DNA of 47,900 bases, taken from assembly GCA_020721965.1 (NCBI GenBank), contig DYLS01000026.1, positions 1-47,900 on the forward strand, written 5' to 3'. Source of the DNA: Blastopirellula marina. Lineage in GTDB: Bacteria > Planctomycetota > Planctomycetia > Pirellulales > Thermoguttaceae. A program made the position numbers and the translations under genes. Position 1 is the stretch's first letter. Each line of letters starts with the position of its first letter. The notes under the pieces are model-generated. The model saw only the letters and a list, made by a program, of their open reading frames with translations, was not told the origin of the DNA and searched no databases. Shown here in pieces: positions 1-47,900 of the stretch.

Positions 1-83
1 CACGGCCTCGATTTTCCCAGTTGTCTCGATTGCCTCGACCGTCTCAATTGTTTCGATTGTCTCGGTTGTTTTGATTGTCCCAC
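1..83. repeat. 9-bp tandem repeat inside the ATPase gene
   Basis: At least seven degenerate 9-bp units (consensus GTCTCGATT on the + strand) run to the left edge. In the minus-strand reading frame they give tripeptides TIK, TTE, TIE, TIE, TVE, AIE, TTG, KIE. Because 9 is a multiple of 3, unit gain or loss keeps the frame open. Confidence 0.8.
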
Positions 84-2208
84 CACTTGCCGCAGTGCCT
101 TGCCGCGAGACGATTTCGTCCCAGGGACCTGCAAAGCGACCCGGGCGACTTTCTGATCGCGCCGGCGACCTGTAAACCTTGGGGCCGCTCGCGGCATCCG
201 GTTCGGTTAAACGCGGAGTTAAGAGCGCGGCTTCATGCCGGACCGTGGTGGCACCACCCACCCTTGTCTTCGAGACGCGGAGCAGAGACGGAAATACCTC
301 CGCCACTTGACGGAACAACCACGAATCGGCCAGTTGGCGCTCATCCTGAAAATAGCGCATCAACTCAGCCTTCTCGATACGGTAGTCGTCCACGGCCAGA
401 TCGCGTTGTTCCACGGCCACCAAGGTATCGTAAGCCGTGTTAATGGCGACAACTTCATCCGCATCGGCCGAAATGAAGGCATGGCCGCGAGAAAGGAGTT
501 GCTGAACGTATTCTTTCCCCTTCGGCCCCGGCGGTCGCAACCGAGCGTCGCGTATCATGATCAGCCTGTCGAATTGATGCAAATCCTCGTCGGTTCCCAG
601 CAAATTCCTCAATCTTGCCGTCAGAGAGGTGGACTCGCCGTTCAGCACCGCAATGCAGAGACGAGGTGTGCCATGCCCAGGCATCAGTACCAGGTTGAAT
701 GGCATGACCCTCGCATGATACGTGGCCTTATCCATGAGCATGGGCGAGTCATTCGTCTGGCTTAATAATGCTATCACGTCCTTGATGCGACCGAAAAAAT
801 CCTCGGGCAGCAACATCGACCGGGCATATTCCTTGCGCGCCTGACTCTCCATCGCCTCGCACGCTTTCCGGATCGCGCGAAAAATCCTGTCGTGGGTTAT
901 GGCCCGCCGTGAGGACCGCGCGACGAAGGGTGTTACCTGCTTCCCATCCAGCCAGTTTTCGAGCAGCGCATGAGTACCCTGTAGAAATGCACGCGGAGAA
1001 TCCGCTCCTTGGCATACGTGCAGAACGTCTTGCTCTTCGAAGGGGTAGATTTCGTTAGGTAGCTGGTGCTTCCGAAAAGAATCTCGCAGGTGGATGGCGA
1101 GCATTTGCATCCCGTGTTCCGCACCAAATTGTTCCAATGTCACCTGTTGTTGGGCAATCCGTTCCAACACGCTGCGATCGAGAACTTTGGAGAACCACTC
1201 TCCCCATAAAGAGGGAAAAACGCACGTCAAGACCAGGTAGTTGGGAGACATGGTGAAAACCTCACGCAGCACATCTCCCCAACGCCTTGTCAATCGTTCT
1301 TGATCCCGCAGTCCTTCCAACTGATCAAAGGCCAGAATCAGCGGTTGATAGTACGTGGATAGGTGGCCGATGGAGGAAATGGCTCGCAGTGCCATCTCCT
1401 CCCGTTGCTGCCACACTGCCGCTTCGGGCGTTTCTTCACCAGAGGGGACCCAAGAGGCCGGAAGTACCAAGTTCTGCGATTCGTTCGGATCAAGATCTTG
1501 CCCGGCCAGCCAGTTCAAGAGAATTCGCTTCCGATCGGCATCGGCGACCAAGCAGTATGTAACCAGAACGCTGGCGATCTGCTGGTCGACGTTAGGATTG
1601 TTATCGCGCAAGAACTTGAGCGTTTTTTTGCGGATGATACTCAAGTTCTTTTGTCGTTGCTCGCCCGACCCCAGCATGGAAAAGAGATTGTAGGGGTCAC
1701 GACTGAGTTTGTCGATCCAGCGGCGTCGCAGTGCTGGGTTCCTTCCAGCTTTGACGTCTTCTTCGAGAAGCGGAATCAGCACCCGGGAGAAAACGTGGGC
1801 CAAAAGGTCATCCAACTGAGATCGCTCACCATCGGTGGCCGGAAGCCTTTGCGCCAAGCTGTCCACAATATTTTTCCAGACGTGCTGAGCGACTGCCTCT
1901 TCGTTATTGGGACGGCGCACGAACAAAATTTGGTTGGACCTGCAAAGGTTTCTGGCCACCCGCATCAACAAGTGCGTCTTCCCTGTCCCAGCTTCGCCGA
2001 GAATCAGCAATCCCTGGGAAAATCGCGGAGATTGCTGCGAGGAAACAGGTGCCAGACCCCGTACCGTGCGAACAATCCGATTAAAAGCGCGCCCGTTGTA
2101 AGATTCGAGGTCCGGTATCGCATCCCAAGGGGTATTGACCCGGTCGAGCAATTGCGGCGGATCGTTCAGCAAGATTGGTCGATAATGGTTTTCCTCATCC
2201 CAAAACAT
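1..2208 (-). CDS. Large P-loop ATPase, 3' end cut by window edge
   Basis: The frame is open from ATG 2208 to the left edge without a stop (736 codons), so the C-terminus is outside the window. A Shine-Dalgarno AAGGGG (2217-2222) lies 8 nt upstream. Walker A GEAGTGKT is at residues 71-78 behind the strand GLLIL; Walker B ILAFDQ is at 291-296; the later segment VLERIAQQQVTLEQF (348-362) and the helical region after it look like the lid of AAA+/STAND-type ATPases. Residues about 430-650 form a second globular region (strands LCIAVLNG and RLIMIRDARL) that I do not recognise. The last visible 26 or so residues are T-I-E tripeptide repeats. No partner gene is visible. Big stand-alone ATPases of this kind often belong to phage-defence or mobile-element loci, but that is inference. 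The ATPase call is firm; the role is open. Confidence 0.85.
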   Translation of the reverse strand, partial: MFWDEENHYRPILLNDPPQLLDRVNTPWDAIPDLESYNGRAFNRIVRTVRGLAPVSSQQSPRFSQGLLILGEAGTGKTHLLMRVARNLCRSNQILFVRRPNNEEAVAQHVWKNIVDSLAQRLPATDGERSQLDDLLAHVFSRVLIPLLEEDVKAGRNPALRRRWIDKLSRDPYNLFSMLGSGEQRQKNLSIIRKKTLKFLRDNNPNVDQQIASVLVTYCLVADADRKRILLNWLAGQDLDPNESQNLVLPASWVPSGEETPEAAVWQQREEMALRAISSIGHLSTYYQPLILAFDQLEGLRDQERLTRRWGDVLREVFTMSPNYLVLTCVFPSLWGEWFSKVLDRSVLERIAQQQVTLEQFGAEHGMQMLAIHLRDSFRKHQLPNEIYPFEEQDVLHVCQGADSPRAFLQGTHALLENWLDGKQVTPFVARSSRRAITHDRIFRAIRKACEAMESQARKEYARSMLLPEDFFGRIKDVIALLSQTNDSPMLMDKATYHARVMPFNLVLMPGHGTPRLCIAVLNGESTSLTARLRNLLGTDEDLHQFDRLIMIRDARLRPPGPKGKEYVQQLLSRGHAFISADADEVVAINTAYDTLVAVEQRDLAVDDYRIEKAELMRYFQDERQLADSWLFRQVAEVFPSLLRVSKTRVGGATTVRHEAALLTPRLTEPDAASGPKVYRSPARSESRPGRFAGPWDEIVSRQGTAASGGTIKTTETIETIETVEAIETTGKIEAV

Positions 2209-2613
2209 TGATCGCACCCCTTGGAAAAGCGATGGAGAGATCTGCGCGGATTCCTCTAAACACCTCCACGCAAACGATAACTCTACTATTGGTAACCGGT
2301 CACAGAATATACGGAGCGTCATGCCCCGGCGGACACGGCATCTCATGGTCCCCTTGACCAATCGACGGCTACGAACAGAGCCCGTTTACCGTATGCCTCG
2401 TGGAAACAGGCCGTTTTCGGCACTATTCCATCCGTGAACGGTTACTTCTATTGTAACCAGCCGACTTTTAACCAGTCGGCGGGGGTGTGCCGCGGAAGGG
2501 ATGCGGTGATCGCAGCGCCGCGGCCGAGACCGGAGGCTTGGGCCGAGACCGGCGGAAGATACTAGGGCAGATCAGGCGGACCCTAGGGCAGATCAGGCGG
2601 AGGCGAGGGCAGA
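2209..2613. other. Gap between ATPase and barrel protein: mobile element, stem-loop, tandem arrays
   Basis: This 405-bp gap holds the IS66-like miniature element at 2292-2445, a stem-loop (GCCGAC 2460-2465 with GTCGGC 2475-2480, T-rich loop), and two short tandem arrays. These are two units of CCGAGACCGG at 2524-2560 and the 21-bp array at 2563-2618. No credible gene was seen. Confidence 0.7.
2292..2445. mobile_element. IS66-like miniature element, copy A (154 bp)
   Basis: It begins GTAACCGGTCAC and ends GTGAACGGTTAC, inverted repeats with one mismatch in 12. It is flanked by near-perfect 8-bp direct repeats TACTATTG (2284-2291) and TTCTATTG (2446-2453). The right 110 bp or so aligns with copies B (4935-5067) and C (19114-19267). 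It carries no ORF of note. GTAA ends with 8-bp target duplications are the known hallmark of the IS66 family, so this looks like a non-autonomous derivative. It lies 84 bp upstream of the ATPase start. Confidence 0.8.
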
Positions 2614-2618
2614 TCAGT
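2563..2618. repeat. 21-bp tandem array over the barrel-protein stop codon
   Basis: About 2.7 units of a 21-bp repeat with core GGGCAGATCAGGCGG (units start at 2563, 2584, 2605). The stop codon of the minus-strand barrel protein (2614-2616) lies in the last, partial unit. Confidence 0.8.
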
Positions 2619-3897
2619 AACCCGGGGTCCAGGGCCAGTACCGTCGTCGCGGACCGCCCCAACGGAACTCCAAGCCCGCCGTCAAGGCCAGGTGATGCGT
2701 CACGTTGAAGCGATTGGGAAAGACGATGTTGTCGGTAAACTCCAGTCGAAAGACCGGGTCTGTCGCGCGGCGAAACTTGATGCCGAATCCCACAGGCATC
2801 GTGAAATAGGTGCCTTCGTAAGATTCGCCGAATCGGTCGGAGAAATCCATTCGCGTCAATCCAGCCCCCCAGAGCAGGTAGAATCGGGCGGGATGATAAT
2901 CGGTGGCATAGTAGAGTAGGCTAAGATCCCACTGAAACGTGGTCGCGTTACGGTCCGTGAATCGGCGGCGCAGCGGGTCGGTCTCGCTCAAACCCGCCGC
3001 ATCGTCGGAGGCCCAGCGTGCAACCACGGCAGCATAGCTATCGCTCAGTTCCATGCTGCCAAAGGAGAGCCGGGTCTCCAGGCCCAGATTCGGGGCGAAG
3101 TCCCAACCCAGGCGTGCCGCTCCCAGGATGCCCGCCTTTTCCTGCACCCAGTCGTCGATCAGCGCCGTCCCGTGAAGAAAGCCTACCCCCATCCCCGCGG
3201 AGATCGGCTTCTCTAGCCACGACCGCCAGAGTTCCGGCGAGTCTGGGGGGGCTAGCCGTGTCAACCAGCGTCGCAACGGTCCCGGCGGCGATTCCTGAGC
3301 TACCAGCCGGTAGGGCGAGTCCTCCTCCGCCATGCCCCCCGATGCGCTACTGGGAAAACTTCGATCCACGACGCCACTTACCCCCGCCTCGATATCCCCA
3401 GTGCCTTCGATGCCCCCAACGTCTTCGACATCCACGAAGCTTTCCGTCCAGCGCGGCTCCGCCGCCGACGCCGGGAGGCTAGGGACGAAGTGCATGTCGC
3501 TCCCACCGGGTGACGCCGTGGTAAACTCCTGGCCGGGGGCAATCCAGGATTCTCCTTTCACGGGAGGCGGCAGTGGCCGGACGCTTCCTGCGGCGGATTC
3601 CCGAGCCTCGGTTTGCAGGACGAACTCTGGAGGGGCACGGTGAGCTGCGGTGGGTGCCTGGTCCGAGTAATTGGTGGGCGCCAAGTCCGGCGGAAGGGGG
3701 GCCGCATTTCTCGAGGACAATGCGGATTCCTTCGGCTCAGGTTCCGGGAAGGCGGGAATCGGAAATGGCCAATTCTCGTTGGCAGCCAAAGTCATACCGT
3801 GACCAGCCAACATGGCTACCACGGTCACCCCAACAACGGCGATGGCCCCCACTCTTGCCCGCCTTGCATCGCCACGGGTCATGACTGGAGGGCGCAT
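2614..3897 (-). CDS. Exported protein with C-terminal outer-membrane beta-barrel
   Basis: 427 residues from ATG 3897. A basic n-region and hydrophobic stretch (GAIAVVGVTVVAMLAG) form a signal peptide ending near AANENW. The middle (about residues 45-230) is low-complexity and Pro/Glu/Ser-rich. The last 200 or so residues alternate polar and aromatic/hydrophobic residues in strands separated by short turns (for example GILGAARLGWDFAPNLGLE and DLSLLYYATDYHPARFYLL). This pattern fits an 8-stranded OmpX/OmpA-like or opacity-type barrel. A longer start at GTG 4023 has a GAGGG site 6 nt upstream, but the added 42 residues are Arg/Gly-rich and look untranslated; ATG 3882 is also possible. It is transcribed away from the gap at 4024-4309, in which I see nothing. 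Confidence 0.75.
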   Translation of the reverse strand: MRPPVMTRGDARRARVGAIAVVGVTVVAMLAGHGMTLAANENWPFPIPAFPEPEPKESALSSRNAAPLPPDLAPTNYSDQAPTAAHRAPPEFVLQTEARESAAGSVRPLPPPVKGESWIAPGQEFTTASPGGSDMHFVPSLPASAAEPRWTESFVDVEDVGGIEGTGDIEAGVSGVVDRSFPSSASGGMAEEDSPYRLVAQESPPGPLRRWLTRLAPPDSPELWRSWLEKPISAGMGVGFLHGTALIDDWVQEKAGILGAARLGWDFAPNLGLETRLSFGSMELSDSYAAVVARWASDDAAGLSETDPLRRRFTDRNATTFQWDLSLLYYATDYHPARFYLLWGAGLTRMDFSDRFGESYEGTYFTMPVGFGIKFRRATDPVFRLEFTDNIVFPNRFNVTHHLALTAGLEFRWGGPRRRYWPWTPGY

Positions 3898-4309
3898 GGT
3901 TCGAGAGCGCGGGCCACGGGTGAATGGGCCGCGCCAGGCAACCCCCGAGCCCCAGCCCGGCGCTTGCCCTTGGCGATCCATCGCCGAAACGCAACGCGCG
4001 CACTCCCGTTGCCTAACCTGCACCGAAAACCCTCATGCGAGAGACATGCCAGGGATTTTTCCAGTCCCAATCTGGGCCACCGCGATGACGAAGCCCGGTC
4101 GCTCATGCATCAAATTGGAGCGACCCCCACCGATTTATCCCGGGTCCGAACCACTGGCCGGTAATCGGCGCAGCGTCCAGGAGTCCGGGGCTGGCGGATT
4201 ATCGGCAAGGCTTGTATCGGTGTCAATCCCACATCAGGGAAAGAATCGAGTTGCCACAATAAGAAGGTGTGGCACAGCAAACCACTGTGAGGTTTCGCGA
4301 AGTTGCAAA

Positions 4310-4819
4310 CTATTGCTGCAAGTCGACGAGTAGCTCTTTACCATCCGGGGAGGGCACGGTGACCGTCAATCCGGAGGTTTCAAAGGAAGCGTACTTCGGG
4401 GGCAAGGCGGACTGAACCCCGGCCGATCCGCTGGTGGAGGTTGCCAGAAACTGTTTCTCATAATCCTCGGGGTTCTGGAGGCTTTCACTGGATTGCCCGG
4501 TGCTCTGCGAAGGCGGAAGTTTGATCACGGCCACCTTATATGACCCTGCCGGGACCCCTTCGTAAACCCCATCGGTCTTCATGACCGCCCGGCCTTGGCT
4601 ATCGCTCACGCCCGCCGCTGAGTACTTTCCGGAGACCGGAGAAAAGAGGACTTTGGCCTCTGGAACGGGTTCACCCTTGAACTTCACGACGGTCACGATC
4701 GGCACCAGATCCGGCAAATCGGCCGGCCTTTCAGCTTTACCGCCGCATCCCGGCAAACTGAGTCCCAACAACGTGCACGCCGCCAGAGTGACAAAGACGG
4801 ACTTCCGATTGACCATCAT
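4310..4819 (-). CDS. Lipoprotein with carboxypeptidase-regulatory-like (Ig/transthyretin) fold
   Basis: 169 residues from ATG 4819, with GGGGA about 8 nt upstream. ATG 4816 is an equal alternative. A signal peptide ends in the lipobox LPGC (Cys about residue 25), so it should be membrane-anchored. The rest reads as one beta-sandwich: IVTVVKFKGEPVPEAKVLF, then SDSQGRAVMKTDG, then VPAGSYKVAVIKLP. This is the pattern of carboxypeptidase-regulatory-like domains that often follow DUF1559 genes in planctomycetes. It lies downstream of the DUF1559 gene at 5088-6218 on the same strand, but a miniature element now separates them. Substrate or partner unknown; a joint role with the DUF1559 protein is inference from the pairing. 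Confidence 0.8.
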   Translation of the reverse strand: MMVNRKSVFVTLAACTLLGLSLPGCGGKAERPADLPDLVPIVTVVKFKGEPVPEAKVLFSPVSGKYSAAGVSDSQGRAVMKTDGVYEGVPAGSYKVAVIKLPPSQSTGQSSESLQNPEDYEKQFLATSTSGSAGVQSALPPKYASFETSGLTVTVPSPDGKELLVDLQQ

Positions 4820-4934
4820 TGTGTCTTCCCCAATAAAGCGACTTGCTAGACAAAACACGAAACAGAGCCAAAACCGTACTGGATGCGCTGAAATGCCGCC
4901 GCGACTGTGAAGGGCGGCACGCATTGCCCAGGGC

Positions 4935-5067
4935 GCAACCGTTCAGGAACGCTCGGGGACCACAACAGCTTGTGGTCTCCTTGAGCAATCGGCGGATCAA
5001 AGCGATTTTGCCGCGCGGCTCGTGCAAACACCGCGTGTTCCGCGCTATTCCACCCGTGAACGGTTAC
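4935..5067. mobile_element. IS66-like miniature element, copy B (133 bp)
   Basis: Left end GCAACCGTTCAGGAAC, right end GTTCCACCCG.. to GTGAACGGTTAC (inverted). A perfect 8-bp direct repeat CCCAGGGC flanks it (4927-4934 and 5067-5074, overlapping the last base). It is about 20 bp shorter than copies A and C, with the deletion in the left third. It sits between the DUF1559 and lipoprotein genes, upstream of the lipoprotein. Confidence 0.8.
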
Positions 5068-5087
5068 CCAGGGCAAACCTCAGGACT

Positions 5088-6218
5088 CTAAAAGCCGTTG
5101 ATCGATTCACCGCCGGCGCGGCTACCGAGGGCACCCCATACACCGTAATTACTGGGTCCGCTTTCCACCAACCCCAGGCTCAAATTGCCGGTGTCGATGG
5201 TCTCGGAAATAAATCGTACGGAACCGTCCAACAAACAGACATTCGCTCCGCCGGGGTGATTGCTGGTGGGTGGGGCCAAAATCCGGGATTCCTGGGACGG
5301 TACGCCACTGGCGGTGCAGCTCGGGGCATTCGGCGGCAGGATGGTGTTGAAACCGCTGGCCGCAATGGAGCCGTCAGACCACCACCGCCCGGTAACGTCT
5401 CCAGTACCCGGTGTTACGTACCGCGAACCGGAAGTGGGAGTTACCTTGCAATCGAGGGGAACGATGCTCAGCATGCCCGGCAACACGGTAGCCCCCGGCA
5501 CTACGGACGCGGATTCAGCAAATCCGCCCTTCACATCCGCGATGCTTCGTCCCACGATCCGCTCGCTGAAGGCCGCGGTATTGCTCAGCCCATCCGTCAC
5601 GGCGGCGAAATTGTGCACCTCACCAGGAGCGAGGTGCGAACGAAACGTCCCAAACGGCCCACGTGGATTGCGAACGTGTCGCGCCGCGTCGTGGTGTTGC
5701 ATGGTCCAATCGCCCATGCTCATCATGTAGTTCCGCCCCGGCCGAGGCTTGGTACTACTCAGAGCCGATCCATCACTCGGGCAGAAGAAGCCGGGGATGG
5801 TGTCGTACACCCCCGAGCCGGGCACATCTGCCCAGCCTCCCGGCGAGAAGTTCATGCTTGCGAATTTGTCGTAGATCGGCTTTTGCTCCATGTAGGGGAG
5901 AAGAACGACGAAACCCGATAACCGATACGCGCTGGTACACGTATTGCACCAACTCCACCACGTTCCAAATGAGGCACTACTCCCTGTGTCACCGCCCGTT
6001 CCACCACAAATGAAGGGGATCATGTTGTTGACATCGTGATAATTGTGGAGGGCAAGCCCCAATTGCTTGAGATTGTTCGTACATTGCGAACGCCGCGCGG
6101 CCTCCCGCGCCGCCTGAACCGCAGGCAACAGCAAGGCAATCAAGATGCCGATGATGGCAATCACAACGAGAAGCTCCACCAAGGTGAAACCTCGTCTTTT
6201 CGTACTCAAGACTTTCAT
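5088..6218 (-). CDS. DUF1559 / H-X9-DG prepilin-like exported protein
   Basis: 376 residues. ATG 6218 is chosen because GGAGGT lies 6 nt upstream; an in-frame ATG at 6233 has no site. The type IV prepilin-like N-terminus ([19 protein letters not shown]) has a processing site before the Phe and a hydrophobic helix, followed by [20 protein letters not shown]. The C-terminal motif is [12 protein letters not shown], the H-X9-DG signature of this planctomycete-expanded family. It probably assembles in or is anchored to the cell envelope; the exact role of the family is unknown. A strong sigma-70-like promoter lies at 6354-6382. It is paired with the lipoprotein at 4310-4819. The N-terminal region is nearly identical to that of the second copy at 24880-25929. 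Confidence 0.93.
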
Positions 6219-6353
6219 GACACACCTCCACAATTAAGATTAGCACACGTGGAACAACAATACACGAGCCTTGCCAACCACCGAAACAGACGGCATTTTA
6301 AGGAAGCATTGAAGGGAGCCGTCGCCCGGCAAAATCGCGCTCGATTAGCCTAC

Positions 6354-6382
6354 AATATAATCTCAAACCGAACTAAAGTCAA
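6354..6382 (-). promoter_or_regulatory. Sigma-70-type promoter of the DUF1559 gene
   Basis: Read on the minus strand: TTGACT (6377-6382), exactly 17 bp, TATATT (6354-6359). The predicted start would be near 6347, giving a 5' leader of about 130 nt before ATG 6218. The rest of the 352-bp divergent gap to 6570 shows no other clear feature. Confidence 0.7.
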
Positions 6383-6570
6383 CAAATTGGCACGACACTC
6401 CGAGTATTTCGAGTCGCGGATCCGCACCCGCTTGCGAAACCCCGTATGCTATGATTCCCTGTGGTGAACATTGCTAGTGATAGAGTGCTAAGCCGGGCAC
6501 CGACCTGCCTTGGAGTTTGGACTGCCCGGGCAGCGCCGTCCAGACCCAACCTATATCAAGGAGTTTTTCG

Positions 6571-7884
6571 GTGAAAATCGCCATTGTTGGTACGGGATAC
6601 GTCGGTTTGGTGACGGGAACGTGCTTTGCGGAGACGGGCAACGAGGTCGTTTGCGTGGACTGCGACCAAGAAAAGGTCCGCACCCTCCAGGGTGGCAAGT
6701 GCACCATTTACGAGCCGGGCCTGGAAGAGTTACTGAAGCGAAATCTGGCCGCCGAACGACTGCGGTTCACGACCGATCTGGCCTCCGCCGCCGGTTGGGC
6801 ACGACTCGTTTTTCTCGCCGTGGGCACCCCTCCCAGGGCGGATGGCTCGGTGGACCTCTCCTATCTCTGGACGGCCGTCGAGCAGATTGCCCCCCACCTG
6901 TGTCCGAACGCCATTGTGGTGCTGAAAAGCACGGTTCCCGTGGGGACCAATGCCTCCGTGACCGCGCGGCTACGAGAGCTGACCGGACGCCAGGTGGACG
7001 TGGCGAGCAATCCGGAGTTCCTCAAAGAAGGGGCGGCTGTCGAGGACTTCATGAAACCCGATCGCGTGGTCATCGGCACGCGCCGGGAAGAGGTCTGCGA
7101 GGTGCTTTGGGAGCTGTATCAGCCCTATCTGCGGACGGATAAGCCGCTCCTGGCCATGTCGCCCGAGAGCGCCGAGATGACCAAGTATGCCGCCAACTCG
7201 CTCCTGGCAACCAAGATCAGCTTCATCAACGAGGTCGCCGCGATCTGCGAGCGGACGGGGGCCGACATCAACGACGTCCGCCGAGGCATTGGGCACGACA
7301 GCCGAATCGGCTTCGCGTTTCTCTTCCCCGGGGTGGGCTACGGGGGAAGCTGCTTCCCCAAGGATGTCCGGGCATTGGCGGCGGTGGCCAAGGCGCACGA
7401 CGTAAACCCCCGCATCCTGGATGCGGTGCATCAGGTCAACGAGTTCCAGAAAGGCACCCTGCTCCGCAAGATTCGCGAGCATTTCGGCGGTGCCTTATCC
7501 GACAAGACCATCGCGATTTGGGGCTTGGCGTTCAAACCCGCCACGGATGACATCCGCGAGGCCCCGTCACTCGTGCTCATCGAGGCACTTCTGAAGCACG
7601 GCGCCACGATCCAGATCTATGATCCGGAGGCCATGGAAAACGTCCGGCGGCGGTACGGAGATCGCCTGATCTACGCCGCCCAGCGGGACGAGGCACTGGT
7701 CGGGGCCGACGCACTGGCCGTGGTCACAGAGTGGAAACAATTCGTTCACCCAGACTTCGACGAAATGAAGCGCCGGATGCGGCAACCTGTGATTTTCGAC
7801 GGCCGGAACATCTACAACCCCGTTCGCATGAGGGATTTGGGATTTACGTACTACAGCGTCGGCCGCCCGCCGGTTCGACCATGA
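6571..7884 (+). CDS. ugd: UDP-glucose 6-dehydrogenase
   Basis: 437 residues. It oxidises UDP-glucose to UDP-glucuronate with two NAD+ in the cytoplasm, feeding exopolysaccharide or cell-surface sugar synthesis. The start is GTG 6571, with AAGGAG (6558-6563) 7 nt upstream; the protein then begins [16 protein letters not shown], the N-terminal Rossmann motif GxGxx[10 protein letters not shown] (near residue 150) and [12 protein letters not shown] with the catalytic Cys261 are hallmark motifs, and the C-terminal domain has [18 protein letters not shown]. Length and motifs are typical. It is a single gene, with no polysaccharide cluster beside it in this window. The specific substrate could be another UDP-hexose, but the fit to the UDP-glucose enzyme is good. 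Confidence 0.93.
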
Positions 7885-7994
7885 TGTGCCGGGACATCCT
7901 GGTCCCCGTTTTCCCGCGTCCCCGTTTCCCCTCGTCCCGGCCCCCACGGCCCCTTTTTGCCGCGCCCCGGATTCCCCACGCCCCCTTTAATATC

Positions 7995-8095
7995 GCAGCG
8001 TAAAGTCCGCCTGATTGCGTGATGTGCCCAGCATCGCCGGGCGGCGCCACGTCCTACGCCCACAAGACGCCGCGCGCGGCAATCACCTCGGGGCC
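7995..8095 (-). repeat. 3'-flank repeat, copy 1
   Basis: On the minus strand it contains CGATGCTGGGCACATCACGC followed by AATCAGGCGGACTTTACGCTG. It shares core and ends with the copies near 14095, 24460, 38692 and 47748. It lies just after the ugd stop and 15 bp before a GTAACC-ended element. Boundaries are approximate. Confidence 0.65.
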
Positions 8096-8109
8096 GTAGT
8101 ATAAAAAAG

Positions 8110-8364
8110 GTAACCGTTCATAGCTGAGCCATAACGGAAAAGATTTGCGAAACAACGCGAGTTGTTCAGATGTCCCCAAGATTCTTTGAGTGGGCAACGG
8201 AATGTCATTTCGACGAGCACAACGGTGTCATTTCGACGAGCGCCAGCGAGGAGAAATCTAAACCCTTTCGAGAAGACCTGTCGCTTCGCGAGATTTCTCG
8301 CTTCGCTCGAAATGACGAGAGGGCAGGCCGTTTGGCAATCACGAGAATCCCCGTGGACGACTAC
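8110..8364 (+). mobile_element. GTAACC-ended element with GTCATTTCG palindrome, copy E1 (255 bp)
   Basis: It starts GTAACCGTTCATAGCTGAGC and ends GTGGACGACTAC, an imperfect inverted end. Flanks TAAAAAAG (8102-8109) and TAAAATCG (8365-8372) agree at 6 of 8 positions. Inside are long inverted arms, GTCATTTCGACGAGCG..AGAAATCT (8227-8260) and AGATTTCTCGCTTCGCTCG.. to AATGAC (8291-8316), a common bacterial interspersed palindrome. The same element occurs inverted at 44045-44441. No ORF. Confidence 0.75.
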
Positions 8365-8716
8365 TAAAATCGATGCAGCACCGCACGCTGGGGGAAATGG
8401 CGAGTTTCCCAAACGCCGTGTAACCCCAGCCATGTAGTCGTATAGATAGCGCTATCGCTAAGGCAGCGCTTTCCCGTTGCCCTGCCTACTCTCGTCCCAT
8501 GACGGCAGAGGCCTTTTCTGTGAGAATCGCCGCAATCTTCGGATTGTTCTTGCCATTCACCTTTGCCAAAGGCGCCCTTTGCGGTATTTTTGATTTCTTG
8601 AGACGGCGCGGGGCGACCGGCTCGGATACGCGGTCACCGCGGCTGGGCAACCAAGGTGCGAACTGCCCTCAGCATGTCCAATTCAGATTTGTCAGATTTG
8701 TACGAGGAGTGATACC

Positions 8717-10243
8717 TTGAATTCCGCCGATCAACCTTCTGGAGGGGACAGTCGCGAGATCAACCCGCTGGAGGCCGCCCGTCGCGAAAAAATGCGGCGT
8801 TTGGAGGAGATGGGCATCGATCCGTGGGGACATCGTTTCGACGGCCACCAATCGATCGCCGACATCCGCTCCCGAGAAGGCGAAATCGAGACGGTTCAGC
8901 CGGGCGATTGCGCCGTCGGCCATCCGCCCGAGCTTCGCGGACCACGCGTTCGTGCGGCCGGCCGGGTGATGCTCCTCCGCCGGTCCGGAAAAATCATGTT
9001 CCTCGACCTCCGCGACTGGTCCGCCAAAATCCAAATCCTGATCGGCAAGGCCCAGGTCGGCGAGGCAGACTGGCAGCTCGCCCAGTGCGTTGACCTCGGC
9101 GACCTGCTGGGCGTGGACGGCGAACTCAAACGGACGAAGACGGGGGAGCTGACGATCTTCGCCGACAGTTTGACCTTCCTGACCAAGTCGATCGAGACCC
9201 CGCCCGAGAAATGGCACGGCTTGACCGATCCAGAACTCCGCAACCGCATGCGCTATTTGGACCTGGCCTATACCGACGGCGTAATGCAGCGGTTTTTGCG
9301 GCGGACCAAGATCGTACAATCGGTCCGCCAAACCCTAGCGGAGGACGGTTTCGTGGAGGTGGAAGGCCCAACGCTGCATACCGTGGCAGGCGGGGCCGCG
9401 GCTCGACCGTTCATCACGCACCACAACGCCCTCGACATGGACCTCTTTCTCAGGATCGCCCTGGAGCTGCATCTGAAACGGCTCCTGGTAGGCGGCATCG
9501 AGAGAGTTTACGAACTGGGTCGCGTCTATCGCAACGAGGGCATCAGCCCCCGCCACAATCCCGAATTCACCATGCTCGAGGCCTATCAGGCCTACGGCGA
9601 TTACCAGACCATGATGGACCTCACGGAGCGGCTCATTGTCCGTGCCATCCAGGCGACCGGCCAACCGCTGCAATTGCCCTGGGGCGAAGCCACCATCGAC
9701 TTTACGCCCCCCTTTGCGCGTCGTCGCTACGACGATTTGCTGCGGGAATACCTGGAACTCGACCCGGACGATCCGGCCGCCCTCCAGGATTGTGCGCGGA
9801 AACGCGGTCTGGAGGTGGGTTTCAAACACCCCGACGTGCTGAAAAATAAGCTGTTCGAGGAATGCGTCCAGCCGCATCTGACCGGCCCGATCTTCGTGAT
9901 GGATTACCCGGCATCGATTTGCCCGCTGACAAAGCGAAAACGCGAAGCGCCGGGAATCGCCGAACGATTCGAGCTTTTTGTGCAGGGGATGGAGCTGGCC
10001 AATGCATACACCGAGTTAAACGACCCCGACCTGCAAGAGAAGCTTTTCGACATGCAGTTGGAGGGTCTTCCGGAAGAGGAGTCCATGGCCAGGATGGATC
10101 GCGATTTTCTCCGCGCCATGCGCTATGGAATGCCACCGGCGGGGGGGTTGGGAATTGGTATTGACCGCTTGGTCATGCTTCTTACAAACTGTCAGAGCAT
10201 TCGCGAAGTGATTCTGTTTCCGCTCTACCGCCCCGAGGCATAG
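8717..10243 (+). CDS. lysS: Lysyl-tRNA synthetase, class II
   Basis: 508 residues. It charges tRNA-Lys in the cytoplasm. The start is TTG 8717; GAGGAG (8704-8709) lies 7 nt upstream and nothing better is nearby. An N-terminal OB-fold anticodon domain (about 70-190: VRAAGRVMLLRRSGKIMFLD) is followed by the class II catalytic core. The motif 2 region is YRNEGISPRHNPEFTMLEAY, and motif 3 is GLGIGIDRLVMLLT close to the C-terminus. HTVAGGAAARPFITHHNALD and ELANAYTELNDP are LysRS-specific blocks. Length is normal. It is followed by a 21-bp array and a LolC-like gene, with no sign of an operon. Confidence 0.95.
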   Translation: MNSADQPSGGDSREINPLEAARREKMRRLEEMGIDPWGHRFDGHQSIADIRSREGEIETVQPGDCAVGHPPELRGPRVRAAGRVMLLRRSGKIMFLDLRDWSAKIQILIGKAQVGEADWQLAQCVDLGDLLGVDGELKRTKTGELTIFADSLTFLTKSIETPPEKWHGLTDPELRNRMRYLDLAYTDGVMQRFLRRTKIVQSVRQTLAEDGFVEVEGPTLHTVAGGAAARPFITHHNALDMDLFLRIALELHLKRLLVGGIERVYELGRVYRNEGISPRHNPEFTMLEAYQAYGDYQTMMDLTERLIVRAIQATGQPLQLPWGEATIDFTPPFARRRYDDLLREYLELDPDDPAALQDCARKRGLEVGFKHPDVLKNKLFEECVQPHLTGPIFVMDYPASICPLTKRKREAPGIAERFELFVQGMELANAYTELNDPDLQEKLFDMQLEGLPEEESMARMDRDFLRAMRYGMPPAGGLGIGIDRLVMLLTNCQSIREVILFPLYRPEA

Positions 10244-10298
10244 CCGCGCGACAGTTCCTTCGTCGAGGTCACCGTTTTGGCGAAGGCCCGCTTCCCCA

Positions 10299-10361
10299 AG
10301 AGGCACCTTTCGCGACAGAAGAGGCATCTTTCGAGAGAGAAGAGGCCCCTTTCGAGACAGA
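10299..10361. repeat. Three 21-bp tandem repeats downstream of lysS
   Basis: Units at 10299-10319, 10320-10340 and 10341-10361, consensus AGAGGCACCTTTCGAGACAG plus A, with few mismatches between units. It lies between the lysS stop and the site AGGGAGGA (10417-10424) of the next gene. Confidence 0.85.
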
Positions 10362-10434
10362 ATGTGCGGAGCCGCCAGACCTTGCGGCGATACATCCGCT
10401 CCTGGAAGCGTGGGTCAGGGAGGACCGATCCGCA

Positions 10435-12066
10435 ATGTATGTCTTGATGCTTTGCTGGCGGTACTTACGGACTCGCTATATCGCTCTGGCGTCCATCATC
10501 AGCGTGATGCTCGGCGTGGCTACGATGATCGTGGTGAACAGCGTCATGCTGGGCTTTGCGCACGAAATGGAGAATCGCCTCCACGGCATCCTTTCCGACA
10601 TCATCTTCCAGTCGCGGAGCCTGGAGGGCTTTCCCGACGCCCAGTGGCACATGGAGCAGATCCGTAACGTTGCGGGGGATGACATCGAGGCCATGACGCC
10701 CACGGTCGTCGTCCCCGCGATGGTGAATCTCCAGGTCGGCGAGCAATGGGTCACCCGGCCCGTCCAGCTCATTGGCATCGACGCGGCGACCCAGGGCCGT
10801 GTCAGCGACTTTGGGCAATACCTGCAACATCCCGAGAATCGGCGGCAATTGAGCTTCGCGCTGCGTGACGGCGGCTACGACGTCCGTGATCACCAGGGTG
10901 GCACGGAGGCACCCCCGCGTCCCGAGATGGCCGATGCCGGATGGAAGCATCGCCGTCAGATGGCCCAGCTCCGCAAGATCATGCGGGATATCGAATCCCC
11001 TCGGGTGGAGAGCCGCCTCCCGGCTGCCCCACAACGCGGCGCCATGGCGGCCGACTCCCCTGGCGGCGGAGGGATACCGGCCAGCTCGGAGCAAGGGGGA
11101 GATTCGGCCGGTTCCACGGAAAATCTGCCGAGCGATGCCATCCCCACCAACCCTTTTGCCCGATTCGGTCCCCGCCAGGAGGACTACGTTCCCGCTTTTG
11201 ATCCGGCGGTGTCTCAATATACGGGCATCGTGCTGGGAATCGGTTTGGCGACCTATCGCAAAGATGGCCGCGACCGCTTCTTGATCCTGCCGGGCGATGA
11301 CGTCACCGTTACCTTCCCTACCGCCGGCTCGCCCCCGCGAATCCACCGCGACAACTTCACGGTGGTCGATTTCTACGAAAGCAAGATGAGCGAGTACGAT
11401 TCCAATTTCGCCTTCGTCCCCATCGAGACGCTTCAGCGGTTGCGGGGGATGATCGATCCTGCCACGGGCCGCAGCTACGTGAATGCGATCAGTATCAAGC
11501 TCAAGCCGGGCCGCGACATGAACGCGGTTCGGGACCGGCTCCGTGCGGCCTTTGCCCCACAATACTACTCCATCGACACGTGGCGCGACAACCAGGGCGC
11601 GTTGCTGGCTGCCGTGCACATGGAAACCGCCATCCTCAACGTCCTGCTCTTCCTCATCATTTGCGTGGCCGGATTCGGCATCCTGGCGATCTTCTTCATG
11701 ATTGTGGTCGAGAAGACCCGAGACATCGGCATCCTCAAATCTCTCGGGGCGTCTTCCTCCGGCGTGATGAGCATCTTTCTAGGCTACGGCTTATTGCTGG
11801 GTCTGGTCGGCTCCGGCGTGGGCCTCGTGATGGGCCTGCTGTTCGTCCATTACATCAACGAGATCGCGGACATCCTGGGGCGCCTGACCGGCCGTCCCGT
11901 CTTCGACCCCGACATCTATTACTTCTACAAAATCCCGGCTATCGTGGATCCGTTCACGGTAGCGTGGATCGTCGGTGGGGCCTTGGCTATCGCGGTACTG
12001 GCGGGGATTCTTCCTGCTCTCCGGGCCGCGCGGTTACACCCAGTGGAGGCACTGCGATATGAATAG
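10435..12066 (+). CDS. FtsX/LolC-like ABC transporter permease
   Basis: 543 residues, inner membrane. One N-terminal membrane helix (about 17-40) is followed by a large extracytoplasmic domain and three C-terminal helices (about 400-425, 450-480, 500-525), the MacB/LolC/LolE topology. VEKTRDIGILKSLGAS just after the second helix is the conserved FtsX-fold coupling motif, and the C-terminus ARLHPVEALRYE is typical. Residues about 145-240 are a polar, low-complexity insert in the periplasmic domain. AGGGAGGA lies 10 nt before ATG 10435. Its last 8 bases overlap the start of the ATPase gene, so the two are almost certainly one transporter. By family this is lipoprotein release or export; the substrate is not shown by the sequence. 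Confidence 0.88.
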   Translation: MYVLMLCWRYLRTRYIALASIISVMLGVATMIVVNSVMLGFAHEMENRLHGILSDIIFQSRSLEGFPDAQWHMEQIRNVAGDDIEAMTPTVVVPAMVNLQVGEQWVTRPVQLIGIDAATQGRVSDFGQYLQHPENRRQLSFALRDGGYDVRDHQGGTEAPPRPEMADAGWKHRRQMAQLRKIMRDIESPRVESRLPAAPQRGAMAADSPGGGGIPASSEQGGDSAGSTENLPSDAIPTNPFARFGPRQEDYVPAFDPAVSQYTGIVLGIGLATYRKDGRDRFLILPGDDVTVTFPTAGSPPRIHRDNFTVVDFYESKMSEYDSNFAFVPIETLQRLRGMIDPATGRSYVNAISIKLKPGRDMNAVRDRLRAAFAPQYYSIDTWRDNQGALLAAVHMETAILNVLLFLIICVAGFGILAIFFMIVVEKTRDIGILKSLGASSSGVMSIFLGYGLLLGLVGSGVGLVMGLLFVHYINEIADILGRLTGRPVFDPDIYYFYKIPAIVDPFTVAWIVGGALAIAVLAGILPALRAARLHPVEALRYE

Positions 12067-13069
12067 AGCACTCACCGCGCGCCGCGATACGGACCACGGC
12101 GTGGCCCCATCGAGCCGCCACGCTTCCCTGCCCCCGGCGGCGTGCCCTGGCGAAGGCGAGTCGCCTGCCGTGGACCGCCCTATCGACGACCCATTCCACG
12201 TCGAGGAACACCCTTCCACGGATCAAGACCCTTTTCTCTCGAATCCGTTGTCGTCCGAGTCCTCCCCGGGGGCTGCCGGGGCTTTGCCCTCTGGGTCATC
12301 CGAGCGGCGGATGGCCCTGCTCCCGGCCTCGGCATCGACAGGGGGTAAAACCGCCCGCCCCGCCCCGCCGCGATCCGAGCCGCAACTTCGTATCTGCGGC
12401 TTGATCAAGGCCTACCGCAAGGCCGCCGTGGAAATCCCGGTCCTCCGCGGCGTGGACCTGGAAATCCGTCACGGCGAGTTCCTCGCGATCGTCGGACAAA
12501 GCGGATCGGGGAAAAGCACGCTGCTGCATTTGTTGGGGCTGCTGGACCGTCCCGATGAGGGGGATATCCGGCTCTCTGAGACACGCATTGACGATCTACC
12601 GCCCGCCAAACGCGATCGGCTGCGGAATCAGTGCTTCGGGATGGTTTTCCAGTTTTATCACCTTTTGCCGGAGCTGACCGCCCTGGAAAACGTGCTGGTA
12701 CCGGCTCTCATCGCGACGAATCCCATCACGGGATTGCGGCAGCGGGCAGCCTTGCGGCGCCGAGCCACGGAGCTTTTGGAGTTGATGGGCCTGTCGCACC
12801 GCTTGCGGCACCGCCCACGCGAACTGTCCGGCGGGGAGATGCAGCGGACGGCCATTGCCCGAGCACTGATGAATCGCCCTCAAATCCTCCTGGCGGACGA
12901 ACCCACGGGCAACCTGGATCAGGTGACCGGCCAGGAAATCTTGAAAACGCTGCGAACCTTGAATGATGTCGAAAACCTCACTATAGTCATGGTTACGCAC
13001 GATCCCACGATCGCGGCGCTGACAGACCGCGCCGTGCGCCTCCATGAAGGCCGGATCGTCCCGGCCTAG
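12059..13069 (+). CDS. LolD-like ABC transporter ATPase with long N-terminal extension
   Basis: 336 residues. ATG 12059 overlaps the permease stop by 8 nt, and GGAGG (12044-12048) lies 10 nt upstream, suggesting translational coupling. Residues 1-110 are low-complexity (Ser/Pro/Asp-rich), with no domain visible. The ATPase domain follows: LRICGLIKAYRK, Walker A GQSGSGKST (146-154), Q-loop MVFQFYHLLPELTALENV, signature LSGGEMQR, Walker B ILLADEPTGNLD, and switch MVTHD. This is the LolD/MacB class energising the permease at 10435-12066. The extension is absent from ordinary LolD (about 230 residues). An internal start just before the ATPase domain cannot be excluded, but no Shine-Dalgarno site was noticed there. 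Confidence 0.88.
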   Translation: MNRALTARRDTDHGVAPSSRHASLPPAACPGEGESPAVDRPIDDPFHVEEHPSTDQDPFLSNPLSSESSPGAAGALPSGSSERRMALLPASASTGGKTARPAPPRSEPQLRICGLIKAYRKAAVEIPVLRGVDLEIRHGEFLAIVGQSGSGKSTLLHLLGLLDRPDEGDIRLSETRIDDLPPAKRDRLRNQCFGMVFQFYHLLPELTALENVLVPALIATNPITGLRQRAALRRRATELLELMGLSHRLRHRPRELSGGEMQRTAIARALMNRPQILLADEPTGNLDQVTGQEILKTLRTLNDVENLTIVMVTHDPTIAALTDRAVRLHEGRIVPA

Positions 13070-13213
13070 CTATCTGGACCAGGGATCGCTACAGCGCTGG
13101 CTTGGAGTCCCAAGCCGCGTTTTCATTGGGCGGTAGTAGCTTTGCGGCCCGGCAAACCGGCTAGCAATACGCAACACCAACGTTGAAAAATCGAGAAGGA
13201 TGGAACTCGCGGA

Positions 13214-14080
13214 ATGGCTCTCAAAGTCTTCATCAGCGGCAAATTCTACGATAAAGATGACGCCAAGATCAGCGTTTTCGACCACGGTCTCCTCTACGGC
13301 GATGGCGTCTTCGAGGGCATCCGCAGCTATGCCGGCAAAGTCTTCCGCATGCGGCAGCATCTGGATCGGCTCTGGGATTCCGCCAAGGCCATCTGGCTCA
13401 CCATCCCCATGACCAAGGAGGAAATGGCCGCGGCGATCGAGGAAACCTTGCGCCTCAATGGTATCGAAGACGGTTACATCCGCGTGGTCGTGACCCGCGG
13501 CGCTGGAACCTTGGGCTTGGATCCCAACCGATGCAGCGATCCCCGGGTAATCATCATCACAGATCACATCTCCCTCTATCCCAAGGAGTTATATGAAAAA
13601 GGCCTGGAGCTAATTACCGTCAGCACCATTCGCAATCACCCCGCGGCCCTCAGCCCCCGGATCAAATCCCTGAACTACCTCAACAACATCCTGGCAAAGA
13701 TTGAAGGGCTTCAGGCGGGTTGCATCGAGGCCTTGATGCTCAATCACAAGGGCGAGGTCGCGGAGTGCACGGGCGACAATATCTTCCTCGTCAGGAGGGG
13801 AGACCTGCTCACCCCACCCAAGGAAGCCGGGATCCTGGAGGGCATCACCCGCGAGGCCGTGATCGAGCTGGCAGGCGAGTCGGGCATCACCGTCCGCGAA
13901 ATCCCGCTCACCAAGCACGATGTGTATATCGCCGACGAATGCTTTTTGACGGGCACGGCGGCGGAGATCGTCCCCGTCGTCAAAGTGGACAGTCGCCCGA
14001 TCCAGGACGGCACACCTGGCCCCATCACGCGGGACCTGATGGCCCGCTTTCATCGCCTGACCCGAAACCACTGCACGTGA
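13214..14080 (+). CDS. ilvE: Branched-chain amino acid aminotransferase (fold IV)
   Basis: 288 residues, cytoplasmic, PLP-dependent. It interconverts Leu/Ile/Val and their 2-oxo acids with glutamate/2-oxoglutarate. The N-terminus has ISVFDHGLLYGDGVFEGIR; the Schiff-base lysine is K151 in PRIKSLNYLNNILAK; GEVAECTGDNIFLV, TREAVIELA and ECFLTGTAAEIVPVV are the PLP-phosphate and substrate-binding blocks. The start is ATG 13214, with AAGGA about 12 nt upstream. A D-amino-acid or aminodeoxychorismate relative is possible within the fold, but the EGITREAV and FLTGTAAEI motifs favour IlvE. Confidence 0.9.
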   Translation: MALKVFISGKFYDKDDAKISVFDHGLLYGDGVFEGIRSYAGKVFRMRQHLDRLWDSAKAIWLTIPMTKEEMAAAIEETLRLNGIEDGYIRVVVTRGAGTLGLDPNRCSDPRVIIITDHISLYPKELYEKGLELITVSTIRNHPAALSPRIKSLNYLNNILAKIEGLQAGCIEALMLNHKGEVAECTGDNIFLVRRGDLLTPPKEAGILEGITREAVIELAGESGITVREIPLTKHDVYIADECFLTGTAAEIVPVVKVDSRPIQDGTPGPITRDLMARFHRLTRNHCT

Positions 14081-14094
14081 TTCGCACTCCAGCG

Positions 14095-14216
14095 CCGCGT
14101 GGTTTGTTGGGTTCAACGGCACCTTATGGTGAGGGGGCAATCTTGGGGTAATGCGACATAACGCCTCGCAACCCATCCCGCGCACGTCATGCGACCAGGC
14201 GGTCTCCGCTCTGTAA
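14095..14216 (+). repeat. 3'-flank repeat, copy 2
   Basis: It starts about 15 bp after the ilvE stop. It contains TTGTTGGGTTCAACGGC, GGGGTAATGCGACATAACG and CGCACGTCATGCGACCAGGC, ending near CCGCTCTGTAA. It aligns with the copies at 24460 and 38692, with one insertion. Boundaries are approximate. Confidence 0.6.
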
Positions 14217-14333
14217 CGCGCTTGACCCCGCTCGCGCCTCTGACCCCACGGCGGACCGGGGTGTCGCGGCGAGTCCAGCGATCGACGGGACTGGTCGGGT
14301 CTCAAGAAAACGCGGGAAAGAAAATTGCGGAGC

Positions 14334-14361
14334 TTGCCGCCGACTGCTGACCGATTATAAT
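14334..14361 (+). promoter_or_regulatory. Promoter-like site, 590 bp upstream of the HTH gene
   Basis: TTGCCG (14334-14339), 16 bp, TATAAT (14356-14361), in a GC-rich setting. The distance to the next gene (14948) is long. It may drive the HTH gene through a long leader, a small RNA, or nothing. Confidence 0.35.
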
Positions 14362-14947
14362 CAAGGTGTGGGGTAAGCCGCTTCTCCAATCGACTCCCCA
14401 CCATTATGTAAGGGCAATTCGCAGCATATTATCCCATGCTCCGGACGGCCTCACGCTTGTGGGTGCCATCCGAGCCGCCTCCGCTTTTTCGGTCTCCGGC
14501 GAACCGCAATCGCCGACGCCATAAACGGTTTTTTTGGTTACGACAGAATCGGCTCAAAGGTTTGCATTGCGGTGGAGGTTTGGTCGAGTTCGCGCGAGGG
14601 AAGACGTTTGCCGGCAGTGATCGTCCGCGTTACTGTCATTCTCGAACCTGATTCTATTCTCTCTGTGTTATCCGCTGCCGTCTGAGTGAATCGCTCTCAT
14701 TAGCGCGTCCTGGCTGTTCGAGTCGCATGGAATGCGTCCTCCCGGTGTATCGGTCAAAAACGAGGCTATGCGTCGGGAAGGTTCGCGATCCCGCCTCCTC
14801 CCACTGCTGCCGGCAGTACCGGACAGCCGTGCCTGTCGGGAAGTGGTCTTCGCCAGATAACAAGCTCTCATGGCGTTAGACTCAGCTTCCTCTCGCTCTC
14901 TTCTGGCATTGCCGGGGTGATCGCCACTTCGGCAAAAGGAGGGATTT

Positions 14948-15517
14948 ATGCGCCTCCTCGACTCTGTGATGTCGGGCAACGCGGTCTCGCCCCCCATCGT
15001 CTCGCGTGTGATCGCCGCCCAGACGCCTTGCCGCACGAATGATTCCCAACGACCGAATGATTCCGCGACCCAACCGGCCGTTCGTCTCCACCGCCTGGCC
15101 GAGGTGCGTCTCCGCCAAGGTGTCACCCTACGGACGATGGCTCGCCGGATGAACGTGGACATCCGCACCGTGCGACGGGAAGAAGACCCCACGAACGATT
15201 TGCCGCTGTCGGTCATCTACCGCTGGCAAAAGGCCCTGGAGGTCCCCGTAGCCGAGCTGTTCTCGGACATCGAGGAGCCTCTGTCTGGCCCGGTGCTCAA
15301 GCGGGCAAGGATGCTGCGGTTGATGAAAACCACCATGTCGATCTTGCGCCGGACACGGCAACGGTCGGTTCGCATCCTGGCCCAAATGCTGGCTGAACAA
15401 CTGATCGAGATCATGCCGGAACTGAAAGACGTGAATGCGTGGCATTCCCGAGGCAGGCGCCCTAAGCAGGCGAAGATCGGCCGAGCGGCGATCCGACGCT
15501 ACCGTTTTCGAGCCTAG
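14948..15517 (+). CDS. XRE-like helix-turn-helix protein
   Basis: 189 residues. ATG 14948 follows AAGGAGG by about 5 nt, a very strong site. After about 45 variable residues comes a lambda-repressor-like domain: RLHRLAEVRLRQGVTLRTMARRMN (helices 1-2), then VDIRTVRREEDPTNDLPLSVIYRWQKALEVPVAELF, matching the XRE pattern. The rest (LKRARMLRLMKTTMSILRRTRQRSVRILAQMLAEQLIEIMPEL) is a long basic helical region with a basic tail. It is likely a DNA-binding regulator whose target is unknown. Its stop codon TAG (15515-15517) is part of a CGAGCCTAGCG repeat unit that recurs downstream. Confidence 0.85.
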   Translation: MRLLDSVMSGNAVSPPIVSRVIAAQTPCRTNDSQRPNDSATQPAVRLHRLAEVRLRQGVTLRTMARRMNVDIRTVRREEDPTNDLPLSVIYRWQKALEVPVAELFSDIEEPLSGPVLKRARMLRLMKTTMSILRRTRQRSVRILAQMLAEQLIEIMPELKDVNAWHSRGRRPKQAKIGRAAIRRYRFRA

Positions 15518-15637
15518 CGATTTTCGACCCGGCGACCTACTCTCATTGCACACGTCCATCGAGGCATAACATATAGCGTTGACAGCGACTTCCAGTCGCA
15601 ACATAGAGTGGTGTGCAATGGCGGTAGGGCACCCCAA

Positions 15638-15729
15638 TTTTCGAGCCTAGCGTTTTAGAGCCTAGCGATCTTGAATCCCAGGGCTTTTCAGTTCTAGCGA
15701 TTCGAAGCCTAGCGAATTTGAAGCCTAGC
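15638..15729. repeat. 15-bp tandem array (AGCCTAGCG units)
   Basis: About six degenerate units of mostly 15 bp, such as TTTTCGAGCCTAGCG, TTTTAGAGCCTAGCG, ATTCGAAGCCTAGCG. Isolated units also occur at 15505-15519 (over the HTH stop) and 15968-16012 (over the dehydrogenase stop). The unit supplies a TAG stop in both directions through its near-palindrome AGCCTAGC. Confidence 0.8.
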
Positions 15730-15967
15730 CCAAACTTCCCCCCCGCGAAATAGGGGGATGCTAATTGCAAGTTGTTGCAAGACAATGCTTTACGTCAATT
15801 GAGCACCCCGATTCTCTCACTGTTTTCTGAGTACAAGGCGAATCGCGCAAGTCATTACAAGGCAAGAACTTACGAAAAACCATTACATGACTACGGCAAG
15901 TAGCGCAAATCAACAGAAAGTCGTTACGCAGTAATGATTTACGTAAAAATACGTCCAGGAAGTTTGG
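15730..15967 (+). mobile_element. CCAAACTTCC-ended element, copy 1 (238 bp)
   Basis: Ends CCAAACTTCC (15730-15739) and GGAAGTTTGG (15958-15967) are perfect 10-bp inverted repeats. CCTAG occurs on both sides (15724-15728 and 15968-15972), but the flanking array also contains this sequence, so it is weak proof of target duplication. It is AT-rich inside. It aligns almost end to end with the inverted copy at 26397-26633: shared blocks include TTGAGCACCC, GTTTTCTG, AAGGCG.ATCGCG and CCATT.CATGA. No ORF; not assigned to a known family. Confidence 0.75.
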
Positions 15968-15968
15968 C

Positions 15969-16811
15969 CTAGCGGTCTCGGAGCCGCCCGCTTTTGGAGC
16001 CTAGTGCTGTGCCTCGGCGGGCGGGCGATTGAGAGGCAGCGGCGGTCTGGGCCACCAACGACATATCCTTGGCTCCTAGTGCCAGGCGAAACAGTGGCTC
16101 ACGGTGCTCCCCGCTCAACAAGTGCCGGCCGTAGCCTTGATAGATGAAACAGTCGAAAAAGAAATCCGTGATCGTCTCGAAAAAGACCTGCGGAGGGAGG
16201 CCGCTCTTTTCCACGAACGCAAAGGCCTCCCCCAACGATTCGACCACGGTCGCGAGCAGGAAATTGGAGGCCAGTTTGGCCACGTGGGCGGCCTCGGGGG
16301 CCTCTCCTAGCTCCAGGACCTTCCGGCTGATGCACGCGAGGATCGGCCGGACGGTATCCCTCGCGGAGTTCGGCCCGGAAACATAGAACGTCTGGCGTTT
16401 GGCGGCAACCGTGTCGGGACGACCCATCACCGGGCAGGCCAGGTAAGTCCCCCCTTGCTCACGGTGCCGGGCGGCCAGTTCAGCCGCGGTCTTCGGCGAG
16501 ATCGTACTCATCGAGACATGCAGCCCCTCACGCCCCAGCCGGCGAAAGAGTGTCCCGTCAGCAAACAGACTTTGCAGGGCGGCGTCGTCCGAAACGCATG
16601 TCATGACAACTCCGCTGGGGGGGACGGCATCCGCAGGCGTCTCGGCACGAATCGCCCCCAACTTCACCAGCGGCTCCGCCTTCGCCGCGGTCCGGTTGTA
16701 GACGCGGACGGTGTAGCCTTCCGCCAGCCAATTGGCGACCATGGCAGCGCCCATCTGACCGATGCCGATAAACCCGAGCGAACGCGATTGCGGACCTGCC
16801 AAGTCATTCAC
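15969..16811 (-). CDS. NAD(P)-dependent beta-hydroxyacid dehydrogenase family protein, C-terminus shortened
   Basis: 280 residues. The start is GTG 16811, because GGAGGAGGT lies about 6 nt upstream; the frame continues to 16931, but that stretch is tandem repeat. Rossmann motif GFIGIGQMGAAMVANWLAEG is followed by YNRTAAKAEPLVKLGA, CVSDDAALQ, SMSTISPKTAAELA and PVMGRPDTVAAKR, with the catalytic lysine in HVAKLASNFLL. This places it with 3-hydroxyisobutyrate/tartronate-semialdehyde reductases and GLYR1-like enzymes; substrate unknown. After the conserved KDMSLV block only about 25 residues remain, ending GSKSGRLRDR, which is encoded by the AGCCTAGCG repeat. Relatives such as E. coli GarR have roughly 30 residues more. 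It may be functional or decaying. Confidence 0.82.
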   Translation of the reverse strand: MNDLAGPQSRSLGFIGIGQMGAAMVANWLAEGYTVRVYNRTAAKAEPLVKLGAIRAETPADAVPPSGVVMTCVSDDAALQSLFADGTLFRRLGREGLHVSMSTISPKTAAELAARHREQGGTYLACPVMGRPDTVAAKRQTFYVSGPNSARDTVRPILACISRKVLELGEAPEAAHVAKLASNFLLATVVESLGEAFAFVEKSGLPPQVFFETITDFFFDCFIYQGYGRHLLSGEHREPLFRLALGAKDMSLVAQTAAASQSPARRGTALGSKSGRLRDR

Positions 16812-17202
16812 CGGACCACCTCCTCCCCCTGCCAAGAAGCCTGCACGTCCATCTGCCGGGAAATCTGCGTGCCTATCCGTAAGAAAGCCTACCCGTACCG
16901 TAAGAAAGCCTACCCGCAGAAAATCCGCCACGAAAGGCTATCCGCCAAGAGAGCTGTGAGCTGAGACCACGCCACGCCGGGGGGCTGGGCACGGCTGTGC
17001 GTGAGGCGAGAGACCCCGGTGCCGTCCGCCCAAGATGTCAGGCAACACCGCGTCTGGGCGGCTGACTTTGCCCGACGCTATTTTCGGCCCCGATCCCGCG
17101 ATTGAAAACCCCGACCGCACGGCGAAGGCTGAACGCTGCCCAGCAAGCCGTCCGACCCAGCCCGATGGCAACCCCCGCTGGCCCGGCGAGAAGTAGGGCC
17201 GC
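16812..17202. other. Gap upstream of the dehydrogenase: 21-bp repeats, nothing else recognised
   Basis: It contains the direct repeats at 16877-16918 with degraded neighbours on both sides (16826-16935), then GC-rich sequence to the end of the metallophosphoesterase gene. No terminator or gene was seen. Confidence 0.6.
16877..16918. repeat. Two near-identical 21-bp repeats
   Basis: Units CCGTAAGAAAGCCTACCCGT plus A/C at 16877-16897 and 16898-16918 differ at one base. Read as protein on the minus strand they would give VGFLT repeats ahead of the dehydrogenase, but they lie upstream of its Shine-Dalgarno site. Confidence 0.85.
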
Positions 17203-18549
17203 TCACACGCCATCGGCAAGCACCGGTTCTGGTGCCAGATTCACGCCATCGGGGAGTCTCTCCCGCGCGGCTGGCCAGCCGATCTCGGCCGCGTGGAGCA
17301 CAACGCGGGCGACCTCGGGCGGACAGAAGTATCGAATGGGAAACTCGCCGCCCACACCCCGGGTCACATACATTGCCGTGGGCGGACGATAAAACGCCCC
17401 GGCAGAGTAACGGATACCTGACGCACACGGCGTCAAGATCGGACCCAGCCACGGCATGCAGACCTGCCCGCCGTGCGTATGACCGGCCAAGACCAAGTCC
17501 ACGCCGTGCCGGGCCGCCCACCGGAATTGGTCGGGAGTATGTGCCAACAACAATCGGAAGGGACGCCGAGGATCGCCACGAGCGGCGGCCGCAAAGTCTG
17601 GAACCGCCTTGCCCCACGGCCGCTCGTCTCCCCCGACCAACAGCGTCTCCGCACCGATCTCCAGCACTTCCACCCGCCCCCCGACATCGATCAACCCCGA
17701 TTCGACCAGCCGCTGGCGTATCCACCGCGCATCACAGCGATAGTCGTGGTTGCCAAGGATGAAGTACACGCCGTATCGGGCTTGCAGTCGTCCAAGAATC
17801 TCGCAGGCCGCATCCAAATAATCCGAATTGTCCACAATATCACCTGTGACTACTGCCAAATCGTTACCGTAGCCATTTGCAGCATCAATCACCTCTTCGT
17901 AAAAGGCGTTGGGAATCCGTCCGCTGAAGTGCAGATCGGAAAGGTGGAGCACCGAGAATCCCTCCAGGGAAGGCGGTAATCGCTGTATCTGAAAGCCAAC
18001 GTCGGTAAATTCGCAGCGTGAGGATTCGTTCCCCGGCAAACGCAAAACCCGGCTGTACCGTTGCACCCTAGCCCCGTCCGGCGGTGCGCCGGCGGACTGA
18101 CGGCTCGCTGACCTCGGACCCGGAACGACAGCTCTCCGTAAACCACGCGGATCGGTCGGCGGCTGCAAGGATACCTCGGCACGAAGCCGGTGATAGCAAA
18201 CGACCGCTGGGTGCCCCCTGAGACGCCGGAATATCCGAACCGCCAGGGAATAAGGCAACACCAGCCAGCAGAGGAAAATGTATCCATTGGCAAGCCAGGC
18301 TAGCAGCGTGGAGAATGAAGGCCCGGGACCTGCGGCGCTGGAAAAGGTCCAAAGGGGGAGGTCGCCGCGCAGCACGGCCCAGGTGAAGGCGGAAGGGATC
18401 GCGGCTCCCAGAACCACCAGCCCCGCCGTGGTCTTGCTGCAAAAGCCGTGTGCCAATCCGCAGCCGTGCAAACGATTCCAGAAAATCGCCCAAAGGACGA
18501 CATGCCCCGCCATCGCTAGCAGGGCGCCTAAGAATATCCCGATGTGCAT
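17203..18549 (-). CDS. Membrane-anchored metallophosphoesterase (YkuE/YaeI-like)
   Basis: 448 residues. Three hydrophobic segments lie in the first 110 residues (IFLGALLAMAGHVVLWAIF, AGLVVLGAAIPSAFTWAVL, GYIFLCWLVLPYSLAV). The calcineurin-like core has all metal motifs: DLHFSG (D, H), GDIVDNSDYL (D), GNHDYR (N, H), LLLAHTPDQF (H), GHTHGGQVCMP (H..H). This order is that of the YkuE/YaeI group, thought to act on phospholipid or UDP-sugar headgroups, although I cannot tell the substrate. The start ATG 18549 has only a weak ribosome site. It is a single gene facing away from the long gap 18550-19289. Confidence 0.88.
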   Translation of the reverse strand: MHIGIFLGALLAMAGHVVLWAIFWNRLHGCGLAHGFCSKTTAGLVVLGAAIPSAFTWAVLRGDLPLWTFSSAAGPGPSFSTLLAWLANGYIFLCWLVLPYSLAVRIFRRLRGHPAVVCYHRLRAEVSLQPPTDPRGLRRAVVPGPRSASRQSAGAPPDGARVQRYSRVLRLPGNESSRCEFTDVGFQIQRLPPSLEGFSVLHLSDLHFSGRIPNAFYEEVIDAANGYGNDLAVVTGDIVDNSDYLDAACEILGRLQARYGVYFILGNHDYRCDARWIRQRLVESGLIDVGGRVEVLEIGAETLLVGGDERPWGKAVPDFAAAARGDPRRPFRLLLAHTPDQFRWAARHGVDLVLAGHTHGGQVCMPWLGPILTPCASGIRYSAGAFYRPPTAMYVTRGVGGEFPIRYFCPPEVARVVLHAAEIGWPAARERLPDGVNLAPEPVLADGV

Positions 18550-19289
18550 TCTGTACCCAAATATGGTTTCGTAGACTCAGGGACAACGAAATCTAGCGCT
18601 AGGTCTGGCCGATCCGCCCCCCTCCCCCGCAACACCAAGCCGCGGCCGGACTCGGTTCGTCGGAGCCGACCCGGACCGGTTCCAGCCGCAAATACGCGAA
18701 CGCGCGAAGAGCAGTTCACCGGGGCTAGCGACCGGGGCTTGGGATACCCTTCTCCGCCGTTGCGCCAGCCAGTCCGTTCCGTCAACGCGCCAGCGAGTCC
18801 TTGCTGCTCCCTTGCCGGCAAGTCCCCCTCACCCAGCGCCGCGATCTCTCAATTATTACGACGCCCCTCCCGCGAGGAAAGCGTGGAAAAAGACATCCGA
18901 GGCGTTAAGCCGCGGAAAACGCGGGTATTCCATCGCCTGGTGGAGACCCCGGATCGCATAAGAGCCGCCCATTTGCGTCCGGGGAAATGCACCTCTACCC
19001 AGCGCTTCGCCGGTTTCCAAACCGATTCCTTTTCGTTACCCTTGAAATTTTAGTTCGCAATGGCGGGTGGACATCGGTATCCGCCAATCCTCGGCAGATC
19101 GAGATTTTGGAGGGCAACCGTTTACGGAACATTCGCGGTGTCGCGATTTTTCGAGCACAACGTCTTGTGGCTCCCTCGAGCAATCCGCGGCTACGATCGG
19201 AGCTTTTTTGCCATACGGCTCGTAAAAACATCGCTTTGTTCGCATTGTTCCACCCGTGAACGATTACTTTCACCTTGGAGGCCTCTTGA
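18550..19289. other. Divergent gap with miniature element copy C
   Basis: The first 560 bp are GC-rich with loose short repeats (for example GCCAGTCCGTTCCGTCAACGCG / GCCAGCGAGTCC near 18765-18805) and no gene. Copy C (19114-19267) and a GGAGG site (19277-19281) fill the end. Confidence 0.6.
19114..19267. mobile_element. IS66-like miniature element, copy C (154 bp)
   Basis: Ends GCAACCGTTTACGGAAC and GTTCCACCCG.. to GTGAACGATTAC are inverted. The length is identical to copy A. TTTGGAGG precedes it (19106-19113), and CTTGGAGG follows 6 bp after its right end (19274-19281), a likely target duplication with a small insertion. It ends 22 bp before the ATG of the deoxyhypusine-synthase-like gene, so it forms most of that gene's immediate upstream region, and the GGAGG of the flanking repeat is the gene's ribosome site. 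Confidence 0.75.
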
Positions 19290-20417
19290 ATGAAATGCCC
19301 GCGGCAGCAGCGTCATCCCCAGCACGATGATTTTCTTTCCAGTCGGCGGATTTTTCCTCCGGGATTAACGGGCAAGGAGCCTCTGGCCGACGTGCTGGAC
19401 ACCGTCTTTCTGGCATATAACGCCGCCCGACTGCGGGAGGGCGCCCAACTCTTCGTGCGAAAGATGCTGGAGCCGGAGGTCACCGTGGGGATGTCGTTGG
19501 CAGGGGCCTTGACCCCCGCCGGTTTGGGCGTCTCTTGCGTGGTCCCCTTGATCGAGGCCGGTTTCGTGGACTGGATCGTCTGCACCGGCGCGAACCTTTA
19601 TCACGACCTGCACTTCGCGTTCAATTACCGGCTTGTGGCGGGCGACTTCCGCATCGACGACCGCACCCTGCACGACGTCGGCGTGGTTCGCATTTATGAC
19701 GTGCTCCTGTCCCTTGACGAGTGTTTGATCGAAACCGATCACCGCGTCAAGGAGATGCTGGAGAGGCCGGAGTTCCAGCGGAGCCTGACCACCGCCGAGC
19801 TGCATCACCAGATGGGCAAATACGCGGCCGAGGCCGAGGAAAAGGCGGGGCTGCCCCACGTCTCCATCCTCGCGGCCGCCTATCGCTGCGGCGTGCCGAT
19901 CTACACCAGCTCGCCGGGCGACTCCACCATCGGCATGGTCGCCGCCGAAACTTGGCTCCGCGGCAGCCGACTGCGGTTGGACCCCTTGGCTGACGTCAAT
20001 GAGACGACGGCCATCTATTATTGGTCCAAGCAGGAGCAGCGCAAGTCGGCGGTTTTGATCTTCGGTGGTGGCAGCCCCAAGAATTTCGTGCTTCAAACCG
20101 CCCCGCAGGCCTCTGACATTCTCGGCCTGGATACCCCCGGCCACGATTACTTTCTGCAATTCACGGATGCTCGCCCGGATACCGGCGGTCTCTCCGGCGC
20201 CACCCCACAGGAGGCCGTCAGTTGGGGGAAAGTCGATCCGGAACATGTCCCCGATTCCGTGGTTTGTTATTTAGACTCGACCGTGGCCATGCCTCTTTTG
20301 ACGGCCTACGCCCTGTCGCGGCATCCCATTCGCCCAGCGAGACGCCTGTACGATCGGCGATCCGAAGTGCTGGAGTACCTGCGGCAGGCCTGTGACCGCG
20401 CCAGGTCCGGCGACTGA
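19290..20417 (+). CDS. Deoxyhypusine-synthase-like protein
   Basis: 375 residues, cytoplasmic. In eukaryotes and archaea, deoxyhypusine synthase transfers the aminobutyl group of spermidine to eIF5A/aIF5A via a lysine-enamine intermediate. Bacteria lack that substrate, and their homologues probably make homospermidine or a related polyamine. Family blocks: AGALTPAGLGVSCVVPLIEAG, TGANLYHDLHF, IYTSSPGDSTIGM, GGGSPKNFVLQ with the catalytic-lysine position K264 kept, then FTDARPDTGGLSGATPQEAVSWGK. GGAGG (19277-19281) precedes ATG 19290. No polyamine genes are adjacent. The family is certain; the reaction is inferred. Confidence 0.9.
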   Translation: MKCPRQQRHPQHDDFLSSRRIFPPGLTGKEPLADVLDTVFLAYNAARLREGAQLFVRKMLEPEVTVGMSLAGALTPAGLGVSCVVPLIEAGFVDWIVCTGANLYHDLHFAFNYRLVAGDFRIDDRTLHDVGVVRIYDVLLSLDECLIETDHRVKEMLERPEFQRSLTTAELHHQMGKYAAEAEEKAGLPHVSILAAAYRCGVPIYTSSPGDSTIGMVAAETWLRGSRLRLDPLADVNETTAIYYWSKQEQRKSAVLIFGGGSPKNFVLQTAPQASDILGLDTPGHDYFLQFTDARPDTGGLSGATPQEAVSWGKVDPEHVPDSVVCYLDSTVAMPLLTAYALSRHPIRPARRLYDRRSEVLEYLRQACDRARSGD

Positions 20418-20513
20418 CGCAGAGGCGATTGCATCGCGGTTCTCTGACTGCTGGTGGCGGAGCTTCCGCCCGCGTCACGTCCGGCGGCTGACGGAGAGGC
20501 GACTGCGTCCGCG
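20406..20513. repeat. Two direct repeats of about 34 bp after the deoxyhypusine-synthase-like gene
   Basis: TCCGGCGACTGACGCAGAGG.. (20406-20439) and TCCGGCGGCTGACGGAGAGG.. (20480-20513) match over about 34 bp with a few differences. The first copy contains the stop codon TGA of the upstream gene. Confidence 0.7.
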
Positions 20514-20553
20514 CACGGCCGAGGGCTTTGCCATCGCGTAGAATAATGGCATC

Positions 20554-21870
20554 ATGGACTCCGCTGTCAGCCGCATTCGCGTCCGTCCCACTCGCCAAGG
20601 GCTGTACTACCTAGCCCTGACGATCGGGATTTTTCTGGCGGCCTGTTCGCGGCAAGTCAACATCCTGCTTCTCATCGCAGGCTTCGCCGCCGGACCCTGG
20701 CTGTTCGGTTGGTGGATGGCCTGGAACAATTTGCGGGGGTTGCGGGTGCGGCGACATTTACCCCGCCGCGTGTGTGCCGGCGATCTGCTGGTCGGCTACT
20801 TCGAGATTGCGAATCGGCGCGGGCGGCGTCCCCGCTGGTCCATCCGCATCGAGGACACGGTGCGGATGGTGGCGCCGCAGGATCGCGGCGCCGGTGTGGC
20901 CCCCGCCGCGGTCGTATCTTTAGCGCGCGTGACTTCCGGCCCTCAGCCCCACAGCGAGAGCTTCCAGGGACGTTTGACTGCTCGCGGACGCTACGAGTGG
21001 GGGCCCCTCCGGATCAGCACGCGATTTCCGTTCGGCCTGTTCGAGGCATCCCGCACAATCGAGACTCGCGACTCCCTGGTGGCATATCCTCGCTTGGGCC
21101 GGTTGACCCGCCGCTGGCGAGAGCGTGCCCATCTCGACTACGAGGGCCGGTCCCGACGCGAGATGTGCCACCATCGCATGTCGGGCGACTTCTTTGGACT
21201 TCGGGAATGGCGGTCTGGCGACAATCCCCGCTTCATCCACTGGCGGAGTTCCGCGCGACATCAAGAGCTGCTGGTGAAGGAGTTCGATCAACCTCATAAC
21301 GAAGATGTGACGCTATTGCTGGCCTTGTGGTCCTCGAAATGCCCGACCGTTGAAGATCACCATCGCGTGGAAGAGGCCATCAGCTTCGTCGCCACCGTGC
21401 TGGACGACATCTGCCGCAAAGGCGGGGCGAACACTCGCCTGGTGATATCCGGAGAGGAGACGATCTCCCTGGCCGGCCCCGCATCGCCGGGCCTGCTCGA
21501 CCAGGCACTGGAGAGCCTGGCCGTGGCCGTGCCAACGTGCCAAGATCCCCGGCCGGCGCTGCAAGCGGCCGTGCGGCGGTTGCCTTCCACTCCTGGCGCG
21601 GTGATCTTAGTTACGACTTATCCCGCGGCGACGGCAAACGGGCACGGTGGCAACGGTTGGTCGTCCATCGCCCCTGGCCGATCCGTCCGTGTATTCGACG
21701 TGTCGGCCGGTGGATTGCGGGACTATTTCTACTGTTCCCCCAGCGAAGAGTCTGCTGCCCCGACCCAGGACAGCCCAAGCTCATACCCCGGCTCCGAACC
21801 AAAGCCGGCCCCGCGCGTGACCGGCTCGAATGCCCAGAGAGCAGGCTCCGAACCCCCGAACCGTGCTTGA
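20554..21870 (+). CDS. DUF58 domain membrane protein
   Basis: 438 residues. Two hydrophobic segments (about 18-33 and 36-55) are followed by a beta-rich region and the DUF58 signature LREWRSGDNPRFIHWRSSAR (216-235), then a VWA-like segment (LVKEFDQPHNEDVTLLLALW and later VILVTTYPA). The last 60 residues are Pro/Ser-rich. DUF58 proteins sit with MoxR ATPases and transglutaminase-core proteins in bacterial gene clusters. Here the transglutaminase gene follows 32 bp downstream and no MoxR gene is present in the window. It probably works with that protein in the envelope. Confidence 0.88.
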   Translation: MDSAVSRIRVRPTRQGLYYLALTIGIFLAACSRQVNILLLIAGFAAGPWLFGWWMAWNNLRGLRVRRHLPRRVCAGDLLVGYFEIANRRGRRPRWSIRIEDTVRMVAPQDRGAGVAPAAVVSLARVTSGPQPHSESFQGRLTARGRYEWGPLRISTRFPFGLFEASRTIETRDSLVAYPRLGRLTRRWRERAHLDYEGRSRREMCHHRMSGDFFGLREWRSGDNPRFIHWRSSARHQELLVKEFDQPHNEDVTLLLALWSSKCPTVEDHHRVEEAISFVATVLDDICRKGGANTRLVISGEETISLAGPASPGLLDQALESLAVAVPTCQDPRPALQAAVRRLPSTPGAVILVTTYPAATANGHGGNGWSSIAPGRSVRVFDVSAGGLRDYFYCSPSEESAAPTQDSPSSYPGSEPKPAPRVTGSNAQRAGSEPPNRA

Positions 21871-21902
21871 ATCGCAGGCTTGTTGAGAGGCACCATGAAG
21901 CC

Positions 21903-24458
21903 ATGAACCAGCCGGAGCTTGCCCACGTCGAGCGATTTTTGCAAGCCTGCGTGGCTGCCTTGGCGGCGATTGGCACGACCTTGCTCGGCATGGGGCAGGG
22001 AAACGCGATCTTACCGTCGGCGGCGGCTTTGGTGGCAATCGCCTCGTACGCCTTGACCGATCGCCTGGGCCTGATTCGCTCGCCGCGCTGGATGACGAAT
22101 ATCGCCATGATGGTAGCCCTGTTTTTGGTAGCCGGGGACGTCTTTCAACAACAAGGCACGATGCAAGTGCTGGTGGTGGCGAATTTCCTCGTGTACCTCC
22201 AGATGATCTTGCAATTTCAGAAGAAAGATGCCCGCCTTTATCGCTATCTGCTGGTCATCAGCCTATTCCAGGTGGTTTCGGCGGGGGTGTTCCAACAGAG
22301 CTTCCTCTTCGTGTTCTTGTTGGCCTGTTACCTTGCCCTGGGAATGACGGCGCTGATCCTCCTCGCGATCTTCGACCAGCTTCGGGACGCTTCGCAGGTG
22401 GTATCCCCTGAAGGGGTGGGCCGGAAAGGCCCCGCCGCGTCCCCGCTACCGGCCTGGCAAGGCTTGGAGATCGCCGCATCCGCCTCGCGCCGAAAACTCA
22501 GAGAATTCAACGCTTCGCTTCTGGCACGGCTCGTGCTCCTGGTGGGCGGCACGATCACACTAGCCGTGATTCTGTTCATCAGTGTACCCCGGCTGAGCGG
22601 CGGAGTTTGGCACGGCGCCGGCGGCCACTTGGTCCGCGGCATCGGCTTTTCCAACCAATTGCGGCTGGGCGAGGTCGGCTCCTTGCTGGAGGACAGCTCC
22701 CCGGTGATGCGTGTGCAATTCGAGGACGCTTATAGTGGAAACTCCGTCCCCATCAGCGGGCCCATCTATCTGCGTGGGGGATCGTTCACCCATTATGCCG
22801 ATCGCCGCTGGGTAGATGCGTTCGCGCCCTGGTCACCCGTCCTGATCAACTTGCCAACGTTATCGCCCCAACCGGGTCGGCGATTCATCCGGCAGCGAAT
22901 CACGCTGGAACCGATCGAGTCGCCGCAGTTGTTCGGCGTTTGGCCGTACGGTCCAGCCCGTGATGGGAGCTTCTTGTACGACCCCGTGAACACTCGCCTG
23001 TTCCGCGTCTCTGGCAGCACCGAGCAGCGGACTACTTACAGCCTGCTCACGACGGCCTTTTCCGGTCTGACGATGGCCGATTGGGTGCCAGCCCGGGAAC
23101 CCGTACCCGTCCACGTGTATCTCCAGGTTCCCCAGGATATTTCGCGGGAGGAGTGGTACCGCCAGTTCCGACGCCCGCAAATGCCCTACGAATTTTGGGG
23201 TTCGCCCCCGCAACCGCAGATGCCACCGCCGCCGCCCGGTGGGCGGGACCGCTTGCGGCAGTTGGCCGATGACTGGGCCGCGGAGTTCGCCCAACAGACC
23301 GGCTCGGCACCCAGCGGGGCGACCGGGAGCGACCCGGGCAGCAAGGCCCATCCCCCCGCGAAAGATCACTATCGGCTGGCCCGCTTCTTCGAGCGCAAAC
23401 TGGCGTCCTTCGGCCACTACCGTTATAGCCTCGCTTCGCCGCCGCGCAACCCCGTCCTGGATCCGGTCGTGGACTTTTTGACCGATCACCGCGAGGGCCA
23501 TTGCGAGTACTTCGCCACGGCCCTGGCCCTGCTGTTGCGCTGCCGCGGCGTGCCCACCCGCGTCGTCATCGGTTTCAAGTCCGAGGACTACAATCCCCTC
23601 GGTGATTTTTACCAGGTGCGGCAGCAAGATGCCCACGCCTGGGTCGAGGTCTATCTTTCCCCGGACCAGATTCCGGAGCGGCTTCGCGTCGAGGCCCCCG
23701 AAAGCTGGTTCACCCACGGCATTTGGCTGCGTCTGGACCCGACGCCGCCCGACCGCGACGCGATGTCCGCCGCACGCAATCCCTGGAATCGTCTGACTCA
23801 CACCTTCACTTGGTTAGATTTCGTCTGGCTGCGGTATATCGTTCAGATGGATCGGCCGCGACAGCGCGAGGAGGTCTATCAACCAGCAATGGCCCACTCG
23901 CGGCAGTTGATGCAAGCGATTTGGCGTCGCACCCTCGGCCGAAAGGATGTTTCCGAAGGCCTGCGGGCAATGCGGTCGGCCCTTGCATCCACGGCCGGCC
24001 GCACCGCGATGCTGAGCGCGGCGGCCCTGCTCGTCCCTCTCGCCGTCGGGTGGTGGACCTGGTGGCGCCGCCCCGTTCGCCGTGCGAAACTCCTTCGCCG
24101 GCTGGGGGTCCGCTCCGGCTATTTGATCTCGCCCAAGCGACTGGGGCTGGAGTTCTATCACGAATTCGAGAAGCTCCTGGCCGCGCACGGACGGCATCGT
24201 CCCGCAGGTTGCACCCCGTGGCGATTCATCGAAGAAGCGGCCGAATCGATCACCGCCACGTCCCACCCGCACGGCGCCGATCGGGAACTTCTGGACTTGG
24301 GGCGAAAGATCGTGGAATTGTACTATCGGGGGCGATTTGCGGGCCGGCTCCCCGGTCCGGAAGAAACCGCGTTCGCCCTGGATGCCCTGGAGCGTTGGCA
24401 AACGGCCCTGCGCGGCAGCGGCGAAAGCTCAACTCCACCCACCGCCTGCAACGCTTAG
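21903..24458 (+). CDS. TgpA-type membrane transglutaminase-like protein (DUF3488 + transglutaminase core + DUF4129)
   Basis: 851 residues from ATG 21903, chosen because the upstream frame overlaps the DUF58 gene and GAGAGG (21885-21890) precedes it. The N-terminal third is DUF3488-like, with about six membrane helices (15-230). A large extracytoplasmic part holds the transglutaminase core with the full triad: Cys534 in GHCEYFATALALLLR, His578 in QDAHAWVEVYL, Asp612 in RLDPTPP. Another helix (about 695-720) precedes a DUF4129-like tail (LLDLGRKIVELYYRGRF). Such proteins act as envelope transglutaminases or peptidases. It is likely cotranscribed with the DUF58 gene. Confidence 0.9.
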   Translation: MNQPELAHVERFLQACVAALAAIGTTLLGMGQGNAILPSAAALVAIASYALTDRLGLIRSPRWMTNIAMMVALFLVAGDVFQQQGTMQVLVVANFLVYLQMILQFQKKDARLYRYLLVISLFQVVSAGVFQQSFLFVFLLACYLALGMTALILLAIFDQLRDASQVVSPEGVGRKGPAASPLPAWQGLEIAASASRRKLREFNASLLARLVLLVGGTITLAVILFISVPRLSGGVWHGAGGHLVRGIGFSNQLRLGEVGSLLEDSSPVMRVQFEDAYSGNSVPISGPIYLRGGSFTHYADRRWVDAFAPWSPVLINLPTLSPQPGRRFIRQRITLEPIESPQLFGVWPYGPARDGSFLYDPVNTRLFRVSGSTEQRTTYSLLTTAFSGLTMADWVPAREPVPVHVYLQVPQDISREEWYRQFRRPQMPYEFWGSPPQPQMPPPPPGGRDRLRQLADDWAAEFAQQTGSAPSGATGSDPGSKAHPPAKDHYRLARFFERKLASFGHYRYSLASPPRNPVLDPVVDFLTDHREGHCEYFATALALLLRCRGVPTRVVIGFKSEDYNPLGDFYQVRQQDAHAWVEVYLSPDQIPERLRVEAPESWFTHGIWLRLDPTPPDRDAMSAARNPWNRLTHTFTWLDFVWLRYIVQMDRPRQREEVYQPAMAHSRQLMQAIWRRTLGRKDVSEGLRAMRSALASTAGRTAMLSAAALLVPLAVGWWTWWRRPVRRAKLLRRLGVRSGYLISPKRLGLEFYHEFEKLLAAHGRHRPAGCTPWRFIEEAAESITATSHPHGADRELLDLGRKIVELYYRGRFAGRLPGPEETAFALDALERWQTALRGSGESSTPPTACNA

Positions 24459-24460
24459 TG

Positions 24461-24565
24461 TTACAGCGTAGGACGATTTGCTTACCGCAACTTGTTGGGG
24501 TGATGTGGCATAGCGTCCCACAACATACGCTGGGCACGTCATGCAATCAAGCGGACTTTGCGCGG
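24461..24565 (+). repeat. 3'-flank repeat, copy 3
   Basis: TTACAGCGTAGGACGATTTGC starts within 6 bp of the transglutaminase stop, then GGGGTGATGTGGCATAGCG, CGCTGGGCACGTCATGCAAT, and CAAGCGGACTTTGCGC. Same order as the copy at 38692-38792. Confidence 0.7.
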
Positions 24566-24796
24566 GAGTATTTGTCTCGCGACCGTCCCGATCTGCGACA
24601 GAAGCGGCCGCGACGCAGGGAGAATCTCCGCGTCATGCCCGCATCGGTAGGGCCGCCAGCCCCAATCGTTCAAAAAAGACCGACTCTCCGCCTGCATTTA
24701 CCTGGCTGACCCCGCTTTGATCTTGACGTCCAAGGGAATCAATGGAGCCTGGTCCCCCGCATCCTTCCAATTTCTGTTTTCGTGCCAGCATATCTC

Positions 24797-24825
24797 TTGA
24801 CGCAAGTGCGGGGTTCGCTTACACT
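24797..24825 (+). promoter_or_regulatory. Sigma-70-type promoter of the second DUF1559 gene
   Basis: TTGACG (24797-24802), exactly 17 bp, TACACT (24820-24825). The leader to ATG 24880 would be about 48 nt and includes AGGAGGT. Confidence 0.7.
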
Positions 24826-24879
24826 AGGGCCGAAGGTCGGAGGCTCTCTTTTGTTTACGCGAAAAAGGAGGTTGTGCCC

Positions 24880-25929
24880 ATGTCTTGCTCGCGTCGCACT
24901 CTTTTTCCTTGCAACCGAGGGTTGCGTGGTTTCACCCTGGTGGAGCTTTTGGTGGTCATTGCCATCATCGGCATCTTGATCGCCCTGCTCCTTCCAGCGG
25001 TGCAGGCGGCACGTGAGGCCGCCCGGCGGAGCCAGTGCACCAATAACCTCAAACAATTGGGGCTGGCGTTTCACAATTATCACGATGTGTACAAGGTCTT
25101 TCCGGCCTACCAGTACATGAACACGCCCGCGACGTGGAACTCCTGGCGCGGTCATGGAGCCTTGACGATGATCTTGCCATACATTGAACAGCGTGCGTTG
25201 TACGATCAAGTGGATTTTCGCTTCGAGTGGGATAACAACAACGAATCCGCCATCCCCACGGCCTCCACGCCCACCAATTTTTGGATCTCCCAGCGCAAGA
25301 TCGAGGCATTCCTCTGCCCGAGCGATTCACCCTATCCCGACCGAAACTATGGCGGAAACAATTACATGGTCTCTGGTGGTGCGCGGCGCGGATTTTACAG
25401 CACTGGAGCGGCCGTACCGGCCAGCGGCGTATTCCTGCGACGGGTGGAAACGACCATGGCCGAGATCTTCGATGGTTCCAGCAACGTCATCATGCTCAGT
25501 GAACAAATCAAGGGCGACAATCAAAATGGAGCTTTGACGATCCGCCGCGACTTCACGAACAACCTTTCCCTTACCCAAGATCAATTTCCCCCACCGGATG
25601 CCATCGAGGCCGCCGGCGTGACTTGCGACTCCAACGCCACCTCGTGGCACCAGAGCAACGCTGGGCGTCAGTGGAGCGCGAGCTTTCCTGGGTTTATTGC
25701 GATCAACACCATCGCCCCGCCGAATTGGAAACATATCAGTTGCTGCAACGGTGGCGGATTCGGCTATGCCTGTGATCGCGATGGCATCGTCCCACCGAAA
25801 AGCATGCACCCCGGCGGGGTCAACGTGGCGGTGGCTGACGCCTCCGTGCGATTTCTCTCAGAAACGATCGACCTGGTTACCTTCCAGCGATTGGGTGCCC
25901 GGGCCGACGGTAACCCCGTCACGTGGTGA
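24880..25929 (+). CDS. DUF1559 / H-X9-DG prepilin-like exported protein (second copy)
   Basis: 349 residues. ATG 24880 has AGGAGGT (24866-24872) 7 nt upstream; the frame is open further upstream to 24742, but without a site and across the promoter. The N-terminus [18 protein letters not shown], then [20 protein letters not shown], is shared almost exactly with the protein at 5088-6218. The C-terminus has HPGGVNVAVADASVRFLSETID, in which the D-G of the H-X9-DG signature reads D-A. Central regions of the two proteins differ. It is followed after 18 bp by a small lipoprotein, parallel to the first DUF1559 locus. Envelope protein; precise function unknown. Confidence 0.93.
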   Translation: MSCSRRTLFPCNRGLRGFTLVELLVVIAIIGILIALLLPAVQAAREAARRSQCTNNLKQLGLAFHNYHDVYKVFPAYQYMNTPATWNSWRGHGALTMILPYIEQRALYDQVDFRFEWDNNNESAIPTASTPTNFWISQRKIEAFLCPSDSPYPDRNYGGNNYMVSGGARRGFYSTGAAVPASGVFLRRVETTMAEIFDGSSNVIMLSEQIKGDNQNGALTIRRDFTNNLSLTQDQFPPPDAIEAAGVTCDSNATSWHQSNAGRQWSASFPGFIAINTIAPPNWKHISCCNGGGFGYACDRDGIVPPKSMHPGGVNVAVADASVRFLSETIDLVTFQRLGARADGNPVTW

Positions 25930-25947
25930 GAGGAGGGAATGTTTATC

Positions 25948-26259
25948 ATGAAAGCTTTACAAAGCTGGCTGGGCGCGGTTCTTGTTCTGTTCCTGGTGGG
26001 CTGTAGTAACGGTACCCCTTCCCAGAGCGTTGCGCCGCCCGACCCCAATCAGGAAATCCGCTCGGCCCTGCAACAGCTGGCCGAGACGGGTACGATCGAC
26101 AGTGGACTGATGGTCGTGCGGGAACGTTTGGAGGCCATGCGCGAGACCGACGCTGCCAAGGCCCAAACGCTGCTTCAGGACTTGTCCCAGCTCGAATCCA
26201 TGGCTGGCAACCCGGGCCAAGCCAAGGCCAAGGCCCAGGAAATGATAAAAAAATTGTAA
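25948..26259 (+). CDS. Small lipoprotein
   Basis: 103 residues. ATG 25948 is preferred over ATG 25939, because AGGAGGG (25931-25937) is 10 nt from the former and only 1 nt from the latter. The signal peptide MKALQSWLGAVLVLFLVGC has its lipid Cys at residue 19. The mature part is a short Pro-rich linker and then two or three amphipathic helices (EIRSALQQLAETG, GLMVVRERLEAM, AKAQTLLQDLSQLESM), ending in Lys/Gln-rich sequence. No family is recognised. It is cotranscribed with the DUF1559 gene by spacing. Confidence 0.8.
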   Translation: MKALQSWLGAVLVLFLVGCSNGTPSQSVAPPDPNQEIRSALQQLAETGTIDSGLMVVRERLEAMRETDAAKAQTLLQDLSQLESMAGNPGQAKAKAQEMIKKL

Positions 26260-26396
26260 CACTCAAATCCAACATAATAACATTAAATAGTTTGCGCGAA
26301 CAATGTATATATGAGCCCTATTCGCGTTTTTTAATTTTCACAGCCACAACAATTACCACTTCATTGACCAATGTTGAATTCCACGCTACTTTTAGA

Positions 26397-26633
26397 CCAA
26401 ATCTTCTTGGCATATTTATGTGTAAATCGCTGCTGGATAATGACTTGCGTTTGATTCGTGCTACATACTGTACTCATGCAATGGTTTTGCGTAACTTCAT
26501 GTCCTGTAATGAGCTCCGCGATACGCCTTATACCCAGAAAACGATGGAAGAATCAGGGTGCTCAATGATCGCAAATCGTTGTCTGGAAATCACGTACAAT
26601 TATCCCCCCTAGTTCGCGGAGAGGGAAGTTTGG
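26397..26633 (-). mobile_element. CCAAACTTCC-ended element, copy 2 (237 bp)
   Basis: An inverted copy of 15730-15967, one base shorter. Ends CCAAATCTTC (26397-26406) and GGAAGTTTGG (26624-26633). It aligns over its whole length with many point differences. No matching target duplication was seen at its flanks (TTAGA / GGCAA). Confidence 0.7.
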
Positions 26634-26641
26634 GGCAAGAC

Positions 26642-26870
26642 GATATCACAGGAATTGAGCCACCAGCGCAAGCTGGTGGTGCGATATCGGGCAATACTTT
26701 TGAAACTATCACGTTTGGGTGGTCTCTCCACCTCGGGCTTACGCCCGAGGCTCGCACGCTGGCGTGCCTTTCCACCATGAACGGTGCTCCATGAGCGTCA
26801 TCCTTTGCTAGTGTGCGATGCTCGTCGCACACCCTACGGTTGCGTGTGCTCGCGGAGCATCCTACGGCTG
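26642..26870. repeat. Cluster of REP-like hairpins
   Basis: Four perfect stems in series: CCACCAGC-GCAA-GCTGGTGG (26660-26679, inside a GATATC pair at 26642 and 26683), CCTCGGGC-TTAC-GCCCGAGG (26731-26750), GCACGC-TG-GCGTGC (26754-26767), and GTGTGCGA..TCGCACAC (26811-26832). They are followed by CCTACGGTTGCGTGTGCTCG-type sequence. These look like interspersed palindromic units and might also end transcription from the lipoprotein side. Confidence 0.65.
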
Positions 26871-26910
26871 AGCGACTCCCTAACCGCCGCTAATGAATCC
26901 GTGACCGCCG

Positions 26911-26939
26911 TTGACGGACCTCGCTTCCATCGCGATAAT
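26911..26939 (+). promoter_or_regulatory. Promoter of tRNA-Glu
   Basis: TTGACG (26911-26916), exactly 17 bp, GATAAT (26934-26939). It lies 36 bp upstream of the mature tRNA 5' end. Confidence 0.65.
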
Positions 26940-26975
26940 AAGTGGTTCTTGCTTCCGTAAAAGCGGATAACACCA

Positions 26976-27049
26976 GGCCCCGTCGTCTAGCCAGGATAGG
27001 ACACAGGCCTTTCAAGCCTGCAACACGGGTTCAAATCCCGTCGGGGTCA
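26976..27049 (+). tRNA. tRNA-Glu (anticodon TTC)
   Basis: Acceptor strands GGCCCCG (26976-26982) and CGGGGTC (27042-27048) pair with one G-U; discriminator A at 27049. The anticodon arm is CAGGC-CTTTCAA-GCCTG with anticodon TTC. The T arm is ACGGG-TTCAAAT-CCCGT. CCA is not encoded (TTTGG follows). Confidence 0.95.
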
Positions 27050-27613
27050 TTTGGGGTATTTGCGACGCTTGACGCGTATCCGCAAGTAATTATGCCGTAA
27101 TGATTTGCGCATTCATCCCGCAATCGGCATTCTCTTCCGTGCCGCCCGTTGCGTGCAGGTACCGCGTCGGATTTTGCGACGCTCCCGCAGAGTCGGAATC
27201 GAGCATTTGCAGGTAATGGCGGACCCCAATCTGCCGCTGGCTCCGAAGCAGCCGGCATTGGGTTTCACCCGGCTTAGCCATACGCTGTCGGCGACGCGAC
27301 AGCTCAAGCCGATTTCGGCCGGGCAACCCCTCATGCGGAAATCCATTTGCAGGGGCGTGCCGATGCCACACAGCAATTGCGATCCCACGTCTCCCGCTGA
27401 TGTCTCCGCCTGTCCTCGCAAATCTACCCTGCATCCGTTGAATGTTGCTATCAGGCCCGAGAAAACCGATAGCTTTCAGCGGGCTACTGGCGGGTGATGG
27501 CCGCATCGAACATAATCAACCGCGCAAGCCCGCCGCGCACGCGCGGAATGGCCAAGGGGATGTCGTTCGGCCGTGGCCGATACGGCCGCACCAACCGGGA
27601 GGAAAGCGCTACC
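27050..27613. other. Gap after tRNA-Glu, no convincing gene
   Basis: Frames are open on both strands (27090-27506 minus, 27105-27497 plus), but neither has a protein-like pattern or a good start. CGTAATGATTTGCGC near 27091 resembles the end of the CCAAACTTCC element and may be a relic. GGGAGGA (27596-27602) belongs to the next gene. Confidence 0.5.
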
Positions 27614-29305
27614 ATGATCCGCACCGCTTGCACTTCACAGGCAGGTTGCGCTCCACGGGCAGGGTCGGCACTGCGACTCGTCCTGCTGCTGCCGGCCCTA
27701 CTGGGGTTGGCGCTGGTGGGAGAGCTGAAGGGGGCCGAGCCGCCCGACACATCCACCGCCGTCTGCCTTCCACCTTTGGATCGCAATCAAGTTTCCACCG
27801 CCCGAGGTGTGCCAGAGCATTGGGTGATCGGCGAGATCGACCGCGCGACGGGCGAGTGGAGGGGTGGCGATGGGGCGGAAAACGTCCTCTGGGTGTCCCG
27901 GCTGGGAAGCGAGACCTACGGCTCTCCCGTGGTGTGGCAGGACAAGGTCTTCTGTGCCACGAATAACGGGGCGGGCTATTTGCCGCGGTTTCCATCCAAG
28001 GAAGACCTCGGATGCCTCTTGGCGTTTTCGCGGAAGGATGGCCGATTCCTGTGGCAGTATTCCACGGCGGTTCTCCCCGACTCGCCTCTCAATTGGCCGC
28101 TACAGGGCATCTGCTCCACGCCTTGGGTGGGGGGCGACCGACTGTGGATCGTCACCAACCGCGGGAGTGTGGTTTGTTTGGACACGGAGGGCTTCCTGGA
28201 TGGCGAGGACGATGGCCTCATCCGAGAGCAAACGCAGGGTGAGCAGGAAGCAGACGTGGTTTGGGAATTCGACATGCGAGAGCGGTTGGGGACTGTCCCG
28301 CGGTTCATGACATCGTCCGTGGTGACGGGAGTCGGGCCATGGATTTTCGCGGCCACGTCCAACGGCACCGACGGCCAAGGCCGCGTGGCCCATCCCGACG
28401 CCCCGAGCTTGATCGCACTCGACAAGGCGACGGGGGAGCTGCGGTGGGCAGATGCCTCTCCGGGGGCGAATATTCTGGAGGGACAATGGTCCAGCCCGGC
28501 CTATGGGGCCATCGCCGGTGTGCATCAACTCATTTTTGGCGGCGGCGACGGGTGGGGCTACGGCTTCCAGGTCGATCCGGCGGGGGACTCCTTGCCCAAA
28601 CTTCTGTGGCGGTTCGACGCCAATCCCAAGACCGCCCGATTTCGCGAGGCCGGATTGGGCGACCGCGACTACCTTGTCGCGCCGCCCGTCATCGATGGGA
28701 ATCGGGTCTATCTGACCACCGGCTGCGATCCGCAGTGGGGGGAAGGCGCTGGCCGACTGTGGTGTATCGACGCGACACGGCGCGGCGACCTGAGCGCGGA
28801 ATTGGCCCTGGACGCCATGCATCGGCTCTTGCCGGCGCGGCGCGAGCTTGCCGTGGATACCACGGCCGGCGAACAAGCGGCCCCCAACCCCAATAGCGGC
28901 GTGATATGGCTGTACACGGGCGGCGATTGGAACGGCGACGGCAAACGAGACGTGGAGGAAACGTACCATCGCGCGCTGGCCGCCCCAGTGGTGACCACGG
29001 ATTTCGTGATCGCCGCCGACGCGACGGGCATCGTGCATTGCATCGACAATCGAAGTGGCAAGCTGCTGTGGAGCCACGACATGTTGGCAGCCGTATGGGG
29101 CACACCGCTGGTCGCGGACGGTAAAGTCTATGCTAGCGATGAAGACGGCGACACGGTCGTCTTCGCCCTCAGCCGGGAAAAACAGATTCTCGCCGAGAAT
29201 ACGGTCGAGGAGCCGATCTACACGACTCCCGCGGCGGTGGACGGCACGCTCTACATCGCCGCGCAAAAACACCTCTTCGCCGTCGGGGCGCGGAGCAGGC
29301 CGTAG
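27614..29305 (+). CDS. Exported PQQ-like beta-propeller protein
   Basis: 563 residues from ATG 27614, with GGGAGGA 11 nt upstream. A signal peptide (ALRLVLLLPALLGLALVG) ends near AEPP. The mature protein repeats the propeller motif of PQQ-like/YWTD-type outer-membrane-assembly and quinoprotein relatives: VWQDKVFCATNNG, CLLAFSRKDGRFLWQYS, PSLIALDKATGELRWAD, VHCIDNRSGKLLWSHDM, PAAVDGTLYIAAQKHLFAV. An EF-hand-like loop DWNGDGKRDVEE (D, N, D, D, E at calcium positions) sits in one blade. No heme or catalytic motif is visible, so it is more likely a structural or binding propeller than a dehydrogenase. Convergent with the Crp/Fnr gene. Confidence 0.82.
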   Translation: MIRTACTSQAGCAPRAGSALRLVLLLPALLGLALVGELKGAEPPDTSTAVCLPPLDRNQVSTARGVPEHWVIGEIDRATGEWRGGDGAENVLWVSRLGSETYGSPVVWQDKVFCATNNGAGYLPRFPSKEDLGCLLAFSRKDGRFLWQYSTAVLPDSPLNWPLQGICSTPWVGGDRLWIVTNRGSVVCLDTEGFLDGEDDGLIREQTQGEQEADVVWEFDMRERLGTVPRFMTSSVVTGVGPWIFAATSNGTDGQGRVAHPDAPSLIALDKATGELRWADASPGANILEGQWSSPAYGAIAGVHQLIFGGGDGWGYGFQVDPAGDSLPKLLWRFDANPKTARFREAGLGDRDYLVAPPVIDGNRVYLTTGCDPQWGEGAGRLWCIDATRRGDLSAELALDAMHRLLPARRELAVDTTAGEQAAPNPNSGVIWLYTGGDWNGDGKRDVEETYHRALAAPVVTTDFVIAADATGIVHCIDNRSGKLLWSHDMLAAVWGTPLVADGKVYASDEDGDTVVFALSREKQILAENTVEEPIYTTPAAVDGTLYIAAQKHLFAVGARSRP

Positions 29306-29345
29306 CGATCCGTGCGCGTTGCGACACCCCTCGCGGCAGGCGCGG

Positions 29346-30032
29346 TTACGCGCCGCCTGCTGCCGCGGACTCCAACCTGGCACGATCGAGGATGCGAATC
29401 ACCCCACGCCCATTGGACTGGATGATCCCGCCATCCTGCAAACGCCGCAAAGTGCGCGACAGCGTCTCGCTGGTGATGTTGAGCTGCGAGGCCAGATGCC
29501 TCTTGAACGAGGGAAGGCGAATGATGCCGTTTTCGCCGACGGAGGTGAGCAACCATCGCGCAAGGCGGCCCGTGGCGTCTCGAAGGGTGACATCTTCGAG
29601 CAGCCCCACAAGATACCGCGTCCATGCAGTCAGGCCGAATATGATCTTCAAACACAGTTCGTGATCTTCTTGCATCCATCGGGTGAATGGTTCTTGCGGG
29701 ACGAGGGCGCAAACGGAGGCGGTCACGGCCTCCGCGTTGGCGGGGCACTGGAATCCGCCGATGGCCGCCACTTCCGCGAAGGTCCCGCCAGGCCCGACCA
29801 AATGCAGGACCTGTTCGCGCCCTTGCGGCCCGCGTTGGAAGATCCGCACCAGGCCGGTTCCCACGATGAAGATGCCCGGGCAGTCCTGTCCCTGCCGAAA
29901 AACCATTTGCCCCTTGCGAAACCGGACCAAACGCGACATCGCAAAAAGGCGTGCGAATCGCCGCTCGTCCAATCGCGAAAAGAAGGGGCACTCTTGCAGA
30001 ATGGTTACCAGTTGGGGCGTCACTGCGGCCAT
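29346..30032 (-). CDS. Crp/Fnr-family regulator, probable activator of hcp
   Basis: 228 residues. A cyclic-nucleotide-binding-like beta-barrel (about 15-125: FFSRLDERRFARLF, FRKGQMVFRQGQDCPGIFIV), dimer helix (125-150) and winged HTH (173-205). The recognition helix ITSETLSRTLRRL has E189..S192-R193, the E..SR pattern by which FNR-type proteins read TTGAT half sites. There is no N-terminal Fe-S cysteine cluster as in FNR, so the signal is more likely NO via heme or another ligand, as in DNR/HcpR-type proteins. It is divergent from hcp, with an FNR-type box 30 bp upstream of its own start, so it may also control itself. Confidence 0.88.
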   Translation of the reverse strand: MAAVTPQLVTILQECPFFSRLDERRFARLFAMSRLVRFRKGQMVFRQGQDCPGIFIVGTGLVRIFQRGPQGREQVLHLVGPGGTFAEVAAIGGFQCPANAEAVTASVCALVPQEPFTRWMQEDHELCLKIIFGLTAWTRYLVGLLEDVTLRDATGRLARWLLTSVGENGIIRLPSFKRHLASQLNITSETLSRTLRRLQDGGIIQSNGRGVIRILDRARLESAAAGGA

Positions 30033-30063
30033 CCCAATGTTTCTCGAAGAAATCCGCGAACCC

Positions 30064-30077
30064 TTGATCTAGGTCAA
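30064..30077 (+). promoter_or_regulatory. FNR-type binding site
   Basis: TTGAT-CTAG-GTCAA, within the near-palindrome CCTTGATCTAGGTCAAGG (30062-30079). It differs from the consensus TTGAT-N4-ATCAA at one base. Its centre is 30070.5. It lies between the divergent regulator and hcp. Confidence 0.75.
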
Positions 30078-30099
30078 GGATCGCTCGCACGCAAGCTCG

Positions 30100-30105
30100 T
30101 ATTAT
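30100..30105 (+). promoter_or_regulatory. -10 element of the hcp promoter
   Basis: TATTAT. A start about 7 nt downstream (near 30112) places the FNR-type box at -41.5, the standard class II activator position. No separate -35 hexamer is needed in that arrangement. The leader to ATG 30255 would be about 143 nt. Confidence 0.6.
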
Positions 30106-30254
30106 ACGAAAGAGCAGTCGGGGACGCGGCCGGTGACAGGCGGATCGGCCCAGCCACGCGACCCTGAGCGGCAACATCCCCGGGCGGAGGTCGACGGCCT
30201 CGCCCAAGGATTCCGACCCTGACACGGTTCTTGGATCTGGAAAGGAGCGACGCG

Positions 30255-31550
30255 ATGTTTTGCAATCAATGTGAACAGACGGCACATTGCTCGGGCTGCA
30301 CGATCAGTCCTGGTATCTGCGGCAAGGATGAGGATGTGCAGTCCCTGCAAGAGACGCTGCTATACGGCTTGAAGGGGATGGCGTCATACGCCCATCACGC
30401 GCGACGCCTGGGTATGACCGACGAATCGGTCGATGCCTTTGTGGAAGAGGCCCTGTTCGCCACGGTGACCAACGTGAATTTCGATTTGGACAGCCTCTTC
30501 GAGCTGGTGCTGGAATGCGGCAAGCACAACCTGCGCGTGATGGAGCTACTGGACGAGGGCCACGTCCGGCGTTACGGCGAACCGTCGCCGACAACGGTCC
30601 AGGAAGGGACGCAGGCCGGGCCGGGCATCCTGATCACCGGCCACGATCTCCGCGACCTGGAAGACCTGCTGCGGCAGTGCGAAGGCACCGACATCAAGGT
30701 CTATACGCACGGCGAAATGCTGCCGGCACACATGTACCCCAAGCTCCGCGAGCACCCCAATCTGGCTGGCCACTATGGTGGGGCCTGGCAAAAGCAGCGC
30801 CGCGAGTTCGAGGATTTCAGCGGCCCGATCCTGGCCACCACCAATTGCATCCTGATCCCCAAAGCCAGCTACAAGGATCGGGTGTTCACCACGCGGGTGA
30901 CAGCCGTCCCGGGAGGGACGCGCATTCAGGATGATGATTTTACGCCGGTCATCGAGGCCGCCCAGCGATGCCCGCCGCTATCCGAGCACCGAACCGGCAG
31001 CTCTGTAGTAGGTTTTCATCACAATGTGATCTTGGGCATGGCCGACACCATCGTACAGGCCGTCCAGGATCGTAAGATCAGCCGCTTCTTCGTGATTGGT
31101 GGATGCGATGGAGCGGAGGTCGGCCGGAACTACTTCAGCGATTATGCCCGCGCCACGCCACCCGACTCTTTCATCCTCACGCTCGGTTGCGGCAAGTACC
31201 GCATTCGCGACTACGATTATGGCACGCTGCTGGGCCTGCCGCGGTTGCTGGACATGGGACAGTGCAACAACGCCTACGGTGCCATCAAGGTCGCCGTGGG
31301 ACTCGCGGAGGCCTTCCACTGCGGCGTCAACGATCTGCCGCTGACGCTGGTCGTGTCGTGGTTCGAGCAAAAGGCCGTGGCGGTCCTTCTGACCTTGCTG
31401 TATCTGGGGGTGAAGGGTATCACGATCGGACCGAAACCGCCCGCCTTTATCACGCCCAACGTCTTCCGCATTCTGCAAGAGAAATACGACCTGCGGTTGA
31501 TCGGCTCCAGTGCCCAGGCCGATCTGCAAGCGGTGCTGGCGGCCGCTTGA
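30255..31550 (+). CDS. hcp: Hybrid cluster protein, short class III form
   Basis: 431 residues. AAGGAG (30243-30248) is 6 nt from ATG 30255. An iron-sulfur redox enzyme of nitrosative stress; NO and hydroxylamine reduction and S-nitrosylation have been described for the family. The N-terminus MFCNQCEQTAHCSGC.. supplies the cubane cysteines (C3, C6, C15, C22). Hybrid-cluster ligands are all present: H130, E154, C198, C284, C312, C337, E371, and K394 in GPKPPAF. Compared with the D. vulgaris ligands (H244, E268, C312, C406, C434, C459, E494), the first three are shifted by exactly 114, showing loss of the second helical segment, which defines class III. The divergent Crp/Fnr gene and box suggest regulation. 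No hcr reductase gene is adjacent. Confidence 0.95.
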   Translation: MFCNQCEQTAHCSGCTISPGICGKDEDVQSLQETLLYGLKGMASYAHHARRLGMTDESVDAFVEEALFATVTNVNFDLDSLFELVLECGKHNLRVMELLDEGHVRRYGEPSPTTVQEGTQAGPGILITGHDLRDLEDLLRQCEGTDIKVYTHGEMLPAHMYPKLREHPNLAGHYGGAWQKQRREFEDFSGPILATTNCILIPKASYKDRVFTTRVTAVPGGTRIQDDDFTPVIEAAQRCPPLSEHRTGSSVVGFHHNVILGMADTIVQAVQDRKISRFFVIGGCDGAEVGRNYFSDYARATPPDSFILTLGCGKYRIRDYDYGTLLGLPRLLDMGQCNNAYGAIKVAVGLAEAFHCGVNDLPLTLVVSWFEQKAVAVLLTLLYLGVKGITIGPKPPAFITPNVFRILQEKYDLRLIGSSAQADLQAVLAAA

Positions 31551-31905
31551 TGCCCACCCAGCCCAAGCCGGGATGGTTGAGGCGGCAGCACGAGAGGCAT
31601 TTGGGGGCGAATCGGAAACGGTTCGCCCCTTTTCCGTGCGGTCCAGTAAGCTTACAGTGATGTCAGAACTGGACTTTTGCAAAGTGCTCGATGCCCCTCT
31701 GAGAGAGGACTACAAACTGGGGTGCTGGGCAATTCACGGGAACAAGCAAAGTTGTTTTCACGGGAAATCGCCTTGGCGTACCATCTCCCCTGGGAAGGGG
31801 CGAGCTTGTGACCACCAATTGCAAAAGCCCAGTCAGAAGGGAGGGCGGACCAGTCAGGGAAGGCAAGCCATTCTTCACGGCTGGCGGCGGAGAGGAGGTT
31901 TGGCT
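31551..31905. other. Gap hcp-TPR gene
   Basis: It holds the hcp terminator (31604-31633). The rest has short repeats (ATTCACGGGAACA / TTTCACGGGAAAT near 31731-31770) and the strong ribosome site AGGAGG (31893-31898) of the next gene. Confidence 0.6.
31604..31633 (+). terminator. Rho-independent terminator of hcp
   Basis: An 11-bp stem, GGGGCGAATCG paired with CGGTTCGCCCC (one G-U), closed by a GAAA tetraloop and followed by TTTT. Confidence 0.85.
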
Positions 31906-32415
31906 ATGGCAGCATCCCGCGAAAGCATCATTCGTAGCAAGGCCATCCGCGAAGCCGAGGGCTACTTGAGTTTGGACATGCCGGAGCACGCACTGCGAGC
32001 CTTGGAGCGTATCACGCCCCAGGCCGATGATTGGCTGTGGCTGCTGTGCCGCGGCGAGGCACTCCGCGACTTGGATCGATTCGACGAAGCCGTGCCCCTG
32101 TTCGAAGCGGTTCTGCGTCTGCAACCCGATCACGCCGGCGCCCGTCTGGCCCTGGGCTGGTGCCACAAACGACTCGGACAGATCGACCTAGCCTGCGCCG
32201 ACCTGGAGACGGCACTGTCGTTGCATCCCGATCATCTGCTCGTGATTTACAACCTGGCGTGCTACTACAGTTTGGCGGGAAAGGTTGAATCGGCCCTGGA
32301 ATGCCTGAGGCGGGCCTTGGAATTGCAACCCGACTTTCGATACTTGATTCGCAAGGAAAGCGACTTCGACCCGATTCGCGACGATCCGCGTTTCCAGGAG
32401 CTTGTAAACCCGTGA
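31906..32415 (+). CDS. TPR-repeat protein
   Basis: 169 residues from ATG 31906, with AGGAGG 7 nt upstream; the frame is open upstream but crosses the terminator. Three to four tetratricopeptide units are visible: SIIRSKAIREAEGYLSLDMP, DDWLWLLCRGEALRDLDRFDEA, AGARLALGWCHKRLGQIDLA and HLLVIYNLACYYSLAGKVESA. The ending FDPIRDDPRFQELV is common in TPR proteins of planctomycetes and proteobacteria. No signal peptide, so probably a cytoplasmic scaffold. Convergent with the MFS gene. Partner unknown. Confidence 0.88.
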   Translation: MAASRESIIRSKAIREAEGYLSLDMPEHALRALERITPQADDWLWLLCRGEALRDLDRFDEAVPLFEAVLRLQPDHAGARLALGWCHKRLGQIDLACADLETALSLHPDHLLVIYNLACYYSLAGKVESALECLRRALELQPDFRYLIRKESDFDPIRDDPRFQELVNP

Positions 32416-32453
32416 ACGCCGGCCGCGAGACCGGCCGAACCTCCCTCGCGGAG

Positions 32454-33887
32454 TCAAGTCGGTTTCGATGGGGCGGCCCGGCGGATCGCCTGCCGCAGGA
32501 CCGCGCCCGCTCCCAGCAAGAGCGCCGATGCCGACCAATACGGCAGGGAGGCGATCCATCCGCGTAACTGAAAGGCCGCCAGCACACCCACAATTCGCGC
32601 CACCGCGGAAAGGCTATTGGCCAAGCCGAAGACCCGACCCTGCCGGTCCTGATCTGAATGCCGGGACAACAGCCCCTGTACGGCCGGTACGACGAAGGCC
32701 ATGCCGCCGGCGACCACGCCGGCCGCCATAATCAACAGGGTAGCACTGGCCCAAGGCCCGGCCGCGCCCAAGGCCATCAATCCGAAGCCGCCGATGGCTG
32801 TGGCCAGCCCCCAAGCCGCCAAACGTCCTTCAGACCAGCGTCGGGCGAGTGGCCGTACGACCAATCCTTGCACCACTGTTTGGATGAAGCCGATCAGGGA
32901 AAACACGGCCAATAGCGGCGCCCCGCCACATTCCAAACCCATCAGCGCCGCCAAAGTCACCGAAAGCGTGGCCTCGAAGCCGGCCAGGGCGAAGACGGCA
33001 ATGAAGGTAGTCAGCAGGAGTAGCAAGACCACGGGTTGCCCCGCTGCTTCGCGCCAAACGGCGAGATCCAAGATGCGAAGCAAGCCAACATCGGCAGCAG
33101 GTGAAACCGGGACCGGCTCCGCGGACTTCGCTGCATCGGCAAACTCGTCATCCCTGCTGGTTGCGGCACGTTGAGAGCCGCCCGCCGGAGACAAAGCGAC
33201 GGCGCGCCGCCTGCTGGGTAGAGACTCCCGCAACTTGAGATATGCCAGCGTCCAAGCGAACAAGGAAAAGCCTGCACCGACCCAACCCGGCCAGGGACTC
33301 AAGGCCGCCTGCCGCGCGTCGCTGAGCAGCAAGGCCGCGGCTCCTAAGAGCGGCCCGAACGTGAACCCCAGACCGAACGCAGCGCCGATCAAAGCCATCC
33401 CACTGGCCCGGCGCTGCGGCGGAGTTACATCCGCAATGTAGGCCTGCGCGGTTCCGATCGTGGCCCCCATGATCCCCGCCCCGATCCGCGAAAGAAACAT
33501 CCCCGTGAGGCTACCGGAATAACATGCCAGACCGAACAAGCCGTAGCAGACGGTCGAACCGGCCAGCCCCAACAGGAGGATCGGGCGGCGCCCGAACCGA
33601 TCCGAAAGCCTGCCCCAATACGGGCTGAAGACGAACTGCATCAGAGAAAAGCAGATCATCAACAGGCCGAGGATGGCGTTCTCCGCCGCTGCCGAATACC
33701 CCTTCAAGAGGTGCTCCGCGTACACCGGCACCAAGGGCAAGACCATGCCGAATCCCAGCAGATCGACGAACACGACGAGAAAGACGATCAGTAATCCCGT
33801 GCGATCCGCCGGCCTGCTCCCGTGCAAGGAACCCTCCCCCCCAGCGACCACTTGCGTGGTATCCGATAAGACAGCACTGCAACCCAT
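32454..33887 (-). CDS. MFS transporter, TetA-like (DHA1) group
   Basis: 477 residues, inner membrane, twelve hydrophobic segments. DLLGFGMVLPLVPVYAEHL in helix 1 and the loop 2-3 motif SPYWGRLSDRFGRRP (motif A) are typical of the tetracycline-resistance-like drug:H+ antiporters. RIGAGIMGATIGTAQAYIAD and SGMALIGAAFGLGFTFGPLLG are motifs B and C. A long polar central loop (about 225-275) separates the halves. The substrate cannot be told; many planctomycete members of this group have no known substrate. The start ATG 33887 has a weak site; a later start would cut helix 1. Confidence 0.88.
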   Translation of the reverse strand: MGCSAVLSDTTQVVAGGEGSLHGSRPADRTGLLIVFLVVFVDLLGFGMVLPLVPVYAEHLLKGYSAAAENAILGLLMICFSLMQFVFSPYWGRLSDRFGRRPILLLGLAGSTVCYGLFGLACYSGSLTGMFLSRIGAGIMGATIGTAQAYIADVTPPQRRASGMALIGAAFGLGFTFGPLLGAAALLLSDARQAALSPWPGWVGAGFSLFAWTLAYLKLRESLPSRRRAVALSPAGGSQRAATSRDDEFADAAKSAEPVPVSPAADVGLLRILDLAVWREAAGQPVVLLLLLTTFIAVFALAGFEATLSVTLAALMGLECGGAPLLAVFSLIGFIQTVVQGLVVRPLARRWSEGRLAAWGLATAIGGFGLMALGAAGPWASATLLIMAAGVVAGGMAFVVPAVQGLLSRHSDQDRQGRVFGLANSLSAVARIVGVLAAFQLRGWIASLPYWSASALLLGAGAVLRQAIRRAAPSKPT

Positions 33888-34755
33888 GCTTGAACCGTGA
33901 TCCTGAACAACCTAGCAAATCATTCCAAACGTAGTATTTTTTGGCCGTGCCTCGATTTCGAACAGCCGCTGACTCGAACCCCTGGCGGTTCGCACACCCC
34001 AAACCACGGCGCTCACCCCCCAGCCGTCGGTAGCAGCCAGAGGCACGCTGCGCAAGCCGCGTGCCACTTCACGAAACGGGCCGGATCTCGCCGAGCAAGC
34101 CGCACGCCGTGCCGAGAAGCCGGCCAGTTACCGCGGGGTTTGGCCGTCGCCAGCACCGTCTGCAATCCCCAAGATCGCCGCAATCGACAAAATCGGCCCG
34201 TAAGTCGAATTGTACGCGAGTGGCCCCGATTCGGCAGGCTTTTTTTGGGGGGCTATTGTCCCCAGTCACGTGCTCGAAGACAATCGGCAAAGGGACGCGT
34301 GCGGAAACAGGGTTGCCATCACGGGCCTTCGGACACTTCCGTATTTCTCAAGCCGCAGAGGCAACCCGACGCGCCCCCCATGCAAATGGCCGCTGCCGTT
34401 GAGTGCCTTCGACCGCCAGGGGTTATGATTTGTCCTCAGCGACTTGCCATTCGTCCTGCATCATTGGGAAGGAGATGGTATGAATTGGGTTTTGCTGGCA
34501 GGGAGGTCCAGGGAGGTAGAATTTCCTGGAGCAGACACACGGGATGGGCGAGAGCGAGTCGAGCCATTAGCCGCCGGTGGCTATGCGAGCACCGCTTGAC
34601 CTGCAAAGGATGGCGTCCATCGAGCAACCTACGCGCCTGATCTCAGATCTCCGCCCTGTGAAAACTCGATACCTGATGAGACCATCAGCCGCCCCGCTTT
34701 GCGATCCGCGCACCTTTTTGCCCCCCAGGATTCCTTTTTCCCCAAGATTACCATC
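33888..34755. other. Long gap between MFS and glycoside-hydrolase-like genes
   Basis: 868 bp. The only gene-like item is the small frame at 34480-34599. An open frame at 33897-34640 (+) is Arg/Pro/Gly-rich, lacks a start site and resembles no protein. No repeat of the families described was noticed. Confidence 0.5.
34480..34599 (+). CDS. Possible small ORF with strong ribosome site
   Basis: 39 residues, starting MNWVLLAGRSREVEF. AAGGAG (34469-34474) is 5 nt before ATG 34480. No family, no signal peptide and no membrane helix. It could be a small gene, the 5' remnant of a broken gene, or chance. Confidence 0.22.
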   Translation: MNWVLLAGRSREVEFPGADTRDGRERVEPLAAGGYASTA

Positions 34756-37700
34756 ATGCGTCCGTGCCAGCCTCTATCCTCGACCGTTGCAACGTTTTTG
34801 AGCTTGTACTGTTCGCTCCTGACTTGGGGAGCAGCCCAATGTCCCGCCGGCACGCCCTGGGACCAATGGAGATTGCAGGGCGCGACCATCGTATCGGGAG
34901 AGGCTTCGCAGCCCGCCAGGCTCGTACTCGCTGAGACGCCGGGGACCAGCGCGATTCGGACCATTGTGGCCTGGCCCGACACGCCCTACCACGTAGCCGC
35001 ACGCATCCGAACCGAGGATGTGCACGCCGTCTCCGCCCAGGGCTACGCCTACGCTGCGATCTACGAGTTCGACGAGACGGGCGAGTTGCTCTGCTTTCAG
35101 GATTTCGCCCAAGTGACCGGCTCGCGCGATTGGACGGACTTCAAGACCGAGGGAACAACCCATCCGCGGACGGTTTACCTCGAACTCCGGCTGGGACTGC
35201 ATGAGGCCACCGGCAAGGTCTGGATCGAACCGCCTCGCTTCCATTGGGCTAAAGAGGGCGATGCGACGGCTACTTCGAAAGATGCCCCCGGACCGGCCAA
35301 TGTCGCCTTGATCCTATGGGAACCGGAGTTCCCAAGCAATCCAGCCACCCCTGATCCCCGCCTGCTTAGCGATTGGTTGGCACAAGCGGGCTATCGCCCT
35401 CGTTATCTTCAAGCCAAAGCCTTGATGACGGCCGCCGCGTGCGAAGAGCTGGCCGCAGAGGCTGCCCTCCTGGTTTTACCCAATGGACCGTGCTTTCCCA
35501 TCGCAGCCCGGCCGGGACTCCTCTCGCTTCTGTCACGTGGGATAGACCTGCTCTCTTTGGGGGGCTATCCCCTGGACCGACCGTTGCGGCGCACGGAAAC
35601 CGGCTGGGAAACCGTGGACCTGTCGCAACCCACAAAGGTCCGGCTGCTCAATCGCGACCCCGGTTTTGAGACATCCCCCGCACCGGGAGCAACACCATCT
35701 TGGCACGACGCATCGGGAAGCCCTTGCCCCACCACGACCTCCGGGGCCGCCGAGGGATCGCGATGCGCCGTAATCGACAGCTCCAGCGGCGACGGCCAGG
35801 CCATTGTTCAAACCGTCGCCGACGTTCGGCCGGGTCAAAGGCTGCGACTCTCCGGTTACCTCAAAACCGCGGGCGTGCGGGAAGAGGGATATGCCTTCCT
35901 GGCCGTCTATCCCATGGCGGGCAACGAATGGCGATCCCCCCAAGACATCGCTCAAGTCCGTGGCACCCAGGACTGGGGCCATTGGGTCCGCGAATTCCTG
36001 GTTCCCCTGGGCGTGGACCGCGTAGACGTTCGTTTCGGATTGTATCGAGCCTCCGGGACGGCCTATTTCGATGACGTTCGACTGGAGGAGGTGGAGTACG
36101 CACCTCGACTGAACACACGGCACGGCGAGCCTCAGGACGGTTTGATCATCACGCCCTGGCAACTCGGCATGTGCGATGCCGACTATCCGCTCCGCCGTGT
36201 CGCCCGCCTGACCGCCCCCGGATGGCAGGCCGCGGCCACCGCCACGGGCCATTCCGCGGTGGGCGTGTTGAGGACCAACGCACGGTGGATGCCCCTCGTT
36301 CAAGCCGAGGACCGCTTCGGCCGAGCATGCGGCACGGCAGGGGCCATGATGATCCATCGAGAAGGGCTATTCACAGGCTCCGCGTGGACATTCTTCGGCG
36401 TGGACAACCTCGATCTCACCCAACTTCCCGGCTTTGCCGACCGCGTACTGCTGCCAACACTAAGGCGAATGCGACGCGGCGTTTACCTCACCAAGGGAAC
36501 AAGCCACCTGGCCTGCTATCGCCCCGGGGAGGCCGCGGAACTCGCCTGCTCGGCCCAAAACTTCGGCACAGACGCCTTCGACGGCACGATCACGTGGCAG
36601 CAGTCATCCGAGGATTCCCACAGCGTCCTCGGCGCGGGAGAGAAGACCATTCGGTTGAATCCCGGCGAGGCTGCGACCTGGACGATCCCACTGGATGGGC
36701 CATCCCCACCTGGACTGCATCGCGTCACCATCCATTTGGACGACACAATGGGCAACACATGGGACAAGCTCGATACCGGGTTTATGGTCTGGGATGGCAA
36801 GGCCCTTCCACAATCTCAGCGATTCGCCTACTCCGACAATTACTTTCACTGGAGCGGTCGCCCGGCCTTTCTTTGCGGCACCACGACTTGGTCGAACTGG
36901 TTTTTCTCGCCGTCTCAATCGGATCCGCTCTTCTGGGCCCGCGAGCTTTCTCGAATGGCCGACTATGGAATCGCCGTCAACGCCAACTTGCAAAGCTGGT
37001 GGCATCCCCCTTATGAACTAACAGAGGCGGATTGGCGGAAAATGGACGCCGCCGTGTATTTGTCTCATCGGGCAGGCGTGATCTACCGAGCGGGGCTATT
37101 CATCGGGCAAGACGTGGCCGTGGAAGACAGCCTGTTGGAGCAGCAGGTGCGCCTGGCGGCCGCGTTCGCTCAGCGCTACCGCCAAGCCGATGGGCTGATC
37201 TATTACCTCAATGGCGACTACCAATTACGTCCCAAATCAGCGGAACAGACAAATCTTCCGTGGCAACTGGCGCAGACCCGCCACTGGAACGAGCGGCTGA
37301 CCACCGCCATCCGCGAGTCCGATCCAGACCACCCCGTCATCAGCGAGTACTACCAGCACCCAAACGGCGGCCTCGATGTCCGCCGGACTCTGGACGGTCT
37401 GAGCATGGCGGAGATCGGCTACTTCGATAGGCCGGGGCGGGATTTGAGGCGATTTCCAGCCGTCTTCAAGTTGACCGACCATCGACTGCGCGGCAAGTCG
37501 GCAGCGATCGGTGAGTTCGGCGTCAAGACGCATCCCGCCTGGGATTTAAGCCTGGGCGGGAGCGGGTACCATATCCGGCGGAGCATGGAACAACAGAATC
37601 GCTTGTTCCTACTAATCCCGCAGGTCACCTTTGGCTTGGGCGGAGCTACAGCCAGAAACTGGTGCTGGCGCGATGACGACGATCGGGTCTTCCCGTGGGG

Positions 37701-38691
37701 GCTGACCTACACCTGCGATGGTGTACCGCGGGACGCTTTGCGATTCTACCGCGCGGCGGCCTTGCTGCTCTTGCGACTTCAGCCGCAATGGAGAAAGCCC
37801 GAGGTCCTCCTGGTGGCCGCCGACGGCGCACGCCAAACGGTCCACGACGATTTCTCCCCCGACGATTTGGCCGCGGCCGACGTATTGACGCGCCTCGGCA
37901 TCGACTTCGCTGTCGTTAGCGATCTGGACCTCCGCGAGGACGATTTGCTCGGCGCGAAGGTCGCATTCGTCCCTGGCGAGACAGTCTCCGAAGCCGCCGC
38001 AAGAATCCTCGCCACAGCGGAAAAGGCTGGACGGCTCTCCGTTTGCTGGGAGCACCCAACGCAGTCAGCCCCATCAACGGAGCCGACGCCGGAAGCCGAG
38101 TTTGTGGTGCAACCAGGATTGCCAAGCCGCTGGGCAAGGCTCCTGGACAAGGCTGGCGTGGCCCGCGTTCGGCTAGACCCGGACGACTTGGCCTTGATTA
38201 CCCTGCCCGTCCCTCTGCAAGATGGTCTGGCCTTGGTGCTGGCCAACCCAACACCGCAACCGCGTTCCTTCACGGCGCAGACACCCGATGGAAAATCGGT
38301 ACAGATGACCCTTGCATCGTGGGAACCGGGGCTGGTGGCCTGGGACACGGCAGGCAAGATCGTGGCCCTGGAAGGTGGGCAGCACTTGCTCTGCGACGGG
38401 CAGCCCCTGGCGGACTCCGATGGCCACCTGATTCTGTGGTCCACGCCCTCTCCACAGGGCAAAAACAACGATCTCCGTGCGGCAGACGAGGTCTTCCTGA
38501 TAGCTACGACCGCCGGCGATGCCCGCATTTCGCGGACAAGCGCCGCCACGGACCTCGCGGAATTGGGCGAGTTTCGACAGGGCCAGTGGCATCGTTTGGA
38601 GGCGATGCCCGTGCGGCAATCCAATGCCGCGATTCACCTGCAAATTCCCGTGGATTGCCGGGCCGAACTGATTCGCATCCGCAGGCCGTAA
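34756..38691 (+). CDS. Giant secreted glycoside-hydrolase-like protein (GH-A type barrel)
   Basis: 1311 residues from ATG 34756 (signal peptide STVATFLSLYCSLLTWGAAQ); no strong ribosome site. Approximate order: CBM-like beta-sandwich (35-165); Rossmann/GATase-like segment (182-295, NVALILWEPEFPSNP); a second CBM-like sandwich sharing phrases with the first (YAFLAVYPM, SRDW/TQDW, 300-455); remainder of the GATase-like part; Ig-like domain (580-680); TIM barrel (695-1000); a beta-galactosidase-trimerisation-like Rossmann domain (1016-1110, EVLLVAADGARQTVHDD); C-terminal strands. In the barrel, AIGEFG gives a nucleophile candidate E920, while the acid/base place reads YYLNGDYQL (N819, D821) rather than N-E. 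This resembles GH42-like architecture. Probably polysaccharide breakdown outside the cytoplasm; activity unproven. Confidence 0.7.
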   Translation: MRPCQPLSSTVATFLSLYCSLLTWGAAQCPAGTPWDQWRLQGATIVSGEASQPARLVLAETPGTSAIRTIVAWPDTPYHVAARIRTEDVHAVSAQGYAYAAIYEFDETGELLCFQDFAQVTGSRDWTDFKTEGTTHPRTVYLELRLGLHEATGKVWIEPPRFHWAKEGDATATSKDAPGPANVALILWEPEFPSNPATPDPRLLSDWLAQAGYRPRYLQAKALMTAAACEELAAEAALLVLPNGPCFPIAARPGLLSLLSRGIDLLSLGGYPLDRPLRRTETGWETVDLSQPTKVRLLNRDPGFETSPAPGATPSWHDASGSPCPTTTSGAAEGSRCAVIDSSSGDGQAIVQTVADVRPGQRLRLSGYLKTAGVREEGYAFLAVYPMAGNEWRSPQDIAQVRGTQDWGHWVREFLVPLGVDRVDVRFGLYRASGTAYFDDVRLEEVEYAPRLNTRHGEPQDGLIITPWQLGMCDADYPLRRVARLTAPGWQAAATATGHSAVGVLRTNARWMPLVQAEDRFGRACGTAGAMMIHREGLFTGSAWTFFGVDNLDLTQLPGFADRVLLPTLRRMRRGVYLTKGTSHLACYRPGEAAELACSAQNFGTDAFDGTITWQQSSEDSHSVLGAGEKTIRLNPGEAATWTIPLDGPSPPGLHRVTIHLDDTMGNTWDKLDTGFMVWDGKALPQSQRFAYSDNYFHWSGRPAFLCGTTTWSNWFFSPSQSDPLFWARELSRMADYGIAVNANLQSWWHPPYELTEADWRKMDAAVYLSHRAGVIYRAGLFIGQDVAVEDSLLEQQVRLAAAFAQRYRQADGLIYYLNGDYQLRPKSAEQTNLPWQLAQTRHWNERLTTAIRESDPDHPVISEYYQHPNGGLDVRRTLDGLSMAEIGYFDRPGRDLRRFPAVFKLTDHRLRGKSAAIGEFGVKTHPAWDLSLGGSGYHIRRSMEQQNRLFLLIPQVTFGLGGATARNWCWRDDDDRVFPWGLTYTCDGVPRDALRFYRAAALLLLRLQPQWRKPEVLLVAADGARQTVHDDFSPDDLAAADVLTRLGIDFAVVSDLDLREDDLLGAKVAFVPGETVSEAAARILATAEKAGRLSVCWEHPTQSAPSTEPTPEAEFVVQPGLPSRWARLLDKAGVARVRLDPDDLALITLPVPLQDGLALVLANPTPQPRSFTAQTPDGKSVQMTLASWEPGLVAWDTAGKIVALEGGQHLLCDGQPLADSDGHLILWSTPSPQGKNNDLRAADEVFLIATTAGDARISRTSAATDLAELGEFRQGQWHRLEAMPVRQSNAAIHLQIPVDCRAELIRIRRP

Positions 38692-38792
38692 TCCTACAGC
38701 GCGGATTGTTTGCTCGGCTCAACGTTTTGTGGTGATGGAACCTATCGCTTCGCAAGACATGCTGGGCACATCGCAGACTCTCCGCTGTAGGA
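38692..38792 (+). repeat. 3'-flank repeat, copy 4, with perfect 10-bp inverted ends
   Basis: TCCTACAGCG (38692-38701) and CGCTGTAGGA (38783-38792) are exact inverted repeats; the core ACATGCTGGGCACATCGCAG lies between. It starts on the base after the stop codon of the glycoside-hydrolase-like gene. No clear target duplication. Confidence 0.75.
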
Positions 38793-39031
38793 CGAGTTCG
38801 GCGGTGCCCGGCCAGGCACCCTGGAGTTCGATGGTACCTGCGACCCCGGCCACCCCACCCCCCGGCTTGCGATTCCACAGGGCGGGCGCATCGCACCTGA
38901 CACATTGCGACGGCAGATCGATGCGGCAGATCGAGCCAGGACATGGAGCCGGTAGATCAAGCCAGGCGATCGAGGCGGCAGATCGCACCGGGAGATGGAG
39001 CCATCAGGTCGAGCCGGGAGATCGAAATTGA
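38793..39031. other. Remainder of the gap before the Tyr-rich protein gene
   Basis: GC-rich sequence without a gene, then the 13-bp tandem array 38911-39027, which stops 5 bp short of the stop codon of the minus-strand gene at 39032. Confidence 0.6.
38911..39027. repeat. Nine 13-bp tandem repeats
   Basis: Nine consecutive 13-bp units, consensus CGGCAGATCGAGC (for example 38911-38923, 38924-38936, 38976-38988). The core GGCAGATC also occurs in the unrelated-period array at 2563-2618. Both arrays sit at the 3' end of minus-strand exported-protein genes. Confidence 0.88.
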
Positions 39032-39460
39032 TTATTCCGCCTGCATGGCGGGATCCGGCAATGGCGCGATTTCTTCTGAAACCACGGCCGCCCCAACGCT
39101 CACGAAGGCTTGCGGATCGTTCGGCTCCGCGTGCCACGGATACTCGAAGTAATGGCGGTAGTTATACGGCGCCCGATAATAATACCCGTGGAAGGCCGGA
39201 TAACGATGGATCGTCCGGGGATTGCCGGGATAGCAGCCGAAGCGGGGTTGGTAACAGGTCTGCGGCATGGGACCGAACCAGTCCCCCAACCACGTCTTCC
39301 CCGTAGCCGACTTGATATGCCCCGCCTCGGCGACCGGCACGGCGGGCAAATCCTCGACGTAGGCCACCTCACCGCTCGCCGCGGGCTGCACCACCTCCGT
39401 CTGACCGAACGCCTCCGAAGTAGCCACCAGAAGCAACAACGCGAACATTGTCACCCGCAT
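39032..39460 (-). CDS. Tyr/Pro-rich exported protein
   Basis: 142 residues from ATG 39460; AGGAAGGA lies about 8 nt upstream. The signal peptide MRVTMFALLLLVATSEAFG is cleaved before Gln-Thr-Glu. The mature part contains a Tyr/His/Arg/Pro-rich segment (residues about 75-120: HRYPAFHGYYYRAPYNYRHY) and an acidic tail with AVVSEEIAPLPDP. Such low-complexity Tyr-rich exported proteins are common in planctomycetes and may be envelope or coat components. No defined domain; function unknown. Confidence 0.72.
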   Translation of the reverse strand: MRVTMFALLLLVATSEAFGQTEVVQPAASGEVAYVEDLPAVPVAEAGHIKSATGKTWLGDWFGPMPQTCYQPRFGCYPGNPRTIHRYPAFHGYYYRAPYNYRHYFEYPWHAEPNDPQAFVSVGAAVVSEEIAPLPDPAMQAE

Positions 39461-40173
39461 GACATCATTCCTTCCTGGCCATCCCTTCCTGGCTCGCAAC
39501 CCCATGCTTATAAGTGATCGAATCCCATCATGAGGCACCGAACCCCGGCACAGACCATCGAACCTCTAAAAGAGGGGGTATGGCTGGCTCTGGTAGTATC
39601 GGACCATATTGCCCGCTTTGGCTTCCATCGTCGCGTCAGGGCGGAATGGACAGGAAATTCCCGCACTGCCGTAAAAGGTTTCCAACATAGCCAAGGGTAG
39701 CTCGTTCGTTCTGCGACAGGACTCGCCCTCGGGACGCCGTCCTTTTCGATTCCTGTTTCGACCTCATAACACGGGACCGGCGCTCCGAGCCGGTTGGATT
39801 ATTCCGATTGTGCCGGTTATTCAGCCTAGGTCGCAGCATCAGAACGGTCAGCCACGCGAAAGGACGTGGAACAGCCTTGCCGGAATCCTTCACCAAATTA
39901 AGATAGGAAGACTAGATAAAAGAGATAACATCCTTTAACACTTCTCAGACGGAGTTCCAACTCGGTAACACGGACCGGTCACACTTGTCCGACATCGGTT
40001 CCAGAGATGTCTGCTGCATCGCTCGTCGCATCGGCTCCGGAAATCTTGTTCGTGATAACAACACCTTGGTTTGCGGCCGGCAAGAGCCATCATTCTCCCG
40101 CAACGACCTGACCCGAGGGATAAGTCGGCCGAACCGGAAGATGCGACCGCACTTCGTTGGAGATTGTCCGCTG
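39461..40173. other. Gap before the sigma-54 activator
   Basis: 713 bp with no accepted gene; the frame at 39636-39896 (-) is Arg/Ser-rich and has no start site. The last 150 bp are AT-richer (39895-39960) and may hold the promoter, but I cannot identify one. The sigma-54 activator frame is open from 39985, but the part before 40174 is unlike a protein. Confidence 0.5.
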
Positions 40174-41574
40174 ATGACCCCCACACTTCTCGTCTTTTCT
40201 CAGGATCGTGGCCTCGTGGAAGAATTGCGAGAGGCCGCGGCCAATCGTTACGAAGTGATCGCCGTGCATTCCCTGACGAACGGCCAGGCACAACTTCAAG
40301 CCGAGGGCTGCCCTGCCATGGTGGCCCATTTCTCCCGGCAGATTGTAAACGGCTACCAACCGCGAGAGTTTTTCCAGCATTTGGAATCGCTTCGATCGGT
40401 AGCTCCGATCTTTGCCGTCGTGGACGATGCCTGCCCGAGCGAGATCCGCGAAAAGGCCCAGGAGAGCGCCCAGGCCCTTTTGCATCGCCCGGTTCAGCCC
40501 GACCAACTCCAGCGATTGATCCAGACGCACGCACCGCTGGAATACGAGCTGGGGGAGTTTCAACGTCGCCGTCCCCATCGCGTGCTACAGGGTAAGACAC
40601 GAAATTATGCCACCTTTTCCCCGCGAATGTTCGAGATGATGGACGAGCTTCGGGTGGCCGCGGGGCACGACGTCACCATCCTGTTGAGTGGCGAGACCGG
40701 TTCCGGCAAGAGTAGCCTCGCCCGCGTCATTCACGAACTCTCGCCCCGTGCCGGTGATCGCTTTTTGACCGTGGCCTGCGGCGCCTTGCCGCCCAATCTG
40801 ATCGAAAGCGAGCTGTTTGGCCATGTGAAAGGGGCGTTTACCGGTGCGGACAACGAACGGCTGGGCAAGTTCGCCGCCGCACAGAACGGAACCCTGCTCC
40901 TGGACGAGATCGACGTCTTGCCGCCCGATCAGCAGGCCAAGCTCCTGCGGGTCATCGAGACCGGCGAGTACGAACCGGTCGGTAGCAACGATACGCGGAT
41001 TTCTACCGCTCGATTGATCGCTGCGACCAACACCGATCTGGAACAACTCGTACACGCGGGGAAATTCCGCCGCGATCTCTATTACCGCCTGAATATCCTC
41101 AGTTTTCACATCCCGCCGCTCCGGGAACGCCCGCACGACGTGGAATACCTGGCCCTTCGTTTCGCACTCCAGCACTCCAGGGCCTTGAAGGTCCCCATCC
41201 GCTTCCTGGAGCCGGATTTCATGGCCGCACTGCTGGCACACCATTGGCCGGGTAACGTCCGCGAGCTGGAGAACGTCATGCGCCGGGCAGTCCTTTACTG
41301 CCGCGACGGCATCCTCCAACCCTGCGATCTGCCGAGCACCATCCGTGGCGCCCTCCAGGACGTCTTCGAGACCCCAGACCAGACGAACATCCTTACCGCC
41401 GGCACCTTGGTAGAACGACTGGAAGCCGCCGAACGCAAGATTTTAGTCGACACCCTTCGCCGCCACGACTATCACCGCCAGGACACCGCGAGAGAGCTGG
41501 GCATCTCCCGGATCACACTCTATCACAAGATGCGGAAGTACGGCCTGTTCGAGTCCCCGGCGGAATCGGCTTGA
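40174..41574 (+). CDS. Sigma-54-dependent activator with receiver-like N-terminus
   Basis: 466 residues from ATG 40174 (GGAGA about 11 nt upstream). Residues 1-120 fold like a response-regulator receiver ([33 protein letters not shown]), but the phosphorylation strand reads CPAMVAHFS, with no Asp at the usual place, so it is probably a pseudo-receiver. The AAA+ domain has Walker [10 protein letters not shown] (173-181), sigma-54 contact loop GAFTGA (220-225), Walker B LLLDEID, sensor [10 protein letters not shown] and the arginine finger region [10 protein letters not shown] Fis-type HTH ends it (about 420-460: [20 protein letters not shown]). It activates sigma-54 promoters on a signal other than phosphorylation. 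No sensor kinase is adjacent. Confidence 0.9.
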
Positions 41575-41632
41575 AGCTCTCGCTAGGGCGGATGCAGGCC
41601 TGGCCCGTCCGCAACCGGGAAACGATGAAAAA

Positions 41633-41674
41633 ACCCGGGCGATCCCCAACGGCAGTGGGGAACCCGGGTATTTT
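41633..41674. terminator. Bidirectional terminator between convergent genes
   Basis: ACCCGGG (41633-41639) with CCCGGGT (41663-41669) and inner TCCCCA / TGGGGA pairs, loop ACGGCAG. A-rich sequence precedes and ATTTTAT follows, so it can serve both the sigma-54 activator (+) and the secreted protein at 41756 (-). Confidence 0.8.
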
Positions 41675-41755
41675 ATCCCTTCTCCACGGATCTCTAGCAA
41701 AACCCGCCGTGGGGACCGGATGAATCCGCCATCCCCGCCGAGGGTAGAGCTGGGG

Positions 41756-43471
41756 TTAGAACTCGTCTGGCGAGGCCCCTGCTCCTTTCCCCGCCATCCC
41801 TTGCTGGATAGCCAATCCAAACGCCTTCAGCACGCCTTCGCCAATCTCGATCCGGGCTTTCGAACCATTTTCCATCAGGGCGCTGTCCACCCGAATTGTA
41901 TCCTGGCCGCCACTCAAGGCGTCCACGAACGTTTGCAACTGGGATTTATCTGGCCCGTCTTCCGTCACCGCCAAGGCGAACTGGAGAACCGGCTTCAGGG
42001 CTACGTGCAGGCGAAACGGACTGGTGACGGGCTGCGGCTCAGCCGATGCATCCAGCGCGGCCTTGAGATCAGAGACCGCATCCGTTCCCAACGCATAGTA
42101 AACCGCGTGCTCGCCCACGCCTATCACGAATACCAAATCCCGACCTTGCAAAAATTTACCGAACTCCGCGGAACCCTTGGCGATCTCCGCATGCGGCACT
42201 TGCAGCACGTGAAAACGAACGTCCTTGTAGGTCTCGGCATCCAACTTCACAAGATCACCAACTTTCGGATTATCCTCCTTCGCCTTGTTCACGAGGTCCT
42301 TGACCATGTCTTCCAGGAAAGTGGGATCATCCACCACCAGGCCGCCGACAATGGAAAGCGTCTCTGCCGCGATATTTCCGGAGACGGCCAAATCCAGCCC
42401 CTGTTTTTCCATCGTGGCCGCCATCTGGGGGAAGATTTCATTCACCACATTCGTCACCAGTTCCCGCTCATTCGCATTCATGTCGCTGTTGTTTTTTAAG
42501 CTGGCAAAAATCAGCGACCGATAGTCCTCCAATTGTTGCTTCATCAATTGAACGGACTCGGGAGTATACTTGCCCACCGCCTGGATCACGATGCTGTCTC
42601 CCTCCCGTGCGAATCCTGCCAACGCGGTGGTCAAATCGGCGTTGGCCTCCAATTGCTTCGCCGCCTTGCTGCCCGGCACGACAGTCATCTGGAAATCCAG
42701 CGACAGCGTGCCCGCCGAACCGTCCAAACTGATCCCGACCGTAAATTCTTCTGTTTCGTTCAGGGCGTCTTGGATTTGAGCCAGCGACTGCACGGTCATC
42801 CGTTTTTGGACCTCAAACTCCTCTTCCGACTGCCCGGGTTGGCGTTGAATGCCCTGCTGCATCCCCTGCTGAATCATGGCCACGGCCAACTGCCGGAACA
42901 TGGGCGGGATGTTTTGCAGGTTGACCTGGACGGCCAGGTCATAGTCTCCCGCCAAATCTTCGAGAACGGCCGCGTCCGAGGGGGCATGGGACAAGGCATC
43001 GCGGTCCATGCTGATCACGAACCAACCGTTGCTCTCCATACCGAACAACGTCTGCTGTGGCCCATGAATGGCGTAAACATCCCCGTCCTTTTCCGCCGAC
43101 ATCCCGAATCGCGACAGGAGATTCAAGAGGTCGTCGAGCTTGGTGACCGGTACCATACCATAGACTTGAAAATTGACGCCATCGGTTTGAACGACGACTC
43201 CGGCCGGTCGTTTGGCGTCGACGCCAGGGAGGCCCTCAGCGCCACCGGTCTGCGCCGCGATCAATCCCTTGAACATTGCGCCAAGCTGGGGATTATTCGC
43301 GAGTTGACCGATGTACTCCGCATCCTCCATCAAGCGGTCCACCCCGCCGATGGCCACGGCCGCCACGGGTTTCACCCCCGTGTCCTGAGCCACAGCGGTC
43401 TTGAGCAGCCCCATCAGGGCGACGGCGCCGATGAGCACGGCCGTGCCCAGCACTTTTGCCAAGCGAGACAT
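41756..43471 (-). CDS. Large exported protein of unknown function
   Basis: 571 residues from ATG 43471, with AAGGA about 10 nt upstream. The signal peptide MSRLAKVLGTAVLIGAVALM.. is cut near AVA/QD. The mature protein alternates beta strands and helices (GVVVQTDGVNFQVYGMVPV, LFGMESNGWFVISMDRDAL, AVQVNLQNIPPMFRQLAVAM, LDLAVSGNIAAETLSIVGGL, RDLVFVIGVGEHAVYYALG) in two similar halves. This recalls planctomycete exported proteins built from DUF3352-like repeats. A Gln/Met-rich linker (MIQQGMQQGIQRQPGQ) is in the middle. No catalytic motif is seen. Confidence 0.75.
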   Translation of the reverse strand: MSRLAKVLGTAVLIGAVALMGLLKTAVAQDTGVKPVAAVAIGGVDRLMEDAEYIGQLANNPQLGAMFKGLIAAQTGGAEGLPGVDAKRPAGVVVQTDGVNFQVYGMVPVTKLDDLLNLLSRFGMSAEKDGDVYAIHGPQQTLFGMESNGWFVISMDRDALSHAPSDAAVLEDLAGDYDLAVQVNLQNIPPMFRQLAVAMIQQGMQQGIQRQPGQSEEEFEVQKRMTVQSLAQIQDALNETEEFTVGISLDGSAGTLSLDFQMTVVPGSKAAKQLEANADLTTALAGFAREGDSIVIQAVGKYTPESVQLMKQQLEDYRSLIFASLKNNSDMNANERELVTNVVNEIFPQMAATMEKQGLDLAVSGNIAAETLSIVGGLVVDDPTFLEDMVKDLVNKAKEDNPKVGDLVKLDAETYKDVRFHVLQVPHAEIAKGSAEFGKFLQGRDLVFVIGVGEHAVYYALGTDAVSDLKAALDASAEPQPVTSPFRLHVALKPVLQFALAVTEDGPDKSQLQTFVDALSGGQDTIRVDSALMENGSKARIEIGEGVLKAFGLAIQQGMAGKGAGASPDEF

Positions 43472-44044
43472 TAACACGGTTCCTTTCTGACAGTTACCGA
43501 CCTTTTGTGAAATCAAACGCTCACGAGCTGACCCGAATCCGGCAACGAGCACTTCGCTCTCAAATGAAGTTATACACCGATTCACCCCGTGCGGTCACAC
43601 AAGGGCATCCACCCAATGGCATCCGGCGGAAATCGCTGGCTTTTGACGCTCGCCATGACAACCGCTTACAACCGGCAAAAATCTCTGCTCCAAATCGACG
43701 CACCGCCCCTTTTCGACGGCGAACGCCAGGGGCCGACACAACCTTGCGCTACCGGGCGACTAGCAGCCAACCCATACTTCGAAAAGACCACGTCGATCTT
43801 GATACCCGGCTGCCAAAAATCATACCAACCGCGGGCGGCTTACACAGACTCCGGATTATACGAAGTCTTGCTCACAAAATCGAGACCAAGGCCATTGGAG
43901 TTCGAGCATTGTGGAAGCGGCCGAGGGGGAAGATTCTTTGTCCTGGGTGAAAGAATCGGCCAAGTTGGGCGGCGAGTCAGCCGAACCGGCGAACAGGGAG
44001 GTTCCAAGATGGTGATCCACGAAGGGCACGAAGAAACACCAAGG

Positions 44045-44441
44045 GTCGTCGTTCACTGGCGTTCTCGTCACTGCAAAACGGCTCGCCGAGACGCAAGTGG
44101 CCTGCCCCTTTGTCATTTCGAGCGAAGCGAGAAGGCTTCTCGACAGGGGGCAAGATTTCTCCTCGCCGCCGCTCGTCGAAATGACATCGCCGGCACTCAA
44201 TATGACATCGCCGGCACTCAATGACATGGCCGGCGCTCGTCAAAATGACACTGCTGGACATCGTCGAAACGACAGTCCATTCAAGCCTACGGAACCACTA
44301 AACAACCCTAAGGAAGGTCTAGACAACCATTGGGAACGTCTGAACAACCCTGAGACACGTCTGAACGATCCTTGGGAACCGCGGAGCAACCCTCGTTGTT
44401 TCACAAATCTTTTCCGCTATAACTCAGCTGTGAAGGGTTAC
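44045..44441 (-). mobile_element. GTAACC-ended element, copy E2 (397 bp) with internal tandem arrays
   Basis: An inverted relative of 8110-8364. Right end TGAAGGGTTAC (44431-44441), left end GTCGTCGTTCAC. It is flanked by a perfect 8-bp direct repeat CACCAAGG (44037-44044 and 44442-44449). Shared blocks with E1 are AGCTGAG.TATA.CGGAAAAG, GTCATTTCGAGCGAAGCGAG, and GAGAA..CC. to GACGAC. It is longer than E1 because of internal repeats: ATGACATCGCCGGCACTCA (twice plus variants, 44180-44240) and the 21-bp array 44296-44400. Confidence 0.78.
44296..44400. repeat. Five 21-bp tandem repeats inside element E2
   Basis: Units at 44296, 44317, 44338, 44359 and 44380, each 21 bp, consensus GTCTGAACAACCCTTGGGAA plus C. 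The fifth is degraded. Absent from the sister element at 8110-8364. Confidence 0.85.
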
Positions 44442-44718
44442 CACCAAGGAAGGGGTGTCACGACCTCACCGAAGTCCTTCGTGCCCCTTCGTGTCCTTCG
44501 TGGATGAATCTGTAGCCTATATCCTTCGTGCCTCTTCGTGTCCTTCGTGGATTTATCCGCTTCCGTTTTGGTAATCGCCTTTGACCAGCGAGGGAGAAAA
44601 AAGGTACGCTTATTTATCTGGTTCGACAGGCGGAATAGGAGACCGCCGTTCCGCCTATTCACAACCAACGCGATGTATCCTGAGTTAAGGTACGTCGCAT
44701 TCCGATCGAGAATCGACC

Positions 44719-45975
44719 ATGGAAATCGTTCTGTTCGAAGACTCGCTGGTTCAGCAACTGTACCCCATCACCGTGGGACGACCGGCCTTTGGCGTGACCG
44801 TCGGGGCGTATCGGCTGGTCGATGTCGCCAAGCGGCTGGACGGCCGATTGTCGGCCATCGTCCGCCCACACCTGACCGACATCACCGCCTTGGACTACGA
44901 TCTGCCGCAGGCCGACCTGTCCGCCCAATCGATCTTGTTGATCAACGCTCGTGCGGTACCGTCGGTCACGGCATTCCGAGAACTGGAGCAGCGAGCAAGG
45001 ACAGGGGCCTCCGGCGTCATCACCTGGGAAGGCCAAGTCGTGGCGGCCAAGATCGACCGTCCCTCTGCCGCCGAAACCCCACTGCCCACGATCTCTTCGC
45101 TAATCGCGGCGCCGCCCACCGATTGGAAACACTTGACCGAATCCCTGGCCCTGCCGGACTGGGACATCGACTGGCCGCTGCTCGAGCACCCGCATCATAT
45201 CATTCAGCACCACATGGATTTGATTGGCCAGCACCTGAACGACCGCATCGCCCAGGGGCGATATCGCCAATTGCAAGACGGGCTGTTTGTAGGGGAGGGC
45301 GTGCGCCTTGGCGAGTTCGGCACCATCGACACCTCGCAAGGTCCCGTCGTGATCGAAGACGGCGCCGTAATCGGCCCCTACAGCCTCCTCCGCGGGCCGG
45401 TGTACGTCGGCGCCAACGCCAAGGTCATCGAATATGCGGCATTGAAAGACATGGTCAGCGTGGGGCACACCACCAAGATCGGTGGGGAAATCGAGGCCGC
45501 CGTCATCGAGCCGTATTCCAACAAACAGCATCACGGCTTCATTGGCCATAGCTATCTGGGCAGTTGGGTCAACCTGGGTGCCGGCAGTTGCAATAGCGAT
45601 CTGAAAAACACGTACGGCCGGGTGAGCATGGAATACGACGGCAAGCGGGTAGCCACCGGGATGCAGTTCCTTGGTTGCATCGTCGGGGACTATTCCAAGA
45701 CGGCCGTCAACACCGCCATCTTCACGGGGAAGGTGATCGGTGTTTGCTGCATGGTGTATGGGTTTGTCACTACCAACGTGCCCAGCTTCACCAACTACGC
45801 CAGGGTCTTCGGGCAAATGAGCGAGGTACCGGTCGACGTCGCTGCCGCCGGCCAGCAGCGGATGTTCGTCCGCCGCAACGTTGCCCAACGCCCGTGCGAC
45901 GTGCAATTGATCCGCGACATGTACGAGCTGACCCGCCACGAACGCCGCCTGGGCAGCGAACCGCTGATTCTATGA
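44719..45975 (+). CDS. Alternative GlmU-family sugar nucleotidyltransferase/acetyltransferase
   Basis: 418 residues. The N-terminus IVLFEDSLVQQLYPITVGRPAFGVTVGAYRLVD matches the alternative bacterial GlmU family (TIGR03991 type), found in Bacteroidetes, planctomycetes and others in place of or beside the classical GlmU. The nucleotidyltransferase half lacks the classical LAAGxGTRM loop. The second half (about 190-380) is a left-handed beta-helix with hexapeptide repeats (GEFGTIDTSQGPVVIEDGAVIGPYSLLRGPVYVGANAKV), followed by GSWVNLGAGSCNSDLKN. Likely role: UDP-N-acetylglucosamine or related UDP-sugar synthesis in the cytoplasm. It has no clear ribosome site at ATG 44719. Single gene. Confidence 0.85.
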   Translation: MEIVLFEDSLVQQLYPITVGRPAFGVTVGAYRLVDVAKRLDGRLSAIVRPHLTDITALDYDLPQADLSAQSILLINARAVPSVTAFRELEQRARTGASGVITWEGQVVAAKIDRPSAAETPLPTISSLIAAPPTDWKHLTESLALPDWDIDWPLLEHPHHIIQHHMDLIGQHLNDRIAQGRYRQLQDGLFVGEGVRLGEFGTIDTSQGPVVIEDGAVIGPYSLLRGPVYVGANAKVIEYAALKDMVSVGHTTKIGGEIEAAVIEPYSNKQHHGFIGHSYLGSWVNLGAGSCNSDLKNTYGRVSMEYDGKRVATGMQFLGCIVGDYSKTAVNTAIFTGKVIGVCCMVYGFVTTNVPSFTNYARVFGQMSEVPVDVAAAGQQRMFVRRNVAQRPCDVQLIRDMYELTRHERRLGSEPLIL

Positions 45976-46171
45976 AACGTGCCCATTCGACAGAGCGCGG
46001 TCATCCATGCCGGGCTTCGGCCGCTTGCTTTTCTGTCACCTTTGGGCAGCGTCGAGTGTATAATAACTGAGTTCTGTTCGACACTGGCTGCCGGGGCTGG
46101 CCGCCCGTTCGCCGTCGGCCGCGGCCCGATGTCTCATCCGTTCCCGCTTTTTCCGATGGAGAATGCCGCCC

Positions 46172-47707
46172 ATGACGAGTTTGCCCGACGTGACGAACGA
46201 TGCTTGTTGCTCCAAGATCCGGTGCAAACCCCAAACGAACACGCCCCAGCCCCACCCCCACGCCAGTCCTGCCGCCGCATTCCTCTGGGTTTTTTGCACG
46301 ATCGCGTTTTGGACCGCGTTCTCGCCGATTCCCGCGATTTCAGCCGCGCCGCAGACCGACTTACCTGAAAAGACCGCCCTGGACGATTACGTAGCCAAAC
46401 CGGATGCCTCGTATCGTTGGCAGGTGGTGCTCAAGCGAAAGGTGCCCGGGGCTACCGTGTTTACCGTGGAAATGACGTCCCAAACATGGCGGACTCCCGA
46501 AGAGGTGGATCGGCCTGTTTGGAAACATTGGCTGCTCGTGACCAAACCGGACGAGGTTCGGTATCCGACGGCCTTCTTGATGATCGTTGGGGGAGACAAC
46601 GGCAGCGAGCCTCCCACCGCCAAGGGTGAGACGGTCTCCATCGCCACTGCGACCGGCACGGTGACGGCCGAATTGCGGATGGTCCCCAACCAGCCGCTGG
46701 TCTTCTTTAAGGACGGCCAAGAGCGGGTCGAGGACGACCTTGTGGCCTATACCTGGAACAAGGTCTTGGAAACGGGCGACGTCACCTGGTGCGCTCGATT
46801 CCCCATGGTCAAATCCGCCGTCCGCGCCATGGATACCGTTCAGGCACTGTTGCGATCCGAGCAAGGAGGCGGCGTGGAAATCCGCAACTTCGTGGTGGCG
46901 GGCGGGTCCAAGCGCGGTTGGACGACCTGGCTGACGGCCGCCGTGGATGCTCGTGTCAAGGCCGCCATCCCTATCGTCATCGACGTGCTCAATTGCGAGC
47001 CTTCCTTGCGGCACCACTTTGCATCCTACGGATTTTGGGCACCCGCCATCGAGGAGTACGTCCAGCACAACATCCTTCAACGATTGACCGATCCCAAGCT
47101 CCGCGAATTCCTGAAGCTGGAGGACCCGTACTTTTACCGCCATCGCTTGGCGATGCCCAAGTACCTCGTGAATGCGTCGGGAGACCAATTCTTCTTGCCG
47201 GACTCGTCCCAGTTCTATTTCGACGACCTGCAAGGAGAGAATTACCTCCGTGCCGTCCCCAACGCCGACCACGGCCTGAAAAATAGCGATGCGGTACAGT
47301 CGATCATTGGATACTATCAGTTGATCCTGGAGGACGCGACTCGGCCCCGCTTCTCTTGGAAATTCCTGGACACCGGGACTGTGGAAGTGTCCTGCGTGGA
47401 CAAGCCCGAACGTGTACTATTGTGGCAGGCAACCAATCCCAACGCGCGCGACTTCCGCCTCATGACGATCGGCCCGAGCTTCACGTCCCAGCCACTGGAA
47501 TCGCAAGACGGCAAGTATGTCGCCCACGTCGCCCCGCCGGAAAAGGGCTGGACGGTGTATTTCGTCGAGCTAACCTATCCGGTCAAGGATGGTTTCTATT
47601 TCAAAGCCACCACACCGCCGCGCGTCGTACCGGATACGCACCCCTTCGCAGACGCCATACTGCCGGGCACCAACGTCCGGGCCATAGAATCAGCGCCTGG
47701 GCGGTGA
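46172..47707 (+). CDS. PhoPQ-activated pathogenicity-related (PqaA) family exported protein
   Basis: 511 residues. ATG 46172 is 10 nt from GGAG (46158-46161); ATG 46163 is only 1 nt from it. A TATAAT at 46059-46064 could be its -10. A long polar n-region precedes the signal helix AAAFLWVFCTIAFWTAFSP, cleaved near ISA/APQ. The body matches PqaA (PF10142) proteins: PVWKHWLLVTKP, YPTAFLMIVGGDNG, FVVAGGSKRGWTTWLTAAVD with the nucleophile-elbow Ser246, IPIVIDVLN, MPKYLVNASGDQFFLPDSS and VPNADHGLK with a candidate His. It has an alpha/beta-hydrolase-like fold. The enzymatic activity of the family is not established; the name comes from a Salmonella gene and says nothing about this organism. Confidence 0.9.
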   Translation: MTSLPDVTNDACCSKIRCKPQTNTPQPHPHASPAAAFLWVFCTIAFWTAFSPIPAISAAPQTDLPEKTALDDYVAKPDASYRWQVVLKRKVPGATVFTVEMTSQTWRTPEEVDRPVWKHWLLVTKPDEVRYPTAFLMIVGGDNGSEPPTAKGETVSIATATGTVTAELRMVPNQPLVFFKDGQERVEDDLVAYTWNKVLETGDVTWCARFPMVKSAVRAMDTVQALLRSEQGGGVEIRNFVVAGGSKRGWTTWLTAAVDARVKAAIPIVIDVLNCEPSLRHHFASYGFWAPAIEEYVQHNILQRLTDPKLREFLKLEDPYFYRHRLAMPKYLVNASGDQFFLPDSSQFYFDDLQGENYLRAVPNADHGLKNSDAVQSIIGYYQLILEDATRPRFSWKFLDTGTVEVSCVDKPERVLLWQATNPNARDFRLMTIGPSFTSQPLESQDGKYVAHVAPPEKGWTVYFVELTYPVKDGFYFKATTPPRVVPDTHPFADAILPGTNVRAIESAPGR

Positions 47708-47747
47708 TGGGCGAGCCGAAATCTTCGCGGTTCATGAACGACCGAAC

Positions 47748-47848
47748 ACGCCAGCGCACAGTCCGCCTGACGGCATGATATGCGCAGCATGGATTGCCAG
47801 GCGATGCCAGACGCTGTGGCCCATCACTACACGAGATGTTGATCCAAA
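47748..47848 (-). repeat. 3'-flank repeat, copy 5
   Basis: On the minus strand it reads GATCAACATCTCGTGTAGTG, then CCATGCTGCGCATATCATGC and CGTCAGGCGGACTGTGCGCT. It starts 40 bp after the PqaA-family stop and directly abuts a GTAACCGTTCAC end at 47850. Boundaries are approximate. Confidence 0.65.
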
Positions 47849-47849
47849 C

Positions 47850-47900
47850 GTAACCGTTCACGGGGGGGAGTCGTTCACAGGGATTCACCTCATTGCAAAA
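47850..47900 (+). mobile_element. Left end of a GTAACC-ended (IS66-like) element, cut by window edge
   Basis: GTAACCGTTCACGG (47850-47863) matches the terminal inverted repeat of copies A-C, followed by AGTCGTTCACAGGGATTCAC. Whether it is another miniature element or a full transposon cannot be seen. Confidence 0.65.

What the first reader, a model, noticed from the sequence alone, without database searches (positions are those of the whole stretch)
2292..2445. IS66-like miniature elements: three short copies with GTAACCGTTCAC ends and 8-bp duplications
Copies at 2292-2445 (154 bp), 4935-5067 (133 bp) and 19114-19267 (154 bp) share ends and interior. Their flanks repeat 8 bp: TACTATTG/TTCTATTG, CCCAGGGC/CCCAGGGC, and TTTGGAGG/CTTGGAGG (offset by 6 bp). 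GTAA ends plus 8-bp duplications are the signature of the IS66 family, but no transposase is present. The degree of divergence suggests several rounds of spread.
Basis: partly seen in the sequence, partly recalled or inferred. Interest (0 to 1): 0.72.

Follow-up and report, generated by a model that had tools for sequence, protein, structure and literature searches.

The report
Miniature transposons with IS66-type ends
The three short repeats are copies of a small non-coding mobile element that has spread to more than a hundred places in this bacterium's genome, using the end signal and 8-base target duplication of IS66 insertion sequences; it is a well-supported but ordinary kind of element.

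Summary
Three related copies lie at 2292-2445, 4935-5067 and 19114-19267. They belong to a 154-bp family with at least 127 matches in this 4.95-Mb assembly. The end motif GTAACCGTTCAC occurs 156 times, against 3 for the reversed control. Of 102 near-complete copies, 50 have an adjacent 8-bp direct repeat matching at 6 or more positions (15 perfect), against 0.65 and 0.04 expected. Four identical copies at different sites each carry a perfect duplication, so movement was recent.

Single-gene IS66 elements with the same ends exist in relatives G015 (1,510 bp, 8-bp duplication) and G026. The window's genome has only truncated IS66 pieces with these ends and no IS66 catalytic domain.

Best reading: MITEs mobilised in trans by an IS66 (ISBst12-like) transposase. 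Trans-mobilisation is inferred. No clean empty site was found, and other motif-rich genomes (G012, M30B19) also lack a matching IS66 among the loci seen. New member of a known kind.

The parts
2292..2445 (+). family-1 miniature element, 154 bp, ends GTAACCGGTCAC / GTGAACGGTTAC
   Evidence: the copy is in the model's training set
2284..2291 (.). left copy of target duplication TACTATTG (7 of 8 with right copy 2446-2453 TTCTATTG)
2446..2453 (.). right copy of target duplication TTCTATTG
4935..5067 (+). family-1 miniature element, 133 bp, with internal deletions against the consensus
4927..4934 (.). left flank CCCAGGGC; strictly adjacent right flank 5068-5074 is CCAGGGC (7 bp; 8 if the element's last C is shared)
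5068..5074 (.). right flank CCAGGGC
19114..19267 (+). family-1 miniature element, 154 bp
19106..19113 (.). left flank TTTGGAGG; candidate partner CTTGGAGG at 19274-19281, 6 bp away from the element end, uncertain
8110..8365 (+). second-family element with the same left end (GTAACCGTTCAT); right end decayed, outer limit approximate (inner repeat GTGGACGACTACT at 8353-8365)
44044..44441 (-). second-family element (left end GTAACCCTTCAC at 44441 on the minus strand); right end decayed, limit approximate
47850..47900 (-). right end of a further second-family element, cut by the window's end

Best explanation
[quoted passage not shown] They have about 12-14 bp terminal inverted repeats beginning GTAACCGTTCAC, no coding capacity, and produce an 8-bp target duplication on insertion. 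A DDE transposase of the IS66 family, single-gene ISBst12-like type, recognises the ends and inserts the element elsewhere. Shown: end conservation, 8-bp duplication, high copy number, recent movement of one subgroup, existence of IS66 elements with the same ends in relatives, and truncated IS66 pieces with the same ends in this genome. Inferred: that such an IS66 transposase moved these copies in trans, and that an intact copy was present in this lineage until recently or is missing from the assembly.
For: 156 occurrences of the exact 12-mer against 3 for the reversed control. 127 matches to a family-1 model; only 150 of 2242 candidates were scored, so this is a lower bound. Duplication length is 8 bp: 15 of 102 perfect, 50 of 102 at 6/8 or better, against 0.04 and 0.65 from mispaired flanks. 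Four identical copies at C4, C112, C167 and C264 with perfect but different duplications. G015:C24 carries a 1,510-bp element with the same ends, CGCCGGCG duplication and a 487-aa protein with DDE_Tnp_IS66, zf-IS66 and DUF6444; G026:C954 carries a 1,494-bp one with a 468-aa protein, 63% identical to the first. In the window's genome, two pieces hold the 5' end of the same kind of IS66 (C154, C280; 89% alike) and two hold a 65-bp stretch with the 3' end (C98, C120; 94% alike). C71:9605 joins an IS66 5' end (87 bp, 79%) to interior sequence of the second family. Published IS66 features: 8-bp duplication and GTAAGCG ends in Frankia (PMC11946415, passages); single-ORF ISBst12-group ISDge4 with ends GTAACTGCTCAGCA and an 8-bp repeat (PMC12898284, passages).
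Against: No intact IS66 transposase in the window's assembly. G012 has 38 motif copies and no PF03050 match. In M30B19, where 46 of the 72 pattern stretches lie, the IS66 loci returned have GTAAGCGTACAC or GTAAGCGTCCAC ends (10 of 12 positions alike), and none has GTAACCGTTCAC. Acidobacteria MAG G041 has elements with these ends but no IS66 match. Of 30 IS66 loci examined in relatives, 4 carry the exact end motif near the gene. The G026 element shows no duplication. The miniature elements share only the outer 12 bp with the IS66 elements; positions 14 on differ. No clean empty site was found. An identical pair of copies (C60, C196) lacks a duplication.
Confidence: 0.82

Rival explanations
1. 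The elements are MITEs, but the transposase that moves them belongs to another family with 8-bp duplications, or to a GTAAGCG-ended IS66 subgroup that acts across subgroups.
For: Motif-rich genomes without a matching IS66: G000, G012, and M30B19, whose IS66 loci have GTAAGCGTACAC/GTAAGCGTCCAC ends.
Against: The only complete transposase elements seen with exactly these ends are IS66 (G015, G026), and IS66 pieces with these ends lie in the window's genome. A non-IS66 gene between such ends was not systematically searched for.
Confidence: 0.13
2. The repeats are non-mobile structural or regulatory repeats (REP-like or RNA elements) kept at conserved positions.
For: Intergenic position of the three window copies between called open reading frames; interior conservation nearly as high as the ends across 102 copies (0.79 interior against 0.89 and 0.84).
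Against: 8-bp duplications at scattered sites, recent identical copies, no match by BLAST in 20 relatives including three of the same genus, no supported consensus structure beyond the terminal repeats and 0 covarying pairs, no Rfam match at these places.
Confidence: 0.03
3. The similarity of the three window copies is a coincidence of short motifs.
For: The window duplications are imperfect and one needs a 6-bp offset.
Against: Ungapped 73-nt similarity, 13 motif hits against 2.45 expected, 127 genome matches.
Confidence: 0.005

Closest known systems
IS66 family, ISBst12 group (e.g. ISDge4 of Deinococcus geothermalis, PMC12898284, passages read)
   Same: GTAA-type ends, 8-bp target duplication, single-ORF IS66 transposase in the G015 and G026 elements that carry the same ends.
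   Different: The window elements are 133-154 bp and encode nothing; only the outer 12 bp are shared with the transposase-bearing elements; end sequence differs from ISDge4 after GTAAC.
Bacterial MITEs such as MITEPsy1 (PMC3189936, passages) and MITEPye1 (PMC11578231, passages)
   Same: Short, non-coding, terminal inverted repeats matching an insertion-sequence family, direct repeats, presumed trans-mobilisation.
   Different: Those were tied to ISPsy2/IS5-like and IS1182 elements and occur in few copies (1-3 per chromosome for MITEPye1); here the ends are IS66-type and copies exceed 100.
163-164-bp element of Pirellulaceae MAG M30B19 (JAGYIQ contigs)
   Same: Same 12-bp ends and right-end CCACCCGTGAACGGTTAC, similar length, 8-bp duplications: 35 of 50 at 6/8 or better, 20 perfect.
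   Different: Interior only 46% identical on average to the window's family, near random after the ends.

Membership tests
MITE | short (under about 300 bp) and no transposase gene | tested here: met
   133-154 bp in the window; commonest length 154 in 43 of 102
MITE | terminal inverted repeats | tested here: met
   GTAACCGTTCAC / GTGAACGGTTAC; 9 terminal pairs in the consensus
MITE | target-site duplication | tested here: met
   8 bp, 50 of 102 at 6/8 or better, 15 perfect, against 0.65 and 0.04
MITE | many dispersed copies with evidence of movement | tested here: met
   127 matches; four identical copies at different sites
MITE | empty site in a related strain | tested here: inconclusive
   no motif in G003 at the place of the 8110 element but no precise junction; left flank only for the C167 copy; 0 junction-spanning hits for 102 joined flanks against the sequences held
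IS66 family | ends starting GTAA | tested here: met
IS66 family | 8-bp target duplication | tested here: met
IS66 family | element encodes TnpC (DDE_Tnp_IS66) | tested here: not met
   the miniature elements encode nothing; met only for the same-ended G015 and G026 elements. So they are IS66-type MITEs, not IS66 elements
IS66 family | transposase acts on these ends | not testable with these tools
   needs a transposition assay
ISBst12 group (single ORF) | one transposase gene, no tnpA/tnpB | tested here: met
   for the autonomous relatives only: a single long annotated-type frame, tnpC, fills 1,464 of 1,510 bp in G015 and 1,407 of 1,494 bp in G026; tnpA/tnpB elsewhere in those genomes not searched

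The most novel reading that the evidence does not exclude
One IS66-type end signal, GTAACCGTTCAC, is a shared mobility tag under which several unrelated non-coding interiors have multiplied independently in different Planctomycetota and an acidobacterial MAG, and in several of these genomes the miniature elements have outnumbered and outlived every intact copy of their autonomous IS66 partner.
Probability: 0.45. Interest if true: 0.5.

Novelty: new member of a known kind. Interest (0 to 1): 0.36.

Why it matters
IS66 elements are common, but in the library searched no paper ties MITEs to them: searches returned papers naming both, and in the passages read none makes the link. If trans-mobilisation is confirmed, this gives a high-copy substrate for studying the ISBst12-type transposases, which need only one protein, and a caution for assembly, since several contigs of this genome begin inside such repeats.

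Tried and rejected
Conserved RNA structure: fold_alignment on 20 copies found only the terminal repeats and no covariation; Rfam gave only a tRNA in the window. Rejected.

Derivation of family 1 by simple internal deletion of the IS66 element: rejected for family 1, since similarity stops after the 12-bp ends. For the second family it remains possible, because C71:9605 starts with 87 bp of IS66 5' end (79%) and continues into second-family interior.

Empty sites: window against G003 C984, C167 copy against eight relatives, and 102 joined flanks against held sequences gave no precise junction. In the second case G003 matches the left flank to 44 bp short of the element and lacks the ends beyond, but its right flank does not align.

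TSD quality against age: correlation with identity to consensus was absent (rho 0.06, p 0.58) and with nearest-neighbour identity weak (rho 0.17, p 0.08); the group with neighbours at 90% or more has 7 of 10 perfect, the 75-80% group 1 of 40.

Rows dropped: of 127 matches, 103 were listed for the duplication count (24 partial or weaker matches were left out) and 102 had enough flank. The model was built from 20 copies, the three window copies among them.

Family 1 in relatives: 58 held loci of relatives gave 3 weak matches (E 0.0014-0.0055), and 72 loci gave 51 at E up to 1 (best 6e-5), many in both orientations, which I read as matches to the shared ends. These 58 were a selection, not whole genomes.

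Full report
Observation. The 12-bp end motif with up to two mismatches occurs 13 times in the window against 2.45 expected. The window's own duplications are imperfect: 7 of 8 at 2292, 7 bp strictly adjacent at 4935, and a 6-bp offset at 19114.

Genome-wide. The window is contig C271 of a 4.95-Mb, 380-contig assembly. The exact 12-mer occurs 73 times forward and 83 reverse; the reversed control 2 and 1. A sequence model of 20 copies finds 127 matches at E up to 0.001, with 150 of 2242 candidates scored, so the count is a lower bound. BLAST with the 2292 copy found 37 matches in this genome and none in 20 relatives, three of them in the same genus. The end motif itself is unevenly spread: 79 in G003, 3 in G001 and 0 in the single-contig G002 of the same genus, and up to 70 (G028) in the family.

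Target duplication. For 102 of the 127 matches I compared the 8 bases on each side. 15 are identical and 50 agree at 6 or more, against 0.04 and 0.65 from mispaired flanks. Perfect repeats of 6, 7, 9 or 10 number 0, 3, 0, 0. An earlier set of 38 elements gave 9 perfect at 8 and 0-1 at any other length from 4 to 12. Target composition shows only a mild preference, with G or C at the last position in 42 of 50.

Age. Mean pairwise identity of 102 copies is 69%; nearest-neighbour identity lies between 70 and 90% for most, and 6 copies have an identical partner. Four of those are one group with four different perfect duplications: recent movement. The window copies are older, 77-89% to the consensus. 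So spread occurred over a long time with a recent episode. Contrary detail: the other identical pair, C60 and C196, has no duplication; the 8 bases left of the C60 copy (TCGAAATC) recur right of the C196 copy after GC, which could mean recombination between copies or a misassembly.

Source of the transposase. IS66 domain PF03050 has no match in the assembly. In 40 relatives 22 have one. Of the 30 loci returned, 4 carry the exact end motif near the gene: G015, G026, G007, G028. G015:C24 is a complete 1,510-bp element with a CGCCGGCG duplication and a 487-aa transposase; G026:C954 is a 1,494-bp element with a 468-aa transposase and no visible duplication. The two proteins are 63% identical; the same-genus G003 protein is 35% identical to the first and its ends differ at two positions each. 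In the window's genome four pieces carry the IS66 type of extended end, GTAACCGTTCACACCCCGG or near it, and encode fragments of the transposase's two termini. So this lineage has held such elements; the assembly holds only remnants. Missing intact copies may reflect loss or failed assembly of a repeat; I cannot tell which.

Results against. G012 (38 motif copies) has no IS66 match. M30B19, a Pirellulaceae MAG with 46 of 72 pattern stretches, has a 163-164-bp element with duplications at 6/8 or better in 35 of 50, but its IS66 loci have GTAAGCGTACAC or GTAAGCGTCCAC ends. The acidobacterial MAG G041 has no IS66 match, while 12 of 12 of its elements have flanks agreeing at 6/8 or better, 9 perfect; several of these share the same 8 bases (GAAACTTC or its reverse complement), so they may be copies of a larger repeat rather than separate insertions. 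These cases leave room for cross-recognition by another IS66 subgroup or a different transposase.

Second family. Motif hits at 8110, 44441 and 47850 belong to a longer element (about 240-400 bp) with the interior motif CATTTCGACGAGCG. One genome copy of 241 bp has a perfect GCCTGATG duplication. C71:9605 joins the IS66 5' end to this interior, a plausible deletion derivative. Several contigs begin within such repeats.

Verdict. I call the elements IS66-type MITEs, probably moved by an ISBst12-like single-gene IS66 transposase. That the organism is a planctomycete is inferred from relatives found and from recall (G002's size, 4,810,751 bp, fits Thermogutta terrifontis from memory); no call named it. 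The kind of system is known; the specific IS66 link with such copy number was not found in print, which cover an open-licence library only, and IS66 reviews such as Gourbeyre 2010 are not held.

Noticed in passing
L154:2863-4060 (Pirellulaceae MAG M30B19, JAGYIQ010000010.1): Tandem array of about seven 163-165-bp elements separated by 8-bp spacers that resemble each other (CGAGTCAC, CGAATAGC, CGATTCGA, CGAGCCGC), as if new copies inserted into the duplicated target of an existing copy or the unit was amplified. Similar short arrays in L156, L164 and L171.
   Followed up: partly
L079:1013-1046 (G013:C2): 34-bp palindromic sequence GTAACCGTTCACGCCCCGGGGAGTGAACGGTTAC: two IS66-type ends almost back to back, perhaps an extreme deletion remnant.
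   Followed up: no
L337 and L338 (G000:C60:20414, G000:C196:49910): Two identical family-1 copies without duplication; TCGAAATC lies left of one and right of the other, suggesting recombination between copies or a misassembly.
   Followed up: partly
window 7996-8034, 47752-47790, 14143-14205, 24495-24557: Another dispersed repeat (AGTCCGCCTGA...GCATGATGTGCCCAGCAT and relatives), found near two of the second-family elements; the left flank of the 241-bp copy L037 also ends gtccgcctgatg.
   Followed up: no
window 38903-39032: Array of seven 13-bp-spaced GATCGAGCCAGGC-like repeats.
   Followed up: no
window about 2555-2620: Short direct repeats of CTAGGGCAGATCAGGCGGA next to the 2292 element.
   Followed up: no
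L234, L235, L229 (G042, G040): IS66 elements with the classical GTAAGCGTACAC or GTAAGCGTCCAC ends in genomes that also hold GTAACCGTTCAC-ended miniature elements.
   Followed up: partly
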